64,000 nucleotides of DNA. Origin: Corallococcus macrosporus (GTDB lineage Bacteria > Myxococcota > Myxococcia > Myxococcales > Myxococcaceae). The position numbers and the translations under genes are program-made. Shown here one piece after another: positions 1-64,000 of this stretch. Each line of letters starts with the position of its first letter. Position 1 is the stretch's first letter. The DNA lies in contig NZ_JAFIMU010000006.1 of NCBI RefSeq assembly GCF_017302985.1, positions 372,001 through 436,000 of the forward strand, given 5' to 3'. The notes beneath the pieces are model-generated. The model was not told the origin of the DNA and made no database searches. It saw only the letters and a program-made list of their open reading frames with translations.

Positions 1-753
1 TCCGGCTTCACCATGGCCGCGGACGACTACACGCCCTACGGCTACAGCGGCATGCTGGAGGAGAACGCCTTCGCGTACATGGGCCGCAAGGGGTTGCCCA
101 GCGACTACGTGGAGAAGTTCAGCGTGGGCCGGCTCATCGAGGACGACAGTGCGAGCCTGCCGTTCAGCGCGGACGCGGAAGGACAGAGGCTGCGCTCGGC
201 GCTCAAGGCGTACTTCCGCGAGTGCGAGGCGCTGACGTCCCGGCTCACGGAGCTGTTCAGCATCGCGCTGGACCTGCCCCGGGACTTCTTCGCGAAGAAG
301 ACGTCCGCGTCCAACGACTCGCTCCGCTCCCTGCTCTATCCCCAGCTCAGCCCGGAGCTCGTCAACGATCAGGGCATGGGCGAGCACACGGACGGGACGC
401 TGCTGACGGTCCTGGCGCAGACAGGCCCCGGCATCCAGGTGAAGGAGCGCGGGGGCACGTGGATCACCCCCACGCTGGAGCGGCGCGACCACCTCATCGT
501 CAACATCGGAGACCTGATGGCCCGGTGGGCCAACGACGAATACGTCTCCACCCCGCACCGGGTCGTGCTGCACGGTGGCGAGCGCCAGTCCCTGGCGTTC
601 TTCAAGCTCGCCAACGACGACGCGCTCATCGAGTGCTTCCCCAAGTTCTGCAAGGACACGCCCGCGAAGTACGAGCCCGTCGTCTACAAGGCCTTCTCCC
701 TCCAGAAGATGAACGCGCTGTTCGGTGTCGGCGGCGACGCCGGACGCTCCTGA
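1..753 (+). CDS. Isopenicillin N synthase-like Fe(II)/2-oxoglutarate-type oxygenase (5' partial)
   Basis: The reading frame is open to the first base, and 250 codons is short for this family (about 300-350), so the N-terminus lies upstream of the window. Counting from the internal Met at 13, HTD at 125-127 and His182 give the 2-His-1-carboxylate iron site, and the RQS at 191-193 matches the RxS motif that binds the co-substrate carboxylate in IPNS/2OG oxygenases. The tail is typical of the 2OG-FeII_Oxy domain. The gene is followed after 8 nt by two ATP-grasp ligases, so it probably oxidises an amino acid or peptide-like metabolite made by that operon. The substrate cannot be read from sequence. 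IPNS-like enzymes also include flavonoid- and ACC-oxidase-like proteins. Confidence 0.85.
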   Translation, partial: SGFTMAADDYTPYGYSGMLEENAFAYMGRKGLPSDYVEKFSVGRLIEDDSASLPFSADAEGQRLRSALKAYFRECEALTSRLTELFSIALDLPRDFFAKKTSASNDSLRSLLYPQLSPELVNDQGMGEHTDGTLLTVLAQTGPGIQVKERGGTWITPTLERRDHLIVNIGDLMARWANDEYVSTPHRVVLHGGERQSLAFFKLANDDALIECFPKFCKDTPAKYEPVVYKAFSLQKMNALFGVGGDAGRS

Positions 754-761
754 GGCCACCC

Positions 762-2117
762 ATGATCGGTGAATTCAACGAAGCGTTCCTCGCCGCCCTG
801 GAAGAGGGGTGGACGCCCGCGCGTGACGCCACGGCGCAGGCGAGCACGATCGCGGCGATCCACGACCTGGACTCGCCCATGTACGAGAAGAGCCAGTTCG
901 CGCACCCGCTCCTCTTCAGCCAGGCGGAGTTCGTGGAGCTGAGCCAGGCGTGCCGCGCCCTGCTCTCCGCGCAGCTGAAGCTGATCCACCACCTCATCGG
1001 CACGCGTTCGCGGGAGGGGCTGCTCGACCTGCTGCGGATGCCCCGGCACCTCGCGCGCTTCATCCACTGGGACAACCTTCGCCACGGCGACGCGACGATT
1101 GGCCGCATGGACATCGTGCCCACGCGGCAGGGGTACTTCTTCTGCGAGTTCAACATCTTCCCCGGCGTGGGCGGCGGTGAAGCCTACGAAGGCTCGCGCG
1201 CGGCCACCGAGGCGCTGGGTTTTCCCCGCGCCGGGTTGATGGGCAGTCCCCTGCGGGACCTCGCGCTGCTGTACGCGGAGGAGTGCCGGAAGCGGGAGCT
1301 GCGCCGGGTGGTGATCCTCGATTCGCGGGGGCACTCGGGCCTGGGCTACCCGCGCCAGGAGTACCTGAAGCGTTACCTCGAGGAGCTGAACCCGGGCGTG
1401 CCGGTCCACATCCTCGACGAGGTGAGCTACCCGGAGGCCTGGCTGAAGCGGGATGAGGCGGAGCGCACGCTCATCCACCGCATGTTCACCTACGAGGAGG
1501 TCACGGATCACTTCGTGTTCCTGGAGAAGCTCTGGGCGAGCGGCGCGGTGCTCACCAACGGCTTCGAACCGGAGCTGCGGATGAGCAAGCGATTCCTCGC
1601 GCTGCTGTGCGAGCCGGGCCATCAGGCGCTGTTCAGCGAGGACGAGGTGTCCGCCATCCGGAAGTACCTTCCGCCTGCCTTCTCGCTGTCGGAGGAGAAC
1701 CTGGCGGGCGCGCTGCGCGACAAGGCCGGGCTCGTCTTCAAGATCGACGACAGCAGCTCCTACGGCGGCAGCGGTGTGCTGATGGGGACGGACTGGTCCC
1801 CAGAGGAGCTGGAGCGGAAGCTGCGCGAGCCGGGCGTCGAGCGGTGGATCTGCCAGCGCGTCGTGGAGGCGGAGACCGTCCGGCTGCGCGCGGGCGGTGA
1901 CTCAGCCCCGGAGGAGTACCGGCTGGTGCTGGGCTTCTACTCCTACGGCGGCAGGACGAACGGCTTCCTGGTGCGCGGCAGCCGCACTTCCAAGGTGGTG
2001 AACATCACCAGTGGAGGCAAGCTGGGGTGGGCGTTCGTCGTTTCCGAGGAAGGACGCCAGGCCTTCATCCGTCACGCGCGGGGCCGCGCGGAAGACGTCA
2101 CTTCAAGGAGTGCATGA
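762..2117 (+). CDS. Circularly permuted-type ATP-grasp ligase (glutathionylspermidine synthase-like)
   Basis: This 451-residue protein starts at an ATG with GAGG six nt upstream. It resembles the ATP-grasp proteins related to the glutathionylspermidine synthase C-terminal domain: an acidic FCEFNIFPGVGGGE segment in the first half, a Lys in MSKRFL, a glycine-rich loop FKIDDSSSYGGSG and a following ICQRVVEAE strand that would contact ATP. Such enzymes use ATP to activate a carboxylate as acyl phosphate and form an amide bond. It lies between the oxygenase (8-nt gap) and a second, differently built ATP-grasp ligase (3-nt gap), so all three are probably co-transcribed and act on one product. The exact substrate is unknown. 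Reading frames open further upstream overlap the oxygenase and are not coding. Confidence 0.75.
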   Translation: MIGEFNEAFLAALEEGWTPARDATAQASTIAAIHDLDSPMYEKSQFAHPLLFSQAEFVELSQACRALLSAQLKLIHHLIGTRSREGLLDLLRMPRHLARFIHWDNLRHGDATIGRMDIVPTRQGYFFCEFNIFPGVGGGEAYEGSRAATEALGFPRAGLMGSPLRDLALLYAEECRKRELRRVVILDSRGHSGLGYPRQEYLKRYLEELNPGVPVHILDEVSYPEAWLKRDEAERTLIHRMFTYEEVTDHFVFLEKLWASGAVLTNGFEPELRMSKRFLALLCEPGHQALFSEDEVSAIRKYLPPAFSLSEENLAGALRDKAGLVFKIDDSSSYGGSGVLMGTDWSPEELERKLREPGVERWICQRVVEAETVRLRAGGDSAPEEYRLVLGFYSYGGRTNGFLVRGSRTSKVVNITSGGKLGWAFVVSEEGRQAFIRHARGRAEDVTSRSA

Positions 2118-2120
2118 ACC

Positions 2121-3302
2121 ATGGCGGCGAACCTCATCCTTCTGGGCGCACGGCAGTTCATCACGGAGCGGGCGTGGCAGTTGGGCCTGCGGCCGCTGAT
2201 CATCCAGCAGCCCGGGCTGTCCGATGACGTCGTGAACCGGCAGTCCGACCGGGTCCTGCTCATGAACTACGACGACCCGGCGCTCATCCCCATGCTGAAG
2301 GCCGCGCACGCCGTCACACCGTTCGTGAGCGCCATCACCGTCGCGGAAGAAGCGCTCATCCCCTGCGCGCGCATCAACGAGGCGCTGGGGCTGCGGGGCA
2401 CGCCGCTGGACCTGGTGGAGAAGACGCGCGACAAGCCGGCCATGCGGCGGGTGCTCGACTCCGGCGGGTTCTCCCCCGTGCAGTGGGCCTCGGTGAAGAC
2501 GCGCGAGGACGCCCTCGCGTTCGCGGAGCGGCAGGGCTACCCGTTCATCCTCAAGCCCGTGGACGGCGTGGGCAGCATCGACGTGCGGCTCGTGCGCTCC
2601 GCGGCGGACCTGGAGGGCGTGCTCAACGGCCGCGCGTCGTGGATCGCCGAGGAGTACCTGGACGGCCCCGAGTACTCCGTGGAGTGTTTCTCCTTCGCGG
2701 GACGCCACGTCATCCTGGGCATCAACGAGGAGACGAAGAGCACGGACCCCAACGCCAGCGCGTTCCTGGAGATTGCCCATCAGGTTCCCGCGCCGATGAG
2801 CCCGGAGCGCGATCGCGAGGTGCGCGACTTCATCCGGAGCTTCCTGGACGTGCTCGGCATCCAGGACGGGCCTTCGCACACGGAGCTGAAGTACACGTCG
2901 CGCGGTCCTCGCATCGTGGAGACGCACACGCGGCTGGGCGGCGACCGCCTGTGGGACCTGGTCCGGCTGACCACCGGGCACGACCTGCTGGACATGACGC
3001 TCCAGTGGGCCATGGGCACGCTGAAGCCGCTGGAGGCGGATCCGGTGCCCAAGGGCGGCGCGGCCATCCAGTTCTTCACGCCGCCGCCCGGCAAGCTCAA
3101 GCGGCTCAACGGCGCGCACGCGCTGCGGCGCCTTCCGGGAGTCGTGGAGATCTCCCTCCAGGTCGAGCTGGGCGCCACCGTCCGTCAGGCCCTGAAGTCG
3201 GAGGACCGCGCGGGCTTCGTGATCGCCTACGCGGACACCGTGCTGCAGGCGCAGGCCGTGTGCCGGGAGGTCAGCCAGCGGCTCGTGTTGGAGACCGCTT
3301 GA
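2121..3302 (+). CDS. ATP-grasp amino-acid/peptide ligase
   Basis: A 393-residue protein with AAGGAG ahead of its ATG. It follows the ATP-grasp_4 layout of L-amino-acid ligases such as BacD or DdaF: an N-terminal Rossmann-like domain, the ATP-binding strand FILKPVDGVGS, the hinge WIAEEYLDG, then HTELKY and RIVETHTRLGGD, which carry the metal-binding acidic and Asn/Arg-type positions. A C-terminal lid region follows, ending near residue 390. These enzymes make dipeptides or amide-linked metabolites through an acyl phosphate. It sits 3 nt behind another ATP-grasp gene, so two sequential amide bonds, or a ligation plus a tailoring step, are plausible. It is the last gene of the operon; the next gene is on the opposite strand. 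Confidence 0.85.
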   Translation: MAANLILLGARQFITERAWQLGLRPLIIQQPGLSDDVVNRQSDRVLLMNYDDPALIPMLKAAHAVTPFVSAITVAEEALIPCARINEALGLRGTPLDLVEKTRDKPAMRRVLDSGGFSPVQWASVKTREDALAFAERQGYPFILKPVDGVGSIDVRLVRSAADLEGVLNGRASWIAEEYLDGPEYSVECFSFAGRHVILGINEETKSTDPNASAFLEIAHQVPAPMSPERDREVRDFIRSFLDVLGIQDGPSHTELKYTSRGPRIVETHTRLGGDRLWDLVRLTTGHDLLDMTLQWAMGTLKPLEADPVPKGGAAIQFFTPPPGKLKRLNGAHALRRLPGVVEISLQVELGATVRQALKSEDRAGFVIAYADTVLQAQAVCREVSQRLVLETA

Positions 3303-3376
3303 GGGGAGGCGTTCACCGGCGCGGCGGCGGAGATGGACGCCGCCGCGTCGGCCAGGGCCCTCAGCGCGTCCAGGCG
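3303..3376. other. Junction between biosynthetic operon and PIN/nuclease cassette
   Basis: This 74-base stretch is still GC-rich, unlike the cassette to its right. Read on the minus strand it can be translated as an Ala-rich helical peptide (RLDALRALADAAAS) with no stop before it runs into the ATP-grasp gene. It could be the remnant of a gene broken by arrival of the cassette, or it could be chance. I see no terminator or direct repeat marking the edge. Confidence 0.25.
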
Positions 3377-4027
3377 CTACGCGACTCCAGGGATTGGCAA
3401 GACTGACGGGCGAGGGAGCTTCACGTTGTGCTGCGCGAGCTTCTCAACGACGCGTTCGAACGAATCGCAGTACTCGGCCCCAAGAGGGCGCAGTTCGGCG
3501 TGAACCTGCGGAATGTCAAAATCCCTGTGATTACGGCTGACAAACAGCTTGGGCCTCGTCTTCTCTCGCTTTCGCGCATCCGAGACGACATTCGCATAGA
3601 TGATGGCGTCAGACGACGAGAGGTCATAGTCGCGCCGGTAGTTCAACGCCTGCTCGAACATTTCGACTGTCAATTCAATCCGGCTCGCGGTTCGCAAGGA
3701 CCGCATGACCACTGAGTCGAGTGCGTCGGATTCAGCCGTCTCCAACCCTAGAAGAACCGCGGGAGCTGTCTCGATGGGCTGAATCGTGACCTGGTGCTGT
3801 CTGGAACGGCGAAGCTGCCGGAACTGCTCCTCCAGCTGGTTTCCGAGCTTCTTTCGCTCCCGGCCACGGTGGGCCATCGTCCCGAACGGTTCACTGAGCG
3901 AGAACGCTGGAATCACCAACTCGAACAGTCGCTGCTCTGCCCCGGAAAGAATCGACTCCGCTGAGGCAGCCCCCTCTTGCCCCAGTGCAAGCTCAAGGAT
4001 GAAGTTCGATTCAACATAGACAATCAA
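3377..4027 (-). CDS. PIN-domain protein, putative RNase
   Basis: 216 residues from a TTG start that overlaps the stop codon of the upstream gene (TTGA). PIN features are the N-terminal strand IVYVESN with an acidic residue (Glu6 in place of the usual Asp), Glu46, SSSDAIIYA with Asp140, and the closing strand FVSRNHRDFD. The PIN fold binds metal through these acids and cleaves RNA in many VapC-type toxins. At 216 residues it is longer than a classical VapC (about 130), with an Arg/Lys-rich helical insert near 52-78. Its partner is not a VapB-like antitoxin but a PD-(D/E)XK-like protein. Codon use and GC are visibly lower than in the flanks, suggesting transfer. A role in defence or toxin-antitoxin biology is inference. 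Confidence 0.75.
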   Translation of the reverse strand: MIVYVESNFILELALGQEGAASAESILSGAEQRLFELVIPAFSLSEPFGTMAHRGRERKKLGNQLEEQFRQLRRSRQHQVTIQPIETAPAVLLGLETAESDALDSVVMRSLRTASRIELTVEMFEQALNYRRDYDLSSSDAIIYANVVSDARKREKTRPKLFVSRNHRDFDIPQVHAELRPLGAEYCDSFERVVEKLAQHNVKLPRPSVLPIPGVA

Positions 4028-4485
4028 GCGGGCGCCCCAAATGGATCCAGCGCGACTTCATGCATGACCTGAGCGCCGCGGATCGCATCAAGGAAGCCAA
4101 GCTTCTTCAGCTTCGTTTCGGTTCCCGATCTCGAAGGAGCCGCTTTCAGGGCCAGCTCGGTCAACCACTGGACCAACAGCAACTCCAATTGCGTTCCGTG
4201 AAGCCGGGCCCCCGGCCCTGCCGGCAAATACCGCTCAACGACCTTGCTCATCGGAAACTCGGCATCCGGAAGCGCATCAGGGTGGCTGGTGGCCGTGCCC
4301 TTCCAGAGGAATCCGCGCTCCTGGGTGAGCAGCAGGAAATAAGGAACGGTCGCGGGAAGCCCGTGCGCAAGCATCCGGCGACGCAGTTGCATGGCGAGCG
4401 TAGGCGTCAACTTCATTGAGCCTTTGGCTTCAACCACGGCAATGACTTTTCCGCTCGGGCTTCGGAGCACGATGTCCGCATTCAT
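4024..4485 (-). CDS. PD-(D/E)XK nuclease-fold protein, small
   Basis: The ATG at 4485 is preferred because GGAGG lies 8 nt before it. A TTG at 4503 would add six residues but would place that ribosome site inside the gene. From the ATG it is 153 residues. The N-terminus reads as the catalytic core of a restriction-type fold: Asp4 in NADIVLRSP, then AVVEAKG with Glu19 and Lys21, the D-x(n)-E-x-K pattern of PD-(D/E)XK enzymes. The rest is helical with no recognised domain. It is translationally coupled to the PIN gene and shares its lower GC. It may be a nuclease, or an inactive DNA-binding relative. The N-terminal helix usually preceding the Asp is short or missing. Confidence 0.6.
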   Translation of the reverse strand: MNADIVLRSPSGKVIAVVEAKGSMKLTPTLAMQLRRRMLAHGLPATVPYFLLLTQERGFLWKGTATSHPDALPDAEFPMSKVVERYLPAGPGARLHGTQLELLLVQWLTELALKAAPSRSGTETKLKKLGFLDAIRGAQVMHEVALDPFGAPA

Positions 4486-4624
4486 GTCCACGACCTCCAG
4501 CAATGCTCGCCCATTGAATCAGTCATGACACCACGGCCGACGTCATCCAAGGGAGGCCCCGGGATACCAGAAGGCGTTCACCCCGGGAACAGACGGGCCT
4601 GGAAAGGCTGTGCCACGCCCGGCC

Positions 4625-5281
4625 TCAGCGCTTGCGCGCGAGGACCTGCCGCACTTCCACGAGGCACGCTTCCGTCACGGCCTCCACGGACAGCTCACCG
4701 TCGATGTGCACGATGCGCTCGTGGTTCTCTCGCAGCTCGATGGCCTTGAGGTACTGGAGCGCGATGCGGCGCTGGGCCTCGTCCGCCTCGAACAGCTCCG
4801 CGGGGCCTCCACGCACGGCCCGGCGCGTCGCTGCGACCTGGGGATCCACGCCCACGAACAACGTCAGGTCCGGCGACACGGCGTGCGAGTTCACCGTGTT
4901 CACCCACTCCATGGACAGGCTCGCGCCCTGGTACGCCAGCGAGGACAGCACGTAGCGGTCGCACAGCACCACCTTGCCCTGCTCCAGCGCCGGCAGCACC
5001 CGCGCGTGCAGGTGATCCGTCCGGTCCGCCGCGAACAGCAACGCCAGCGTCTCCTGCGCCAGCGGCCCGCGGCCGTGCGGCAGGCCCAGGCGGCCCGTGA
5101 GCGCCTGTCGCAGCATCGTGCCCACCGGGCCGTCGGAAGGCTCGCGCGTCGTCACCACCGCGTGGCCTTCCGCCTTCAGCACGGACGCCAGCCGCTCCGT
5201 CTGCGTGGTGGTGCCCGCGCCGTCCAGGCCCTCCAGCACGATGAACCGTCCCGGAAGGGCGACCTTCCTCACGGCGCTCAC
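4625..5281 (-). CDS. tmk: Thymidylate kinase
   Basis: 218 residues, normal for the family. It phosphorylates dTMP to dTDP with ATP in the cytoplasm, on both the de novo and salvage routes to dTTP. The P-loop reads GLDGAGTTTQ, with Thr where many enzymes have Lys-Ser/Thr. CDRYVLSSLAYQG is the conserved DR(Y/H) substrate-binding segment, and the REPSDGPVG stretch carries the Arg of the dTMP site. The start is a GTG overlapping the upstream stop as GTGA, so translation is coupled to the small membrane protein before it. Confidence 0.95.
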   Translation of the reverse strand: MSAVRKVALPGRFIVLEGLDGAGTTTQTERLASVLKAEGHAVVTTREPSDGPVGTMLRQALTGRLGLPHGRGPLAQETLALLFAADRTDHLHARVLPALEQGKVVLCDRYVLSSLAYQGASLSMEWVNTVNSHAVSPDLTLFVGVDPQVAATRRAVRGGPAELFEADEAQRRIALQYLKAIELRENHERIVHIDGELSVEAVTEACLVEVRQVLARKR

Positions 5282-5628
5282 CGGGGGAGGAGTGCGGCGG
5301 GGTTGTCGAGGTGCAGCTCGCGGCGCAGCGCCAGCAGCGCTTCATAGCGCTGGAGCTCGTCCACCAGCACCTTGCGGCCCTGGCGGTAGCTGCGGAAGCC
5401 GTACACCAGCAGCCCCAGCGCGATGGCGGTGGCGCCCCAGGCCAGCAGTGGCGTGCGCAAGGAGTCGTAGAACAGCTTCCCGGCCGCCCCTGAAATCAGC
5501 ATGAAGGCGATGACGGAAACACCCGCGTGGGTGAAGTGGGTGGTGCTCTGCCGGGTCGCCAGGCTCTCCTGCAACTGGTTGAACCGGGCCCGCTTGTCCT
5601 GGATGTCTGCGCTCACGGAGCCGGGCAT
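5278..5628 (-). CDS. Small two-helix membrane protein
   Basis: 116 residues with no family I recognise. Residues about 37-53 and 63-80 are hydrophobic and should span the inner membrane. The N-terminal 30 residues and the C-terminal LVDELQRYEALLALRREL segment are charged and helical, so both ends are probably cytoplasmic with coiled-coil character. It is translationally coupled to tmk by a GTGA overlap. No link to nucleotide metabolism is evident beyond this arrangement. Confidence 0.7.
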   Translation of the reverse strand: MPGSVSADIQDKRARFNQLQESLATRQSTTHFTHAGVSVIAFMLISGAAGKLFYDSLRTPLLAWGATAIALGLLVYGFRSYRQGRKVLVDELQRYEALLALRRELHLDNPAALLPR

Positions 5629-5829
5629 CCTACATCACCGGCCCCTGCCCGTCGAGTCGGCGGCCGGGCCGCTCCACCTACACGGACGCCCCGTCACAGG
5701 TTTCCCTCATCCCAGCCATTGAACGGACGCACGCTCGCTCCCCGGGCCTGGCTTGCCACCCCTCCCCCCTCGCGTTACATGCCGCGCACCATGCCTCTCC
5801 ACGCCGTCAGCAGGACGAGCCCCTCCGAC

Positions 5830-6957
5830 ATGAGCCGAGACTCCGAGTTGAACACCATCGAGGAGGCCATCCGCGACATCCAGGCGGGCAAGTGCGTCAT
5901 CGTCGCCGACGACGAGGACCGCGAGAACGAGGGCGACCTCATCATGGCCGCCGAGCTGGCCACGCCGGAGCAACTGGCCTTCATGGTCCGCCACACCAGC
6001 GGCATCATCTGCCAGCCCATGCTCGCGGAGCGGCTGGACGCGCTGCGCCTGCCCCAGATGGTGGCGGAGAACACCGAGTCCCACCGCACCGCCTTCACCG
6101 TCTCCGTGGACTTCCGCCACGGCACCACCACCGGCGTCTCCGCCAGCGACCGCACCAAGACGATCCGCGCGCTCGCCGACCCGAACAGCACCGCGGACGA
6201 CTTCCTGCGCCCCGGCCACATCTTCCCGCTGCGCTACCGCGAGGGCGGCGTGCTGCGCCGCGCGGGCCACACCGAGGCGGCCGTGGACCTGGCGCGGCTC
6301 GCCGGCCTGCAGCCCTCCGGCATCCTCTGCGAGCTGGTGAAGGACGACGGCACCATGCAGCGCATGCCGGACCTGAAGCAGTTCGCGCGCGAGCACAACC
6401 TCAAGCTCGTCACCATCGCGGACCTCATCGAGTACCGCAGCCGCAAGGACCGGCTGGTGCGCCGCGAGCCCGGCCAGAGCGTCGTGCGCACCCGCCACGG
6501 CGAGTTCACCGCCTACACGTACACCTGGACGCCCGACGGCGCGAAGTCGCTGGTCCTGGTGAAGGGCGACCCCGCGAAGGCCCAGCCCGCCCCGCTGGTG
6601 CGCCTGCACGGCGCCTGCGCCATGGGTGATGTGTTCGGGTCACCGGATTGCAAGTGCAACCTGCTGCTGGACCGCGCGCTGGAGAACGTGGCGCGCGAGG
6701 GCCACGGCGTCATCGTCTACCTGCCCGGCATGCACGGCAACGACTTCGGCATCCACCACAAGCGCGCGGGCGACGGCAGCAACGCGTCCGTCAGCCGCGC
6801 GGCCAACGAGTCGCGCGACGTGGGCATGGGCTGCCAGATCCTCACCGACCTGGGCGTGAGCACCATGCGCGTGATGTCCAACACGGACATGACCTACCGG
6901 GGCCTTTCCGGCTTCGGGCTCACCATCGAGTCGCGCCTGCCGCTCGTCGTGGAGTAG
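5830..6957 (+). CDS. ribBA: RibBA-type riboflavin protein: DHBP synthase with a divergent GTP cyclohydrolase II domain
   Basis: 375 residues from ATG 5830; in-frame ATGs at 5779 and 5791 are possible alternatives. The first 200 residues are a full DHBP synthase (RibB): DDEDRENEGD at 27-36 and GHTEAAVDLARLAGL near 146-160, converting ribulose 5-phosphate to dihydroxybutanone phosphate. The second half keeps the RibA zinc cysteines (Cys263, Cys274, Cys276). However, the catalytic QEGRGIGL motif is replaced by PGMHGNDFGI at 299-308, and the later TNNP motif by SNTDM. The RibA half is therefore probably altered or inactive as GTP cyclohydrolase II, and another RibA may exist elsewhere. No FMN riboswitch was recognised in the 200 bases upstream. 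Confidence 0.9.
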   Translation: MSRDSELNTIEEAIRDIQAGKCVIVADDEDRENEGDLIMAAELATPEQLAFMVRHTSGIICQPMLAERLDALRLPQMVAENTESHRTAFTVSVDFRHGTTTGVSASDRTKTIRALADPNSTADDFLRPGHIFPLRYREGGVLRRAGHTEAAVDLARLAGLQPSGILCELVKDDGTMQRMPDLKQFAREHNLKLVTIADLIEYRSRKDRLVRREPGQSVVRTRHGEFTAYTYTWTPDGAKSLVLVKGDPAKAQPAPLVRLHGACAMGDVFGSPDCKCNLLLDRALENVAREGHGVIVYLPGMHGNDFGIHHKRAGDGSNASVSRAANESRDVGMGCQILTDLGVSTMRVMSNTDMTYRGLSGFGLTIESRLPLVVE

Positions 6958-6965
6958 CAGGACCC

Positions 6966-7048
6966 GGGAGGTTCGCCGGGCGCCCGGTGTCAGAGCGGAG
7001 TGGCAGGTTCGTGGCCACTCCAGTTCGACCCGGGCATGCGAACCTCCC
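6966..7048 (+). promoter_or_regulatory. Structured leader with start codon at the base of a stem
   Basis: An 11-bp perfect inverted repeat pairs GGGAGGTTCGC (6966-6976) with GCGAACCTCCC (7038-7048). Inside it, GGAGTGGC (6997-7004) pairs with GCCACTCC (7014-7021), and CCGGGCGCCCGG lies at 6976-6987, so a branched fold is possible. The probable ATG of the MFS gene (7036) sits at the foot of the long stem, whose pairing would restrict ribosome access. It could be an attenuator or cis-regulator of the transporter, or partly a terminator for ribBA; no T-run follows. No known riboswitch class was recognised. Confidence 0.35.
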
Positions 7049-8394
7049 CCTCCCAGACGACGCGCGCGCTCCCGCCCTTTTCGCGGTTCGCGCTGCTGTG
7101 GCTGGGGCAGACGGTGTCGGGCATGGGCTCGCACCTGAACGGCTTCGGCCTGAGCGTGTGGATGTATGAGCACACGCGCTCCACGTCGCTCTACTCGCTC
7201 ATCGCCCTGGCCGCCTTCGCGCCGGGCGTGCTGGTGGCGCCGCTGTTGGGCGGCATGGTGGACCGGCACGACCTGCGCAAGGTGATGATGCTGGGGCACG
7301 CGGGCGGGGCCGTCTGCACGGTGCTCATCGCGCTGCTGCTCGTGCTGGATCGCCTGAGCGTGGGCGCCCTCCTCGCGCTCGTCGCGGCGGGCGCGGCGTT
7401 CAACAGCGTCCAGCGGCCAGCCTTCGCCAAGGCTACGACGCTGATGGTGGAGCCGGAGCGGCTTCCGCGCGCCAATGGCCTCATGCAACTGGGATTGGCG
7501 ATGGGCTACATCCTCGCGCCGCTGCTGTCCGGCGTGCTGCTGCCTCGGATCGGCGTCACGGGACTGCTGACCATCGACGTCATCGCGGCGGCCCTGTCGC
7601 TGGCGGTGCTCCAGGCCGTGCGCATCCCCTCCGCGCCCTTGGAAGAAGCAGCGCCGGTGAAGGCGTCCCTCGGAGGCCGCGCGCTCCAGGACGCTGGCGT
7701 GGGCTGGCGCTTCATCCGCGAGCGGCCGGGCCTGCTGGGGCTCCACGTCCTCCTCACGCTGATGAGCTTCAACCTGGGCCTCCTCCAGGTGCTCGTCACG
7801 CCGCTGGTCATGTCCTTCAGCGACGTGCGCACGCTGGGCGCGGTGATGACGGCGGGTGGGCTGGGCATGCTCGCCGGAAGCCTGCTGCTGCTCGCGTGGG
7901 GCGGAGCGCGCGGTGTCTGGACCGTGCTGGGGTTCGTGCTGCTCCAGGGCCTGTGCATGGGGCTGGGCGCTTCACGTGCGTCCGCGTGGGGCGTGGGCGC
8001 GGGCGCGTTCGGCGTCCTGTTCACCGTCCCCGTCATCATGAGCTGCAACCAGACCCTCTGGCAGCGCAAGGTGCCCACCGGGTTGCAGGGCCGCGTCTTC
8101 GCCGTGCACGCCGCGCTGTCCGGCGGCGCCATCCCCGTGGCCTATCTGCTCTCCGGGCCGCTCGCGGATCACGTCTTCGAGCCGATGCTGGCCGTGGGCA
8201 GTCCCCTGGCCTCCACGCTGGGTGCCTGGGTCGGGGGCACGGGGCCGGGCCGGGGAATCGCGCTGTGCTTCCTGCTGCTCGGCGCCGCCACGGTGTTGCT
8301 CGTGGCGACGTGCGCGCTCCTGCCGAGCGTCCGGCGCGTCGAGCAGGCCCTGCCCGACGCGCCTCCGGATCCGCTCTCCGGTCTTACTTCCTGA
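7036..8394 (+). CDS. Major facilitator superfamily transporter (MFS_3/EntS-like)
   Basis: 452 residues with about 12 hydrophobic segments. The loop between helices 2 and 3, GGMVDRHDLRKVMM, matches the MFS signature GxxxDRxxRR. The start at ATG 7036 (MRTSPSQTT) places a short cytoplasmic tail before helix 1; an upstream in-frame GTG at 7000 would extend it into the structured leader. MFS_3 proteins export siderophores, drugs or other small molecules, but the substrate is not readable here. The gene is alone between ribBA and the convergent thrC, and its leader suggests post-transcriptional control. Confidence 0.85.
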   Translation: MRTSPSQTTRALPPFSRFALLWLGQTVSGMGSHLNGFGLSVWMYEHTRSTSLYSLIALAAFAPGVLVAPLLGGMVDRHDLRKVMMLGHAGGAVCTVLIALLLVLDRLSVGALLALVAAGAAFNSVQRPAFAKATTLMVEPERLPRANGLMQLGLAMGYILAPLLSGVLLPRIGVTGLLTIDVIAAALSLAVLQAVRIPSAPLEEAAPVKASLGGRALQDAGVGWRFIRERPGLLGLHVLLTLMSFNLGLLQVLVTPLVMSFSDVRTLGAVMTAGGLGMLAGSLLLLAWGGARGVWTVLGFVLLQGLCMGLGASRASAWGVGAGAFGVLFTVPVIMSCNQTLWQRKVPTGLQGRVFAVHAALSGGAIPVAYLLSGPLADHVFEPMLAVGSPLASTLGAWVGGTGPGRGIALCFLLLGAATVLLVATCALLPSVRRVEQALPDAPPDPLSGLTS

Positions 8395-8403
8395 CCCGGC
8401 TGT

Positions 8404-9735
8404 TCAGCCCAGGTCCTTCAGGGCGGCGCGCACGGCGGACAGGTCCGCGGGCAGCTCCACCGGCGGGTTCGCGTGCGCGGCCTTCACGTCCGCCAGCGTC
8501 TGCCGGTGGTAGCCCACCTTGAAGTCCGCGAACTTCAGGCCGTGCGCGGTGGCCACCACCGCGACGCTGGCGCCCTTCGCCATCACACCCGACGCGGCCA
8601 GCTTCTCCACCGCCGCCAGCGCCACGCCCGTCTGCGGACAGGCGAAGGTGCCCTCTCGGTCCGCGCGGGCCGCGGCGTTGGCCAGCTCCGACTCCGTCGC
8701 CTCCTCCACCACGCCGTCGAACGCGCGCAGCATCCGCACCGCGCGGCGGAAGGACACCGGGTTGCCAATCTGGATGGCGGACGCGAGCGTGGCCCCCGCC
8801 TGCATGGGCACCAGGTCCTGGAAGCCGCCCCGGAAGGCACGCGCCAGGGGGTTGGCCCGCTGCGCCTGCGCCACCGCGATGCGCGGCCGGCGGGTGATGA
8901 GCCCCAGGTTGAAGAGCAGGTCCAGGCCACGGCCCAGCGCGCTCGCGTTGCCCAGGTTGCCGCCCGGGATGACGATCCAATCCGGCGGCTCCCAGCCCAG
9001 ATCCTGGCACAGCTCGATGGCGATCATCTTCTGGCCCTCGATGCGCAGGGAGTTCATCGAGTTCGCCAGGTACAGCCCCGTGTCCGCCGTCACCGCCTGC
9101 ACCAGCTTCATGCAGCCGTCGAAGTCCGTGTCCAGCGACAGCACGCGCGCCCCGTTGGCGATGGGCTGCACGAGCTGCGCGAGCGACACCTTGTTCTTCG
9201 GCAGGAACACCACCGCCGGGATGCCCGCCGCCGCGGCGTAGGCGGACAGCGCCGCGGACGTGTCCCCCGTGGACGCGCACGCCACCGCGCGGATGGGCGT
9301 GCCGCGCGAGCGCAGGTGCTTCACCGCGGACACCAGGACGGTCATCCCCCAGTCCTTGAAGCTGCCCGTCGGGGAGACGCCGCACTCCTTCAACATCAGC
9401 GAGCCCAGGCCCAGCTCCGCCGCCATGCGGGGCAGCGGCTTGAGCGGCACGCGCCCCTCGCCCAGCGAGACGATGTCCTCCGTGGGCAGCTCGGGCAGCG
9501 CCCACTCACGCTTGCCCCAGACGCCGGAGCCGTCCGGCAGCCGGGAGGTCGCGAAGCGGGACTCGAAGCGGCGCTTCCACTCCGCGGCGGGCACGGCGCG
9601 CAGGGCGGCCTCGTCGTGGGCCACCTCCAGCAGCCCTTCGCAGCGCGGGCAGCGGTAGACGACCTCCCACAGCGAGGCGGTGAAGCCGCAGCCCTCGCTG
9701 CACGCGTAGCCCGCCTTCAGCGCCGGAGCGGTCAC
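8404..9735 (-). CDS. thrC: Threonine synthase
   Basis: 443 residues. PLP-dependent conversion of O-phosphohomoserine to threonine. The PLP lysine lies in SPTGSFKDWGM, the phosphate-binding loop is IVIPGGNLGNASALG, and the STGDTSAALSAYAA segment is typical of fold-type II enzymes. The N-terminus has a rubredoxin-like cysteine set (CSEGCGF and YRCPRCEG), common in this clade. The start is a GTG at 9735 overlapping the stop of the zinc-ribbon gene (GTGA), with GGAGG just before it. An upstream extension to 9771 would only read through the neighbour in another frame. Confidence 0.93.
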   Translation of the reverse strand: MTAPALKAGYACSEGCGFTASLWEVVYRCPRCEGLLEVAHDEAALRAVPAAEWKRRFESRFATSRLPDGSGVWGKREWALPELPTEDIVSLGEGRVPLKPLPRMAAELGLGSLMLKECGVSPTGSFKDWGMTVLVSAVKHLRSRGTPIRAVACASTGDTSAALSAYAAAAGIPAVVFLPKNKVSLAQLVQPIANGARVLSLDTDFDGCMKLVQAVTADTGLYLANSMNSLRIEGQKMIAIELCQDLGWEPPDWIVIPGGNLGNASALGRGLDLLFNLGLITRRPRIAVAQAQRANPLARAFRGGFQDLVPMQAGATLASAIQIGNPVSFRRAVRMLRAFDGVVEEATESELANAAARADREGTFACPQTGVALAAVEKLAASGVMAKGASVAVVATAHGLKFADFKVGYHRQTLADVKAAHANPPVELPADLSAVRAALKDLG

Positions 9736-10298
9736 GCCTCCGCCTCCACCTTCGTGCCGCACGCCACGCACGCGCGGCCCGGCCAGGCCGGCACGTGGCA
9801 GGAGGGACAGGGCACGCGCTCGCCCTCGTCCGCGCCCTTGCGCTTCGTGGCCGTCTGCGCCGCCACCCGGACGCGGGGCAGCCGCATGCCGCAGCCGTCA
9901 CACAGCAGGCCTTCCGTCTGGACGTGGCGGCAGTAGCGGCACGTCACCGCGCCCACGGGAGCGGCGGTGCGCACGCCGTCGTCCTGCGCGCGGCCCGTGT
10001 CCAGGTCCGTCATCGCCGCGACCGGCACCTCGCCCGTGACGCCCGAACGGGTCAGCTCCAGGTCGGGCACGGACATGGCCGGCAGGTCCGGTCCCGAGCG
10101 CAGCCGCGTCAGGTCCAGCTCCGGCAGCACGGGCGCGTCCACGGGCACGCGGCCACCCGCGTGGTGCGTCAGCTCCAGCTCCGGCAGCGGGGCCACCACG
10201 GGCTCCGGGGTGTTCACGAGGCCGGGAAAGCGCTTGCCGCAGCCTTCACACTCTTCGCCTTCCGACTGCACGTGGTCGCAGACCGGGCAGATGATCAT
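9732..10298 (-). CDS. Triple zinc-ribbon protein with repeated PELELT motif
   Basis: 188 residues, no family name I can assign. It contains three CxxC...CxxC zinc ribbons: CPVC/CEGC near the start, CRYC/CDGC near 120-135 and CPSC/CVAC near 163-180. The linker after the first ribbon carries four variants of a short motif (PELELT, PELDLT, PDLELT, TDLDT) in a Pro-rich, likely disordered stretch; such Thr-containing motifs could be phosphorylation or FHA-docking sites. It is translationally coupled to thrC. It may be a zinc-dependent scaffold or nucleic-acid-binding protein; that is inference. Confidence 0.7.
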   Translation of the reverse strand: MIICPVCDHVQSEGEECEGCGKRFPGLVNTPEPVVAPLPELELTHHAGGRVPVDAPVLPELDLTRLRSGPDLPAMSVPDLELTRSGVTGEVPVAAMTDLDTGRAQDDGVRTAAPVGAVTCRYCRHVQTEGLLCDGCGMRLPRVRVAAQTATKRKGADEGERVPCPSCHVPAWPGRACVACGTKVEAEA

Positions 10299-10405
10299 GG
10301 ACGGGACGTTACCGGTCCCCTCCCCTCACGGCAACGCGACCCGGGACGCAGGAAGTGGGCGTGCAGGCGTGCGTCCTTCCGCACCCGCCAGCTCCCCTCG
10401 GCTCC

Positions 10406-11041
10406 TCAGCCCGGAACCGAGGCCTGCCCCGTCATCGGGACGAAGCGCACCGGCAGCAGCTGCTCGACCTTCGGCAGCATCCCTGGCTGGCCCCGGCGGA
10501 TGCGCAGCAGCTCTTGTGTCCCATTCGTGGCGCCCACGGGGATGATCATGCGCCCCCCGGGCCTGAGCTGCCGCAGGAGCTCGCGTGGAATCTCCTCCGG
10601 CGCGGCGGTGGCGATGATGGCGTCGAAGGGCGCGGCCTCGGGCCAGCCCAGGGAGCCGTCACCCTCCCGGAAGAACACGTTGGTGAAGCCCAGCCGGTGC
10701 AGCAGGCGCCTGGCGGGACGGGCCAGCTCGCGGACGATTTCCACCGTGAAGACCTCACGGGCCAGCAGCGCGAGCACCGCCGTCTGGTAGCCGGAACCGG
10801 TGCCTATCTCGAGCACGCGCTCACAGCCGCGCAGGCGCAGGGCTTCCGTCATCAGGGCGACCACATAGGGCTGGCTGATGGTCTGCCCGTGCCCGATGGG
10901 CAGGGGCACATCCTGGTGGGCCGCGCCCCGCTCCCCCGCCGGCACGAAGTCCGCACGGCTCAGGTTGGCGATCGCCGCGAGCACCCGCCGGTCGCGAATG
11001 CCCTGCCGCGCCAGATACTCCGCTCGGCCCCAGTCTCCCAT
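10406..11041 (-). CDS. pcm: Protein-L-isoaspartate O-methyltransferase
   Basis: 211 residues. It uses S-adenosylmethionine to methylate isoaspartyl residues so damaged proteins can be repaired. Motif I reads LEIGTGSGYQTAVLA, preceded by the PCMT signature GHGQTISQPYVVALM; DGSLGWPEAAPFDAIIATAA is the later SAM-binding region. The ATG at 11041 (MGDWGRAEYL) has a GGGGGGA run 8 nt upstream and aligns with the usual family start; the longer frame to 11101 is unlikely. It stands alone between the zinc-ribbon gene and recG, all on the minus strand. Confidence 0.9.
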   Translation of the reverse strand: MGDWGRAEYLARQGIRDRRVLAAIANLSRADFVPAGERGAAHQDVPLPIGHGQTISQPYVVALMTEALRLRGCERVLEIGTGSGYQTAVLALLAREVFTVEIVRELARPARRLLHRLGFTNVFFREGDGSLGWPEAAPFDAIIATAAPEEIPRELLRQLRPGGRMIIPVGATNGTQELLRIRRGQPGMLPKVEQLLPVRFVPMTGQASVPG

Positions 11042-11131
11042 CGTGGACGTCCCCCCGTGCTCCTCGACGGGAAACGTAAGCACCCCGACAGTCCGAGACA
11101 ATCCGAGGGCCAGGGGCAGGCCACCTCGTCC

Positions 11132-14074
<2,943 letters not shown>

Positions 14075-14119
14075 GCGGATTTTCCAGCCTCCATCCTACG
14101 AAGCGCTCCTGACGCCGCG

Positions 14120-14161
14120 CGGAAAACGAAACCGGGGGAGCGAGCCCAGGCCCGCCCCCCC
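14120..14161 (-). terminator. Rho-independent terminator of greA
   Basis: On the minus strand a G/C stem (GGGGG GCGGGC, loop CTGG, GCTCGC T CCCCC) spans 14161-14134 and is followed by GGTTTCGTTTTCC. It lies 25 bases after the greA stop and before recG, as expected for termination after greA. Confidence 0.7.
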
Positions 14162-14185
14162 GAAGGACACCCGGCCAGCCGGGCT

Positions 14186-14698
14186 TCAGCTCTGGCTGAC
14201 GGGCTCTTCCTGCGGATCCTCGAAGCTGATGGCCACGACCTCCAACTCGCGGACACCGCCCGGGCTCTGCACCGTCGCGATGTCGCCCACCTTCTTGCCG
14301 ATGAGCGCGCGCGCCACCGGCGAGGTGACGGCGATCCACCGCTTCTTCAGGTCCGCCTCCGTCTCACCCACCAGCCGGTAGCTGATGGTCTTGTCGTTCT
14401 CCGTGTCCACCAGCTCCACGGTGGCGCCGAAGACGACCTTGTCGCCGCCCAGCTTCGCCGGGTCGATGACCTCCGCGCGGGCAATCCAGTCACCAAGGGT
14501 CAGGATGCGCCCCTCGATGTGCGACTGCTTCTCCTTGGCCGCGTGGTACTCGGCGTTCTCACGCAGGTCGCCGTGCGCGCGCGCGACCTCGATCTCACGC
14601 GAAATCTTGCCCCGCTCCACGGACTGGAGGTGCTTCAGCTCGTCCTTGAGCTTCTGCAGACCGTGGGGGGTCATCGGGATGTTGTCGCTCCCGCTCAT
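14186..14698 (-). CDS. greA: Transcript cleavage/elongation factor GreA
   Basis: 170 residues from ATG 14698, which has GGAAGGAG 10 nt upstream. GreA enters the RNA polymerase secondary channel and stimulates cleavage of backtracked RNA. The N-terminal coiled coil carries HGDLRENAEYHAAKE with the acidic tip (D, E) that coordinates catalytic Mg2+, and the C-terminal FKBP-like domain ends with GKKVGD. The extra 10 residues at the start (MSGSDNIPMTPHG) are slightly longer than E. coli GreA. Open sequence further upstream to 14830 is probably untranslated leader. Confidence 0.95.
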   Translation of the reverse strand: MSGSDNIPMTPHGLQKLKDELKHLQSVERGKISREIEVARAHGDLRENAEYHAAKEKQSHIEGRILTLGDWIARAEVIDPAKLGGDKVVFGATVELVDTENDKTISYRLVGETEADLKKRWIAVTSPVARALIGKKVGDIATVQSPGGVRELEVVAISFEDPQEEPVSQS

Positions 14699-14883
14699 CG
14701 AACCACCGCTCCTTCCATCACCTGGCTGCATGCATCGGGGGTCCGGCGCTCCCTCCTGGAACCCGGCCCGCGACTCGAAAGGGTCAATGTAGGGAACGAG
14801 CGACTCGCGGGTCAACGAAAGCCTCATCACGACCGTCCGGTAGTGGCTGGGCGCCCGACGGCCGACCCGTTAGGCTGCCTTCC

Positions 14884-15414
14884 GTGCTGTCCGTCCAGGA
14901 ATTGCGCGCGCTCGCCTCCGCCCTGCCCGTGGGCGCCTTCCAGCATCAGCTGGGCCCCTTCGCACTGGTGCAGCGTCCGCCGTCGGAGCTGTCCGCCGCC
15001 GCGCTCGCGCCCACCCGCATGGCGGACCCCGGCGACGTCGAACAGGGCATGCTCGCCCTGCTCTTCGAGTTCGACGACCTGCTCGTCGCCACGCTCCCCA
15101 ACCTGAAGGACTCCGACGTGCTGCGGATTGGCCGGCGGCTGGACTGCGAGCTGGTGCTGGACGACGGGTCCGTGTCCAAGCAGCACGCGGAGCTCAAGTG
15201 GAGCCGTGCGGAGGCCCGCTGCACCGTGCGCGACCTGGGCTCCACCAACGGCACCTTCGTCAATGCCAGCACCATCGGGAAGCGCGAGGTGCCGCTGCGG
15301 GGCGGCGACATCCTCAGCTTCGGCAACGTCCAGTTCTGGTACCTGCTCACCGACGCGCTGCACGAGCGGCTGCGCGCGGGCGCGGCCTCCGGCCTGGGCT
15401 CCCACTCCGGCTGA
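14884..15414 (+). CDS. FHA-domain protein
   Basis: 176 residues from a GTG start. The C-terminal half is a forkhead-associated domain that binds phosphothreonine peptides: LRIGRRLDCELVL, SVSKQHAEL with the conserved Ser and His, and DLGSTNGTFVN. The N-terminal 60 residues are Ala/Leu-rich and unassigned. FHA proteins in myxobacteria often connect Ser/Thr kinases to targets; a kinase gene occurs about 30 kb away, but no direct link is visible. It diverges from greA. Confidence 0.85.
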   Translation: MLSVQELRALASALPVGAFQHQLGPFALVQRPPSELSAAALAPTRMADPGDVEQGMLALLFEFDDLLVATLPNLKDSDVLRIGRRLDCELVLDDGSVSKQHAELKWSRAEARCTVRDLGSTNGTFVNASTIGKREVPLRGGDILSFGNVQFWYLLTDALHERLRAGAASGLGSHSG

Positions 15415-15432
15415 AGGCAGCTCCGCCAAACT

Positions 15433-16389
15433 TCACGGACAGGCGCCGCAGTCCGCCGCGCACGCGTTGTATGTGTTGGAGGTCCCGCAGGACTCCGTGA
15501 TCTGGCAGACGCCGTCACCGCACACGGCCACCTCTGATTCACGCACGCGCGTGGTGAGCGGCTGGAAGCCGACCCCGCCCGCCGTGCAGCTCGCGAAGGC
15601 GAGCCCCGCCGTGCCATCCGGGGTGCACACCGCCGAGCAGCTCCCCACGTAGACCAGCGGCGCGCACGTCATGCGCGGCGCCCCGGAGCCATCCACCACG
15701 GCGCACGCGCGCGTGGTGCTCTGGTTCGCGGCGAGGGGCGGGTTGTTGCTGCCGGCGTAGATGCCCTGCCCCTGGAAGAGGTTGCCGAAGAAGCACGACT
15801 CCGGCCGGGTGAACGTGGCCAGCTCCTCCGCGGAGGAGGCAATCGGCTGTCCCATCCCACTCCGGCCCTGCACGGAGATGGGCACGCTCACGCCGAAGGG
15901 ATTCGCGTGCGCGGCGAGACACGCGGAGACGATCTGCTGCTCGGCCACCGTCGCGGCCGCGCCCCCGGCCCAGCCCGGCGCCAGCCCCAGCAGTCCGTGC
16001 CAGGTGTGCAACGTGTTCGTTGGCGCATGGGTATACGCGCGCGACTGCCCCGCCGGGACGGCGCAGCGCACGACGTAGCGCATGACTTCATCCGCGAGCG
16101 CCGGATCCATGCTGAACCACGACGCGAAGGCCTCGGTGGACATGCCATTGAACGACAGGCCATTGAACGACAGCCCGTTGAATGACAAGCCATTGTAGGA
16201 CAGCCCATTGGCGGACAGCTGGTTGTAGCTGAGCGCGTCCTGCTCCTGCGTGGCCAGCGTCTCCACTGGCGCGGGTTCCTTCGCGCCAGGGTCACAGCCC
16301 GCCCCGAGCACCGCCAGGGTCAGGCTCCAGGCCCCGAACAGCATGCGCACTCCCGCTCCACGACGACGCCCATTCTCCATGTTCCCCAT
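15433..16389 (-). CDS. Lipoprotein with NGLSFN repeats and a CGDGxC cysteine-rich tail
   Basis: 318 residues from ATG 16389, with AGGAGG upstream. A signal peptide ends in LAVLGAGC, giving a lipid-anchored protein. Immediately after come six 5-residue repeats of the type (N)GLSFN, encoded by a tandem 15-bp DNA repeat. The middle is an unassigned domain with several paired Cys. The C-terminus (CGDGVC...ESC...CAADCGAC) resembles short Cys-rich repeats of myxobacterial surface proteins. The repeat looks like a flexible stalk or a docking sequence. Function unknown; likely cell surface. Confidence 0.8.
   Translation of the reverse strand: MGNMENGRRRGAGVRMLFGAWSLTLAVLGAGCDPGAKEPAPVETLATQEQDALSYNQLSANGLSYNGLSFNGLSFNGLSFNGMSTEAFASWFSMDPALADEVMRYVVRCAVPAGQSRAYTHAPTNTLHTWHGLLGLAPGWAGGAAATVAEQQIVSACLAAHANPFGVSVPISVQGRSGMGQPIASSAEELATFTRPESCFFGNLFQGQGIYAGSNNPPLAANQSTTRACAVVDGSGAPRMTCAPLVYVGSCSAVCTPDGTAGLAFASCTAGGVGFQPLTTRVRESEVAVCGDGVCQITESCGTSNTYNACAADCGACP
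16145..16234 (-). repeat. Six tandem 15-bp coding repeats
   Basis: Six consecutive 15-base units related to ccattgaacgacagg (plus strand) encode the pentapeptide repeats GLSFN/GLSYN of the lipoprotein. The last two units are more degenerate. In-frame units allow copy-number change without frameshift. Confidence 0.85.
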
Positions 16390-16501
16390 GTGTGCACCCT
16401 CCTGCCGCCTTGGGGTCCTCGGTGGGACCCGGGTCATTCGGACGAGAAGGGCGTCAAAGACAAACGGGCGAGCAGCGCCCCCTCACGCACGAAAAGTGTG
16501 A

Positions 16502-16516
16502 CCACGTTGTACGTGG
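16502..16516. promoter_or_regulatory. Palindromic operator candidate CCACGT-N3-ACGTGG
   Basis: A perfect 6+6 inverted repeat with a 3-base spacer lies 113 bases upstream of the lipoprotein start. This is the size and symmetry of a dimeric regulator site. The regulator is not identifiable. Confidence 0.3.
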
Positions 16517-16619
16517 GGCAAGGCATGAGAGGCATGGGAAACGCGGGAGCGAGGCCAGGGCCGACACTCGGGACGTCTGGGGTTGAACGCGCAGGCCAGC
16601 GTTCATCCAGGAACGTGAA

Positions 16620-16671
16620 GGCCGTGGCCCTCCGGGGTGAGGGGACGCATCCCTACCCCGGCGCCACGGCC
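16620..16671 (-). terminator. Long hairpin, likely terminator of the 16700-17215 gene
   Basis: GGCCGTGGC (16620-16628) pairs with GCCACGGCC (16663-16671), with inner arms CCGGGGT/ACCCCGG and GGGGA/TCCCT, giving a nearly continuous stem of about 20 bp. It lies about 30 bases after the stop of the minus-strand gene. There is no strong T-run, so termination may be Rho-assisted. Confidence 0.5.
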
Positions 16672-16699
16672 GTCTGTTCCAGCCCGTGAGAGTTTGGGA

Positions 16700-17215
16700 T
16701 TACCGCTGCTGCGCCATGCCGAGCTTCACCTGGCCCTTGTTCAGCTTCAGGGCGGTCAGCTCGCGGTTGATGTTGGCCAGGTCCGTCTGGGTGAGGACGC
16801 CCGGATCATGTCCGCCCGGGGGGCCACCGCCCTTGGGAGGCTTGCCTTCCGGGGCGACGGCGCCGCCGCGGTCCGGATCCACCAGGGACACGCCGCCGCT
16901 CTCCACGGAGGAGAGCGCCTTGAAGCCGGCGGTGGTGCTGGCCGCGTCCTTCTGGCTGAGCTGCTTCACCAGCGTGAGCTTTCCGGTGCTCCGGTCATAC
17001 CGGTACATCCGGGTGCCCTTGGCGCCTTCATCCACGGCCACGTCCACCGCGCCGGTGGCCTTCTGCGTCGCGGGGCTGGCGATGGGCTTCGCCGCCGGAG
17101 CGGTCTTCACCGCATTGTTCGGGGTCCTCACCTGCTGGGCCCCGGCCTGCGTCGCCGACAGCGTGGCGATCCCCACGGCCATCCTTCCCACTGCGGACTT
17201 CCAACGCGTGATCAT
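16700..17215 (-). CDS. Secreted hypothetical protein
   Basis: 171 residues, unrecognised. The N-terminus (MITRWKSAVGRMAVGIATL...AGA) is a Sec-type signal peptide with cleavage likely after TQAGA, so it is probably periplasmic or secreted. The mature part is Pro/Ala/Gly-rich with a central segment MYRYDRSTGKLTLVKQL and a Gly/Pro-rich linker near 125-140. A GGGAGGAAG ribosome site precedes the ATG. It follows the sigma/CHAT operon on the same strand after 54 nt and may be co-transcribed with it. Confidence 0.65.
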   Translation of the reverse strand: MITRWKSAVGRMAVGIATLSATQAGAQQVRTPNNAVKTAPAAKPIASPATQKATGAVDVAVDEGAKGTRMYRYDRSTGKLTLVKQLSQKDAASTTAGFKALSSVESGGVSLVDPDRGGAVAPEGKPPKGGGPPGGHDPGVLTQTDLANINRELTALKLNKGQVKLGMAQQR

Positions 17216-17269
17216 GCTTCCTCCCGGTTCCCATACGCGCGACGGCGCGGATATTCGCCGGGACTCTAA

Positions 17270-20200
17270 CTATTCGAACGCGACCAGGTCCTGGACCCAC
17301 CGGGCGCTGCCCTGCTGGAGCCACCTGGCACGTGTGTCCCGGAGCGCCTGGGCGGGCGGCGTGCCGCGTCGCAGCGCGTCCAGCAGCGCCTGGAAGAAGG
17401 CCCCGGCCTCCACGTCCGGAACCTCCGTGGACGGCGCGACCACGGCCCGGGCGCCCGCCTGGATGAGCGCGGCCGGCAGGCTCCACACCGCGTGGTAGCG
17501 CCACGCGCCCACGTTCGCGTCGCAGGCGGCCAGCATCACCACCGGGGCGCCCTGGAGCGTGTGACCCTCCAGGTCCTCCGCGGTGAGCGCGTAGCGGCCG
17601 GCCGCGTCCGGGGACAGCGCCAGGAAGGCCGCGTCGGACACGGCGCCGGAGAGGCCGTGCGTGTGCAGCTCCACCTCCGTGGCGTCCTTCATCTCCGCGA
17701 GCACGGCCTCCGGCGTGGCCGCGCGGCCCCGCAGGTGGACGTCGCCCGGGCCCGTCACGCCCTTCCACGGCATCAGGTGCGGCAGCCCCAGGGACGCGGG
17801 CGGCTCCACGTCGGACACCACCAGCCGCTTCGGAGCGGGCGCCGCGGCCGGGGCCTCCACGCGGTGGCCGCCGGGGGCCAGGTAGCTCCAAGCGCGGTCC
17901 GCCGGCAGCAGCCCGGGGCGCCCCTGGAGGATGGGCTCCGCCAGCACCCGCACGGCGTCGCAGCCCGCGAGCACCTGGAGGAGCGGCTCGGGCACCGCGG
18001 GCACCTGTTCACGCAGGGGGCGCTTCAGGGCGTTGAGGTACAGCCCGCTGCTCGCGCCGGTGGGGCCCCGGGCGACGAAGAGCATCCGTTCATCCTGGCC
18101 GGCCAGCGCCAGCAGGCACGACGTGGGCGCGGTGCGGTCCACCTCCTCCGCGATGAGGTCCACGGCGGGGCCCCACTCCTTCGCCCGGCCGGCGTCCATC
18201 ACCAGCACGTGGTGGCTGTGGGCCCAGGCCTTGCGCGCCTCGATGTCCGTGGAGCGCTGGAGCGCGGAGCCGGTGATGACCCTGCGGAGGATCCGCTGGC
18301 CCTCCTCGCGATCGCGCTCGATGAGGATGCGCCCCTCGATGTGGTCCACGAGCAGCCGCTCGCCGGCCGTCAGCGACGGGTCGTCACGCAGCACGCGGAT
18401 GCGCTCGCGCACGCGGTCCAGCTCGCGGCCCGGCACCGCGCTGCCCTCCAGCCGCAGCAGGTCTCCGGCGACGGCGACCTCCAGGAGCGTGGGCGCGCTG
18501 GGACAGGCGAGCGCGTCCTGCACCTCGCGCCGGGAGCGCTTCGCGTCCAGGTCCTCCACGAAGAGCAGCGCCCGTGCGTGGTGGTATTCCGAGCGGCGCG
18601 CGCAGTCCTCTGGATCGTGCTGGACGTACTCGTCCAGGAACGCGCGGGCCAGCGCCGGGTCGTGGCTCAGCCGCGCGCTCGTCACCAGCTCGGCCAGGAG
18701 CATCTCCTCCTGGAACCAGCTGTCGCTGCGGAAGGCCTCCTCCAGCGCGGAGCGGGCCAGGGACTCGGCCTCCTTGCGGCGGTCCAGCCGGTTGTAGAGG
18801 CCCGCCAGGTGCCGCTGGAGGTCGACGCAGCGGTACTGGAAGCCCGCGCTCCGGCACGCGGCCAGGCCGTCCTTGAGGGACGTCTCCGCCGTCTGCGTGT
18901 CGCCCCGCGCCTGCGCCGCCTGGGCCCGGCCGCGCGCGAGCGGGGCGTCGTACCAGGCGGGCTCGCCGGACTGACGCACGAGCGTCGTCAGCTCGTCGAC
19001 GAAGTGGTCCTCCAGGTGGAGCAGCAGGATGGCGCCCATGAGCAGGTCGCGCTCGTTGGAGCGCCGCAGCCGCGCGAGGAACGCGTCCGCCTCCGCGCCC
19101 TCCAGCGTCCGCGTGCCTGCGAGGATGTCGCGGTAGGTGTTCGCCAGCGGGCCGCGCTTGAGGAAGTCCGCCGCCGCGACGCGGGCCACGTAGGCGCTCG
19201 CCGTCTTCGTGCGGGTGACGTCGTCCAGCAGCTCGGCCAGCGGCGCCAGCGCCTTCACGCGCTCCACGGACGTGGCGGCGCGCAGCGCGTGGTAGAGGTA
19301 CAGCCGCGCGAGGTCCGGGTTGCGCCGCGCCATGGTGGCCGGGTACGGCGTGCCGTCCAGCGCCAGCGCCATGCCGGCCGCGTTCATGGCCTTCCACGAG
19401 TCCCGCCGCGCCAGCGCGCCCTTGCGCAGGCCGTCCGCGCGCTCGCGGGCCTCGGTGCTCCAGCCGGGCTCCTTCGCCTGCGCCACACGGGAGAACTCCG
19501 CCGCGGCGGCCAGCTCCAGCGAGAGCGCCTGGAGCGCGAGGCCCCGGTTCCAGTGCAGCCGCGCGTCGTCCGGCGCGGACTCCAGGCCGACTTCCAGCAG
19601 CGACAGCGCGCGCTCCGGCTGGGCCCGGCCCAGGGCCGCCAGCGACAGGTCGCCCATGACGGCGGGCGACGCGGGCAGGCGCTCCAGGATGCGCTCCGCG
19701 CGCTCGAAGTCCCCGGCCGCGAGCCAGGCGGTCGCGACGCCGTGCAGGTCCCCCTTCGCCTCCAGCTCCGTCAGGGCCTTGAGGTCCAGCTCCGGCCGGC
19801 CGTCCCCGCTGCCACGCATCGTGCCCGTGGCACGGTAGTCCGCGAGCCCCGGGTGGCTGAGCCGTCCCTCCAGCGGGCGCGCGGCGGCGAGCGCGAAGGG
19901 CAGCACGCGCTCCTGTTCGGACGAACGCCACGGACGCCCCACCGCCAGCACCGCGAGCACCACCGCGGCAGCCGCTGCCGCGAAGCCCGCCACGCGGCGG
20001 CGATCCCAGCTCGGGCGAGAACGTTCGGAGCGAACAGGCGAAGACCGCGACCCGGTGTCGGGCAGCGGAGCGGAAGGAGTTACCGTCCCCGGCACGGCCC
20101 GTAGTCCCGCACCAGGCCGGGCTTCCGCGCTCGACGACGCCTCGGCGCTCGCATGCGCACCGGGCCGGGCTTCCGCCTCGGGTGACTTCACGGTCGCTGC

Positions 20201-20431
20201 ATGCGCACCGGTCGCGGTCTCTAGACCAGAAGGCGCTCCAGCCGAGGGTCGTGCACCGGCCTCCGCGCGTGCGTCCGCGGCGGCCTGGACGAGGAGGCTC
20301 GCCTGCACCTGGTCCTCCAGGGCGGCCTGGCACTCGGCGCAGTCCGCGAGGTGGACCTGGAAGGCCTCGGCCTCCTCGAGCGGAAGCTCTCCGTCCACGA
20401 AGGCGGCGAGCTGTTCACATGACACCGTCAC
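17270..20431 (-). CDS. Anti-sigma zinc-finger / TPR / CHAT caspase-like protease fusion
   Basis: 1053 residues from a GTG that overlaps the sigma-factor stop (GTGA). Order: an N-terminal zf-HC2 anti-sigma domain (CEQLAAFVDGELP, then HLADCAEC), a low-complexity linker, one transmembrane helix (FAAAAAAVVLAVLAVG, about 150-165), a long helical TPR-like region (about 190-750), and a C-terminal CHAT domain. The caspase-type dyad is His925 (ELHTHGL) and Cys970 (MLAACDAN). The layout suggests a membrane anti-sigma factor whose outer or inner part senses a signal and acts as, or is cut by, its own protease. Direction of topology and substrate are unknown. Confidence 0.88.
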   Translation of the reverse strand: MTVSCEQLAAFVDGELPLEEAEAFQVHLADCAECQAALEDQVQASLLVQAAADARAEAGARPSAGAPSGLETATGAHAATVKSPEAEARPGAHASAEASSSAEARPGAGLRAVPGTVTPSAPLPDTGSRSSPVRSERSRPSWDRRRVAGFAAAAAAVVLAVLAVGRPWRSSEQERVLPFALAAARPLEGRLSHPGLADYRATGTMRGSGDGRPELDLKALTELEAKGDLHGVATAWLAAGDFERAERILERLPASPAVMGDLSLAALGRAQPERALSLLEVGLESAPDDARLHWNRGLALQALSLELAAAAEFSRVAQAKEPGWSTEARERADGLRKGALARRDSWKAMNAAGMALALDGTPYPATMARRNPDLARLYLYHALRAATSVERVKALAPLAELLDDVTRTKTASAYVARVAAADFLKRGPLANTYRDILAGTRTLEGAEADAFLARLRRSNERDLLMGAILLLHLEDHFVDELTTLVRQSGEPAWYDAPLARGRAQAAQARGDTQTAETSLKDGLAACRSAGFQYRCVDLQRHLAGLYNRLDRRKEAESLARSALEEAFRSDSWFQEEMLLAELVTSARLSHDPALARAFLDEYVQHDPEDCARRSEYHHARALLFVEDLDAKRSRREVQDALACPSAPTLLEVAVAGDLLRLEGSAVPGRELDRVRERIRVLRDDPSLTAGERLLVDHIEGRILIERDREEGQRILRRVITGSALQRSTDIEARKAWAHSHHVLVMDAGRAKEWGPAVDLIAEEVDRTAPTSCLLALAGQDERMLFVARGPTGASSGLYLNALKRPLREQVPAVPEPLLQVLAGCDAVRVLAEPILQGRPGLLPADRAWSYLAPGGHRVEAPAAAPAPKRLVVSDVEPPASLGLPHLMPWKGVTGPGDVHLRGRAATPEAVLAEMKDATEVELHTHGLSGAVSDAAFLALSPDAAGRYALTAEDLEGHTLQGAPVVMLAACDANVGAWRYHAVWSLPAALIQAGARAVVAPSTEVPDVEAGAFFQALLDALRRGTPPAQALRDTRARWLQQGSARWVQDLVAFE

Positions 20432-21042
20432 GCTGGACCCTCCGCGGTGCCTTCACGGGCCAGCAGCAGCTCCTTGAGCTTCTTGCGCGCCCGGAACAGG
20501 CGGGTGCCCACCGTCATGGACGGGATGCCGAGCCGCCGGCCGATCTCCGCGTAGCTCTGTCGCTCCATGTCCTTCATGCGCACCACCTCGCGCAGCTCCG
20601 GGGGGAGCTGCTCCACCGCCTTCCACACGTCGTCCAACGTGTAGCGCGCCCAGGTCTCCGGGGCGGCTTCGGCCTCCGCCAGGGTGTCCCCCATCGCGTC
20701 GGTGAATTCCTCCTGGGGGTGGCGCCGGTCGTGCCGGCACCAGTCGAGGAAGCGTCGAACGAGGATGGACGCCAGCCACGCCATGGGGGGCGCGGACCGG
20801 TCATACGTATGGAACGCGCGGAAGGCGCGCTCGTAGGTCTCCTGCAGCAGGTCCTTCGCGTCCGCCGGGTTGCGGCCCCGGCACAGGATGCGGGCCCGTG
20901 CCTCCAGCGCCGGCGCGCACTGCGCGACGAGCGCCTGGAACTCCGCGGCGTCCTCACGGGAAGCCGAAGGCACCTCCGTGTCGGAGGCGGAGGACTCCCC
21001 GGGCCGGGGGGCGACGCGGGGCGATCGCGGGCGGAACACCAC
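20428..21042 (-). CDS. ECF-family RNA polymerase sigma factor
   Basis: 204 residues from the GTG at 21042, with AGGAA 8 nt upstream; sequence further upstream reads as noise. Region 2 is ADAKDLLQETYERAFRAFHTY with WLASILVRRFLDWCR. Region 4 is LPPELREVVRMKDMERQSYAEIGRRLGIP with MTVGTRLFRARKKL (the HTH that reads the -35 element). The first 40 residues are a charged, probably disordered extension. Coupled translation with the anti-sigma/CHAT gene says the two form a regulatory pair; the signal is unknown. Confidence 0.92.
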   Translation of the reverse strand: MVFRPRSPRVAPRPGESSASDTEVPSASREDAAEFQALVAQCAPALEARARILCRGRNPADAKDLLQETYERAFRAFHTYDRSAPPMAWLASILVRRFLDWCRHDRRHPQEEFTDAMGDTLAEAEAAPETWARYTLDDVWKAVEQLPPELREVVRMKDMERQSYAEIGRRLGIPSMTVGTRLFRARKKLKELLLAREGTAEGPA

Positions 21043-21146
21043 GGGGGCGTTCCTAGCAGGAGCCGCCCCGCCCGCGAAGTCTGTCGACACCCTCCCCCGC
21101 GCTTCCCACCCGCCAGGTGGGCCGCCCGGAACGGCGGCCCGGAGGG

Positions 21147-21773
21147 CTAGCAGGAGCTGGTCCCCAGGCGGACGCCCGTGCGCACCCGCGTCTTGAAGGC
21201 CCCCAGCGCCGCGCCCACGCCCGTGACGCGGATCTTGCTGTAGCCCGTCCCACCCGAGCCGATGTTGACGCGCAGGATGCACAGCCCGTTCGGGAAGAAG
21301 ACCCCCGGCGGAATCCAGTTGCCCGTCGTCGTCACCGAGCCCATCGAGTACCAGAGGCTGTTCTTGTAGCCGAACGCGGAGCCGATGATCGCCACTCCCT
21401 TGCAGGCGCTCTCGCCGACGTTGCTCGACGCCGGGATGACCTCCACGAACGGCTGGGCGAACTTGCCCCCCAGGCCCGACACCTCCGTGACGAAGCGGTT
21501 GGGACAGTCCGTCTGGTCATAGGAGCTGTCATTGGAGGCCGCCGCCGCGTCCAGGTAGCCGCACGAAGGATGGACGGCCGTGACCGCCGCGCCGTCCGGC
21601 TGCGCCAGCACCACGCCCGGGTTCACGCAGGACTCGTCCATGCCCTGCTCCTGGCTGGCGATGGACTCGTCCGCGACGCTGGAGTCATCCACCTGCGCCT
21701 CCTCCAGCGGGCCCCCACAGGCGGTGGCGAGCGAGGCGGCGAACACGAAGGCGGCGGAAGGCAGGAAGCGCAT
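21147..21773 (-). CDS. Lipoprotein of unknown function
   Basis: 208 residues. The signal peptide ends in SLATAC, so the protein is lipid-anchored. An acidic Ser/Glu/Asp/Gln linker follows, then a Cys-containing beta-rich domain with aromatic and Gly residues (SLWYSMGSV, GNWIPPGVFFPNG) that may bind ligands or carbohydrate. GGAG lies 8 nt before the ATG. No family recognised. Confidence 0.7.
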   Translation of the reverse strand: MRFLPSAAFVFAASLATACGGPLEEAQVDDSSVADESIASQEQGMDESCVNPGVVLAQPDGAAVTAVHPSCGYLDAAAASNDSSYDQTDCPNRFVTEVSGLGGKFAQPFVEVIPASSNVGESACKGVAIIGSAFGYKNSLWYSMGSVTTTGNWIPPGVFFPNGLCILRVNIGSGGTGYSKIRVTGVGAALGAFKTRVRTGVRLGTSSC

Positions 21774-21893
21774 GGGGGGACTCCGGGGCTGAGGGGAAGC
21801 CCGTGGCCGGGCTCCACCCTGTTACGTCGGCTGTCGCGCTTATTCCCCCGCGCCATTTCCACGCCGTTTTTCGGCCGTGCTAAGGCACCGCGC

Positions 21894-22907
21894 GTGGACA
21901 TCGACAAGCCCTACCTGCTGTTCCTGGGAGACGTGAAGGATCAGCTCGCGGCCAAGACGGCCCACGGCATCGTGGACTGGCGGCCCGACTGGTGCGTGGG
22001 TCAGCTGCGCCTCCCGGGCTGCGCGGCGGACTGTGGCCTGCCAGACATGGACATCGCCCAGGCGAAGGCGAAGGGCGCGCGCACGCTGGTGGTGGGCGTG
22101 GTGAACCCGGGCGGCGTGCTGGCGGACGCGTGGGTGGACACGCTGGTGCGGGCGCTGGAGGCCGGGCTGGACGTGGCCACCGGGCTGCACAAGCGGCTGT
22201 CGTCCTTCCCCGCCGTGGCGGCCGCGGCGGCGAAGCACGGGCGCAAGCTGCACGACGTGCGCTTCCCGGACCGGGACTTCGCCACGGGCCAGGGCACGAA
22301 GCGGCCCGGCCTGCGCGTCCTCACCGTGGGCACCGACTGCGCGGTGGGCAAGAAGTACACGGCGCTGGCGCTGGAGAAGGAGCTGCGCCAGCGCGGTTGG
22401 AAGGCGGACTTCCGGGCCACCGGGCAGACGGGCATCCTCATCTCCGGGCGCGGCGTGGCGCTGGATGCCGTCGTGTCCGACTTCGTCGCCGGCGCGGCGG
22501 AGTGGCTCACCCCCGCGAACGACTCGGACCACTGGGACGTGGTGGAGGGTCAGGGGTCGCTGTTCCACCCCTCCTTCGCGGGCGTCACGCTGGGCCTGCT
22601 GCACGGCGCGCAGCCGGACGCCTTCATCGTCTGTCACGAGCCCACGCGCACGCGCATGCGGGGCGTGAAGCACCCGCTGCCGTCCATCCAGGACGTCATC
22701 GACCGCACGGTGCTGGAGGGCCGCCTGACGAACCCGGCCATCCAGTGCACGGGCATCGCCATCAACACCGAACACCTGGGCGAGGACGAAGCGCGCTCGC
22801 TCCTGGAGGCCACCGGCCGGGCGCATGGCCTGCCCTGCGTGGACCCGCTGCGCACGGGCGCGGGCCCCCTGGCCGACGCGCTGGCGAGCCGCTTCCCGCG
22901 CGGGTGA
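21894..22907 (+). CDS. DUF1611 (DgcN-like) P-loop protein
   Basis: 337 residues from a GTG start. The C-terminal domain has the P-loop [17 protein letters not shown] and continues as a MobB-like NTPase, while the N-terminal part resembles an NAD-like fold: the two-part DUF1611 layout. Members include DgcN, reported in D-glutamate degradation together with an enolase-type enzyme DgcA. No DgcA-like gene is next to it, so that role is uncertain. The neighbour downstream is yebC, 61 nt away. Confidence 0.75.
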
Positions 22908-22968
22908 CACACCGCCCTTTCCGCGAAACCCTCTCCACCGGAGCGGGTCACGGTATATTGAGGAAACC

Positions 22969-23697
22969 ATGGGACGCATTTTCGAGACACGCAAGGCGAC
23001 GATGTTCGCCCGCTGGAACAAGATGGCGAAGGTCTTCACGCGCATCACGAAGGACATCGTGATTGCCGTGAAGGCGGGCGGGCCGACGATCGAATCAAAC
23101 CCCGCGCTGCGCCGGGCCGTGCAGAACGCCCGCGCGGCGAACATGCCGAAGACCAACGTGGACGCCGCCATCAAGCGCGCCAGTGGTCAGGACCAGGCCG
23201 ACTACCAGATCCTCCTCTACGAAGGCTACGCGCCCCACGGCGTGGGCATCCTGGTGGAGGCCGCGACGGACAACGTCACGCGCACCGTGGCCAACGTCCG
23301 CTTCCCCTTCACCAAGCTGGGCGGGAGCATGGGCACGGCGGGCAGCGTGTCCCGCCTCTTCGAGCACATGGGCGCCATCCGCCTGGACGCCGAGGGCGTG
23401 AACGCCGAGGAGCTGGAGCTGGAGCTCATCGACCACGGCCTGGAGGAGATGGGCGAGACGACCGGCGAGAAGGGCGAGAAGCAACTGCTCCTGCGCTGCA
23501 AGTTCGCGGACTTCGGCAAGCTCATGTCCGCGATTGAAGCCAAGGGCATCGCGCCCGTGTCCACGCAGTCCGAGTACATCCCCCTGCCCGGCACCCTCAA
23601 GGAGCTGCCCGAGGACCAGGCCACGGAGGTCCTCAAGCTGGTGGACATGCTGGAGCAGGACGACGACGTGCAGCACGTCTTCCACAACCTGGCCTGA
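22969..23697 (+). CDS. yebC: YebC/PmpR-family protein
   Basis: 242 residues, normal length, starting at ATG 22969 with GAGGAAACC before it. The [52 protein letters not shown] and [11 protein letters not shown] segments are the YebC signature. Bacterial YebC family proteins act as DNA-binding regulators or, for some members, as translation factors relieving stalls at polyproline motifs. The N-terminus [19 protein letters not shown] differs from the commonest MAGHSKW start. Confidence 0.92.
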
Positions 23698-23711
23698 CGC
23701 CCCCCGCGGAC

Positions 23712-25424
23712 TCAGGCCCCCGTAGCCGGGGCCTGCGTCCCGGCGCTCGGCAGGACGCGCTGCATGACCCAGCCCAGCACCAGCACCAGCGCGCAGCCGA
23801 TGACGTTGAACCAGAGGTAGCCCACGTCCGAGAGGAAGAAGAGGGCAATCACCGTCGCCTGGGAGAGGACGGCCGCCGCGAACACGGCATGACCGCGCAC
23901 GTGTTTCACGAAGAAGGCCACCAGGAAGATGCCCAGCACCGTGCCGTAGAAGATGGACCCCAGGATGTTGATGGCCTGGATGAGGTTGTCCAGCAGCGAG
24001 GCGAAGGTCGCGAACGCCACCGCGACCAGCCCCCAGAACACGGTGAACAGCTTGGACGCCACCAGCACGTGCCGGTCCGAGGCGCCGGGCTTGAACACCC
24101 GCCGGTAGAAGTCCACCGTCGTGGTGGTCCCCAGCGCCGTCAGCTCGCTGGAGATGGAGCTCATGGCCGCGGACAGGATGACGGCGATGAGCAACCCGAA
24201 CAGCCCGCTGGGCAACCAGCGCTTCACGAAGGCGATGAAGATGTAGTCCGAGTCCTTCGTCTCCGCGCCCGGGAGCGCGCGCGCCACCATGGCCTTGGCC
24301 TCCTTGCGGACCGCGCTCGCCTGTTTCTGCGCGTCCTGGAGCAGCGCCCGTGAGGCCTCGCCGGCCGCCGCGTCACCGGACTCGACGGCCGCCAGGTAGC
24401 GCTCCACCTCCGCGCGCTTGCCGGACTGGACCTGCTCCCACTTCGCTTCCAGCCCGGCGTACTCGGCCGCCTGCGGCGTGCCCTGCACGCGGGTGCGCAG
24501 CGCGTCGTTGAAGAGCAGCGGCGGCGTGCTGAACTGGTAGAAGACAAAGACGAGGATCCCGACGAAGAGGATGAAGAACTGCATCGGGATCTTCAGCACG
24601 CCGTTGAAGAGCAGCCCCAGCCGGCTCTCGGAGATGGAGCGGCCCGTCAGGTAGCGGCCCACCTGGGACTGGTCCGTGCCGAAGTACGACAGCGACAGGA
24701 ACAGCCCTCCCGTGATGCCGGACCAGAAGTTGTAACGGTCCTGCATGTCGAAGTCGAAGCTCACCACGTTCATCCGGCCGAACGCGCCCGCGACGTCCAC
24801 CGCCTTGCCGAACGACACGTGCGCGGGCAGGCGCCAGAGGATGACCGCGGCGGCCACCACCATGCCGCCCATCATCACCACCATCTGCTGCTTCTGCGTC
24901 TGGCTCACGGCCCGGGAGCCCCCCGTCACCGTGTAGAGGATGACGAGCGCGCCCATGACGATGACCGTGGGCTCCAGCGGCCAACCGAGGATGGTGGAGA
25001 GGATGATGGACGGCGCGTAGATGGTGATGCCCGCCGCCAGGCCGCGCTGGATGAGGAAGAGGAAGGCGCCCAGCAGCCGCGTCTTCAGGTCGAAGCGAGA
25101 CTCCAGGTATTCGTACGCGGTGATGACGTTCAGCCGGTAGTAGATAGGCACGAAGACGGCGCTGATGATGACCATCGCGATCGGCAGTCCGAAGTAGAAC
25201 TGCACGAAGCGCATCCCGTCCTCGTAGGCCTGCCCGGGGACGGAGAGGAAGGTGACGGCGCTGGCCTGCGTGGCCATGACGGCCAGGCCAATGGTGGGCC
25301 ACTTCAGCTCACGGCCTCCCCGCATGTACTCGTCGCTGGTGGCCTGCCCCCGGGACTTCCAGAGGCCCCACACCACGATGAACGCAATCGTCCCGCCCAG
25401 GACCAGCCAGTCGAGCCCCGTCAC
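23712..25424 (-). CDS. Sodium:solute symporter with a coiled-coil insertion
   Basis: 570 residues, SSS family. About 13 hydrophobic helices are visible, including the conserved ATQASAVTFLSVPG and SLSYFGTDQSQVGRYLTG signatures. Between helices, around residues 310-390, lies a hydrophilic Ala/Gln/Glu/Arg helix of about 80 residues predicted to be coiled coil, which typical SSS proteins lack. The substrate is unknown. The ATG overlaps the stop of a 59-residue membrane protein (ATGA), so the two are made together, downstream of a secreted PIG-L deacetylase. Confidence 0.9.
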   Translation of the reverse strand: MTGLDWLVLGGTIAFIVVWGLWKSRGQATSDEYMRGGRELKWPTIGLAVMATQASAVTFLSVPGQAYEDGMRFVQFYFGLPIAMVIISAVFVPIYYRLNVITAYEYLESRFDLKTRLLGAFLFLIQRGLAAGITIYAPSIILSTILGWPLEPTVIVMGALVILYTVTGGSRAVSQTQKQQMVVMMGGMVVAAAVILWRLPAHVSFGKAVDVAGAFGRMNVVSFDFDMQDRYNFWSGITGGLFLSLSYFGTDQSQVGRYLTGRSISESRLGLLFNGVLKIPMQFFILFVGILVFVFYQFSTPPLLFNDALRTRVQGTPQAAEYAGLEAKWEQVQSGKRAEVERYLAAVESGDAAAGEASRALLQDAQKQASAVRKEAKAMVARALPGAETKDSDYIFIAFVKRWLPSGLFGLLIAVILSAAMSSISSELTALGTTTTVDFYRRVFKPGASDRHVLVASKLFTVFWGLVAVAFATFASLLDNLIQAINILGSIFYGTVLGIFLVAFFVKHVRGHAVFAAAVLSQATVIALFFLSDVGYLWFNVIGCALVLVLGWVMQRVLPSAGTQAPATGA

Positions 25425-25600
25425 GCGTACGCCCCGGTGAGCGCCCAGAACAGGGCGACGAACAGCACGAAGACGCCCAACACCAGGATGTAGATGTTGC
25501 GCCAGGAGCCCAGGAGCGGCGGTGCGTCATCGAGCTCGGGCCGGTGCGCGGGGGCGGCGCCGGCGGGCTCGCGGGGAGTCAGATTGGGAGCGGTGCTCAT
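25421..25600 (-). CDS. Small single-helix membrane protein coupled to the symporter
   Basis: 59 residues from ATG 25600. A Pro-rich N-terminal tail is followed by one hydrophobic segment (IYILVLGVFVLFVALFWAL). It overlaps the PIG-L gene upstream and the symporter gene downstream by 4 nt each, so it is clearly translated with them. It may be a small accessory subunit of the SSS transporter, as seen for other transporters; this is inference from context. Confidence 0.75.
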   Translation of the reverse strand: MSTAPNLTPREPAGAAPAHRPELDDAPPLLGSWRNIYILVLGVFVLFVALFWALTGAYA

Positions 25601-28080
25601 GGGGAGAGGATGTTGGCCAACAGGCGGTAGGCGCCGGGAACCCCGGCGGGGAGCTGACGGAAGAAGGCGAGGCCCGTGTAGATGAACGTGCCCTTGCCGT
25701 GACGCGCGACCAGCAGCGCGCCCTGGAGCGGCGCCTCGCCGGCATCGTTCATGGCGAACACGGGCTGATAGTGGGCGTCCCACGACGACGCGAAGTAGAG
25801 GCCCCGCTCCTGGACCCAGCCCGCGAAGTCCGAGGCCGTCAGCGCATTGGGCACGCGCAGCAGCGGTTCATTGGCGCGCAGCGGCGTCATCACCGCCGTC
25901 TCATCCGTCACCCGGTCGCGGCCAATCTCCATCGGATGGGGCCCGACGAAGGACGTGAGCGGCCCCACGCGGCTGTTGGTGTTGTACTGCACCACCAGCC
26001 GCCCACCGCCCTCCACGTACTGGAGCAGCCGCTCCCGGTGGACGGTCAGGTGCGGGTTGGCGTTGAAGGCGCGCACGCCCACGAGGATGGCGTCGAAGCG
26101 CTCCAGCGGCTCGCGGGCCAGCCGCTCCTCGGGAAGCAGCGTCACGTCATAGCCCACCGCGCTCAGGCTCTCCGCGACGCGGTCACCCGGACCGGGGATG
26201 TAGCCGATGCGCTTGCCCTTCGTGGCCAGGGAGAACGGCACCACCGTGGCCGTGGAGGGCTGGCGCACCGTCAACGGCGGGATGTGGGGATGGGACACGG
26301 AACGGGCACGCCACGACCACGCGCGGCCTGCCACGTCGACCTCCACGGAGAGGACTCCCTGCTGCGTCGCGCCCTGGGGCGGCGTGACCTGGAAGGTGGC
26401 GGTGCGCTCGTCTCCGCGCGCCGCGAGCTTGAACTCGACCGAGGCGGGCTCCACGCGCCAGCCGGGCGGCGCCACCATCCGCACCTTGCCCGGCACCTGG
26501 TCCATCCCCGCGACCAGCACCACCGGCACGGCACGGGACTCGCCGTTGGGGAACATGAGCACGTCCTGCGCCAGGGTGGCGGTGACGGGCGGGCCGAGCT
26601 CGAAGTCACGGTAGAGCTCGCCGCGAACCGGATCCGTCCAGGCGTGGACCACCGGACGCTCCGCGCGGAAGCGCCGGCCCGCGACCTGATACTCGAACGT
26701 CACCGATAGCGCGGGAGGACCCTCCGGCTGGCCGGTGAGCGCGCGGTCCTCTCCCTTGAGCGTGTAGAGCCCGCCGGTGATGGGCTCCCGGAGCCAGTAG
26801 GGCGTGGAGATGGGCGCCGTCGCCGGCAGCGTCACCGTGCGCGACAGCTTCAGGGGCACGTTCGCGCCGAGCGCCTTCCCCACGGCCTCAGGCTTCTCGC
26901 CTGGCAGGGTCAGCCCCACCCACTCGACGGCGGCGGGCGAGCGGTTCAGCGCCACCACGTCCAGCGCCACGGGCAGGCCCGGGATGCCCAGGGGCGCGGC
27001 GGCACGCACCTCCAGGAACAGCCCCGCGCAGGCGGCGATGAGCGCCTCCGTCTCACGCAGCTTGGGCGCCTTCCATGGGTGGCTGTCCGGCAGCGCGGTC
27101 AGCGCGTCGTGGACGCGGACGAGCGCGGGCAGGGAGCGGTGGGGGGCGCGCGCATCGAACGCCTTCGCCGCGGCGGCCACCGCGCTGGCGACGGCCTCCG
27201 AGCCCTTCCAGCGCTTCCAGGAGAACTCGAGCCCCTCGAACACGTCGCGCTTCGGGAGCGTGCCCGCCAGCGGCGTGAAGTACTCCATGGCGGGCCCCCG
27301 GTCCGCGGCCTGGCCGAAGCCCTGGCTCTTGTGCTGGCTGCGGCTCTCCGCGGCCACCTCCCCCCACGAACGCCCGAGCAACGCGTCGTAGCCGCCCACC
27401 TCCAGCTTCACGTAGCGGGACAGGTCCTCATCGGGCTTGAACGACCACGAGGAGGCGTTCTGCAGCAGGCGGTCCGCCTTCCACGGCTTCACCTCGGACA
27501 GCTGCTCGGGGAAGCGCTTCGGATCCGCGGCGGCGATGAAGGCCTCCGCCGCCAGCAGCGCGGAGGCCGTGTGGTGGCCGTGGTTCGGCGGCTGCGTGGT
27601 GAAGCGGGTGATGATGACGTCCGGCTGGAAGCGCCGGATGGCGAGCACCACATCCGCCAGCACCGCGTCATGTCCCCAGATGCGCAGCGCCTCTTCCGCG
27701 CTCTTCGAGTAACCGAAGTCCCGCGCTCGCGTGAAGTACTGCTCCGCGCCATCCACGCTCCGCGCGGCGAGCAGCTCATGCGTGCGGATGAGCCCGAGCA
27801 GGGCGTCCTGCTCGGTGCCGATGAGGTTCTGCCCACCATCCCCGCGCGTGAGGGACAGGTAGCCCGCGCGCAGGCCGCGTTCTCCCACCAGCCACGCGAG
27901 CAGGCGCGTGTTCTCGTCGTCCGGGTGGGCCGCGACATAGAGGACGCTGCCCGTCACACCGAGCCGCTTCAGGCCCGCCGCGATCTCACCCGCGTGGGGC
28001 TGCCGTGAGGGCCGCGCCATCGCCGTCGACCCGAATCCAAGGCTCATGGCCAGCGTCATTCCAAGGAGCAGGTTCCGCAT
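25597..28080 (-). CDS. Secreted PIG-L/LmbE-family deacetylase, large
   Basis: 827 residues from ATG 28080 with a Sec signal peptide ([17 protein letters not shown]). The PIG-L zinc site is seen in [10 protein letters not shown] near residues 51-60 and in the [13 protein letters not shown] segment; these enzymes remove acetyl groups from N-acetylglucosamine-type substrates. Beyond about 300 residues come a helical region and beta-rich domains, with a C-terminal part resembling an amidotransferase-like fold ([22 protein letters not shown]). It is far larger than BshB (about 240-270). It heads an operon with the small membrane protein and the symporter, suggesting release and uptake of a sugar-amine product. 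Confidence 0.85.
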
Positions 28081-28212
28081 TCGCACGGACCCTATACCAA
28101 CCGGTGCGGTCCGCATTCATTCCGGAATGACGCTCGCCGCCATGCACGGACGCAAGGTGCGAGTCCGCACTTCCGGTGGCGTGCCCGCCGCGACCTGTTA
28201 TCACGACAGGCC
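28081..28212. promoter_or_regulatory. Divergent intergenic region between the PIG-L and bsh operons
   Basis: 132 bases separate two operons reading outward. It contains the palindrome ATTCCGGAAT and G/C-rich near-repeats of GTGCGGTCCGC/GTGCGAGTCCGC. Both promoters must be here or in the flanking coding starts. No clear -35/-10 is visible. Confidence 0.4.
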
Positions 28213-29838
28213 GTGACGTCCTCGTTCTCGACCGCGTGGCTGCGCGGAGATGCGTCCGCGCTCTCCTTCCTGTCCAATGACTATCTGCACCGCGAAGCGC
28301 GCGCCCGCGCCGTGGCCGCCGCCGCGTCGCGCACGGTGTCGCCCGCGCTGCTGGACGTCCTCGCCGCGCAGAACGCGCGCCTCGCGCCGAGTCCCGCCCG
28401 GGAGCGGAACCTCGCGCTGCTCGCGCGGCCCGGCACCGTGGCGGTGGTGACGGGACAACAGATGGGCCTGTTCCTGGGCCCGCTGTACACGCTCTACAAA
28501 GCCGCGTCCGCCATCGTCACGGCGCGCGCGCTCCAGGAAGAAACCGGCCGGCCCTGTGTTCCCGTCTTCTGGCTCCAGACGGAGGACCACGACCTTCCGG
28601 AGATCGACCACTGTGTCATCCCACGTCCGGGCGGAGGGCCCTGTCGTCTGGCGCTCGAGCTTCCGGATGCGGCCACGTCTCGAGCGCCCATCGCCCACCG
28701 CCACCTGGGCCCGAGCGTCCTCACCGCCCTGGCCACCCTCCGCGCCCAACTGGGAGCGGAACCCCACGCGGAGGAGTTCCTCTGCCTGCTGGAGGGGGCC
28801 TACCGGCCCGAAGCCACGCTCGCGGGCGCCTTCACCGACGTGCTGTCGTCCCTCTTCGCCGACGAGGGCCTCATCTTCCTCGACCCGAGGGACGCACGGC
28901 TGGCACCACTGGCCGCGCCCGTGCATCGCTTCGCCCTCCAGGAAGCGGGACCCCTCTCCGCGGTGCTCGCGGCCCGCGCGGAGGCGCTCACCCGCGCGGG
29001 CTACGCGGTGCAGGTCCATGTCCGCCCGGGTTCGCCGCTCAGCTTCTTCTCACCGGATGCGCTCGATGGCCCGCGCTACCGGCTGGACCCGGCGGAGGCG
29101 GGCACCTGGAGCCTGGTGGGCCAGCCGGAAGGCAGCGCCATCACCCAGGACGCGCTGCACGCCGCCCTGGAGCGCGAACCCATGCGCTTCACCACGTCCG
29201 CGCTGCTGCGTCCCCTCCTCCAGGACACCTGGCTCCCCACGGCGGCGTATGTCGGCGGCCCGGGCGAGCTGGCCTACTTCGCGCAACTGGCACCGCTCTA
29301 TGCCCACGCGGGCCGGCCGATGCCGCTCGCCATCCCCCGGGCCCGCTTCCGCGTGCTCGATGACCGCGCGCGCCGGTGGCTGGGCAAGGCGGGGCTCCAG
29401 CCGGATGAGGTGAACGTGCCGCGCGACACGCTGCTCACGCGGCTGGCCACGCGGAATGCCCCGGAAGCGCTGGAGACGCCCGAGGCCCTGGAGGCCCGCC
29501 TCTTCGGCGCGTTCTCCTCCGAGCTGGAGCGCGTCGCCGGACAGGTGTCGGCGGTGGACGCGAACCTCCAGGACGCGCTGCGCCGAACCCGGGGCACCGT
29601 GCGGGTCGCGGTGTCCCGGCTGGCGGGCCGCTACCGCCGCGCGCTCGCCCGGCGCGATGCCACGATGGCCGGACAGGTGGACCGCCTGCGCACGTTCCTC
29701 TTCCCGCAGGACGCGCCCCAGGAGCGTGTCCTGGGGCTGCCCTACTTCGCCTGCCGCATCGGGATGCGTGCCTTCACGAAGCAGGTGCTGGACGCGTGTG
29801 TCCCCTTCTCCGGTGACTCGAAGGACCTGACGCCATGA
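28213..29838 (+). CDS. bshC: Bacillithiol biosynthesis cysteine-adding enzyme BshC
   Basis: 541 residues, matching the usual length (about 540). It is thought to add cysteine to glucosaminyl-malate, the last step of bacillithiol synthesis. The segment [19 protein letters not shown] and [15 protein letters not shown] are characteristic of BshC, followed by the helical C-terminal coiled coil ([15 protein letters not shown]). The start is a GTG at 28213. The stop overlaps the ATG of bshB1 (ATGA), so the pathway genes are translationally coupled. Cytoplasmic. Confidence 0.93.
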
Positions 29839-30641
29839 GCACGACCGGCACCGCCTACGGCATCGACGTCCTCGCCTTTGGCCCCCACCCGGATGACGTG
29901 GAGCTGTTCTGCGGCGGGCTGATGGCGAGCATGGCCACCCGCGGCTACCGCACCGGCATCGTCGACCTGACGCGCGGCGAGAAGAGCTCGCGCGGCACAC
30001 TGCAATCCCGCGCGGAAGAGACGGAAGCCGCCAGCCGCGCGCTGGGGCTGGCCCACCGTGAGAACCTGGAGCTGCCCGACGGATGGCTCAATCCGTGGGC
30101 GGGCTTCGACACGCCCGAGCCCGAGCGCGCCCGCACCGCCGCCGTGGCCCGCGTGGTGGAAGTGCTGCGCCGCCTGCGTCCGGAGCTGGTCGTCGTGCCC
30201 TGGGAGCAGGAGCGGCACCCGGACCACGAGGCGGCCAGCGCGCTGGTGACGCGCGCCCTTTTCTTCGCGGGCGTGCGCAAGTTCGACGCGGAGCCCCCAG
30301 CGGAGCCCTTCACGCCCCGGCAGGTTCTCTACTACCCGCTGCGGCACCTGGCGGAGCCCAGCGTCGTCGTCGACGTCTCCTCCGTCTACGCGCAGAAGCT
30401 GGCGGCGGTGCACTGCTACGCCAGCCAGGTGCTGCCCCGCCCGGACGCCCCTCCCACGCTGGTGGGCTCACCGCTGTCGCTGTCCTCGCTGGAAGCCCGG
30501 GACCGCTTCTACGGCGCGCGAATTGGCGTCACCCACGGCGAGCCCTACGTCCTGCGCGAGACGCTGGGGCTGGCCGACCCGCTGGACCACTTCCGCAGGA
30601 ATAGCTTCGCCCGGCCCCTGTTCTTCCCGGCACGCACATGA
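29835..30641 (+). CDS. bshB1: Bacillithiol deacetylase BshB1 (PIG-L family)
   Basis: 268 residues, slightly longer than B. subtilis BshB1. The zinc-binding motif [14 protein letters not shown] at 16-29 and the distal [13 protein letters not shown] motif are typical. It hydrolyses N-acetylglucosaminyl-malate to glucosaminyl-malate. The final segment [17 protein letters not shown] is characteristic of BshB1. ATGA overlaps couple it to bshC before and bshA after. Together with those genes the assignment to bacillithiol synthesis is strong; a second, larger PIG-L protein lies in the divergent operon. Confidence 0.93.
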
Positions 30642-31801
30642 ACGCCCCGCTCAACGTGGCCATCACCTGCTTTCCGACCTTCGGTGGCAGCGGCATGGTC
30701 GCCACGGAGATTGGCCTCGCGATGGCGGACCGGGGGCACCGCGTCCACTTCATCGCCCGGGACCTGCCAGTCCGGCTCCATGGCGCGAACCGGAAGGTCG
30801 TCTTCCACGAGGTGACCGAGAGCGACTACCCGGCGCTCCAGCAGTCCAGCACCTATCCCATCGCGCTGGCCTCCAAGATGATCGAGGTCGCCAGCTACGA
30901 GCGCCTGGACATCCTGCACGTCCACTACGCGGTGCCGCACGCCACCGCCGCGTGGATGGCGCGCGAGGTGCTGGGCCCCAGGGCGCCGCGCGTCGTCACC
31001 ACGCTGCACGGGACGGACACCACGCTGGTGGGAATCGACCCCAGCTACCTGCCGATTACACGCTTCTCCATCCTGCGCAGCGACGCGGTGACGGTGCCGT
31101 CGGCGTACCTGCGCCGCGCGACGTGGCAGGGCTTCGACATCCCCGAGAGCGTCCCCATCGACGTCATCGCCAACTTCGCGGACACCGCGCGCTACGCCCC
31201 GATACGCGACCGCGCCTGCCTGCGCGCCCTCTTCCCGGACCTGCGAGACACCGAGCCGGTGCTCATCCACGTCTCCAACTTCCGGCCGGTGAAGCGCATC
31301 ACCGACGTGGTCGCCATCTTCACCGAGGTCCACCGCCAGCGTCCCTGCCGGTTGGTGATGGTGGGAGACGGTCCGGAGCGCTCCCCCGCCGAGCGGACGC
31401 TGCGGGAGAAGGGCCTGGAGGACCGCGTCGCGTTCCTCGGCAAGCAGGACCGCTTCGAGGAGCTGGTCGCCGCCTCCGACGTCTTCCTGCTCCCCAGCGA
31501 GCAGGAGAGCTTCGGGCTGGCCGCGCTGGAAGCGTTGAGCTGCGGCATTCCCGTGGTGGCCAGCGACCTGGGCGGAATCCCGGAGCTCGTCACGCATGGA
31601 GAGACGGGCTTCCTGGCGCCGCTGGGGGACGTCCCCGCCATGGCCCGGCACGTGCTCACGCTGGTCGAGGACGCGAAGCGCTGGCAGGCCTTCTCACACC
31701 GCGCGCGGGAGCGGGTCCTGGACCGCTTCCAGAAGGACCCCGCCATCGACCGCTACGAGGCGCTCTACCGCCGGCTCCTGACGGGGCCCCTCGAACGCTG
31801 A
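30638..31801 (+). CDS. bshA: Bacillithiol glycosyltransferase BshA
   Basis: 387 residues. The first pathway step: transfer of GlcNAc from UDP-GlcNAc to L-malate. It is a GT4-type GT-B enzyme. Seen are the N-terminal GGSGMVATEIGLAMADRGH, the family-specific TTLHGTDTTLVG, HVSNFRPVKR of the donor domain and the EX7E-like EQESFGLAALEAL motif. Length fits BshA. It is the last gene of a three-gene bshC-B1-A operon with no intergenic space. Confidence 0.94.
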   Translation: MNAPLNVAITCFPTFGGSGMVATEIGLAMADRGHRVHFIARDLPVRLHGANRKVVFHEVTESDYPALQQSSTYPIALASKMIEVASYERLDILHVHYAVPHATAAWMAREVLGPRAPRVVTTLHGTDTTLVGIDPSYLPITRFSILRSDAVTVPSAYLRRATWQGFDIPESVPIDVIANFADTARYAPIRDRACLRALFPDLRDTEPVLIHVSNFRPVKRITDVVAIFTEVHRQRPCRLVMVGDGPERSPAERTLREKGLEDRVAFLGKQDRFEELVAASDVFLLPSEQESFGLAALEALSCGIPVVASDLGGIPELVTHGETGFLAPLGDVPAMARHVLTLVEDAKRWQAFSHRARERVLDRFQKDPAIDRYEALYRRLLTGPLER

Positions 31802-31824
31802 GGAGCCCCGGGAGCACGAGCGGG

Positions 31825-32682
31825 CTACTTCTTGTTCTTCCAGTCCGCCAGCGCCTTGGAGACCTGATCCTTGGCGAAGAAGTTCGGGTCCTTCTGTCCC
31901 AGGTCCCACGCGGTCTGCGCGGCCTTGCGGGCCTCGGCGTACTTGCCCATCTGCGCCAGGACGCCGGCGCGGGTCCAGTGGGCGTACCAGGTGGGGTTGG
32001 TGGCCACGGCCGCGTCGGCGTGCTTCAGCGCGGCGGCGGGGTCCTTGCCGGCGCCCGCCAGATAGGAGGCCGCGCTCGTGTGCATGCTGGCCGCGCTCTT
32101 CTCCCCCTGCTCGATGTTGGCCTTCACCAGGGCGGCGGTGTCCACCTTGATGGGCACGGAGACGCGCAGCTTCTCCCACTCCAGGTCCAGCCGCGTGCCG
32201 GTGTCCGTGGTGTCGGAGAAGAGGTACGTCAGGCGCTCGCGCGCCGGAATCTCCGTGGTGGTGGCGCTCACCGAGGCCACGTCCTTGGACGCGTCATAGG
32301 GCGCGGCGCCCCGCCACAGGCCCAGGTCCGTGTTCAGCATCACCTTCCAGCCCTTCTGCGAAGGCAGGCTGACGATGGCGTAGGAGCCGGCCGGGACGGC
32401 CTTGTCGCCGAAGGTGACCGGGTGGCTGAAGGTGATCTTCGTCGCCGCGTTGGCGCCGCTGCGCCACGCCTTGTCATTGGGGACCAGCTCGCCCCAGATC
32501 TTCCGGCCCTTCACCGCGGGGCTGGAATATTCGATGGAGATTTCGGAGACCCCCACCTCCTGCGACACCTTCGCCCCGGGGCTGGGCGCCGGCAGCTTGA
32601 GCTGCGCCAGCGCGGGCATCGCCGACAGGATCATGAGCGCGGAGGCCATGCGGCCGAAAAGCGGGTTCCTCATTGTCTTCAC
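31825..32682 (-). CDS. Secreted DUF2911 protein
   Basis: 285 residues. A signal peptide (MASALMILSAMPALA) starts the protein. Residues about 35-185 match DUF2911, a beta-rich domain of secreted proteins found mostly in Bacteroidetes and myxobacteria (VSEISIEYSSPAVKGRKIWG, WRSGANAATKITFS). The tail is a TPR-like helical repeat (ALKHADAAVATNPTWYAHWTRAG). Role unknown. The first codon is GTG at 32682; ATG 32673 is an alternative. AAGGA lies before both. Confidence 0.8.
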   Translation of the reverse strand: MKTMRNPLFGRMASALMILSAMPALAQLKLPAPSPGAKVSQEVGVSEISIEYSSPAVKGRKIWGELVPNDKAWRSGANAATKITFSHPVTFGDKAVPAGSYAIVSLPSQKGWKVMLNTDLGLWRGAAPYDASKDVASVSATTTEIPARERLTYLFSDTTDTGTRLDLEWEKLRVSVPIKVDTAALVKANIEQGEKSAASMHTSAASYLAGAGKDPAAALKHADAAVATNPTWYAHWTRAGVLAQMGKYAEARKAAQTAWDLGQKDPNFFAKDQVSKALADWKNKK

Positions 32683-32834
32683 TTCGTCCTTTCCGACCCG
32701 GGAGGGGTCGCGGAGCCGACGGAGTGTATAGACGAGGTTCCGCGCGGCCTCACCCTCCCAAATTGAAGGGACGCGGCGCCTGTGCTTGAAGAGTGCCCGG
32801 GCCGGGTAGCGCGCGGATGCATGAGGGGAAGTCC

Positions 32835-34481
32835 ATGTCGGACGAGGGTGAAGGGCAGGACCTGCGGGACACGGTGAAGCGGCTGGAGGCGACGGTCGCC
32901 GCCCTGGAGACGCGGCTCGCGACCCTGGAAGCGCGGGAGGTGCCGGTGCCGCGCCCCGTGGCCACGCCCTCCGTTCCCGTCGCGGCGCCCCCGGTAACCG
33001 CCGCGCCCGAGCAGCGGGACCTGGAGGCGCATGTCGGCACCTACTGGCTGAGCCGCCTGGGCATCGTGGCGCTCATCATCGGCATCGCGTACCTCATCAC
33101 CTACCACTTCGGGGAGCTGGGGATGCTGGCGCGCGTGGGCGCGGGCTACCTGCTCAGCGCGGGCCTGGGCGCGTTCGGGTTGTGGCTGGCGCGGCGGCAC
33201 CAGTTGTTCGGCCGCATCGTCTTCGGCGGCGGTCTGGCGCTGGCGTACTTCGTCACCTACGCGCTGCACTTCATCCCGGCGGTGCGGGTCATCGACAGCG
33301 AGGTGCTGGCGCTGGTGCTGCTGGCGGGCTTCGTGGTGGCCATCGTCACCATCGCGCACCGGATGCAGTCGGAGACGGTGGCGGGCATCGCGCTGTTCCT
33401 GGGATTGCACACGGGGATGCTCAGCGACATCACCGCGTTCACGCTGCTGTCCACCACGCTGCTGGCGGCGGGCGCGCTGTTCTTCCTGGTGCGCAACCGC
33501 TGGGTCATCGTTCCCCTGTCCAGCCTGGTGGCCGTCTACAGCACGCACATCGTCTGGGCGGTGCGCACGGGCCACATGGCCCCGGGGGCTCCGGAGGATG
33601 ACCGGCTGCTGTTGAGCCTGGGCTTCCTCTCGCTCTACTTCCTGCTGTTCTCCGTGGCCCTGCTCGTCCGCCCGCGCGACCTGCCCGTGCGCGCCAGCCT
33701 CGCGTTCACGCTGCTCAACTGGGTGGGCCTGACGTCGCTGGGCGCGTACGAGGTCTCCCAGGAGCAGGACTCGGGCCTCTTCACGTTCCTGCTCGTCGTC
33801 GCGCTGGCGCATGGCGCGGGGGCGGTCGTGTCGCGGCTCCAGCGTGCGCCCGCGGCGCTGACGCACGCGTACCTCGCGCTGACCGCGGTGACGCTCGCGC
33901 TGGCCATGCCCGCCCGCTACGACGACGTCGCGCTGGTGGCGGCATGGACGGTGACGGGGCTCGTCGCGGGTGTGGCGGCGCGCGGCGTGGCGTCCCCGGT
34001 GCTGCGCGGCGTGGGCGTGCTCATCCTCTACGTGGCGCTGGGCGCGTGTGAATGGGAGACGCCGGGACGGCTGACGCTGCTCGCCGGGCTGGTGGTGGCG
34101 TTCGTGCTGGTGGAGCGCGGCGGGACGGTGCGCGTCGCCGGCCTGCCCGAGCCCGAGGCCCGGACGCTCTTCACCGCCATCTGCGCGGTGGGCGCGGGGC
34201 TGTCCCTGGTGGCGCTGGTGGGCGCGAGGATGCCCGAGGGGCTCGTCACGCTGGGCTGGGTCATCGCCGCGTTCCTCCTCTTCGGCGTGGGCTTCGCGGT
34301 GCGCGAGCGCTGGTACCGGCTGGCCGCGCTCGCGGTGCTGGGACTTGGCCTGGGCCGGCTGGTGCTGGTGGACGTGGCGAAGCTGCCGCCGGATCAGCGC
34401 GTCCTGACGTTCATCCTGCTCGGCGTCATGCTGCTGCTCGTTTCATACACATACACCCGGCTGCGCGACCGGCGCGGCTGA
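32835..34481 (+). CDS. DUF2339 multi-pass membrane protein
   Basis: 548 residues. After a charged coiled-coil N-terminus (LRDTVKRLEATVAALETRL) and a Pro/Val-rich linker, the protein is almost entirely hydrophobic, with about 14 or more transmembrane helices beginning near residue 70 (TYWLSRLGIVALIIGIAYL). This is the DUF2339 layout, an inner-membrane family without established function. GAGGGGAAG precedes the ATG. It is transcribed away from the DUF2911 gene. Confidence 0.85.
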   Translation: MSDEGEGQDLRDTVKRLEATVAALETRLATLEAREVPVPRPVATPSVPVAAPPVTAAPEQRDLEAHVGTYWLSRLGIVALIIGIAYLITYHFGELGMLARVGAGYLLSAGLGAFGLWLARRHQLFGRIVFGGGLALAYFVTYALHFIPAVRVIDSEVLALVLLAGFVVAIVTIAHRMQSETVAGIALFLGLHTGMLSDITAFTLLSTTLLAAGALFFLVRNRWVIVPLSSLVAVYSTHIVWAVRTGHMAPGAPEDDRLLLSLGFLSLYFLLFSVALLVRPRDLPVRASLAFTLLNWVGLTSLGAYEVSQEQDSGLFTFLLVVALAHGAGAVVSRLQRAPAALTHAYLALTAVTLALAMPARYDDVALVAAWTVTGLVAGVAARGVASPVLRGVGVLILYVALGACEWETPGRLTLLAGLVVAFVLVERGGTVRVAGLPEPEARTLFTAICAVGAGLSLVALVGARMPEGLVTLGWVIAAFLLFGVGFAVRERWYRLAALAVLGLGLGRLVLVDVAKLPPDQRVLTFILLGVMLLLVSYTYTRLRDRRG

Positions 34482-34505
34482 GGACAGACACCCCACGGAG
34501 ACGTC

Positions 34506-36125
34506 ATGCGCGGTTGCCGACTGGATGCGTTGTTTCCCCCGCGAGTGCTGGGCTTCATGGCTTGGGGTGTCCTCGCGACCCAGGCGGGCTGCGCGCCCCT
34601 CCCAGAGCCGGAGCAGGACGACCTGGGCCGCGCCACGGCCGCCATCACCAGCGGCAACATCCTCTTCGTGGGCAACAGCTTCACGCACGGCAACGAGGAG
34701 CCCGCCTATTCGTACAACAAGGCCGCCGTCACCGACACGAACGGCTCCGGTCAGGGCGGCATCCCTGGCATCTTCAAGAAGCTGACCACGCAGGCCGGCT
34801 TCGCGTTCAACGTGAGCCTGGAGACGGCCAGCGGCCAGTCGCTCCGGTGGCACCACACCAACAAGGCGGCAATCATCGGCCAGGCCACCTGGAACGCCGT
34901 CGTGCTCCAGGAGCAGAGCACCACGCCGCTGCCCACGGCGCGCGGCGGCTCGCCCACGAGCTTCACGGATGCCGCGCGGGACCTGCGCACGCTGGTGCGC
35001 GCCGCGAACCCTTCCGCGAACCTGTTCCTGTACGAGACGTGGTCGTCCCCGGCGTCCGCCGGCACGCAGGGCTATCCGAGCGGCACCGCCGGGTTGCAGG
35101 CGATGCAGATCGACCTGCGCGACGCCTACTTCAAGGCCTTCCGCGACCTGGGTTTCACCGGCGTCGCCCGCGTGGGGGACGGCTTCATGCGCGCGGTGGA
35201 CCAGAACCTGGCCGACCCGAACCCCGCGGATGGCATCTCCCCCGGGATGTTCAACCTGTGGAGCGCCCAGGACAGCCGGCACTCCAGCAAGTACGGCAGC
35301 TACCTGTCCGCGGCGGTGCTGTTCGCGAAGGTCACGCAGGCCGACCCTCGCACCCTGGCGACGGGCGCGGGCAGCGCGGCGGCGGACCTGGGCATCAGCG
35401 CGGCCGACGCGGCGAACCTCCACCGCGTCGCCTACGAGATCAACGCGCTGGCGGATCCGGTCGTGAGCGTCCCCACGCGCCTGCGCATCACCGGCGCGAC
35501 GTTCTCGGGCTCGGTGACGGCGGGGACGCCGGCCAACCTCACCGGAGATGCTCAGCTCGCGTCGCTCACGACTTCGGAGGGGACGTTCACCAACCTCGTG
35601 GGCGCGACGGCCAATGGCATCACGAGCACCAACACGCCCAGCGCCCGGGGCATGGTGCCCGCGAACGCCAACGCGGCGGCCACGGGCTTGAGCGCCCATG
35701 ACGGCGCGAACAACGTGAACACAGGCCACTTCCAGTTCGGCTCGGCCTTCACCGCGAAGACGCGCTTCTTCATCCTCGACAGCACGCCCACCTCCACTGC
35801 ACTGGGCGACGACGCCACCGTCACGCTGGTCAACGCGTCCAACCAGGCCGTGGGCATGTACTCGCTGGCGCTGCTCGCGAGCGACTTCACCGTTTCGGCG
35901 GCGGGCAACGCCTCCACCGCGCTGGCGACCGTCTCGTACACGAGCGGCGTGGCCAGCCTCACCGGCAACCCGGTGGGCACGGTGCAGTCCAAGCTGGGAG
36001 GCGTGTCGTTCTCGCTGGCGGACCTGGGCGTGACGGACGCCGCGAACGTCAGCGGCGCCACTGGCCTGCGCATCTCCAGCGCCACGCTGGACCCGAACGT
36101 CGTCGGGCTCTACACCGTGCCCTGA
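34506..36125 (+). CDS. SGNH-hydrolase-like lipoprotein (DUF4886-like) with long C-terminal region
   Basis: 539 residues. A lipoprotein signal ends in LATQAGC (Cys29). SGNH block I is ILFVGNSFTHGN with Ser58, and HSSKYGSYL near residue 260 supplies the block V His. The N-terminal half is therefore probably an esterase or acetylxylan-esterase-like enzyme. The C-terminal 230 residues are Ala/Ser/Thr-rich, consistent with beta-sandwich repeats (TLVNASNQAVGMYSLALL), perhaps for surface binding. Substrate unknown. Confidence 0.78.
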   Translation: MRGCRLDALFPPRVLGFMAWGVLATQAGCAPLPEPEQDDLGRATAAITSGNILFVGNSFTHGNEEPAYSYNKAAVTDTNGSGQGGIPGIFKKLTTQAGFAFNVSLETASGQSLRWHHTNKAAIIGQATWNAVVLQEQSTTPLPTARGGSPTSFTDAARDLRTLVRAANPSANLFLYETWSSPASAGTQGYPSGTAGLQAMQIDLRDAYFKAFRDLGFTGVARVGDGFMRAVDQNLADPNPADGISPGMFNLWSAQDSRHSSKYGSYLSAAVLFAKVTQADPRTLATGAGSAAADLGISAADAANLHRVAYEINALADPVVSVPTRLRITGATFSGSVTAGTPANLTGDAQLASLTTSEGTFTNLVGATANGITSTNTPSARGMVPANANAAATGLSAHDGANNVNTGHFQFGSAFTAKTRFFILDSTPTSTALGDDATVTLVNASNQAVGMYSLALLASDFTVSAAGNASTALATVSYTSGVASLTGNPVGTVQSKLGGVSFSLADLGVTDAANVSGATGLRISSATLDPNVVGLYTVP

Positions 36126-36137
36126 CGGGGCGGACTT

Positions 36138-36404
36138 CTAGATGTCGGTCTCCAGCCGCTCCGTCACCCGGTACTCCTGCCGGTAGGCCTTGCCCCCACG
36201 CTCGAAGGTCTCCACCACGGTGGCGCCGTCCTCGGAGATGACGAGGCGGTAGTTCGTGTCCGCCGTGGACGAGATCGCCCTGTAGGTTCCAAACGGGAGC
36301 AAGAAGGTCACCCGTGGGGGGCGGTCCGGACAACAGGCCGTCAACAGCGAGGAGGCCAGGGCACTCGTCAGCATGCCCGCGAGCACGATGCCGGCCTTCC
36401 TCAT
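36138..36404 (-). CDS. Small lipoprotein
   Basis: 88 residues with signal LASSLLTACC at its start; lipid-anchored. The mature part is a small beta-rich domain ending in YRQEYRVTERLETDI. Its ATG overlaps the preceding gene's stop by ATGA, so the two form an operon. Unrecognised. Confidence 0.7.
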   Translation of the reverse strand: MRKAGIVLAGMLTSALASSLLTACCPDRPPRVTFLLPFGTYRAISSTADTNYRLVISEDGATVVETFERGGKAYRQEYRVTERLETDI

Positions 36405-36754
36405 GGCGCCCTCTCCAGGGTGAGGTCCCGGTAGAGCTCGCCCGTGCCTTCCGTCGGCTCGGCCTCGAAGAGCGTGGCCTTCGCGAACTCGTTGGGCGCG
36501 CCCTCCGCCGGCCGCACGGCCCACACGTTGTAGACGGCGCCAATGGGGCCCGGCCCCTGCGCGGGGATGATGGAGACGCCATCCGCGGTCGCCGACACGA
36601 GGCGCAGCCGGATGCCCTCGGCTTCGTCATTCAGCGGATCACAGACATTGCCCTGGAGCTTCGCGCCCGCGAACAGGGGCCAGCCCAGCGCGAGCCCCGC
36701 GCAGAAGAGTGCCGCGGGCACGACCTTGCGACGATGCGAGGATGGAATTGGCAT
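36401..36754 (-). CDS. Secreted hypothetical protein
   Basis: 117 residues from ATG 36754 (MPIPSSHRRK); an ATG at 36793 is an alternative start. A hydrophobic stretch VVPAALFCAGLALGWPLFAGA serves as signal peptide or anchor. The rest is beta-rich, unassigned. Coupled by an ATGA overlap to the small lipoprotein after it. Both probably act in the envelope. Confidence 0.6.
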   Translation of the reverse strand: MPIPSSHRRKVVPAALFCAGLALGWPLFAGAKLQGNVCDPLNDEAEGIRLRLVSATADGVSIIPAQGPGPIGAVYNVWAVRPAEGAPNEFAKATLFEAEPTEGTGELYRDLTLERAP

Positions 36755-36842
36755 GGGCCGGGAGCCTGCTCCAACTCCGACGTGAAACGCCATACACCCC
36801 GGGAACAGGGTAGCCTTGTGTCTCTTTGCGTCAGGAGCCTTC

Positions 36843-37700
36843 ATGAATCCCGCCTACCGCCGACAGAGCACCTTGCACCGGGGCTGCACGCTGAGCTGGT
36901 TCGTGGAGGGAGACGGGCCTCCGGTGGTGATGATCCAGGGGGTGGGCATCGGCGCCACCGGCTGGCGGCCCCAGGTGGAGGGGCTGGCCTCGCGCTTCCG
37001 CTGTCTCTGTCTGGACAACCGGGGCTTCGGCGCCAGTCAGCCCGCGGGCGACGCGCTGACGGTGGAGCTGATGGCGGAGGACGTGCTCGCGCTGATGGAT
37101 GCGCAGGGGTGGAAGAGCGCGCACGTCATGGGGCACTCGCTGGGTGGGCTGGTGGCGCTGTACCTCGCGCACCGGGCCCGCGAGCGGGTGCGCAGCCTCG
37201 CGCTGCTGTGCACGTTCGCGACGGGCGCGGTGCCCACCCGGCTCACGCCGCGGATGCTGCTCATGGGCCTGCGCACGCAGCTCGGCACGCGGCGCATGCG
37301 GCGCCATGCCTTCCTCCGGATGGTGCTGGCGCCCCAGGAGCTGGAGCACGCCGACAAGGACGCGCTGGCGGCGCAGCTCGCGGAGCTGTTCGACCATGAC
37401 CTCGCGGATCAGCCCCCCGTGGCGATGCGCCAGTTCCGCGCCATGGCGAAGGCGGACGCCACGCCGTTCCTCCAGGGGCTGGCGGGCCTGCCGACCCTGG
37501 TCGTGAGCGCCACGCACGACCCCATCGCGCCGCCCACCGCCGGGCAGGCCCTGGCGGTGGGAATCCCTGGTGCGCGCTTCGTGGAGGTTCCCAATGCCTC
37601 ACACGGCGTCACGCTGCGCTTCGCGGCGCGCGTCAACGCACTGCTGCGGGAACACCTGGACGCCGTGGAGGACTCCCTTCAGGTCGCGCGGTCCGGGTAG
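36843..37700 (+). CDS. Alpha/beta hydrolase
   Basis: 285 residues with AGGAG before the ATG. Nucleophile Ser is in GHSLGG, the acid in THDPIAPP and the His in ASHGVTL, a standard catalytic triad. The oxyanion motif HG is replaced by VMIQGVGIG. Soluble, cytoplasmic. Substrate unknown; family includes esterases, haloperoxidases and C-C hydrolases. Confidence 0.88.
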   Translation: MNPAYRRQSTLHRGCTLSWFVEGDGPPVVMIQGVGIGATGWRPQVEGLASRFRCLCLDNRGFGASQPAGDALTVELMAEDVLALMDAQGWKSAHVMGHSLGGLVALYLAHRARERVRSLALLCTFATGAVPTRLTPRMLLMGLRTQLGTRRMRRHAFLRMVLAPQELEHADKDALAAQLAELFDHDLADQPPVAMRQFRAMAKADATPFLQGLAGLPTLVVSATHDPIAPPTAGQALAVGIPGARFVEVPNASHGVTLRFAARVNALLREHLDAVEDSLQVARSG

Positions 37701-37707
37701 CGCCTGG

Positions 37708-38892
37708 TCACGGAGGACAGGGCCGGTCGAAGTACAGCGCCAGCCGGGGCCACACCGCGTCCGACGCGCCGTAGGGCGAGTAGAACTCCACACCGTCCGA
37801 GGAGTCGCTGCGCAGCCCGAACTCCAGCCGGAACCCCGTGCCGTTGCCCCCCAGCGTGCCACTGCTGTTTCGCACGAGCTCCGTCATGTCCAGCTTCACC
37901 GTGGTGAACCGGGGGATGGGCCCCATCTGCGCGATGGGGGTGGGCTCCAGTTGGGGACGCGAGTTCCAGGTGCGGCTCCCTGGCGTCCAGGTCCCCGGCA
38001 CCACCCTGTAGAGGCCGGGGCCGTGCTGGGTGCCGTCATCGCGCGAGCTGAAGGCCAGGACCGCGCGTTTGATGTCACGTCCACGCGGGTCCACGATGAA
38101 GCTGAGGAAGGTCTCACGTGCCACGTCCGCGTCCACCCAGAGCGACGTCTTGCGGGACAGGCGTGAGTCCGGCGAGGACTCGGACACGTAGAACACGCGG
38201 TCCGGGTGATACACCTCGTAGCTCTCCACCAGGGTGCCGGGCGTGCAGTTGGCGGGCTCCGTGTTGACGAAGAGGATGGGCCGCAGCTGCTCCAGGGTGC
38301 TGTTGCGCGACACGAAGCTGGCGCCGTCCGGCGAGCCCATTCCCACGCCGAAGCTGTACGTGCCGTCCCCCTGCACCACCTCCGTGGCGTCCAGCTCCAC
38401 CCAGGACTCGTCCTCGACAGGGAGCGACGAGTGAATCACCGGCCCGCCTTGATACAGGGGGCGGTTGTCCCAGGTGATGGTGGATTCGGTCCAGGTGTTG
38501 GACACGGGCCACGCGGTCAGCGTGCTCTTGGAGCCAGTGGTCGCGTACAGGCGCAGCTTCGCGTTGTTCACGGGCGCGCCCAGCCCCACGAAGTCGAAGC
38601 GCAGGAAGGACTCGGAGGCGGGAGAGCCGTCCGCGCGCAGCCGCGTGGTGTCGCCGTAGTTCGTCTGCTCCGAGCTCGCGTCCGTCCGTGCGTCAGCGCT
38701 CGGGCGGGCGGAGTTCGTCCGGCCCGGTGACAGGGCGGAGGCCTGTTGCCCCTCGGGCATCGGGGCCACCTCCTCGTCCGCGAGCTCCAGTGCGTCCAGG
38801 TCGCCCGCCTCCTCTCCTTGCGGCCCACAACCCGTTCCCGCCAAAAGCAGCAGGCCCAGGCCCGCCACGCTCCCCGCGCACTTCAGTGCCAT
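37708..38892 (-). CDS. DNRLRE-domain lipoprotein
   Basis: 394 residues from ATG 38892. Signal peptide ends in LLAGTGC, so it is a lipoprotein. After an acidic linker come two DNRLRE-type (beta jelly-roll) domains: one near 70-200 with TWTESTITWDNRPL, another near 215-390 with TWTPGSRTWNSRPQ and YSPYGASD. These modules occur on secreted or surface proteins and are often carbohydrate-associated. Converges with the hydrolase gene. Confidence 0.82.
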   Translation of the reverse strand: MALKCAGSVAGLGLLLLAGTGCGPQGEEAGDLDALELADEEVAPMPEGQQASALSPGRTNSARPSADARTDASSEQTNYGDTTRLRADGSPASESFLRFDFVGLGAPVNNAKLRLYATTGSKSTLTAWPVSNTWTESTITWDNRPLYQGGPVIHSSLPVEDESWVELDATEVVQGDGTYSFGVGMGSPDGASFVSRNSTLEQLRPILFVNTEPANCTPGTLVESYEVYHPDRVFYVSESSPDSRLSRKTSLWVDADVARETFLSFIVDPRGRDIKRAVLAFSSRDDGTQHGPGLYRVVPGTWTPGSRTWNSRPQLEPTPIAQMGPIPRFTTVKLDMTELVRNSSGTLGGNGTGFRLEFGLRSDSSDGVEFYSPYGASDAVWPRLALYFDRPCPP

Positions 38893-39077
38893 ACCCACCC
38901 CCAGGATGTACCCGCGCGAAGTGCATCCCGTATGCCCACGAAACAACGTCTCAACCCGAGGCGAGCGGGGAAGCGCGGGTGCGTGAGGAGGACACGCCGG
39001 TACAACGCGAGGGCATCCGGCCTGCCCAGGGGAGGAACGGCCTTGGGTCGATCTGGTTTAGGCTCGTGGCCAGCCCT

Positions 39078-40685
39078 ATGAGCCAAGACTCCACGCCCCC
39101 TGTCGCAGAGAAACACGGTCCGCTCGGTCCGCTCGCGCTGTCGCTGTCCGGCGGCGGCTATCGCGCGGCGGCGTTCCACCTGGGGACGCTGCGGTTCCTC
39201 GACACCGTGGGACTGCTGTCGGATGTCGTGGGCCTGTCCACGGTGTCCGGCGGAACGCTCACGGGCCTGGCCTGGGTGGTAAGCCAGCTGGACGGCAAGC
39301 CGTTCAAGGTGTTTCACGAGACGTTCTCCGCGTACCTGCTGCGGACGAATGTGATTGCCGAAGCGCTGACCGTGCTGACGTCCAACCGCGATCACGGCAG
39401 CCATGCGTGGGCCAGCCTCATCCGGTCCGCCTCGGACGTGTATGCCCGGCCCGACTTCCTCGGCGACCGGCGCCTCGGAGAGGTCCTGGACGCCAGCGGG
39501 CTCCAGCTCCAGGAGGCCACCTTCAACACCACCGAGTTCCACTCGGGCCTGGACTTCCGCTTCCGGCGCAGCGGCAACCCGAGCACGATCCTCGGCAACA
39601 ACAGCTACCGGCTGCCGCGCCCGGTGGCGCAGCACGTGCGGCTGGCGGATGTCGCGGCCGCGTCGTCCTGCTTCCCGGGCGGTTTCGAGCCGCTGGTCTT
39701 CCCGCAGCAGTTCCACTGGCCCCAGGCCTACCCGCTCGACACCGCGCTGGCGGCGCTGGGGCCGAACTTCCAGAGCGGCCTGCCGCTGATGGACGGCGGC
39801 ATCTATGACAACCAGGGCATCGACAGCCTGTTGCTCGCGTACGCCCGAGTGGATCCGCCGCCCACGCTGGTCATCTCCGACGTCAGCGTCCAGAGCTCGC
39901 AGATGTACAACGTCCCGGAGAATCCCACGAAGCGCGGCTGGGTGACGCTGAATGGCATCTCCTGGATGGCATATGGGCTGTTCTTCCTCACCCTGCTCTC
40001 CGCCGCCATCCTGGCGTGGCGAGGGTTCGAGACCGCCCGCGAAGGGAACTGGGAGCCCCGGGACTACTTCCTCTATCTGATTCCCGGGGTGCTGACCGCG
40101 TCGGTGGCGACGGCGCTGGTCTGGGGCCGTGCCCGCCTGGAGGACGTCATGGCCCTGCTCAAGCGGCAGATGGACCTGGACGTCTGGCCGTCGTTCAAGA
40201 AGCTCACGGTGCTGGAGTTCGCGCAGATGCTGGTGCTGCGCGTGACGTCGATGCTGGCGCTGACGTCGCAGGTGTTCATGAAGCGGGTGCGCGGGCTGGT
40301 GTTCGGTCAGGTGTATGGGGACACGCGGTTCAAGGACCGGCGCATCTCCAACCTCATCGGCGCGCTCACGGTGGACCGGCCGAACCTGTTCGCGAAGCAC
40401 CCCTGGCTCAAGCCCGGAGCGCACCTGGTGTCCCTGGGCACGCAGGCCTGCCAGATGCCCACGACGTTGTGGTTCACGTCCCCGGCCCAGTTCACGACGG
40501 TGGAGGGCGCCGGAGCCGCCACCATCTGCTTCGTGCTCCTGCGCCACATCGTGGAGCACCACGTGGGACAGTACGAAGCCCCGGGCCAGCCGCTGAATGC
40601 CCTGTACCAGCGCCTGCGCCAGGAGTGGGCCGTGCTCAACCAGGCCGGCGCGCCGTCGACGGAGCGGCAGGTCGTGGCGGCCTAG
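39078..40685 (+). CDS. Patatin-like phospholipase with transmembrane helices
   Basis: 535 residues. Oxyanion motif SGGGYRAAAF at 24-33, nucleophile Ser57 in TVSGGT, and catalytic Asp239 in DGGIYDN. This is the larger membrane-bound patatin type: two hydrophobic helices lie after the catalytic domain (AYGLFFLTLLSAAILAW and FLYLIPGVLTASVATALVW). The remaining C-terminus is a helical domain. It probably hydrolyses acyl esters of membrane lipids. The ATG lacks a clear ribosome site. A small gene of unknown function follows after 21 nt. Confidence 0.87.
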   Translation: MSQDSTPPVAEKHGPLGPLALSLSGGGYRAAAFHLGTLRFLDTVGLLSDVVGLSTVSGGTLTGLAWVVSQLDGKPFKVFHETFSAYLLRTNVIAEALTVLTSNRDHGSHAWASLIRSASDVYARPDFLGDRRLGEVLDASGLQLQEATFNTTEFHSGLDFRFRRSGNPSTILGNNSYRLPRPVAQHVRLADVAAASSCFPGGFEPLVFPQQFHWPQAYPLDTALAALGPNFQSGLPLMDGGIYDNQGIDSLLLAYARVDPPPTLVISDVSVQSSQMYNVPENPTKRGWVTLNGISWMAYGLFFLTLLSAAILAWRGFETAREGNWEPRDYFLYLIPGVLTASVATALVWGRARLEDVMALLKRQMDLDVWPSFKKLTVLEFAQMLVLRVTSMLALTSQVFMKRVRGLVFGQVYGDTRFKDRRISNLIGALTVDRPNLFAKHPWLKPGAHLVSLGTQACQMPTTLWFTSPAQFTTVEGAGAATICFVLLRHIVEHHVGQYEAPGQPLNALYQRLRQEWAVLNQAGAPSTERQVVAA

Positions 40686-40706
40686 TCTTCTGAATGGGAG
40701 GGCGCC

Positions 40707-41189
40707 ATGACGCGAGAGCGAAATATCGATGCCCTCCCTGGCGATGAGGAGGGCGTGGTTCGACGCTGCGAGCGCGAACTCGCGGTCGCGGTCCGGAGCG
40801 TCCTCGATGTCAGGCATCCCAATGAGCGTTGGTCGCGCGTGGACTCCGTGGCCCTGGCATTGGAGTACCTGCTGCGTGTGCGCCTGTCCGAGCTTGAAGC
40901 GGCCCAAGGCTTCGGAAGCCCCGACGGACTCCTGGTGCGCCGACTTGAGGCCTCATCTCCACGATCGCTTGAGCTCAACGGCTGGGTCATCGAGGTGACA
41001 ACCCAGAGGTGTGAGCCCTTCGAGGCCCGGGTGGAGTTGACGGACGACGGGGCGGACATCCGTACCTACCGGCTCGCACTGGTCGACGCCGGGAAGGGAC
41101 TCCAGCGGCTCCCGGTCGACTCGCGCGAGGTACGCCTGGAAGAGCCTGCCGTGGGGGATTGGCTCCTCGTTTGGAGATGCCTCGGGTAA
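40707..41189 (+). CDS. Hypothetical protein downstream of the patatin gene
   Basis: 160 residues with GGGAGGG before the ATG. No signal or membrane segment. An N-terminal helical half (VRRCERELAVAVRSVLDV, LALEYLLRVRLSELEAA) is followed by a beta-rich half (WVIEVTTQ, ARVELTDDG, WLLVWRCLG). Unrecognised. The 21-nt spacing suggests co-transcription with the patatin gene; an inhibitor, adaptor or unrelated role are all possible. Confidence 0.6.
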   Translation: MTRERNIDALPGDEEGVVRRCERELAVAVRSVLDVRHPNERWSRVDSVALALEYLLRVRLSELEAAQGFGSPDGLLVRRLEASSPRSLELNGWVIEVTTQRCEPFEARVELTDDGADIRTYRLALVDAGKGLQRLPVDSREVRLEEPAVGDWLLVWRCLG

Positions 41190-41247
41190 TGCGTGCATTG
41201 GCGGATGCCATGAGTAGGATTCGGGCAGCCCCCTGCCCGGAGACCCG

Positions 41248-41649
41248 ATGGCATCCCCCACCGACACGCAGGACCCCATCGAGCGCATCTACCGCGTCTG
41301 CGAACAGGTGCCCTCCGGACAGGTGGCCACCTACGGAGACATCGCCGCCATCGTCGGTGGCGGCTGTGATGCGCGCACCGTGGGGCACGCGATGGCGGCG
41401 CTCGGCTCGCGCGCGGCGACCGTGCCCTGGCAGCGGATCATCAACCGCACGGGAGGCATCAGCACCTCCGGCCACCGCCAGCGCGAGCTGCTGGAGGCCG
41501 AGGGCGTCGCCTTTGACGACGCGGGCCACGTGCGCATGGATGCGCACCACTGGAAGGGCCCGAGCGAGGCCTGGGCACGCGCCCACGGCTTCACCGTGCT
41601 GCCGCCCCGGGACGCGCCCGCACCCGACGCGCAGCTCAAGCTCTTCTAG
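41248..41649 (+). CDS. Alkyltransferase-like protein (ATL), MGMT fold without the active cysteine
   Basis: 133 residues. It matches the DNA-binding half of O6-alkylguanine alkyltransferases (VPSGQVATYGDIA at 21-33, GHAMAA). Where MGMT has PCHRV the sequence here is VPWQRII with Trp61, so it cannot accept an alkyl group. Known ATL proteins bind alkylated guanine and hand damage to nucleotide excision repair. The residue after Trp is Gln instead of the usual His. It is a single gene, not in an obvious operon. Confidence 0.9.
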   Translation: MASPTDTQDPIERIYRVCEQVPSGQVATYGDIAAIVGGGCDARTVGHAMAALGSRAATVPWQRIINRTGGISTSGHRQRELLEAEGVAFDDAGHVRMDAHHWKGPSEAWARAHGFTVLPPRDAPAPDAQLKLF

Positions 41650-41770
41650 GGCTCACGGACCGTCCAGGCATGCGGGCACGAGGCGAAAGCGCTCGGCTGC
41701 CCGTCTGCTTTTCAGCGCGGAGTAAAGGCGTCAGCCTTGTGTCCCCGCCAACTGCTTGGACCTCCGAAGA

Positions 41771-42316
41771 ATGTCCTCTCCCCTGCTCCGCTGGGGCCTC
41801 GTGCTCCTCGTTTGTCTGCTGGCCCCCGTGGGGTTCGCGAAGGAAGTGAAGGTCCGCAAGGCGAAGGCGAAGGCGCCGCGCCTGGTGCGGATCCACAGCG
41901 GCCACCGGCTCCACCGCGACGCGGCGGCGGCCTTCGAGCGCATGGCGGCGGAGGCGCGCACGGCGGGGCAGCCGTTGCTGGTGACGAGCGGGTGGCGTTC
42001 GTACCAGAAGCAGCGCTACCTCTGGCGTCTGTACCGCAAGGGGCTGGGGCCCAAGGCCGCGCGGCCGGGCCGCTCCAATCACAACCGCGGGCTCGCGGTG
42101 GACCTGGTGGTGGGCAGCGAGGAGGCGTCGCCCACGTATGACTGGCTCGCGGGCAACGCCTGCCGTTTCGGCTTCCGCCGCACCGTGGCGTCGGAGCCAT
42201 GGCACTGGGAGTACCGGCCCCGGAGCACCTCCACGCCCGAGTCCGGCGAGGACTGCCTGGGCCGTCCCCTGAACGTGGGCCCCACGCCCGCCGTGGTCCG
42301 CCAGGACGCGAGCTAG
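41771..42316 (+). CDS. M15-family D,D-carboxypeptidase-like zinc peptidase
   Basis: 181 residues with an N-terminal signal peptide (MSSPLLRWGLVLLVCLLAP). The VanY/DacB-like motifs are SGWRSYQKQ, SNHNRGLAVDL (zinc His and Asp), and EPWHWEY (zinc His/catalytic Glu). It likely trims D-Ala-D-Ala peptides of peptidoglycan in the periplasm. The basic linker KEVKVRKAKAKAPR follows the signal. Its stop overlaps, tail to tail, the stop of the convergent histidine kinase gene. Confidence 0.88.
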   Translation: MSSPLLRWGLVLLVCLLAPVGFAKEVKVRKAKAKAPRLVRIHSGHRLHRDAAAAFERMAAEARTAGQPLLVTSGWRSYQKQRYLWRLYRKGLGPKAARPGRSNHNRGLAVDLVVGSEEASPTYDWLAGNACRFGFRRTVASEPWHWEYRPRSTSTPESGEDCLGRPLNVGPTPAVVRQDAS

Positions 42317-44745
42317 GCGCGGTCCGTGGGCGTGCGAGGCGGCAGCTCCACGATGAACGTCGCCCCCTGCCCCGGCTCGCTTTCGACACGGATGCTTCCG
42401 CCGTGTGCCTCCACCAACTGGCGCGTGATGAAGAGCCCCAGGCCAAGCCCTCCGTAGTTGCGGGAGGCGGCGCGCTCGAAGCGCTCGAAGATGCGGGCCT
42501 GGGCTTCGAGCGGAATGCCCATGCCGTGGTCCTCGACGACGAGCCGCGCTCTTCCCTCGTGGCTCGTCACCTCCATCCGGATGGGCCGCCCCGCGCCGTA
42601 CTTCATCGCGTTGGTCAGCAGGTGGAGCATGATCTGCTCCATCCGCAGCCGGTCCCATGCGCCCCATACCGGCTCCGGCGCCAGCAGCTCGAACCGGCAG
42701 CCCGCCTTCTGGAACTGCTCCGCCAGGTGGTCCGTCACGTCCCGCGCCAGCGACGTCAGGTCCAGCTCCTCCGGGCGCAGGGTGAGCCGCTTCTCGTTGA
42801 TCCGCGAGACGTCCAGCAGGTGCTCCGCCAGGTGTGACAGCCGCTGGAGCTGGGATTTGAAGACCTCCAGCAACTTCGCCACCCTCTCCACGGGCAGCGT
42901 GCGCGAAGCCGCGACGGCGGACTCCAACTGCTGCACGCGCAGCCGCATGGAGGTGAGCGGGGTCTTCAGCTCGTGCGAGGCGATGGACAGGAACTCATCC
43001 CGCGCACGGATGGACTCCTGCGCCGAGCAATACAGCTGCGCGTTGTCGATGGCGACGGCGGCCCTGCGGCCCAGCTCTTCCGTCAACGCCAGCTCCGCTT
43101 GCGTATACGTGCGCCCCGGCGCGGGAGAGACGAGGTACAGCACGCCCAGGGTGCGGCCTCGCGCCCTGAGGGGCACGCCGAGCGTCGGCCGGCCCTGGAG
43201 CGTCCGCACCAGCGCCCAGCGCTCCTCCGCCAGCCCCAGCGGATCCAGCAGCCCCTTCGACGCCTCGGACGTCTCCAGGCTCCCGGTGGACACGATGTGG
43301 GCGGGACCATGGGGCGCCTCCGGATCGGGCGGGTGACGCTGGAGGAACTCGCGCACGGCCGCGGCGCGGGCGGGTGAATGGTCCGCCATCGCCACCGGCC
43401 GCAGGGGCTCCGTCTCCGTCCGCACGAAGACGACACACAGGTCCGCGAGCACGGGCACCGCCAGCTCCGCGACGCGCTGGAGCGTGGTCTCGTAGTCGAG
43501 CGAGGCCACCAGCTCGCGGCTCGCCTCGGCGAGGAAGCGCTGGGAGACCTCCATCTGCTTGCGCTCGGTGATGTCCGTGGCGATGCCGCAGAGCGCGTAG
43601 ACCGTGCCCGTCGCGTCGCGGAGCGGGAACTTCTGCGTGAGGTGGATGTGGATGCCGTCGTCGTGGGCCAGCCGCTCCTCCCGCTCCACGGAGACGCCGG
43701 CCTTGAAGATGTCCCGGTTGGCCCGGTGCAGGGCCTCGGCGATGTCCGGGCGGAAGACGTCGAAGACGGTCCTCCCCGCGACCTGCTCCCGGGTGCGGTG
43801 GAAGAGCCGCTCCCATTCTCGGTTCACGAACAGGAACCGCTCCTGGGTATCCAGCAGGAAGAACACCGTCGGCGCGTTGTCCAGGATGGCGCGCAGCCGC
43901 TTCTCGCTCTCCAGCAGCGCGCCCTCCGTCCGCTTGCGCTCCGTCACGTCGATGAGCACCGCGAGCGAACGGACCACCTTGCCGGAGACGTCCCGCTCCG
44001 CGATGGCGGACAGCAGCACGTCGATGGGCTCTCCGTTCTTCTTCATGATCTGGTACGGCACGTTCCAGCAAGCCCCCGTCCTGAAGTACTCGGGGAGGAC
44101 GACCTCTCGCGCGAAGCGACGGGACTCCGGCGTCAGGAACTCCACCGAGTCGTGCCCGAGCACCTCCGCGCGCTCGTAGCCCAACGTGCTCAACCAGCAA
44201 TCGCTGACGCTGATGAGGCGCCCATGCGTGTCGATGGAGTGCATCATCACGGGCGTGTTGTTGTAGAGCGACCGGTACTTGTCGCCGGCCGACCGCAGCG
44301 TGTCCTCGAACCGCTTGCGGTCGGTGACGTCGCTGACGACGGAGACCCCGCCCCGGACCTCGCCTGTCTCGTCGCGAACCGGGCTGGAGCTGACGTGCAG
44401 CCAGGTCCCCGCCGGCCGCTCGGCGTTGCACAGGAAGACCTCCTCGCGACTGACGACCTCGCCACGGAGCGCCCGGCTCATGGGCAGGCGCTCGGGCGGA
44501 TAGAGCGTGACCTGGTCCGGCAGATAGAGCCCGTAGTGCTCGGGCCAACGGCTGACAGGCTTGTCCGTGGGCCCCATGCCCAGGATGAGCTCCGCCTTCG
44601 GGTTCATGAACACGAGTCGCTGCAGGTCGTCCGCCACCATGAGCCCCTCGCCCATGCTGGCGAGGACGGCCTCCAGGAGTCGGCTCTGCCCTCTCGGCGT
44701 GGCGCTCGGGGACGGATGCGCGGGGCTGTCGTGCAAGCGATCCAT
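42313..44745 (-). CDS. Sensor histidine kinase PAS-PAS-PAS-GAF-HisKA-HATPase
   Basis: 810 residues from ATG 44745; a GTG at 44853 would add 36 residues of poor quality. No transmembrane helix, so it senses inside the cell. PAS domains lie near 24-145, 152-272 and 282-398, each followed by a DxTDRK-type connector; a GAF domain covers about 405-570. The phosphoacceptor is His591 in SIASHELKTP, and the ATPase domain has N (LLTNAMKYG), G1 (EDHGMGIP), F and G2 (GGLGLGLFI) boxes. No receiver domain or adjacent response regulator, so its partner is elsewhere. It diverges from the receptor kinase gene. Confidence 0.93.
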   Translation of the reverse strand: MDRLHDSPAHPSPSATPRGQSRLLEAVLASMGEGLMVADDLQRLVFMNPKAELILGMGPTDKPVSRWPEHYGLYLPDQVTLYPPERLPMSRALRGEVVSREEVFLCNAERPAGTWLHVSSSPVRDETGEVRGGVSVVSDVTDRKRFEDTLRSAGDKYRSLYNNTPVMMHSIDTHGRLISVSDCWLSTLGYERAEVLGHDSVEFLTPESRRFAREVVLPEYFRTGACWNVPYQIMKKNGEPIDVLLSAIAERDVSGKVVRSLAVLIDVTERKRTEGALLESEKRLRAILDNAPTVFFLLDTQERFLFVNREWERLFHRTREQVAGRTVFDVFRPDIAEALHRANRDIFKAGVSVEREERLAHDDGIHIHLTQKFPLRDATGTVYALCGIATDITERKQMEVSQRFLAEASRELVASLDYETTLQRVAELAVPVLADLCVVFVRTETEPLRPVAMADHSPARAAAVREFLQRHPPDPEAPHGPAHIVSTGSLETSEASKGLLDPLGLAEERWALVRTLQGRPTLGVPLRARGRTLGVLYLVSPAPGRTYTQAELALTEELGRRAAVAIDNAQLYCSAQESIRARDEFLSIASHELKTPLTSMRLRVQQLESAVAASRTLPVERVAKLLEVFKSQLQRLSHLAEHLLDVSRINEKRLTLRPEELDLTSLARDVTDHLAEQFQKAGCRFELLAPEPVWGAWDRLRMEQIMLHLLTNAMKYGAGRPIRMEVTSHEGRARLVVEDHGMGIPLEAQARIFERFERAASRNYGGLGLGLFITRQLVEAHGGSIRVESEPGQGATFIVELPPRTPTDRA

Positions 44746-44912
44746 GGGACGTGTGGCTGGAACGGACTCCTCCCTCTCCAACGATGGGGGCTCGCCAGCC
44801 CATGTGCCAGACGTCGCTTGCCTCTCTCCCAGGCGCGGGCGTGACACTGTCACCTGCCATCCGGGGGCACGGGTTGGACAGGAATTCCTGGGTGAGAGCA
44901 GGATTCCGGGCC

Positions 44913-46712
44913 GTGAACTCCTACACGATGGTGCACCTGGCGCTCAGCGGCGCCTTCACCGTGCTCGCGCTGGTGCATTTCGCCACGTGGGTGGCGGTGC
45001 GTTCGCAGCGCGTCCAGCTCTGGCTGGCGTGCAGCTTCCTGGGCTTCGCGGCCATCAGCCTCACGGCGGGCATGACACGCGCCGAAACCGCGGTGACGCT
45101 CACGGACTCGCGCGCGTGGCTGCTGTTGGGGGCCCTGACTTCGATTCCCCTGCCCTACACCCTGCTGCGCGTCGTCTGGTCGCTGCTGGACCTGCCGCTC
45201 ACGCGCTGGCGGCGGACCGTGCTGGGGGTGGCGGTCGCGCTGGGCGCGGTGCGGGTGCTGGACGTCGTGCGCTCGCTCGGGGCCTCCGCCGTGGAGGGGA
45301 TGACCGCGAACCAGTTGGAGCACGCGACCGCGGAGCTGGGGCTGCCCCTGTTCTGGCTGCTCTCGGTGGGCGTGGGAACGCTCTGGACCGTCGAGGCGGC
45401 GCGGCTGCTGAAGCGGCGGGGCGCGATGGCGGCGGCCGTGCTCGCCGCGGCGCTCTGTGCGCTGGCGCTCCTGCTGCGAGAGCTCGCGGTGGACCTCGGG
45501 TGGGTGGATGGCTTCCACGTGCTGCCGCTGGTGGGGCTGCCGTTCCTGCTGCTGTCCTCCACGGCGCTGGCCATCCTGACGGCGCGCTCGTTGCGCGGCG
45601 CGGACCTGGGGACGGGCATCCACCGCTACCGGCGGCTCTCACGCCTGGGGCGAGGCGGCATGGGCGAGGTATGGCTGGCATTGCGCACCGGCCGGGCGGG
45701 CTTCCACCGGCTGGTCGTCCTCAAGCGGATGCTGGAGGGGGACGACGGGGACGAAGCGGAGTCCGCGGAGGTCCGCGTGCAGCGCTTCATCGGCGAGGCG
45801 CGCACCTCCGCGCGCCTGCACCACCCGAACATCGTGTCCGTCCATGACCTGGGCCAGGTGGACGGCGCGTGGTTCATCGTCATGGAGTACCTGAGCGGCG
45901 TGAACGTGCTGGAGCTCGTCCAGCGCGCCACGAGCGCCGGGGCGCTGCCGCTGGAGGTGATGGTCGAGATCTGCCAGCAGGCGCTGCGCGGACTGGCCTA
46001 CGCCCACGAGCAGGGCGTCACCCACCGGGACATCAGCACGGACAACCTGGTCGTCTCCTTCGACGGCGTGGTGAAGGTGGTGGACTTCGGCATCGCCCAG
46101 CGGGCCGGGGCGCCCCCGGAGCGAGTCACCGGGGTGTCCCGGCCGGCTGGCGACGGCCGCCTCACGCAGGTGGGCGGCATCATCGGGAAGCTGGCGTACA
46201 TGCCTCCCGAGCGGATGGAAGGTGCCGACGCGACTCCGTCCGGTGACCTCTTCGCGCTGGGCTGCGTCCTCTTCGAACTGCTCACGCGCACGCTGTCGCG
46301 GATGATGCCTCCATCCCCCAGCCAGTTGAAGGCCGTGGAGCGGGTGGAGGCTCCCGAGGCCTCGCGCATCCTCCGGCAGGTCCTGGAGGTGGCGCTCCAG
46401 CCGCACCCGGAGCACCGCTTCGCGAGCGCCAGCGCCTTCCACCGGGCGCTGGAGCCGGTGCGTCAATTGTTGCCGGCGGTGGACCTCGCCGTCTGGCTGC
46501 GTGCGAACTCCCCGGAGCGTTGGGCCCGTGAGCAGCGATTGCTGGCATTGAGCGACCCCACGCCCGGAGAGGTGGAGGCCCTGCTGCGGAGCAGGCCCTC
46601 CGTGGCGGCAACCGTGGTCTCGGACACGCTCGAGACCACGGCGCCCACCGAGGTCATCGCCTCCAGGCCTGTGGCGGAAGAACCCACCCTGCCGCTCCGG
46701 TCGCGACGCTGA
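44913..46712 (+). CDS. Ser/Thr protein kinase with N-terminal seven-helix membrane domain
   Basis: 599 residues from GTG 44913, with AGGA 9 nt before it; the longer frame to 44751 is less likely. Seven hydrophobic helices fill residues about 5-226, as in 7TM receptor kinases. The catalytic domain follows from about 239: glycine loop GRGGMGEV (246-253), ATP Lys271, HRD with Asp373, DFG Asp391, and an APE-like MPPERM segment. The kinase is on the C-terminal side, opposite to many myxobacterial kinases, which have it at the N-terminus. The tail (about 520-599) is unassigned. Inner membrane. Confidence 0.9.
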   Translation: MNSYTMVHLALSGAFTVLALVHFATWVAVRSQRVQLWLACSFLGFAAISLTAGMTRAETAVTLTDSRAWLLLGALTSIPLPYTLLRVVWSLLDLPLTRWRRTVLGVAVALGAVRVLDVVRSLGASAVEGMTANQLEHATAELGLPLFWLLSVGVGTLWTVEAARLLKRRGAMAAAVLAAALCALALLLRELAVDLGWVDGFHVLPLVGLPFLLLSSTALAILTARSLRGADLGTGIHRYRRLSRLGRGGMGEVWLALRTGRAGFHRLVVLKRMLEGDDGDEAESAEVRVQRFIGEARTSARLHHPNIVSVHDLGQVDGAWFIVMEYLSGVNVLELVQRATSAGALPLEVMVEICQQALRGLAYAHEQGVTHRDISTDNLVVSFDGVVKVVDFGIAQRAGAPPERVTGVSRPAGDGRLTQVGGIIGKLAYMPPERMEGADATPSGDLFALGCVLFELLTRTLSRMMPPSPSQLKAVERVEAPEASRILRQVLEVALQPHPEHRFASASAFHRALEPVRQLLPAVDLAVWLRANSPERWAREQRLLALSDPTPGEVEALLRSRPSVAATVVSDTLETTAPTEVIASRPVAEEPTLPLRSRR

Positions 46713-46736
46713 AGCGGACGGACGGCCCGCGCTGAA

Positions 46737-47945
46737 TCACTGTAGGTCCTTGAGCAGGGCCGCCTGGAGCGCCTTCCGGTTCTCGGGGAAGTGCTGGTTG
46801 GGATAGGGCCGCGCGCCGCTCAGGATGGCTTCGTACTGCGGGTACATCGGGTCGGAGCGCGCGGGTTCCTGCTGATAGAAGGCGCGGTTGGCCTGAAGCA
46901 GGTAGCGAGGCCGGGTGCCCGCGGGGCCGTCCTCACTGAAGGCGATGAGGCTGCGCGTCGCGGGGGCCTGCATGAACGACGTGAAGGCCCGGGCGTCCTC
47001 CGCGCACGTCCCGGTGCAGCTCGCGTTGAGCACCAGCGCGTCCACGAAGACCGCGGGCGCGGAGCCCGTGCCCAGCGGAACCGAGATGACCTCCGGGAGC
47101 GGCATGGAGGGATTGGCCTTGAGGATGTAGAACAGCCGCTCGGTGTAGCCCATGAAGCCGTTGGCCTGCTCCGCGGCGAAGGACTCTTCCGCCACCGAGT
47201 TGTCCGCGTAGGTGCCATCCAGGCACGGGTTCACGCCCGCCTCGAGCGAGCAGCTGTCGACGACCTCCTCGAACGCTCCCACCGTCGCGGAGTCGAGCGG
47301 CAGGGAGATGGCCTTCGCGAGCGCATCCCCCGGATGCGTGTCCGCCCAGGCATCGATGTACGAGGAAGGCAGCGTCCAGCTCCCATCGAGGTTCGTCGCC
47401 AGCGGGCGCTTGCCAGGAGCCGCCTCGCGGAGGATCCGCACCAGCGACGCGCTGTCGGTGGCCGAGCGGATGTTCGTGGTCCGCGAGTAGACGACGTTGG
47501 TGCACAGGTAGGTGGGCACGCCGTAGCTCTGGCCGTCGATGCGGACAGCCTCCTCGGCCGCGGGATGCATGACGCCCGCCTCCGGCCCGACGGGCTGGAT
47601 CCACCCCTTCGCCGCGAGCGAGCCAAGCAGCAGCGTGTCCACCTCCACCACCTGGGCGGCCCCAGCCTCCGCGCCAAGGAGCTTGTTCAGCGTCCCCCCT
47701 TCATCCAGGTCATAGACATCCAGGCTGGCGTCGAACACGACGTCCAGGTCGATCTCCGGATGGGCCTTCTCGAAGTCCGTCTCCAGCCGCTGCTCCAGGC
47801 TGGCGAAGTTGTCCCCGACGGAATCCGGGATGTATGGGAACAGGACTGCCTTCAGCGGACGCCTGGGCGTGGGGTCGGGATCAGAAGACTCCGAGCAGGC
47901 GCTCAGGAACAGGACAACGGGGAGGCTCAGGGTTCTCCAGCTCAT
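46737..47945 (-). CDS. Thiaminase I (thiamine pyridinylase)-like lipoprotein
   Basis: 402 residues from ATG 47945, the same size as Paenibacillus thiaminolyticus thiaminase I (409). Signal peptide with lipobox LSAC (Cys17), so it is anchored rather than freely secreted. Family landmarks are VLFPYIPD at 34-41, YGVPTYLCTN with Cys148 (the catalytic Cys), GFMGYTER with Glu269 (matching the catalytic Glu of IGYSES), and PRYLLQANRAFYQ. The fold is that of a group II periplasmic binding protein. It cleaves thiamine by exchanging the thiazole for another nucleophile. The neighbours give no metabolic hint. If not catalytic it could be a thiamine-binding protein, but both catalytic residues are kept. 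Confidence 0.82.
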   Translation of the reverse strand: MSWRTLSLPVVLFLSACSESSDPDPTPRRPLKAVLFPYIPDSVGDNFASLEQRLETDFEKAHPEIDLDVVFDASLDVYDLDEGGTLNKLLGAEAGAAQVVEVDTLLLGSLAAKGWIQPVGPEAGVMHPAAEEAVRIDGQSYGVPTYLCTNVVYSRTTNIRSATDSASLVRILREAAPGKRPLATNLDGSWTLPSSYIDAWADTHPGDALAKAISLPLDSATVGAFEEVVDSCSLEAGVNPCLDGTYADNSVAEESFAAEQANGFMGYTERLFYILKANPSMPLPEVISVPLGTGSAPAVFVDALVLNASCTGTCAEDARAFTSFMQAPATRSLIAFSEDGPAGTRPRYLLQANRAFYQQEPARSDPMYPQYEAILSGARPYPNQHFPENRKALQAALLKDLQ

Positions 47946-47982
47946 GACAGGTGACCTCTCTTGATTGGATGATGGTCCGACG

Positions 47983-48360
47983 ATGCGTGATCCGAAGCGG
48001 ATGCTGGCGGTGGGGGTGTTCCTGGCGGCGGTGCCCGCCTGGGCCAGTGACATGAGCGGGCTCGTCGGGCTCGTGTTGCTCCCGCCTGTCTACCTGTGGG
48101 TCCTCATCGCGGGCATCATCGGCCTGACGGTGAGCCAACCCCGCTCCGCGCGAATCTCCATGGGCGTGCTGGTCGTCGGCGGGCTCCCCGCCCTGGGCGC
48201 GGCGCTGCTCGGCATCGCCGCCTCCTTCCACGACGACGAGCTGCAGCACGAGACGATGTTCGCTTACGCGGTGGGCGCGATCGTCCTGTTGATCGCGTCC
48301 CACGCATGGGCCTTCCGGCGGCTCCTCACGCTCTTGCCGAAGCGTGAGGAGAACTCCTAG
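47983..48360 (+). CDS. Small inner-membrane protein
   Basis: 125 residues with four hydrophobic helices (signal-like first, then VYLWVLIAGIIGLTV, GVLVVGGLPALGAALLGIA and AYAVGAIVLLIASHAWAF). Loop HDDELQHE is acidic. Unrecognised. The stop overlaps that of the convergent hydrolase gene by 4 nt. Confidence 0.65.
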   Translation: MRDPKRMLAVGVFLAAVPAWASDMSGLVGLVLLPPVYLWVLIAGIIGLTVSQPRSARISMGVLVVGGLPALGAALLGIAASFHDDELQHETMFAYAVGAIVLLIASHAWAFRRLLTLLPKREENS

Positions 48361-49349
48361 CGCGCGAGGAAGGCGCGCATCGCGGAGACGACCTCCGCAT
48401 GCCGCGTGAGCCAGAGGTAGTGTCCCGCCCCTGGGAGCGTGACCACCTTCCAGTTCGGCAGGCTCTTGAGCAGGGCCTCCTGGGCGGCCTCGTGCTGGCG
48501 CAGCTCCGGGAGGAAGACCCGGGCCCGCTCGCGCAGGTCGGCCGGGACGTTCTCCGCCTGGGACAGGTATGCCACCCAGCCCGCGAAGGCCTGATCGTCG
48601 GAGATGGCCAGCACGGGGCTCCGCAGCTTCGCGTAGTCCGGCTCGGCCGAGCCCCGGATGCTCTGCTCGGTCGACTCGGGATGCCGGTGGTAGCGCAGGT
48701 ATGCACCGGTGGTGGCGTCGAACTCATACGCCTGATCAATCTCGTGCGGAGGGAACGGTCCGCCCAGGTCGCGCGCCAGCAGCGCCGTCACCGCCTCACG
48801 TGATGGCTGCCCGTCCAGCACCGTGAACGGCAGCGGCGGCAGCGGACCGGGCTTCAGGAACGTGGCGATCTCCCCCCGGTTGTCCGTGGCGTCCAGGAAG
48901 ATGAGCGCCTCCACCCGGTCCGGATGGTTCAGCCCCATCCAGCTCAACTCATCCCCCGCGAGCGAGTGCCCCGCGAGCGTCGCCTTCTGGAGGCCCAACC
49001 CATCCAGCGCGGCCAGCACGTCGTGCCCCAGCGTCGCGCTGTCGTAGCCGGTCGCGGGCCAGCTGGACGCGCCAAAGCCTCGCCGCGTGAAGGCATAGAC
49101 GTGGTGCGTGGCGAGGAACTCCGGCGCCAGCACGTCGTAGACGTGGCCGGTGCTCCCCAGGCCCGGCAGGAACACCAACGCCGGCCCCTTGCCGCCATAG
49201 TCGAGCACCTCCAGCTCGACCTCCGGCGCCACCTTCACCCGACGCACCTGGTGCAGCGGATCCACTGTGCCGCCCGGCCGCGGCGACGGAGTGGTGGCAC
49301 AGGCGGAGAGCAACAACACCCACGACAGACGGAGCCAGGACGTTCGCAT
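48357..49349 (-). CDS. Lipid-anchored alpha/beta hydrolase
   Basis: 330 residues from ATG 49349; an ATG at 49367 would add six. Lipobox LLLSAC. Nucleophile Ser in GHSLAGDE, oxyanion loop FLPGLGSTG, His in GAGHYLWL, so the triad is present. It acts in the envelope. Substrate unknown; family includes epoxide hydrolases and esterases. Confidence 0.85.
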   Translation of the reverse strand: MRTSWLRLSWVLLLSACATTPSPRPGGTVDPLHQVRRVKVAPEVELEVLDYGGKGPALVFLPGLGSTGHVYDVLAPEFLATHHVYAFTRRGFGASSWPATGYDSATLGHDVLAALDGLGLQKATLAGHSLAGDELSWMGLNHPDRVEALIFLDATDNRGEIATFLKPGPLPPLPFTVLDGQPSREAVTALLARDLGGPFPPHEIDQAYEFDATTGAYLRYHRHPESTEQSIRGSAEPDYAKLRSPVLAISDDQAFAGWVAYLSQAENVPADLRERARVFLPELRQHEAAQEALLKSLPNWKVVTLPGAGHYLWLTRHAEVVSAMRAFLAR

Positions 49350-49466
49350 GGGCGACAACCTTTGCATGGCCCCTTGCGACAACGGAACAGACTCAAATCC
49401 GCAAATCACGCCTGACCCGACTTCAGCGCAAATTTCCACCCCTCGCTGAATCCCCCCTGGAGACAG

Positions 49467-50387
49467 ATGATGCGCTTCAACTGGATGACGTGGTCCCCTG
49501 CCCTGCTGGTGTCCGCGGGCCTGATGCTGGCCGCGTGCGGCGGCGCGGAGGTGGAGGCGCCCGGGCCGGACGTGTCTGCCATTGGCACGGTGGAGGGCGA
49601 GGCGAACTCTCCCATCTACGACCGGGCGCGCGCGTTCGCCGCCGCCAATCCCAAGCGGGACGGCGGTTCGTGGAACCAGTGGTGCGGGTCGCTGATGGTG
49701 CGCTTCGGGCAGCTCCCGGACTCCGCCGTGCGCCCCACGGCCATCGAGGCGTACCGCGCGTCGCGCATCGTCTCCCTGGACGCGTCCAAGGCGCTGACGG
49801 GGGCGTTCCACTGGTGGGACATCGGGTCGGCGGGCCATGTGGGCGCGGACTTGAACGGCGGTGGCGGCACGGTGTTCATGGCCACGTACAACCTCTCCCA
49901 GTCGTGGGGGGATGCGATTGGCGTCAACAGCGTGTCCGGGTACTCGGCGAAGACGGGCGCGCGCTACCTGGGCTGGTCCATGGACTACGCGGGCGGGAAG
50001 ATCGCGGGCGGTGGCCAGGCGCCGGGCGGCTCCAGCAGCCTGCCGCAGACGACCACCGAGTTCGACGGCATCCCGGGTGAAATCTATTACAAGCGCATCC
50101 AGACCGTGGGCCAGCGCGACTACGGCTACACGGGGCCCATCGACGGCGTGACGGGCCCCAACACGGAGAAGATCCGAGTGCGCATCACCGCGCGCGAGTT
50201 GAACCGGCGCGGCGGCCCGCGCACCTCCGCCGAGGACGATGGCATCCCTGGCTCCATCTACTGGACCCGTGTGCAGACGGTGGGCCGCGAGTTCGGCTAC
50301 ACGGGCCCCATCGACGGCATCCCTGGCGCGAACACCTCCAAGGCCGAGCACAAGATTTGCGCGTACGCCGTGAACCGCGCGTTCTGA
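49467..50387 (+). CDS. Endolysin-like lipoprotein: Cys-His amidase domain plus two C-terminal repeats
   Basis: 306 residues. Lipobox LAAC (Cys24). Residues about 48-185 look like a CHAP/NlpC-type peptidase: Cys73 in WNQWCG and His124 in GHVGAD would be the dyad. The C-terminal third has two copies (about 200-245 and 258-303) of a module reading DGIPG-x-IYY-x-RIQTVG...GYTGPIDG. This module resembles the peptidoglycan-binding repeats of actinobacteriophage endolysins. A lipid-anchored wall lytic enzyme would suit killing of prey or self cell-wall turnover. No partner gene for immunity is adjacent. Confidence 0.7.
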   Translation: MMRFNWMTWSPALLVSAGLMLAACGGAEVEAPGPDVSAIGTVEGEANSPIYDRARAFAAANPKRDGGSWNQWCGSLMVRFGQLPDSAVRPTAIEAYRASRIVSLDASKALTGAFHWWDIGSAGHVGADLNGGGGTVFMATYNLSQSWGDAIGVNSVSGYSAKTGARYLGWSMDYAGGKIAGGGQAPGGSSSLPQTTTEFDGIPGEIYYKRIQTVGQRDYGYTGPIDGVTGPNTEKIRVRITARELNRRGGPRTSAEDDGIPGSIYWTRVQTVGREFGYTGPIDGIPGANTSKAEHKICAYAVNRAF

Positions 50388-50492
50388 CCGCGCGCCGGTG
50401 CCCACGGCGCGGTGCGTGATCCGCGCTGTCACCGTCGCCTTGCATGGGGGCCTCGGGGTAGCGTGCGGCCCTCTCCACGGAAGAGGGGGCCC

Positions 50493-52748
50493 ATGCGCGT
50501 CGTACCGTCCGTCCTGGAATCCGTCACCGTTCACGCCGAGGGCGCGCTGTGCACCCGCGCCCTCGTGCTCTCGCCCGAGAACGGGCGCCTGCCCGGCCAG
50601 GTCCGCGTCGACGGGCTGCCCCTCGCGCTGCGCACGGGCTCGCTGCGCGCCCGGGTGGTGGAGGGGCCATCGGGGCTCCTCGTCCGCGACCTCAAGCCCA
50701 CGTTCGACGTGCGGCTCCCGCCAGAGTCGGAGCTGCCCGCCGAGCAGCACTCGCTCGAAGCGGCGGAGGCCACGCTGTCGGCCGTGCACAGCCGGCTGGA
50801 GCGGGTGCGCGCCGAGATCCAGGCGCTCCGGGACCTGACGCCCACGTGGCCGGCCCAGCGCAAGGGCCATCCCCCGCGCGAGGCTCCGCTGACGGCGATG
50901 CTGTCGCTCACGGGCTTCGTGGACGCGGAGCTCGCGCAGCTGCAGGCCCAGGAGCTGGACCTGGCGCGCCAGCACCGCGACGCCACGAACGAACTGGAGC
51001 TGCGCCGCCGCCGCGTGCAGGAGCTGTCCTCCGCGCGGAGCGTGGACCGGGCCCGGCTGTTCCGCGCGGCGCTGCTGACGCTGTCCGGCCCCATCGCGGC
51101 GGACAGGGATGCACGGCTGCTGCTGGAGTACGCCGTGGCCGGCGCGCGCTGGGTGCCCACCTATGACCTGCGCCTGCCACGCACGCTGGAGGAAGGCACG
51201 CTGCGCATGCGCGCCGCCGTCATCCAGCGGACCGGCGAGGACTGGACGGGAGTACGCCTGTCCGTCTCCACCGCGAGCCTGGAGCGGCGCGCGGAGGTGC
51301 CGGAGCTGAAGTCGCTGCGCATCGGCCGCAGCCAGCCGCCGCCCGCGCGCTCGGGATGGCGCGAACCCGCGCCGGGCCTGGAGGAGCTGTTCGCGGGCTA
51401 CGACACCCTGCATGGGGCGCTCCCGCAGGCGGGGCTTCTGAAGCAGGCGCCCATGGCTCCGCCGTATGAGGAGGAGCCCCTTCCGGAAGCGGATGAGGAC
51501 GGCTACGAGGAGCAGGAGGTCTCCAAGGAGATGTCCACGTTCGGAGGCGCGCCAGGAGGTGCGCCCAGCGTGTCCCGCCCGCCTCCGCCGCCCGCCCCCA
51601 TGGCGGCACCGAAGTCCTCGGGCGCCTTCCTGGGCGGCGTCCGTCCCTCCGTCCCCCGCCGTAGTGAGACCGGCGCCATCCCCGAGCAAGCGCCGAGCAG
51701 GTCCGCACCCCGGGGCGGTGGCGGCATGGAGCGCATGCGCAGCAAGAAGCGCGCGGTCATGGCGGAGAGCGTCGAAGTCGCGCCGATCAAGGACCTGCTG
51801 GGCAGCGACGACGACGACGCCGGAGCCGTGGATGAGCTCAGCGGTGCGGCCAGCCTGGAGCCGGCCGACAGCCTGTTCGACTACGACTCGCTGACACTGG
51901 CCTCCGCGGCCTCCGCGGAGCAGCGGGGCCGGCTGCGTCCCCGCCCCGCGCTCGTGTCGCAGGCGATGCTGTCCTTCACCTCCGTCAACGTGCGGGTGGA
52001 GGTGGTGCGCCTGGAGGCCCAGGCCTTCACCGTCGCCGAGTCCATCCACACCGTGGCGCCCCCCACCTGGGCCGTGCCGCCGCGCGAGTCCGCCCGCCAC
52101 TTCGATGCGCGCTTCGACGCGGAGGCCGTCGCGGACGTGCCGTCCGATGGCGCCTGGCACACCGTGCCCATGCTCACGGTGCCCCTGGAGCTCAAGGCCG
52201 AGTACGTGTGCGTGCCCTCGGTGGAGCCGCGCGTCTTCCGGACGGTGCGGATGGACAACGCCTCGCCGCACCCGCTGCTCGCGGGGCCCGTGGACGTCAC
52301 GCTCGGGGACGAGTTCCTGATGACGTCCCCGCTGCCCACGCTGGGGCCGGGCGAGACGCAGCGCTTGGGCTTGGGCGTGGAGGAGGCGCTCCAGGTGGCG
52401 CGAAACACGCGCTTCGAGGAGGCCACGGGCGGCATGTTCGGCAACAGCACCGTGCTCACGCACCACGTCACCGTGGACGTGGCCAACCACCTGTCGCGCC
52501 CCGCGAACATCGTCATCTCCGAGCGCGTTGGCGCGGTCCCCGAGTCCCAGAAGGACCTCAAGGTGGAGGAGGCGGAGGTGGTGCCGCCCTGGCAGAAGCC
52601 CACGCCCCTGCCAGGTGAAGCGGCGGTGGAGGGCGAGCGCGTGTGGCGCGTGAGCGTCCCCGCCGGAGAGAAGCGTTCCATGAAGGCGACGTGGGTCGTG
52701 AAGCTGCCCGCCAGCAAGATGCTGAACGGCGGGAACCGGAGGACGTGA
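50493..52748 (+). CDS. MuiA/DUF4139-family protein with Pro-rich insert
   Basis: 751 residues. It has the DUF4140 N-terminus (SVTVHAEGALCTRAL), a coiled-coil (about 90-190) and the DUF4139 beta-rich C-terminus. A long low-complexity insert near 290-460 (acidic, Pro/Gly-rich) separates the two. MuiA was named for a mucoidy-inhibitor effect; its activity is unknown. No signal peptide is visible. The stop shares one base with the ATG of a second, shorter paralogue (TGATG), so both are coupled. Confidence 0.8.
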   Translation: MRVVPSVLESVTVHAEGALCTRALVLSPENGRLPGQVRVDGLPLALRTGSLRARVVEGPSGLLVRDLKPTFDVRLPPESELPAEQHSLEAAEATLSAVHSRLERVRAEIQALRDLTPTWPAQRKGHPPREAPLTAMLSLTGFVDAELAQLQAQELDLARQHRDATNELELRRRRVQELSSARSVDRARLFRAALLTLSGPIAADRDARLLLEYAVAGARWVPTYDLRLPRTLEEGTLRMRAAVIQRTGEDWTGVRLSVSTASLERRAEVPELKSLRIGRSQPPPARSGWREPAPGLEELFAGYDTLHGALPQAGLLKQAPMAPPYEEEPLPEADEDGYEEQEVSKEMSTFGGAPGGAPSVSRPPPPPAPMAAPKSSGAFLGGVRPSVPRRSETGAIPEQAPSRSAPRGGGGMERMRSKKRAVMAESVEVAPIKDLLGSDDDDAGAVDELSGAASLEPADSLFDYDSLTLASAASAEQRGRLRPRPALVSQAMLSFTSVNVRVEVVRLEAQAFTVAESIHTVAPPTWAVPPRESARHFDARFDAEAVADVPSDGAWHTVPMLTVPLELKAEYVCVPSVEPRVFRTVRMDNASPHPLLAGPVDVTLGDEFLMTSPLPTLGPGETQRLGLGVEEALQVARNTRFEEATGGMFGNSTVLTHHVTVDVANHLSRPANIVISERVGAVPESQKDLKVEEAEVVPPWQKPTPLPGEAAVEGERVWRVSVPAGEKRSMKATWVVKLPASKMLNGGNRRT

Positions 52749-54307
52749 TGCGCACTTCCATTCTGTTGCCCCTGGTCAAGGTGACGGTCCTGGAGGACCG
52801 GGCCCTCATCGAGCGCAGCGGCGCGGTGACGCTGCCTCCGGGCCCCTGCCGCCTCGTGGTGGACGGGCTGCCGGCGGTGGCGGTGGACCGCTCGCTCCAG
52901 GCGAAGCTCACCGGCGGCACCGTGACCCAGGCCAGCCTGCGCCGCACGATGCGCGCGGTGCTGCCCGAAGCGCTGCGCGAGCACCACTCGGAGCTGGCCC
53001 GGCGCGCCTTTGAACGCGAGCAGGTGCTGGCCCGCGCCCAGGCGGAGGTCCGTCGCCTGGAGGCGAGGCACGAGCTGCTGGAGACCGCGCGCCAGGACAT
53101 CCTGCGCGCCATCTCCGAGCGCACCGGCGCCGGTGAGGCGGATCCGGCGCAGTGGAAGGAACAGCTCGCGACGATCCGCAAGGAGCAGACCGCGGCGGAT
53201 GATCAGCTGCGCCAGGCCCGCCGTGAGCTGGGGCGTCTGGAGCGGCAGCACATCCAGGAGAGCCGCGACGTGCTGGCGCGCACGGAAGCGCCGGAGCCCA
53301 CCGTGGACGTGCGTGCGGAGCTGGACGTGAACCACGCGGCGGGCGGGGAGGCGACGTTGACGCTCAGCTACCTGGTGCCGTGCGCCGCGTGGCGGCCAGC
53401 CTACCGCGCGGTGCTGGAGAGCGCGGAGGCTTCGGCGTCCACGGTGACGTTGGAGTGCGAGGCCGTCGTCTGGCAGAACACCGGCGAGCCGTGGAAGGAC
53501 GTGACGCTGGCCTTCTCCACGGCGCGGCCCACGCTGGGGGCCACGCCGCCCCGGCTCACCGAGGACTGGCTGACCCTGCGGGACAAGACGGCGCGCGAGA
53601 AGCAGGTGGTGGACGTCTCCGTCCGCGAGGAGTCGCTGCAGGAGACGGGTGAGGCGGGGGTGAAGGCCGCGGACGCCCTGCCCGGCATGGACGACGGCGG
53701 CGAACCGGTGACGCTGTCCGCGCCGCACAAGGCCACGGTGCCCTCGGATGGCGAGGCCCACCGCGTGGCGCTGTTCTCCTTCACCGCGCCCGCCACGTCG
53801 GAGCTCGTGGCCTGCCCCGAGCATTCGCCGCTGGTGCACCGGGTGGCGCGCTTCGACAACACCGGACCGGCGGTGCTGCTCGCGGGGCCGGTGGACCTGG
53901 TGCGCGCCAATGGCTACGTGGGCCGCGCGCAGCTCAGGTTCGCGGGCCGGAACGAGCGCGTGAAGCTGGGCTTCGGCAGCGAGGACTCGCTGCGCGTGTC
54001 GCGGCAGCAGGACACGGGCGCGGAGATCGCGCGCATCACGGGCCGCCGCACCATCACGCAGAAGATGAAGTTGATCGTCTCCAACATGGGCGCGAAGCCC
54101 GCGGCGCTCGCGGTGGAGGAGCGCATGCCGGTGTCGGAGGTGGAGGCGGTGGAGGTGTCGCTGCTCAAGGACGCCACGAAGCCCGCGCCCACGAAGGTGA
54201 ACGCCGACGGCATCGTGCGCTTCGAACTGACCGTGCCGCCGCGCTCCCGGCAGACCGTGACCTTCGGCTTCGCGGTGGCCAGCACCTCGAACATCGTGGG
54301 CCTGTAG
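52748..54307 (+). CDS. MuiA/DUF4139-family protein, second copy
   Basis: 519 residues. Same layout as the preceding gene (VTVLEDRALIERSG N-terminus, central coiled coil about 75-185, beta-rich DUF4139 end), but without the long disordered insert. It ends in SNIVGL. Starts within the stop of the upstream paralogue, so they are translated together, suggesting a hetero-complex. Function unknown. Confidence 0.82.
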   Translation: MRTSILLPLVKVTVLEDRALIERSGAVTLPPGPCRLVVDGLPAVAVDRSLQAKLTGGTVTQASLRRTMRAVLPEALREHHSELARRAFEREQVLARAQAEVRRLEARHELLETARQDILRAISERTGAGEADPAQWKEQLATIRKEQTAADDQLRQARRELGRLERQHIQESRDVLARTEAPEPTVDVRAELDVNHAAGGEATLTLSYLVPCAAWRPAYRAVLESAEASASTVTLECEAVVWQNTGEPWKDVTLAFSTARPTLGATPPRLTEDWLTLRDKTAREKQVVDVSVREESLQETGEAGVKAADALPGMDDGGEPVTLSAPHKATVPSDGEAHRVALFSFTAPATSELVACPEHSPLVHRVARFDNTGPAVLLAGPVDLVRANGYVGRAQLRFAGRNERVKLGFGSEDSLRVSRQQDTGAEIARITGRRTITQKMKLIVSNMGAKPAALAVEERMPVSEVEAVEVSLLKDATKPAPTKVNADGIVRFELTVPPRSRQTVTFGFAVASTSNIVGL

Positions 54308-54313
54308 GGAGCC

Positions 54314-55078
54314 ATGCCCTTCGCGACAAGGTCCGGCCGCCGCATCCACTACGAGGTCCAGGGCCACGGCCCTCCCCTGCTCCTCCTCCACGGCCTGCTC
54401 CAGCTGGGCTCGCACTGGTCGCTCAAGGGCTACGGGCCCGCGCTGGCGGACGCGTACACGGTGGTGACGTTCGACTCGCTGGGGCATGGCCAGAGCGACA
54501 CGCCGCATGAGCTGGAGGCCTACGGGCTGCGTCGCCGGGTGGAGGACGCGCTGTCGGTGATGGATGCGCTCTCCATCGACCGGGCGCATGCGTGGGGCTA
54601 CTCGATGGGCGGCTGGACGGTGTGTGGCCTTGCCTCCTTCGCGCCGGAGCGGCTGGCGTCCTACGTGGTGGGCGGGTGGGATCCGACGGTGGGCCTGCCC
54701 GTGGCGTACGCGGCGCTGGACAAGCAGCTCCGGCCCGGGAAGGACGTGGACTGGTTCCAGGTGCTCCTCTTCGGCGCACGGCGCGCGCCGGAGCTGGCGG
54801 AGGCCATCGATACAGGGGACCTGGAGGCACTGCGGCTGTGCCTGAAGGCCTGTGAGCAGTCGGCGGGCCTGGATGAAGCCCTGATCCGATCCGGACGGCC
54901 GGGGCTGCTGTATTGCGGCGCGCTGGACCCGTATCACGACTCGATGAAGGCCGTGGCCGCGCGGGCCGGCGCGGCGTTCGCGACCATCGAGCACGCCGAC
55001 CATGGCGGGGCCTGGGCGAAGGCACCGAAGGTGCTTCCCCACGTCCTGCCGTTCCTGGCCTCCGTCGCGCGGTCCTGA
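54314..55078 (+). CDS. Alpha/beta hydrolase
   Basis: 254 residues. LLLLHGLLQLG is the oxyanion segment, Ser in GYSMGGW is the nucleophile, Asp in CGALDPYHDS the acid and His in HADHGGAW the base. It follows the MuiA pair after 6 nt and is probably in their operon. Its substrate is unknown. Confidence 0.86.
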   Translation: MPFATRSGRRIHYEVQGHGPPLLLLHGLLQLGSHWSLKGYGPALADAYTVVTFDSLGHGQSDTPHELEAYGLRRRVEDALSVMDALSIDRAHAWGYSMGGWTVCGLASFAPERLASYVVGGWDPTVGLPVAYAALDKQLRPGKDVDWFQVLLFGARRAPELAEAIDTGDLEALRLCLKACEQSAGLDEALIRSGRPGLLYCGALDPYHDSMKAVAARAGAAFATIEHADHGGAWAKAPKVLPHVLPFLASVARS

Positions 55079-55585
55079 TCAGTTCGCGGACTGGATGGCG
55101 ATCACGCGGACGTCGACGTCCTTGCAGGCGTCGTCCCTGCACTCGCCATGGAGCCACGCCTCGCCCTGGCCGAACATCACGCCCTGCTCGTTGACGAAGA
55201 GGTCCGCGTAGCGCTGCCGGGTGATGACGTTGGCGATGACCGGCGTGACGATGGCGTCGTAATGCCGGATGAAGGACGCGGCGTCTGGCAGCTTCACCCT
55301 CCTGCCTCCAAGGGTCGCGGTGAAGGGATACGCCACCAGGGCCGAGACCGCCTTCGCGTCGTGCGCGGCCACCGCCCTCTGGAACGCGGCGAAGACCTGC
55401 TCGTACTTCGCGGGCCCACCGAGGACGGCCCGGATGCGGGCGTTGACCGCGGCGGTGGCTTCGTCCGCGACGACGGCGTTGGGAGGCGCGGGAGGCCGTG
55501 CGGCGGCCACGGGCGGTTCAGCACGTTGACAGGCGGCTGCGGACACGAGGACGACGGCGGCAAGACGCGGAGGCTTCGTCTGCAT
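55079..55585 (-). CDS. Lipoprotein of unknown function
   Basis: 168 residues from ATG 55585. Signal ends LVSAAAC. After a Pro/Ala linker comes a compact alpha+beta domain (FQRAVAAHDAKAVSALVAYPF, FIRHYDAIVTPVIANVI, GVMFGQGEAWLHGEC) of the kind seen in NTF2-like proteins. Stops immediately against the convergent hydrolase gene. Confidence 0.68.
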   Translation of the reverse strand: MQTKPPRLAAVVLVSAAACQRAEPPVAAARPPAPPNAVVADEATAAVNARIRAVLGGPAKYEQVFAAFQRAVAAHDAKAVSALVAYPFTATLGGRRVKLPDAASFIRHYDAIVTPVIANVITRQRYADLFVNEQGVMFGQGEAWLHGECRDDACKDVDVRVIAIQSAN

Positions 55586-55654
55586 GGGTACCCCCCCCGC
55601 CAGGACGGACAGCAAAGCCCTGACAAAGACAGACCCAATAGAACCCGATTCCTG

Positions 55655-56815
55655 TCAGCGCAGACCCTGCACCAGGGTCTGAAGTTGACGTCTGGCGGCC
55701 GACTGCGGGGTCCAGCGGAATAGTGCATCGCGGACAGAGCGAGCCACCGGGTTCTCCCACTGGGCCACCTGTCCCACCCGGCGGGACATCACGACCAGCG
55801 AGTTGGCGCGCTGGACGCGGCGGGACTCATAGGCGCGCAGCGCGTCCTCCACGCTGCCCGGGGCCGCGAGGCATTCTCCGAGCACGACGCCGTCCTCGAT
55901 GGCCTGACAGCCGCCCTGCCCAAGGTTCGGGGTCATCGGATGCGCGGCGTCGCCCAGCAACGTCACGCGGCCCCTGCTCCAGCTTCGCACCGGGGGACGG
56001 TCGTGGATGTCCGTGCGCAGGACCCGCTCCGGCGGCGTCGCCGCGAGCACCTGCGCGATGGGCGCGTGCCATCCAGCGAAGCGCTCCTGGAGGACGGCGA
56101 GCGTCTGGCCCGGAGCATCCTCCGACCCCTGCGGCGCATTCAGCGTGGCGTACCAGTACACCTCGCCATGTCCGATGGGCACGATGCCGAAGCGGGCCCC
56201 GGGTCCCCACGTCTCCGAGAAGTGACCGGCCTTCACCAGGTCCGAGGCCGCGCAGATGCCACGCCAGCTGGTGTAGCCGGAGTAGCGCGTGGGCTGCGCG
56301 CCCAGCAGGCGGGCCCGCACGACGGAGCGCAGGCCATCCGCGCCCACCAGGACGTCGCCGGAGACGGTGCCGCCGTCCGACAACGCCACCGTGACGCGGG
56401 CGCCGTCATCCTGGAAGCCCGTGACGGAGACGCCCAGCCGCACGGCCTCTTCCGGGCCCGCGTGAGCGCGGAGGACGGCCTGGAGGCGGGCGCGGTGGAT
56501 GGACACCAGCGGGGCATCCAGCTCCTGCTGGAGCGAGCCCACGTCGACGCGGGTGATGGGGACGCCCGAGGGGTCGAGGATGAGGGTCTGCACGGCGCGC
56601 TGGCCCTCCGCGGCCACCGCGTCACACAGGCCGATGCGGCGCAGGGCGACCGAGGCGTTCATCTGCACGGTGATGCCCGCGCCCGCCGGCCGCAGCGCTT
56701 CGGCGCGCTCGAACACGGTGGCGCGGACGCCCGCGCGGCGCAGGGCACAGGCCAGCGTGAGGCCGCCAATGCCTGCTCCAGCGATGAGGACGTGACGCGA
56801 GGATGGGGACGTCAT
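55655..56815 (-). CDS. FAD-dependent monooxygenase (salicylate hydroxylase-like)
   Basis: 386 residues. Rossmann FAD motif IAGAGIGGLTLACALRRAG at the start; the DG motif LVGADGLRSVVR near residue 160; GDAAHPMTPNLGQGG with the GD of the FAD ribityl site. Aromatic or other lipophilic substrate hydroxylase; specificity unknown. Lies 30 nt downstream of the metallo-beta-lactamase gene and is probably in its operon. Confidence 0.9.
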   Translation of the reverse strand: MTSPSSRHVLIAGAGIGGLTLACALRRAGVRATVFERAEALRPAGAGITVQMNASVALRRIGLCDAVAAEGQRAVQTLILDPSGVPITRVDVGSLQQELDAPLVSIHRARLQAVLRAHAGPEEAVRLGVSVTGFQDDGARVTVALSDGGTVSGDVLVGADGLRSVVRARLLGAQPTRYSGYTSWRGICAASDLVKAGHFSETWGPGARFGIVPIGHGEVYWYATLNAPQGSEDAPGQTLAVLQERFAGWHAPIAQVLAATPPERVLRTDIHDRPPVRSWSRGRVTLLGDAAHPMTPNLGQGGCQAIEDGVVLGECLAAPGSVEDALRAYESRRVQRANSLVVMSRRVGQVAQWENPVARSVRDALFRWTPQSAARRQLQTLVQGLR

Positions 56816-56845
56816 GGCGGCCTCCAGACGGGCCGGCGCTGGCGT

Positions 56846-57694
56846 TCACCCGAACCAGCGGCCGGAGTCAGGAGCAAAGACTCGCACGCGTTCGAGCAGC
56901 GCCGCTGGCAGCCGGGCCTGGAGCGTCGCGTGGACCTGCGCGGGGCTGTAAGCCTGACTGAAGTGCATCAGGACCAGGGCCTCGTTCTGGAAGCGGTCCG
57001 CCATGGAGGCGATCTCCTCCAGGTGGATGTGGGCCCGCTCCTGCGCGTCGCGCACGGTGCGCTCCGCGTCGATGAACGTGCATTCGAGGATGAGCACGCG
57101 GCTGTCGAACAGGGACGGCTGGCGCTCCAGCACGTTGGAGAGGGTGTCGGTGCAGTAGGCAAGCTCCAGGCGCTCGACTTCATCGAACAGCGGCTCGCCC
57201 GCCTGGCGGCGGCGGCCGATTTCAGCCGGGGGCAGCTCGCGGAACTCGGGCTTGAGCTTCGCGACGCGGCGGAGGAACTGGTAGCCCAGCGACGGCACGG
57301 GGTGGTGCGTGCGAAAGGCACGGACCCACAGGTCCTGCTGCACCTTCACGGTGTCACCGGGCCGCAGCGGGACCGTGCGGATGTCGGACTTCATCCGGTG
57401 CAGGCGCCCCAGGGCCGCGAGCGCCTCCTGCACGGGCGCTTCGATCTCCGCCGGCAGGTAGACGAACGGAGGCCCCTTTCCCACGAGCGCGCGGATGCCC
57501 AGCAGCGACCCCAGCGCGCTCGCATGGTCCGCATGTCCATGGCTGAGGAAGATGCGGTCGGTGGTGGCGAAGGAGCGGATGGGGATGCCCGCGTCGAGCA
57601 GCACCCCCAGCTCCGGCACCAGGAGCGACGTGTACACGCCGCCCACGGACACGCCGCGCACGGTATACGGTCCGGCCTGCACCTCGGTCAGCAT
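56846..57694 (-). CDS. Metallo-beta-lactamase-fold hydrolase (RNase Z-like)
   Basis: 282 residues from ATG 57694. Zinc site HGHADH at LSHGHADHASA, further His and Asp in LILECTF and MHFSQAYSPAQ. The arrangement resembles RNase Z/ElaC relatives, which cut tRNA 3' trailers, but the full signature is not certain. Cytoplasmic. Upstream extension to 57988 crosses the divergent toxin gene and is rejected. Confidence 0.8.
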   Translation of the reverse strand: MLTEVQAGPYTVRGVSVGGVYTSLLVPELGVLLDAGIPIRSFATTDRIFLSHGHADHASALGSLLGIRALVGKGPPFVYLPAEIEAPVQEALAALGRLHRMKSDIRTVPLRPGDTVKVQQDLWVRAFRTHHPVPSLGYQFLRRVAKLKPEFRELPPAEIGRRRQAGEPLFDEVERLELAYCTDTLSNVLERQPSLFDSRVLILECTFIDAERTVRDAQERAHIHLEEIASMADRFQNEALVLMHFSQAYSPAQVHATLQARLPAALLERVRVFAPDSGRWFG

Positions 57695-57732
57695 GCGCGG
57701 CAGCTTATGCGGACTCCGGGAGGAAGACGTCC

Positions 57733-58533
57733 ATGCGGTTGAGCCCACGGCGCACATGGCTTCTCGCGGGCACGGTGCTGCTCCAGGCGTGCGGAGGTGC
57801 GCACCGGCGGAGTCAGTACGACTTCGACAGCGCGACGAACTCCTGCAGGACCCAGCCCGCCTACTGCGCCCGGGCCGCGGGCGAGGAGGCGGTGGTTCCC
57901 AGGGCCGTGCGGACGTTCGCAACCGCGGGAGGCGCCGCGGCGGCGGCCGTGAAGCTCCTGGATGACGCGCTGAAGCAGCAGGTGACAAAAGCGCTGGAGG
58001 AGTGCGCGGACATGGCTCGGGCAGAGGTCATCCTCGCGAACTTTGGAAGCCGGAGTCCTACCCCGAAGGAATGCCGCGAGGAGCTTCGCGACGCCCAGGG
58101 ACGGACCATCACTCGCGCAATGAAACTGGGAGAGGAAATGCACCGGGCCGCCCTGGAGTGCGCCGAAGCGAAGCTGAGCCAACTCCGTCCGGGAGGCTTC
58201 AGTCTGGAGCCTACGTATCTCTATGACCCGGCCAGCGGTAAGACGACCTGGCTGTCGCCCGCCGAAGTGGCTCGCATCCGGCGGCGTGGCAGTCTGGGAG
58301 AGCTGAAAGGATCTCTCGTTCCTGACGTGGTGCTTCACACGGGCGACCCAGCGCAGGTTCAAGACATCTACGACTTCAAGTTCCCCTGTGCCGACCTCAC
58401 ACGCATCGTCCCCTGGAGAGACTACCCTTCAGGACATCCCTATTTCGGAAGCAACCAAGGCGACATGTACAGCAGGGCCTTCAACGTGGAAAAACCCGTA
58501 CAGATCCAGCCCTGGCTTGGAGCGAGCTTCTGA
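57733..58533 (+). CDS. SitA-like lipoprotein toxin with VRR-NUC/PD-(D/E)XK-like tail
   Basis: 266 residues. Lipobox LLQAC (Cys20). Residues 21-150 are an Ala-rich helical carrier with paired Cys. The C-terminal part has P197-D198 followed by Asp214-x-Lys216 in IYDFKFPC, the PD-(D/E)XK nuclease pattern, as in VRR-NUC effectors. Myxobacterial SitA toxins are lipoproteins with variable nuclease ends passed between kin by outer-membrane exchange, each with a SitI immunity gene directly downstream. A gene of the DUF3396 immunity type starts 2 nt after the stop, fitting this. No SitB-like gene precedes it. Base use is less GC-rich than the neighbours from about 58000. Confidence 0.7.
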   Translation: MRLSPRRTWLLAGTVLLQACGGAHRRSQYDFDSATNSCRTQPAYCARAAGEEAVVPRAVRTFATAGGAAAAAVKLLDDALKQQVTKALEECADMARAEVILANFGSRSPTPKECREELRDAQGRTITRAMKLGEEMHRAALECAEAKLSQLRPGGFSLEPTYLYDPASGKTTWLSPAEVARIRRRGSLGELKGSLVPDVVLHTGDPAQVQDIYDFKFPCADLTRIVPWRDYPSGHPYFGSNQGDMYSRAFNVEKPVQIQPWLGASF

Positions 58534-58535
58534 CG

Positions 58536-59429
58536 ATGACCTCCCCAAGACTGCAGATCATGCGGAAGAACAGGGCCGTCACGCAGCAGGACGTGAGCAT
58601 CTGTTTCTATTTCTCCAAGCCCACGGCCGAGGTCTCGCAAGCCATCTCGCTGTCTCTTCAATCTTTTATCGACGCCATTGGTATCCACACGCTCAACTAC
58701 TACTTCGGGGCGGACGGTGAACCCTGGGAGTTGGATGAGACCGGATGGGCATTCATTCGCACGAAGCTTCATCACCCGGTCACGCCCTCCGTCGTGCTCT
58801 TCACGGATGCGCCCTATCCGGAGAAGTTCGAGTTCGAGTATCTGGGCAAGGACATCCACGCCCCCATCTTCCGTCGCGATCCGGGGCCCGTAACCGCGGT
58901 TCGCTTCATCGTGCCCCTGTCGTGGATGAACACGCACGGCCCCGACGGCGTCCGGAAGCTTGCGCTGGCCCTGGCGGCGCCGCTGCCATTCAGCTCCGGG
59001 CACGTGGGACTGTCCGTCACCGGCTTCCTCGGTGTGGGCACTGTCACATCGGAAGTGGTTCCCCAATTGGTCCAGTACCCCGGTATCGACCTCATTGAAC
59101 TGGATCTGGTCGCCTGGGAGATTGGCACCCGACTGCGCGTCCCGCACTGGATGACCTTCATCGGCGAGCCGTCGCTGCGGGCCATGGGCGGCGTGGACTT
59201 CCTGCGCTCCCAGCTCCACACGCCTGGCACCAGCGTCGAAGCCCTCGACGCGTCTCGGGCCGTTGTCACCCTGGGCCCCGAGCCGCTCGCTGGCGGTCCG
59301 GACCAGCCGCTTCCGGCCTACCGGGAGCTGGCCCGGGTCCTGGAGCCCTGGGCCTTCCATGCCACCCGGCGCCCCGCGGACTTTCCCGATGACGTCTTCT
59401 TCGCGTGGGACCGCCGGTTCCTCGACTGA
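58536..59429 (+). CDS. DUF3396-type immunity protein
   Basis: 297 residues, no signal peptide, so it is cytoplasmic. The layout and motifs (SICFYFSKPTAEV at the start, FRFIVPLSW-like strand, GHVGLSVTGFLGVGT, IELDLVAWEIGTRL) match DUF3396, a family linked with immunity to VRR-NUC-type toxins. It starts 2 nt after the toxin stop, as expected for a cognate immunity gene. Lower GC and more T/A-ending codons than the flanking genes indicate transfer or rapid evolution. Confidence 0.75.
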   Translation: MTSPRLQIMRKNRAVTQQDVSICFYFSKPTAEVSQAISLSLQSFIDAIGIHTLNYYFGADGEPWELDETGWAFIRTKLHHPVTPSVVLFTDAPYPEKFEFEYLGKDIHAPIFRRDPGPVTAVRFIVPLSWMNTHGPDGVRKLALALAAPLPFSSGHVGLSVTGFLGVGTVTSEVVPQLVQYPGIDLIELDLVAWEIGTRLRVPHWMTFIGEPSLRAMGGVDFLRSQLHTPGTSVEALDASRAVVTLGPEPLAGGPDQPLPAYRELARVLEPWAFHATRRPADFPDDVFFAWDRRFLD

Positions 59430-59451
59430 ACCGGCGTCCCTTCCGCGCGCT

Positions 59452-60519
59452 TCAGTTCTTCGCGCGCTCGTACTGGTGCGGCCACAGCACGTCCGAGCGC
59501 AGCTCCTTCGCGGCGCGCAGCGGCCAGTACGGATCCCTCAGCAGCTCCCGCGCGATGATGACCACGTCCGCCTGTCCCGTGGCCAGGATGTGCTCGGCCT
59601 GGTACGCGGAGCGGATCATCCCCACCGCGCCCGTCAGCACGCCCGCCTCCTTGCGCACCTTCTCCGCCAGGTGCGTCTGGTAGCCCGGCCCCACCGGGAT
59701 CTTCGCGGACGGCACCACGCCGCCCGACGAGCAATCCACCAGGTCCACGCCCTCCTTCGCCACCAGCCGCGCCAGCGCCACCGAGTCCTCCGGCGTCCAG
59801 CCACCCTCCACCCAGTCCGTCGCGGAGATGCGCATGAACAGCGGCAGCGACTCCGGCCACTTCGCCCTCACCGCTCGCGTCACCTCCAGCGCGAAGCGCG
59901 TCCGGTTCTCGAACGTCCCGCCGTACCGGTCCGTGCGCTGGTTCGACAGCGGCGACAGGAACTCGTGCAGCAGATAGCCGTGCGCCGCGTGCAGCTCGAT
60001 GACCTGGAAGCCCGCCGCCTTCGCCCGCACCGCCGCGTCCGCGAACGCCTTCACGATGCGCTGGATGCCCGCCTCGTCCAGCGCCACCGGCACCGGGTAG
60101 CCCTCGTCGAAGGCCTCCGTCGTGGGCCCCAGCACCTGCCAGCCTCCGTGCTCCGGGGCCACGCGCTTGCCCGCGTCCCACGGGCGCGGCGTGGAGGCCT
60201 TGCGTCCCGCGTGCGCCAACTGGACGCCGGACGCGGCCCCGTTCTGGTGCATGAAGCGGTTGATGCGCGCCAGTTGCTCCACGTGCGCGTCCTTCCACAG
60301 CCCCAGGTCCTGCGGCGAGATGCGGCCCTCCGGCTCCACCGCCGTCGCCTCCGTCAACACCAGCCCCGCGCCACCCACCGCGCGGCTGCCCAGGTGCACC
60401 ACGTGCCACTCGTTCGCGAAGCCGTCCTCGCTCGAGTACTGGCACATGGGAGAGACGACCACGCGGTTGCGCATGGTGATGTCCCGCAGCTTCAGGGGGC
60501 TGAACAGCTTGCTGCTCAT
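59452..60519 (-). CDS. NADH:flavin oxidoreductase, OYE family (YqjM/NamA-like)
   Basis: 355 residues. FMN-binding ene-reductase. Class markers are PMCQYSSEDG with the Cys that tunes the flavin, QLAHAGRKA, the HAAHGYLLHEFLSP active-site histidines and SNQRTDRYGG. YqjM-type enzymes reduce activated C=C bonds of electrophiles. Its ATG overlaps the stop of the deformylase gene (ATGA). Confidence 0.93.
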   Translation of the reverse strand: MSSKLFSPLKLRDITMRNRVVVSPMCQYSSEDGFANEWHVVHLGSRAVGGAGLVLTEATAVEPEGRISPQDLGLWKDAHVEQLARINRFMHQNGAASGVQLAHAGRKASTPRPWDAGKRVAPEHGGWQVLGPTTEAFDEGYPVPVALDEAGIQRIVKAFADAAVRAKAAGFQVIELHAAHGYLLHEFLSPLSNQRTDRYGGTFENRTRFALEVTRAVRAKWPESLPLFMRISATDWVEGGWTPEDSVALARLVAKEGVDLVDCSSGGVVPSAKIPVGPGYQTHLAEKVRKEAGVLTGAVGMIRSAYQAEHILATGQADVVIIARELLRDPYWPLRAAKELRSDVLWPHQYERAKN

Positions 60520-61142
60520 GTCGGATCCTTTCGGGGAATCGAAGGCGTCTCTTCCGGCAGCCCCAGCGCCGCGCGCACCTGGGCCGTGCTCTTGCCCAGC
60601 CAGTGCCGCCGGTGGTTGTCCTGTGTCGACAGGCTGCGCGTCTCCATGCGGTCCACGTAGAGCGTGCCGTCCAGGTGATCCAGCTCGTGCTGGAGGATGC
60701 GCGCGTACCAGCCCCGCGCCGACACCGTCACCGGCTGCCCGTTCTCATCCAGCGCCTCCACGCGCACGCCGCGCGCCCGGGCCACCAGCGCCGCGAAGCC
60801 GTTCACGCTGAGGCAGCCCTCGTGGAACTCCGCCAGCGTGGGGTCCTCCACCACCAGCTTCGGGTTGATCAGCACGTGGAAGGCCACCGGTGCCCGCTCC
60901 CGCAGCGCCAGGTCCGCGGGCGAAGCACCGGCCTGGTACTCCGCCCGGTCCTCGATGACCACCAGCCGCACGCCCACGCCCACCTGCGGCGCCGCGAGCC
61001 CCACGCCGGGCGCGTCCCGCATCGTGTCGCGCATCAACTGGATGAGCCGCCGCGTGTCCTCGCTGCCGATTTCTTCCGGGGTCAGCTCTCGCGCGCGCTG
61101 GCGCAACACCGGTTCCCCTGCCTGGACGATCTTGAGCACCAT
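60516..61142 (-). CDS. def: Peptide deformylase
   Basis: 208 residues from ATG 61142 (MVLKIVQAGE). Removes the formyl group from nascent proteins. Three signature motifs: GVGLAAPQVG, EGCLSV (zinc Cys) and HELDHLDG (zinc His, catalytic Glu). The C-terminal 30 residues extend past the usual end. Coupled with the OYE gene downstream. Confidence 0.95.
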   Translation of the reverse strand: MVLKIVQAGEPVLRQRARELTPEEIGSEDTRRLIQLMRDTMRDAPGVGLAAPQVGVGVRLVVIEDRAEYQAGASPADLALRERAPVAFHVLINPKLVVEDPTLAEFHEGCLSVNGFAALVARARGVRVEALDENGQPVTVSARGWYARILQHELDHLDGTLYVDRMETRSLSTQDNHRRHWLGKSTAQVRAALGLPEETPSIPRKDPT

Positions 61143-61281
61143 GGTGGCCCCCACCGTAACAACCGCTCACCCGCCGCGCCGCAACGCTGTGGAGCCGGCA
61201 TGGGCCCGGCCGCCCGGTTCCCCACGGAGGGGGCAGCCCCTGGCGTGAGGGGGTGCCACTGACGGTAGGCTGTGTCGCACC

Positions 61282-61779
61282 ATGGCTCGCCGCAAGAAGG
61301 CCGACGAAACCACCGCGCGGGTGCGCAACCTGCTCGCCCTCGACGCCGCCGGCATCATGCGCCGGCTGGCCGCGCGCCGGGAGGAGATGTTCCTGCTCTT
61401 CTCCCGCCTGCGCAGCCGCGACCCGCTGGTGGAGACGGTGGCCTCGCGCTACGCGGACGGCGCCTTCGCCCAGCTCATCCACCTCTCCGAACAGGAGCAG
61501 GCGGTGGTGGACCACTTCTACGGCCGCCTGGACGAGCTGCGCTGGTACTTCACATACACCGAGGACATGCCCGGCACCGCGCACCAGACCTTCAGCGCGC
61601 TGCACCGCCGCCTGGAGGAGAGCTACCGCCTGTTCGTGGAGACGCTGGGCCTGCCCGTCCAGCCCGACGGCGTGCGCGTGGTCAACGCGGAGGCCGTCCG
61701 CCAGGAGGACTCGGCCACGGAAGCCACGCCCGTGGCGCTCGCCCCGCTGCCCCGCCGCCGCCGCGCGCCGCCCGCCTGA
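61282..61779 (+). CDS. Hypothetical helical protein
   Basis: 165 residues, no signal or membrane segment. Mostly helical, charged (IMRRLAARREEMFLLFSRLRSR, EQEQAVVDHFYGRLDELRWYF), ending in the Arg-rich tail LPRRRRAPPA. Unrecognised. The start at 61282 begins MARRKKADETT. Converges with the desaturase gene, 4 nt apart. Confidence 0.65.
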   Translation: MARRKKADETTARVRNLLALDAAGIMRRLAARREEMFLLFSRLRSRDPLVETVASRYADGAFAQLIHLSEQEQAVVDHFYGRLDELRWYFTYTEDMPGTAHQTFSALHRRLEESYRLFVETLGLPVQPDGVRVVNAEAVRQEDSATEATPVALAPLPRRRRAPPA

Positions 61780-61783
61780 TGCT

Positions 61784-62935
61784 TCAGGCCGCGGAGGCCT
61801 CCGCGCGAGCATCCGCCGCCGACATGGCGGGCGCCGAGGCCTTCACCAGCCGCTTCATGGACGCCTTGCCCACGACGACGTCCACCATCTTCCGCGCGCG
61901 AGTCCAGACGCTCTCCTGCACGTAGGGGATGCCGTACTTCTCGCAGAGGGCGCGCACGTGCGGCTGCGCCTCGCGGTACTTCAGCATCGGCAGGTCCGGC
62001 CAGAGGTGGTGTTCAATCTGGTAGTTCAGCCACAGGTGGGCGTAGTCGTTGAGGTCGCCTCCGGTGGCGTAGTTCGCGCTGCCCACCACCTGCTGCACCA
62101 TGCGCTCGGCCTTGTTCGCGGGCGCGGAGTCGAAGCGGTACAGGTCCTCGCCGGTGTGGTTGGGCCCCACCACGAAGAACGTGTGCAGGTTGGTGACGAC
62201 GTCCGCCAGCACGGAGTTGCAGAACACGCTGAACGCCGCCCACGGCCCCAGCACCAGGAACGCCGCCGGGTACAGCCCGAAGAAGACGGTCGCGTACGGC
62301 AGGTAGCAGCGCGTGAACAGCTCCCACAGCTCCGCGCGCGTCAGCGCCCCACCCTCGCGCCGCCCCTTGCGGCGCAGCGACCCCAGCGTCTCCGGCGCGT
62401 AGTAGCTCGCGCGCCACGTGACGGCCAGGAGCGCCAGCTGCACGTAGCGCAGGGGCAGCGGCCGGCGGTTGTCGCGCAGCGAGCCCTCCGCGTTGCGCTC
62501 CAGCAGGTCCGGATCCGCGTCCTCGCCGGTGTGCGAGTGGTGCAGCACGTTGTGCTCGAAGACCCACGCCTCCGGCAGCATCCAGTCCAGCCAGTCCACG
62601 AACCGGCGCGACCCCTTCGCGAAGCCCTTGCTCGTGCGCGACGCGGGCATGCCCGGCACGCGGTCATAGCCCCGGTGCCCCACGTGGTGCATGAGCAGCC
62701 AGCGCGTGGAGCGGCCCAGGCCCAGCGCCACCGCGCTCAACGGATTGGGTGCGATCCACGCCGTGGCCACGCCCAGCACCGACGCCACCTTCCCCCAGCG
62801 CTCCATCTTCCGCAGGTGCGCCGCGTCCGGCTCGCCCAGGTTCGCGTCCAGCCGGGCGCGCAGCTCCTTCAGCTCCCGGTAGAAGCCCTCCACGTCCACG
62901 GAGGCCAGGTCGAAGTCAGGGGTGGCGCGGGACAT
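61784..62935 (-). CDS. Fatty acid desaturase
   Basis: 383 residues from ATG 62935, with GAGGAG upstream. Membrane di-iron desaturase with histidine boxes HHVGH, HNVLHHSH and QIEHHLWP, plus hydrophobic segments between them. The N-terminal 60 residues are charged and helical. It introduces double bonds into acyl chains; position unknown. The cytochrome b5 domain of front-end desaturases is absent. Confidence 0.92.
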   Translation of the reverse strand: MSRATPDFDLASVDVEGFYRELKELRARLDANLGEPDAAHLRKMERWGKVASVLGVATAWIAPNPLSAVALGLGRSTRWLLMHHVGHRGYDRVPGMPASRTSKGFAKGSRRFVDWLDWMLPEAWVFEHNVLHHSHTGEDADPDLLERNAEGSLRDNRRPLPLRYVQLALLAVTWRASYYAPETLGSLRRKGRREGGALTRAELWELFTRCYLPYATVFFGLYPAAFLVLGPWAAFSVFCNSVLADVVTNLHTFFVVGPNHTGEDLYRFDSAPANKAERMVQQVVGSANYATGGDLNDYAHLWLNYQIEHHLWPDLPMLKYREAQPHVRALCEKYGIPYVQESVWTRARKMVDVVVGKASMKRLVKASAPAMSAADARAEASAA

Positions 62936-63028
62936 GCGAAGGACTCCTCGGGAGCGGGACGGGGACCACGGCCGATGCCGGCCGCACGGTAGCCTCCACC
63001 CGCGCTCACGCAAAGCGTCACGTCCTGC

Positions 63029-63505
63029 TCACCCGCTCGCCGGGCGGCGGGGCAACACCAGCTTCGCGACCAGCACCTGCACCACGTCGCCCTTCTGGTT
63101 GCGCGTCTCGCTGCGCACCGTGGCGATGCCCCGGTCCGGCCGCGTGCGCGAGGGCGTCACCTCCAGCACCTCGCTCTCCACGTGAAGGACGTCCCCTGGG
63201 CGTGTGGGCCTGGGCCAGCGGATGTCCCCGCCCGCCCCCACGATGCCACCCTTGAAGGGCAGCCCGCTCTGGACGTTGAGCTTCATGGTGAGCGCCGCCG
63301 TGTGCCAGCCGCTCGCCGCCAGCCCCTCGAAGAGCGTGTCCTTCGCCGCGGCGTCGTCCAGGTGGAAGCCCTGCGGATCGAACTCCCGCGCGAAGGCGAT
63401 GATCTGCGCCGCGTCCAGCGTGTGCGTGCCGCTGATGAACTTCTGCCCCACCGACAGGTCGTCCAGGAACAACGCCTGCCGCCCACCCTCTTCCGTCGAA
63501 GCCAT
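63029..63505 (-). CDS. MaoC-like hydratase
   Basis: 158 residues from ATG 63505. Hot-dog fold; FDPQGFHLDD carries the Asp/His pair of (R)-specific enoyl-CoA hydratases, and FEGLAASGWHTAALTMKL is the following helix. Probably lipid or CoA-ester metabolism. The next gene upstream (63639) diverges. Confidence 0.9.
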   Translation of the reverse strand: MASTEEGGRQALFLDDLSVGQKFISGTHTLDAAQIIAFAREFDPQGFHLDDAAAKDTLFEGLAASGWHTAALTMKLNVQSGLPFKGGIVGAGGDIRWPRPTRPGDVLHVESEVLEVTPSRTRPDRGIATVRSETRNQKGDVVQVLVAKLVLPRRPASG

Positions 63506-63518
63506 GCCCGCGCCCCTC

Positions 63519-63558
63519 CTGGATGCATGCATATCCAGATGATGAGGATAATGCATCC
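63519..63558. promoter_or_regulatory. Inverted repeats between the maoC-like and BamA-like genes
   Basis: GGATGCAT (63521-63528) and ATGCATCC (63551-63558) form an 8-bp inverted repeat 22 bases apart, and CTGGAT/ATCCAG (63519-63538) forms a shorter one. The AT-richer spacer looks like a divergent promoter with an operator. No regulator gene is adjacent. Confidence 0.35.
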
Positions 63559-63638
63559 TCCTGGTGAGGACTGTTCTCCAGGGTGCACCGGCGTATTGAA
63601 CCAGCCGGAGCCCGAGGGGCGTGCGGTATGAGCAGGGT

Positions 63639-64000
63639 GTGCCGCTCCCCCGCTTCCGCCATCACCTGTCCGTCCTCGCCGTCGCCCTGGCGGGACTGAG
63701 CGCCCCCGTGGCCCACGCCGACGAGGAGCCGCCCGTGTCCCCCACGCTCCACCGCCCGGAGGTGGCGGAGGTGACCGTGGAGGGTGCGAACAAGACGACG
63801 TCCTCGACGGTGCGCTCGTTCGGGCAGTTGGACGTGGGCGACGAGGTGGACGGCGCGGAGCTGGAGAAGGTGGAGCGGCGGCTCCTGGCCACAGGGCTGT
63901 TCCAGGACGTGCACGCGAGCACGGAGCCCCTGGACGACGGGCGTGTGCGGCTGGTGCTGCGGGTGAAGGACAAGGCGTCGTGGGTGGTGGCCCCCACGGT
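63639..64000 (+). CDS. POTRA-domain outer-membrane assembly protein (BamA/TamA-like), 3' partial
   Basis: Starts with a GTG at 63639 (an in-frame GTG at 63621 is also possible) and runs off the window after 120 codons without a stop. The first 30 residues form a signal peptide (HHLSVLAVALAGLSAPVAHA). After a short linker comes a POTRA domain: VAEVTVEGANKTTSSTVRS, DELEK-like helix ELEKVERRLLATGLFQDV and VRLVLRVKDKASWVVAPT. POTRA domains at the N-terminus precede the beta-barrel of BamA/Omp85 proteins that insert outer-membrane proteins. The barrel lies beyond the window. Confidence 0.78.
   Translation, partial: MPLPRFRHHLSVLAVALAGLSAPVAHADEEPPVSPTLHRPEVAEVTVEGANKTTSSTVRSFGQLDVGDEVDGAELEKVERRLLATGLFQDVHASTEPLDDGRVRLVLRVKDKASWVVAPT

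Follow-up and report, generated by a model that had tools for sequence, protein, structure and literature searches.

The window, i.e. the whole stretch of 64,000 nucleotides of Corallococcus macrosporus DNA analysed here, contains on its minus strand an open reading frame (ORF) of the thiaminase type that encodes 402 aa, runs without internal stop from an ATG at 47945 to 46737 and ends with a stop codon at 46739-46737. The coordinates 46737-47945 of the initial annotation are exact, as this span is one whole ORF from ATG to stop; the strand, which was absent from it, is minus. Based on the ORF, the match to the NCBIfam model TIGR04541, the matches in the PDB, the fold and the published homologues, the gene was annotated as a thiaminase I gene of the CcThi1 type, encoding a lipoprotein precursor. 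An alternative in-frame ATG upstream would result in a protein of 438 aa. The 402-aa start was preferred because it is preceded by GAGAGG (47955-47960, minus strand), which by its sequence and its place 9 bases before the ATG is a likely ribosome-binding site, is followed at once by a lipoprotein signal, and is aligned with the start of the Corallococcus orthologues. The signal reads MSWRTLSLPVVLFLSAC, followed by SESSD. Residues 1-17 (47895-47945, minus strand) form a predicted type II (lipoprotein) signal peptide with an LSAC lipobox at residues 14-17, Cys17 as the predicted lipidated residue and Ser at +2. The LSAC lipobox is likewise present in the Corallococcus orthologues examined, and a lipoprotein signal has been predicted for CcThi1 (PMC10499793).

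The neighbours examined code for two kinases (a Ser/Thr kinase and a PAS-histidine kinase), a hydrolase-like lipoprotein and a small membrane-like protein. Neither thiamine genes nor genes for a transporter permease or ATPase were found among them, and no TPP riboswitch or other RNA was detected at the thiaminase gene within the window. Among the loci examined, the genes for the two kinases and the hydrolase-like lipoprotein stay near the homologue only in Corallococcus. The small membrane-like protein (131 aa; 47965-48360, plus strand) is encoded divergently from the thiaminase gene, has no Pfam match, and has a counterpart (67% identity) only in L002 of the loci examined. Two adjacent long ORFs of the window (50412-52748 and 52643-54307, plus strand) have translations that look related by eye; the likeness concerns N-terminal, coiled-coil and C-terminal segments and possibly reflects a tandem duplication.

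The thiaminase I HMM TIGR04541 matched residues 10-379 of the 402-aa protein with E=2.2e-13, and was matched at E≤0.001 by all 33 homologues. This model is an equivalog (thiaminase_BcmE) with a curated cut-off of 175 bits, compared to which the protein scores 49.9 bits and falls outside that narrow model; none of 195 Myxococcota genomes had a match at or above the cut-off. Pfam yielded superfamily names only, namely SBP_bac_1 (E=5.4e-9; 36.9 bits, over the gathering cut-off of 26) and SBP_bac_8 (E=3.3e-7). Read literally, these names would make the protein a plain ABC-transporter solute-binding lipoprotein that binds a sugar or thiamine without catalysis, which we consider scarcely credible. 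The SBP_bac_1 match is a superfamily likeness that is common to thiaminase I by fold and does not point to transport. For a true sugar-binding relative encoded in the same genome, the SBP_bac_1 score is much higher (128.5 bits) and the match to the thiaminase model is weak, over 70 residues. The neighbours examined offer no permease or ATPase for a transporter. Other, weak TIGR04541 matches (20-25 bits, e.g. G000:C7) extend over no more than about 70 positions of the model. The one from the host genome was discarded as a genuine sugar-binding protein according to both Pfam and NCBIfam, and the Microbacterium match L010 was likewise discarded as a carbohydrate-binding protein.

A single-sequence search of the PDB placed thiaminase I at the top, with 4kys from Clostridium botulinum (2.5e-7) and 2thi from Paenibacillus thiaminolyticus (7.5e-6), and gave a weak match to that of Naegleria gruberi (4HCW, 0.024). 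With a profile built from the 33 homologues, these matches rose to 1.8e-19 (2thi), 2.2e-17 (4kys) and 5.6e-10 (4hcw), and sugar-binding proteins lay far behind at 1e-6 and weaker. Such E-values, like that of TIGR04541, are far from what chance alone would give. An AlphaFold model of the protein (pLDDT 89.2, pTM 0.87) has a predicted two-lobed fold of the periplasmic-binding-protein type that appears nearest to the solved thiaminases. Foldseek found 4kys as its nearest structure (1.6e-20), and VIA-align superimposed 341 residues of the model both on 4kys (Z 35.6, rmsd 2.6) and on 3thi (Z 34.1, rmsd 2.8), so that the clostridial enzyme is the best match by fold as well as by single sequence. The best sugar-binding protein reached Z 32.0 and many others Z 30-32, a breadth of fold that would also suit a solute-binding protein. 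Because this small gap lies within one superfamily, enzyme and binder have to be separated by the catalytic residues. Identity to the solved thiaminases is about 20% (18-21% to 4KYS in structural alignments). The likeness to P. thiaminolyticus thiaminase I that had been noticed from the sequence is nevertheless borne out, as HMM, PDB, profile and fold searches all rank thiaminase I first.

Pairwise and profile alignments to 2THI place Cys148 (in VPTYLCTN; codon 47502-47504) at position 113, Glu269 (in GYTERL; codon 47139-47141) at 241, Asp103 (codon 47637-47639) at 64, Asp302 (codon 47040-47042) at 272 and Tyr78 at 50, all codons being on the minus strand. In P. thiaminolyticus thiaminase I, we take Cys113 to be the nucleophile and Glu241 its activator, following crystal-structure work. 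Cys148, Glu269 and the two active-site aspartates, Asp103 and Asp302, are unchanged in all 40 distinct myxobacterial sequences, at identities down to 34%. The initial proposal that Cys148 and Glu269 match the catalytic pair is confirmed by this alignment and invariance, which also argue against a protein that only binds its ligand. The Cys/Glu mechanism of thiaminase I is described in general terms in PMC10499793, where a C148A;E269A double mutant of CcThi1 is reported to be inactive, in line with a role of Cys148 as nucleophile and of Glu269 in activating this cysteine. The same invariance (40/40) holds for another four cysteines, C232, C241, C310 and C314, which the aligned places of 2THI lack; a plausible guess is that they form two disulfides particular to the myxobacterial branch.

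Most Corallococcus genomes searched encode orthologues with 82-94% identity to the window protein. Those of other Myxococcaceae are 52-77% identical, the Myxococcus-like ones about 67-73%. A second branch of thiaminase I-like proteins (L024-L028, L042, L043, L046, L047, L049, L055, L066 and L071) displays 34-38% identity and the same catalytic residues, and its members L028, L042 and L043 have no lipobox. In genome G004, which belongs to the same genus as the window, only the second-branch form L028 and no close orthologue was found; this form without lipobox agrees with a remark in the literature on non-lipoprotein members in Corallococcus (PMC10499793).

The family has been characterized experimentally. 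Xia et al. (Nat Commun 2023; PMC10499793) report the purification of CcThi1 from membranes of Corallococcus sp. EGB as an anti-Phytophthora factor; its earlier annotation was that of a solute-binding protein. They name C148 and E269 as its catalytic residues, describe the cleavage of thiamine with a Km of 22.3 µM with 4-nitrothiophenol, and report that this cleavage is lost in the C148A;E269A double mutant and that the lipid anchor is dispensable for activity. Three further homologues, namely MxThi1 (Myxococcus), AcThi1 (Archangium) and CyThi1 (Cystobacter), are described as active, and homologues are reported from 13 myxobacterial genera (PMC10499793). The reading as a plain sugar-binding protein was rejected in view of this published activity of homologues, together with the best matches and the catalytic residues discussed above. 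The window gene is almost certainly a Corallococcus thiaminase I (EC 2.5.1.2) of the CcThi1 type. It adds a further sequence to an enzyme that experiments have already characterised and whose function is known: the family and its activity were published in 2023, so the novelty suggested in the initial annotation does not hold, and the thiamine assay, the mutation of Cys148 (as part of C148A;E269A) and the starvation idea it put forward had largely been pursued on this protein family (PMC10499793).

CcThi1 (WP_223633232.1), compared here by its published description, shares with the window protein the genus, the C148/E269 numbering, the lipoprotein signal and an equally low identity to 2THI and 4KYS (PMC10499793). 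MxThi1 (MXAN_4523 of Myxococcus xanthus DK1622) belongs to another genus and is reported to be 70% identical to CcThi1, active and vesicle-borne (PMC10499793). The enzyme of P. thiaminolyticus (2THI, 3THI, 4THI) resembles the window protein in its fold, Cys113/Glu241, D64, D272 and Y50, but has only about 20% identity, is secreted in soluble form, and lacks both the lipid anchor and the four family cysteines. 4KYS and 4HCW are also reported to be soluble enzymes, unlike the lipid-anchored window protein.

Outer-membrane vesicles are reported to hold 85.6% of the extracellular thiaminase activity in strain EGB and approximately 90% in M. xanthus (PMC10499793). The idea that the lipobox holds the enzyme on the envelope therefore stands in part: the LSAC motif does point to a lipid anchor, but some 86-90% of the extracellular activity of orthologues is found on shed vesicles. 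Deletion of MXAN_4523 in M. xanthus is described as almost abolishing its antagonism of the thiamine-auxotrophic plant pathogen Phytophthora sojae, and the bacteria and fungi tested, mostly thiamine-prototrophic, as unaffected by CcThi1 (PMC10499793). The starvation of others is accordingly backed, for the orthologues, in the case of thiamine-auxotrophic Phytophthora as competitors, but not in that of the mostly prototrophic bacteria and fungi (PMC10499793).

Alternatively, the main use of the thiaminase I might be salvage: pyrimidine or thiazole would be recovered from thiamine in the environment, or from damaged thiamine analogues, and enter the cell's own thiamine synthesis. Salvage was proposed for the enzyme of Burkholderia thailandensis (cited in PMC10499793). 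The host genome has a clear thiD (343 bits), whose product can phosphorylate the pyrimidine, together with a TenA-family match that is weak (29 bits). Its one TPP riboswitch lies elsewhere, just upstream of thiC (725 bits), and the host therefore probably makes the pyrimidine itself. With thiC, preceded by this riboswitch, and thiD, it probably produces its own thiamine and could afford to have the vitamin destroyed outside the cell. The lack of a TPP riboswitch at the thiaminase gene and of thiamine genes among the neighbours examined also speaks against salvage as the main use, as does the published deletion phenotype, which is a loss of antagonism (PMC10499793); we regard this use as unlikely. 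It is similarly rather improbable that a vesicle-borne thiaminase in a thiamine prototroph serves mainly salvage or predation on bacteria, rather than antagonism of thiamine-requiring oomycetes; either may be an additional role.

By analogy, the copy of the window strain is expected to act as a thiaminase I in the way its orthologues do, in thiamine cleavage, vesicle location and antagonism. The 402-aa protein would be exported, lipid-modified at Cys17, brought to the outer membrane and released from there on outer-membrane vesicles. Within the cleft that separates the two lobes of the periplasmic-binding-protein fold, Cys148, activated by Glu269, would attack the pyrimidine of thiamine and expel the thiazole, after which an amine, a thiol or ring-opened thiamine would act as second nucleophile and free the pyrimidine. 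The depletion of free thiamine in the surroundings of the cell would then harm neighbours that are unable to make it.

The annotation 'solute-binding protein' is misleading for these enzymes, as automatic models (the TIGR04541 cut-off and the SBP names of Pfam) miss the whole myxobacterial branch. The TIGR04541 cut-off excludes every myxobacterial thiaminase found, and a proven branch hence tends to keep the name of a solute-binding protein. The function of thiaminase I had long been puzzling. Published work on the myxobacterial enzymes gives it an ecological role, the control of a shared vitamin (PMC10499793), and the window copy is one more instance of this family.
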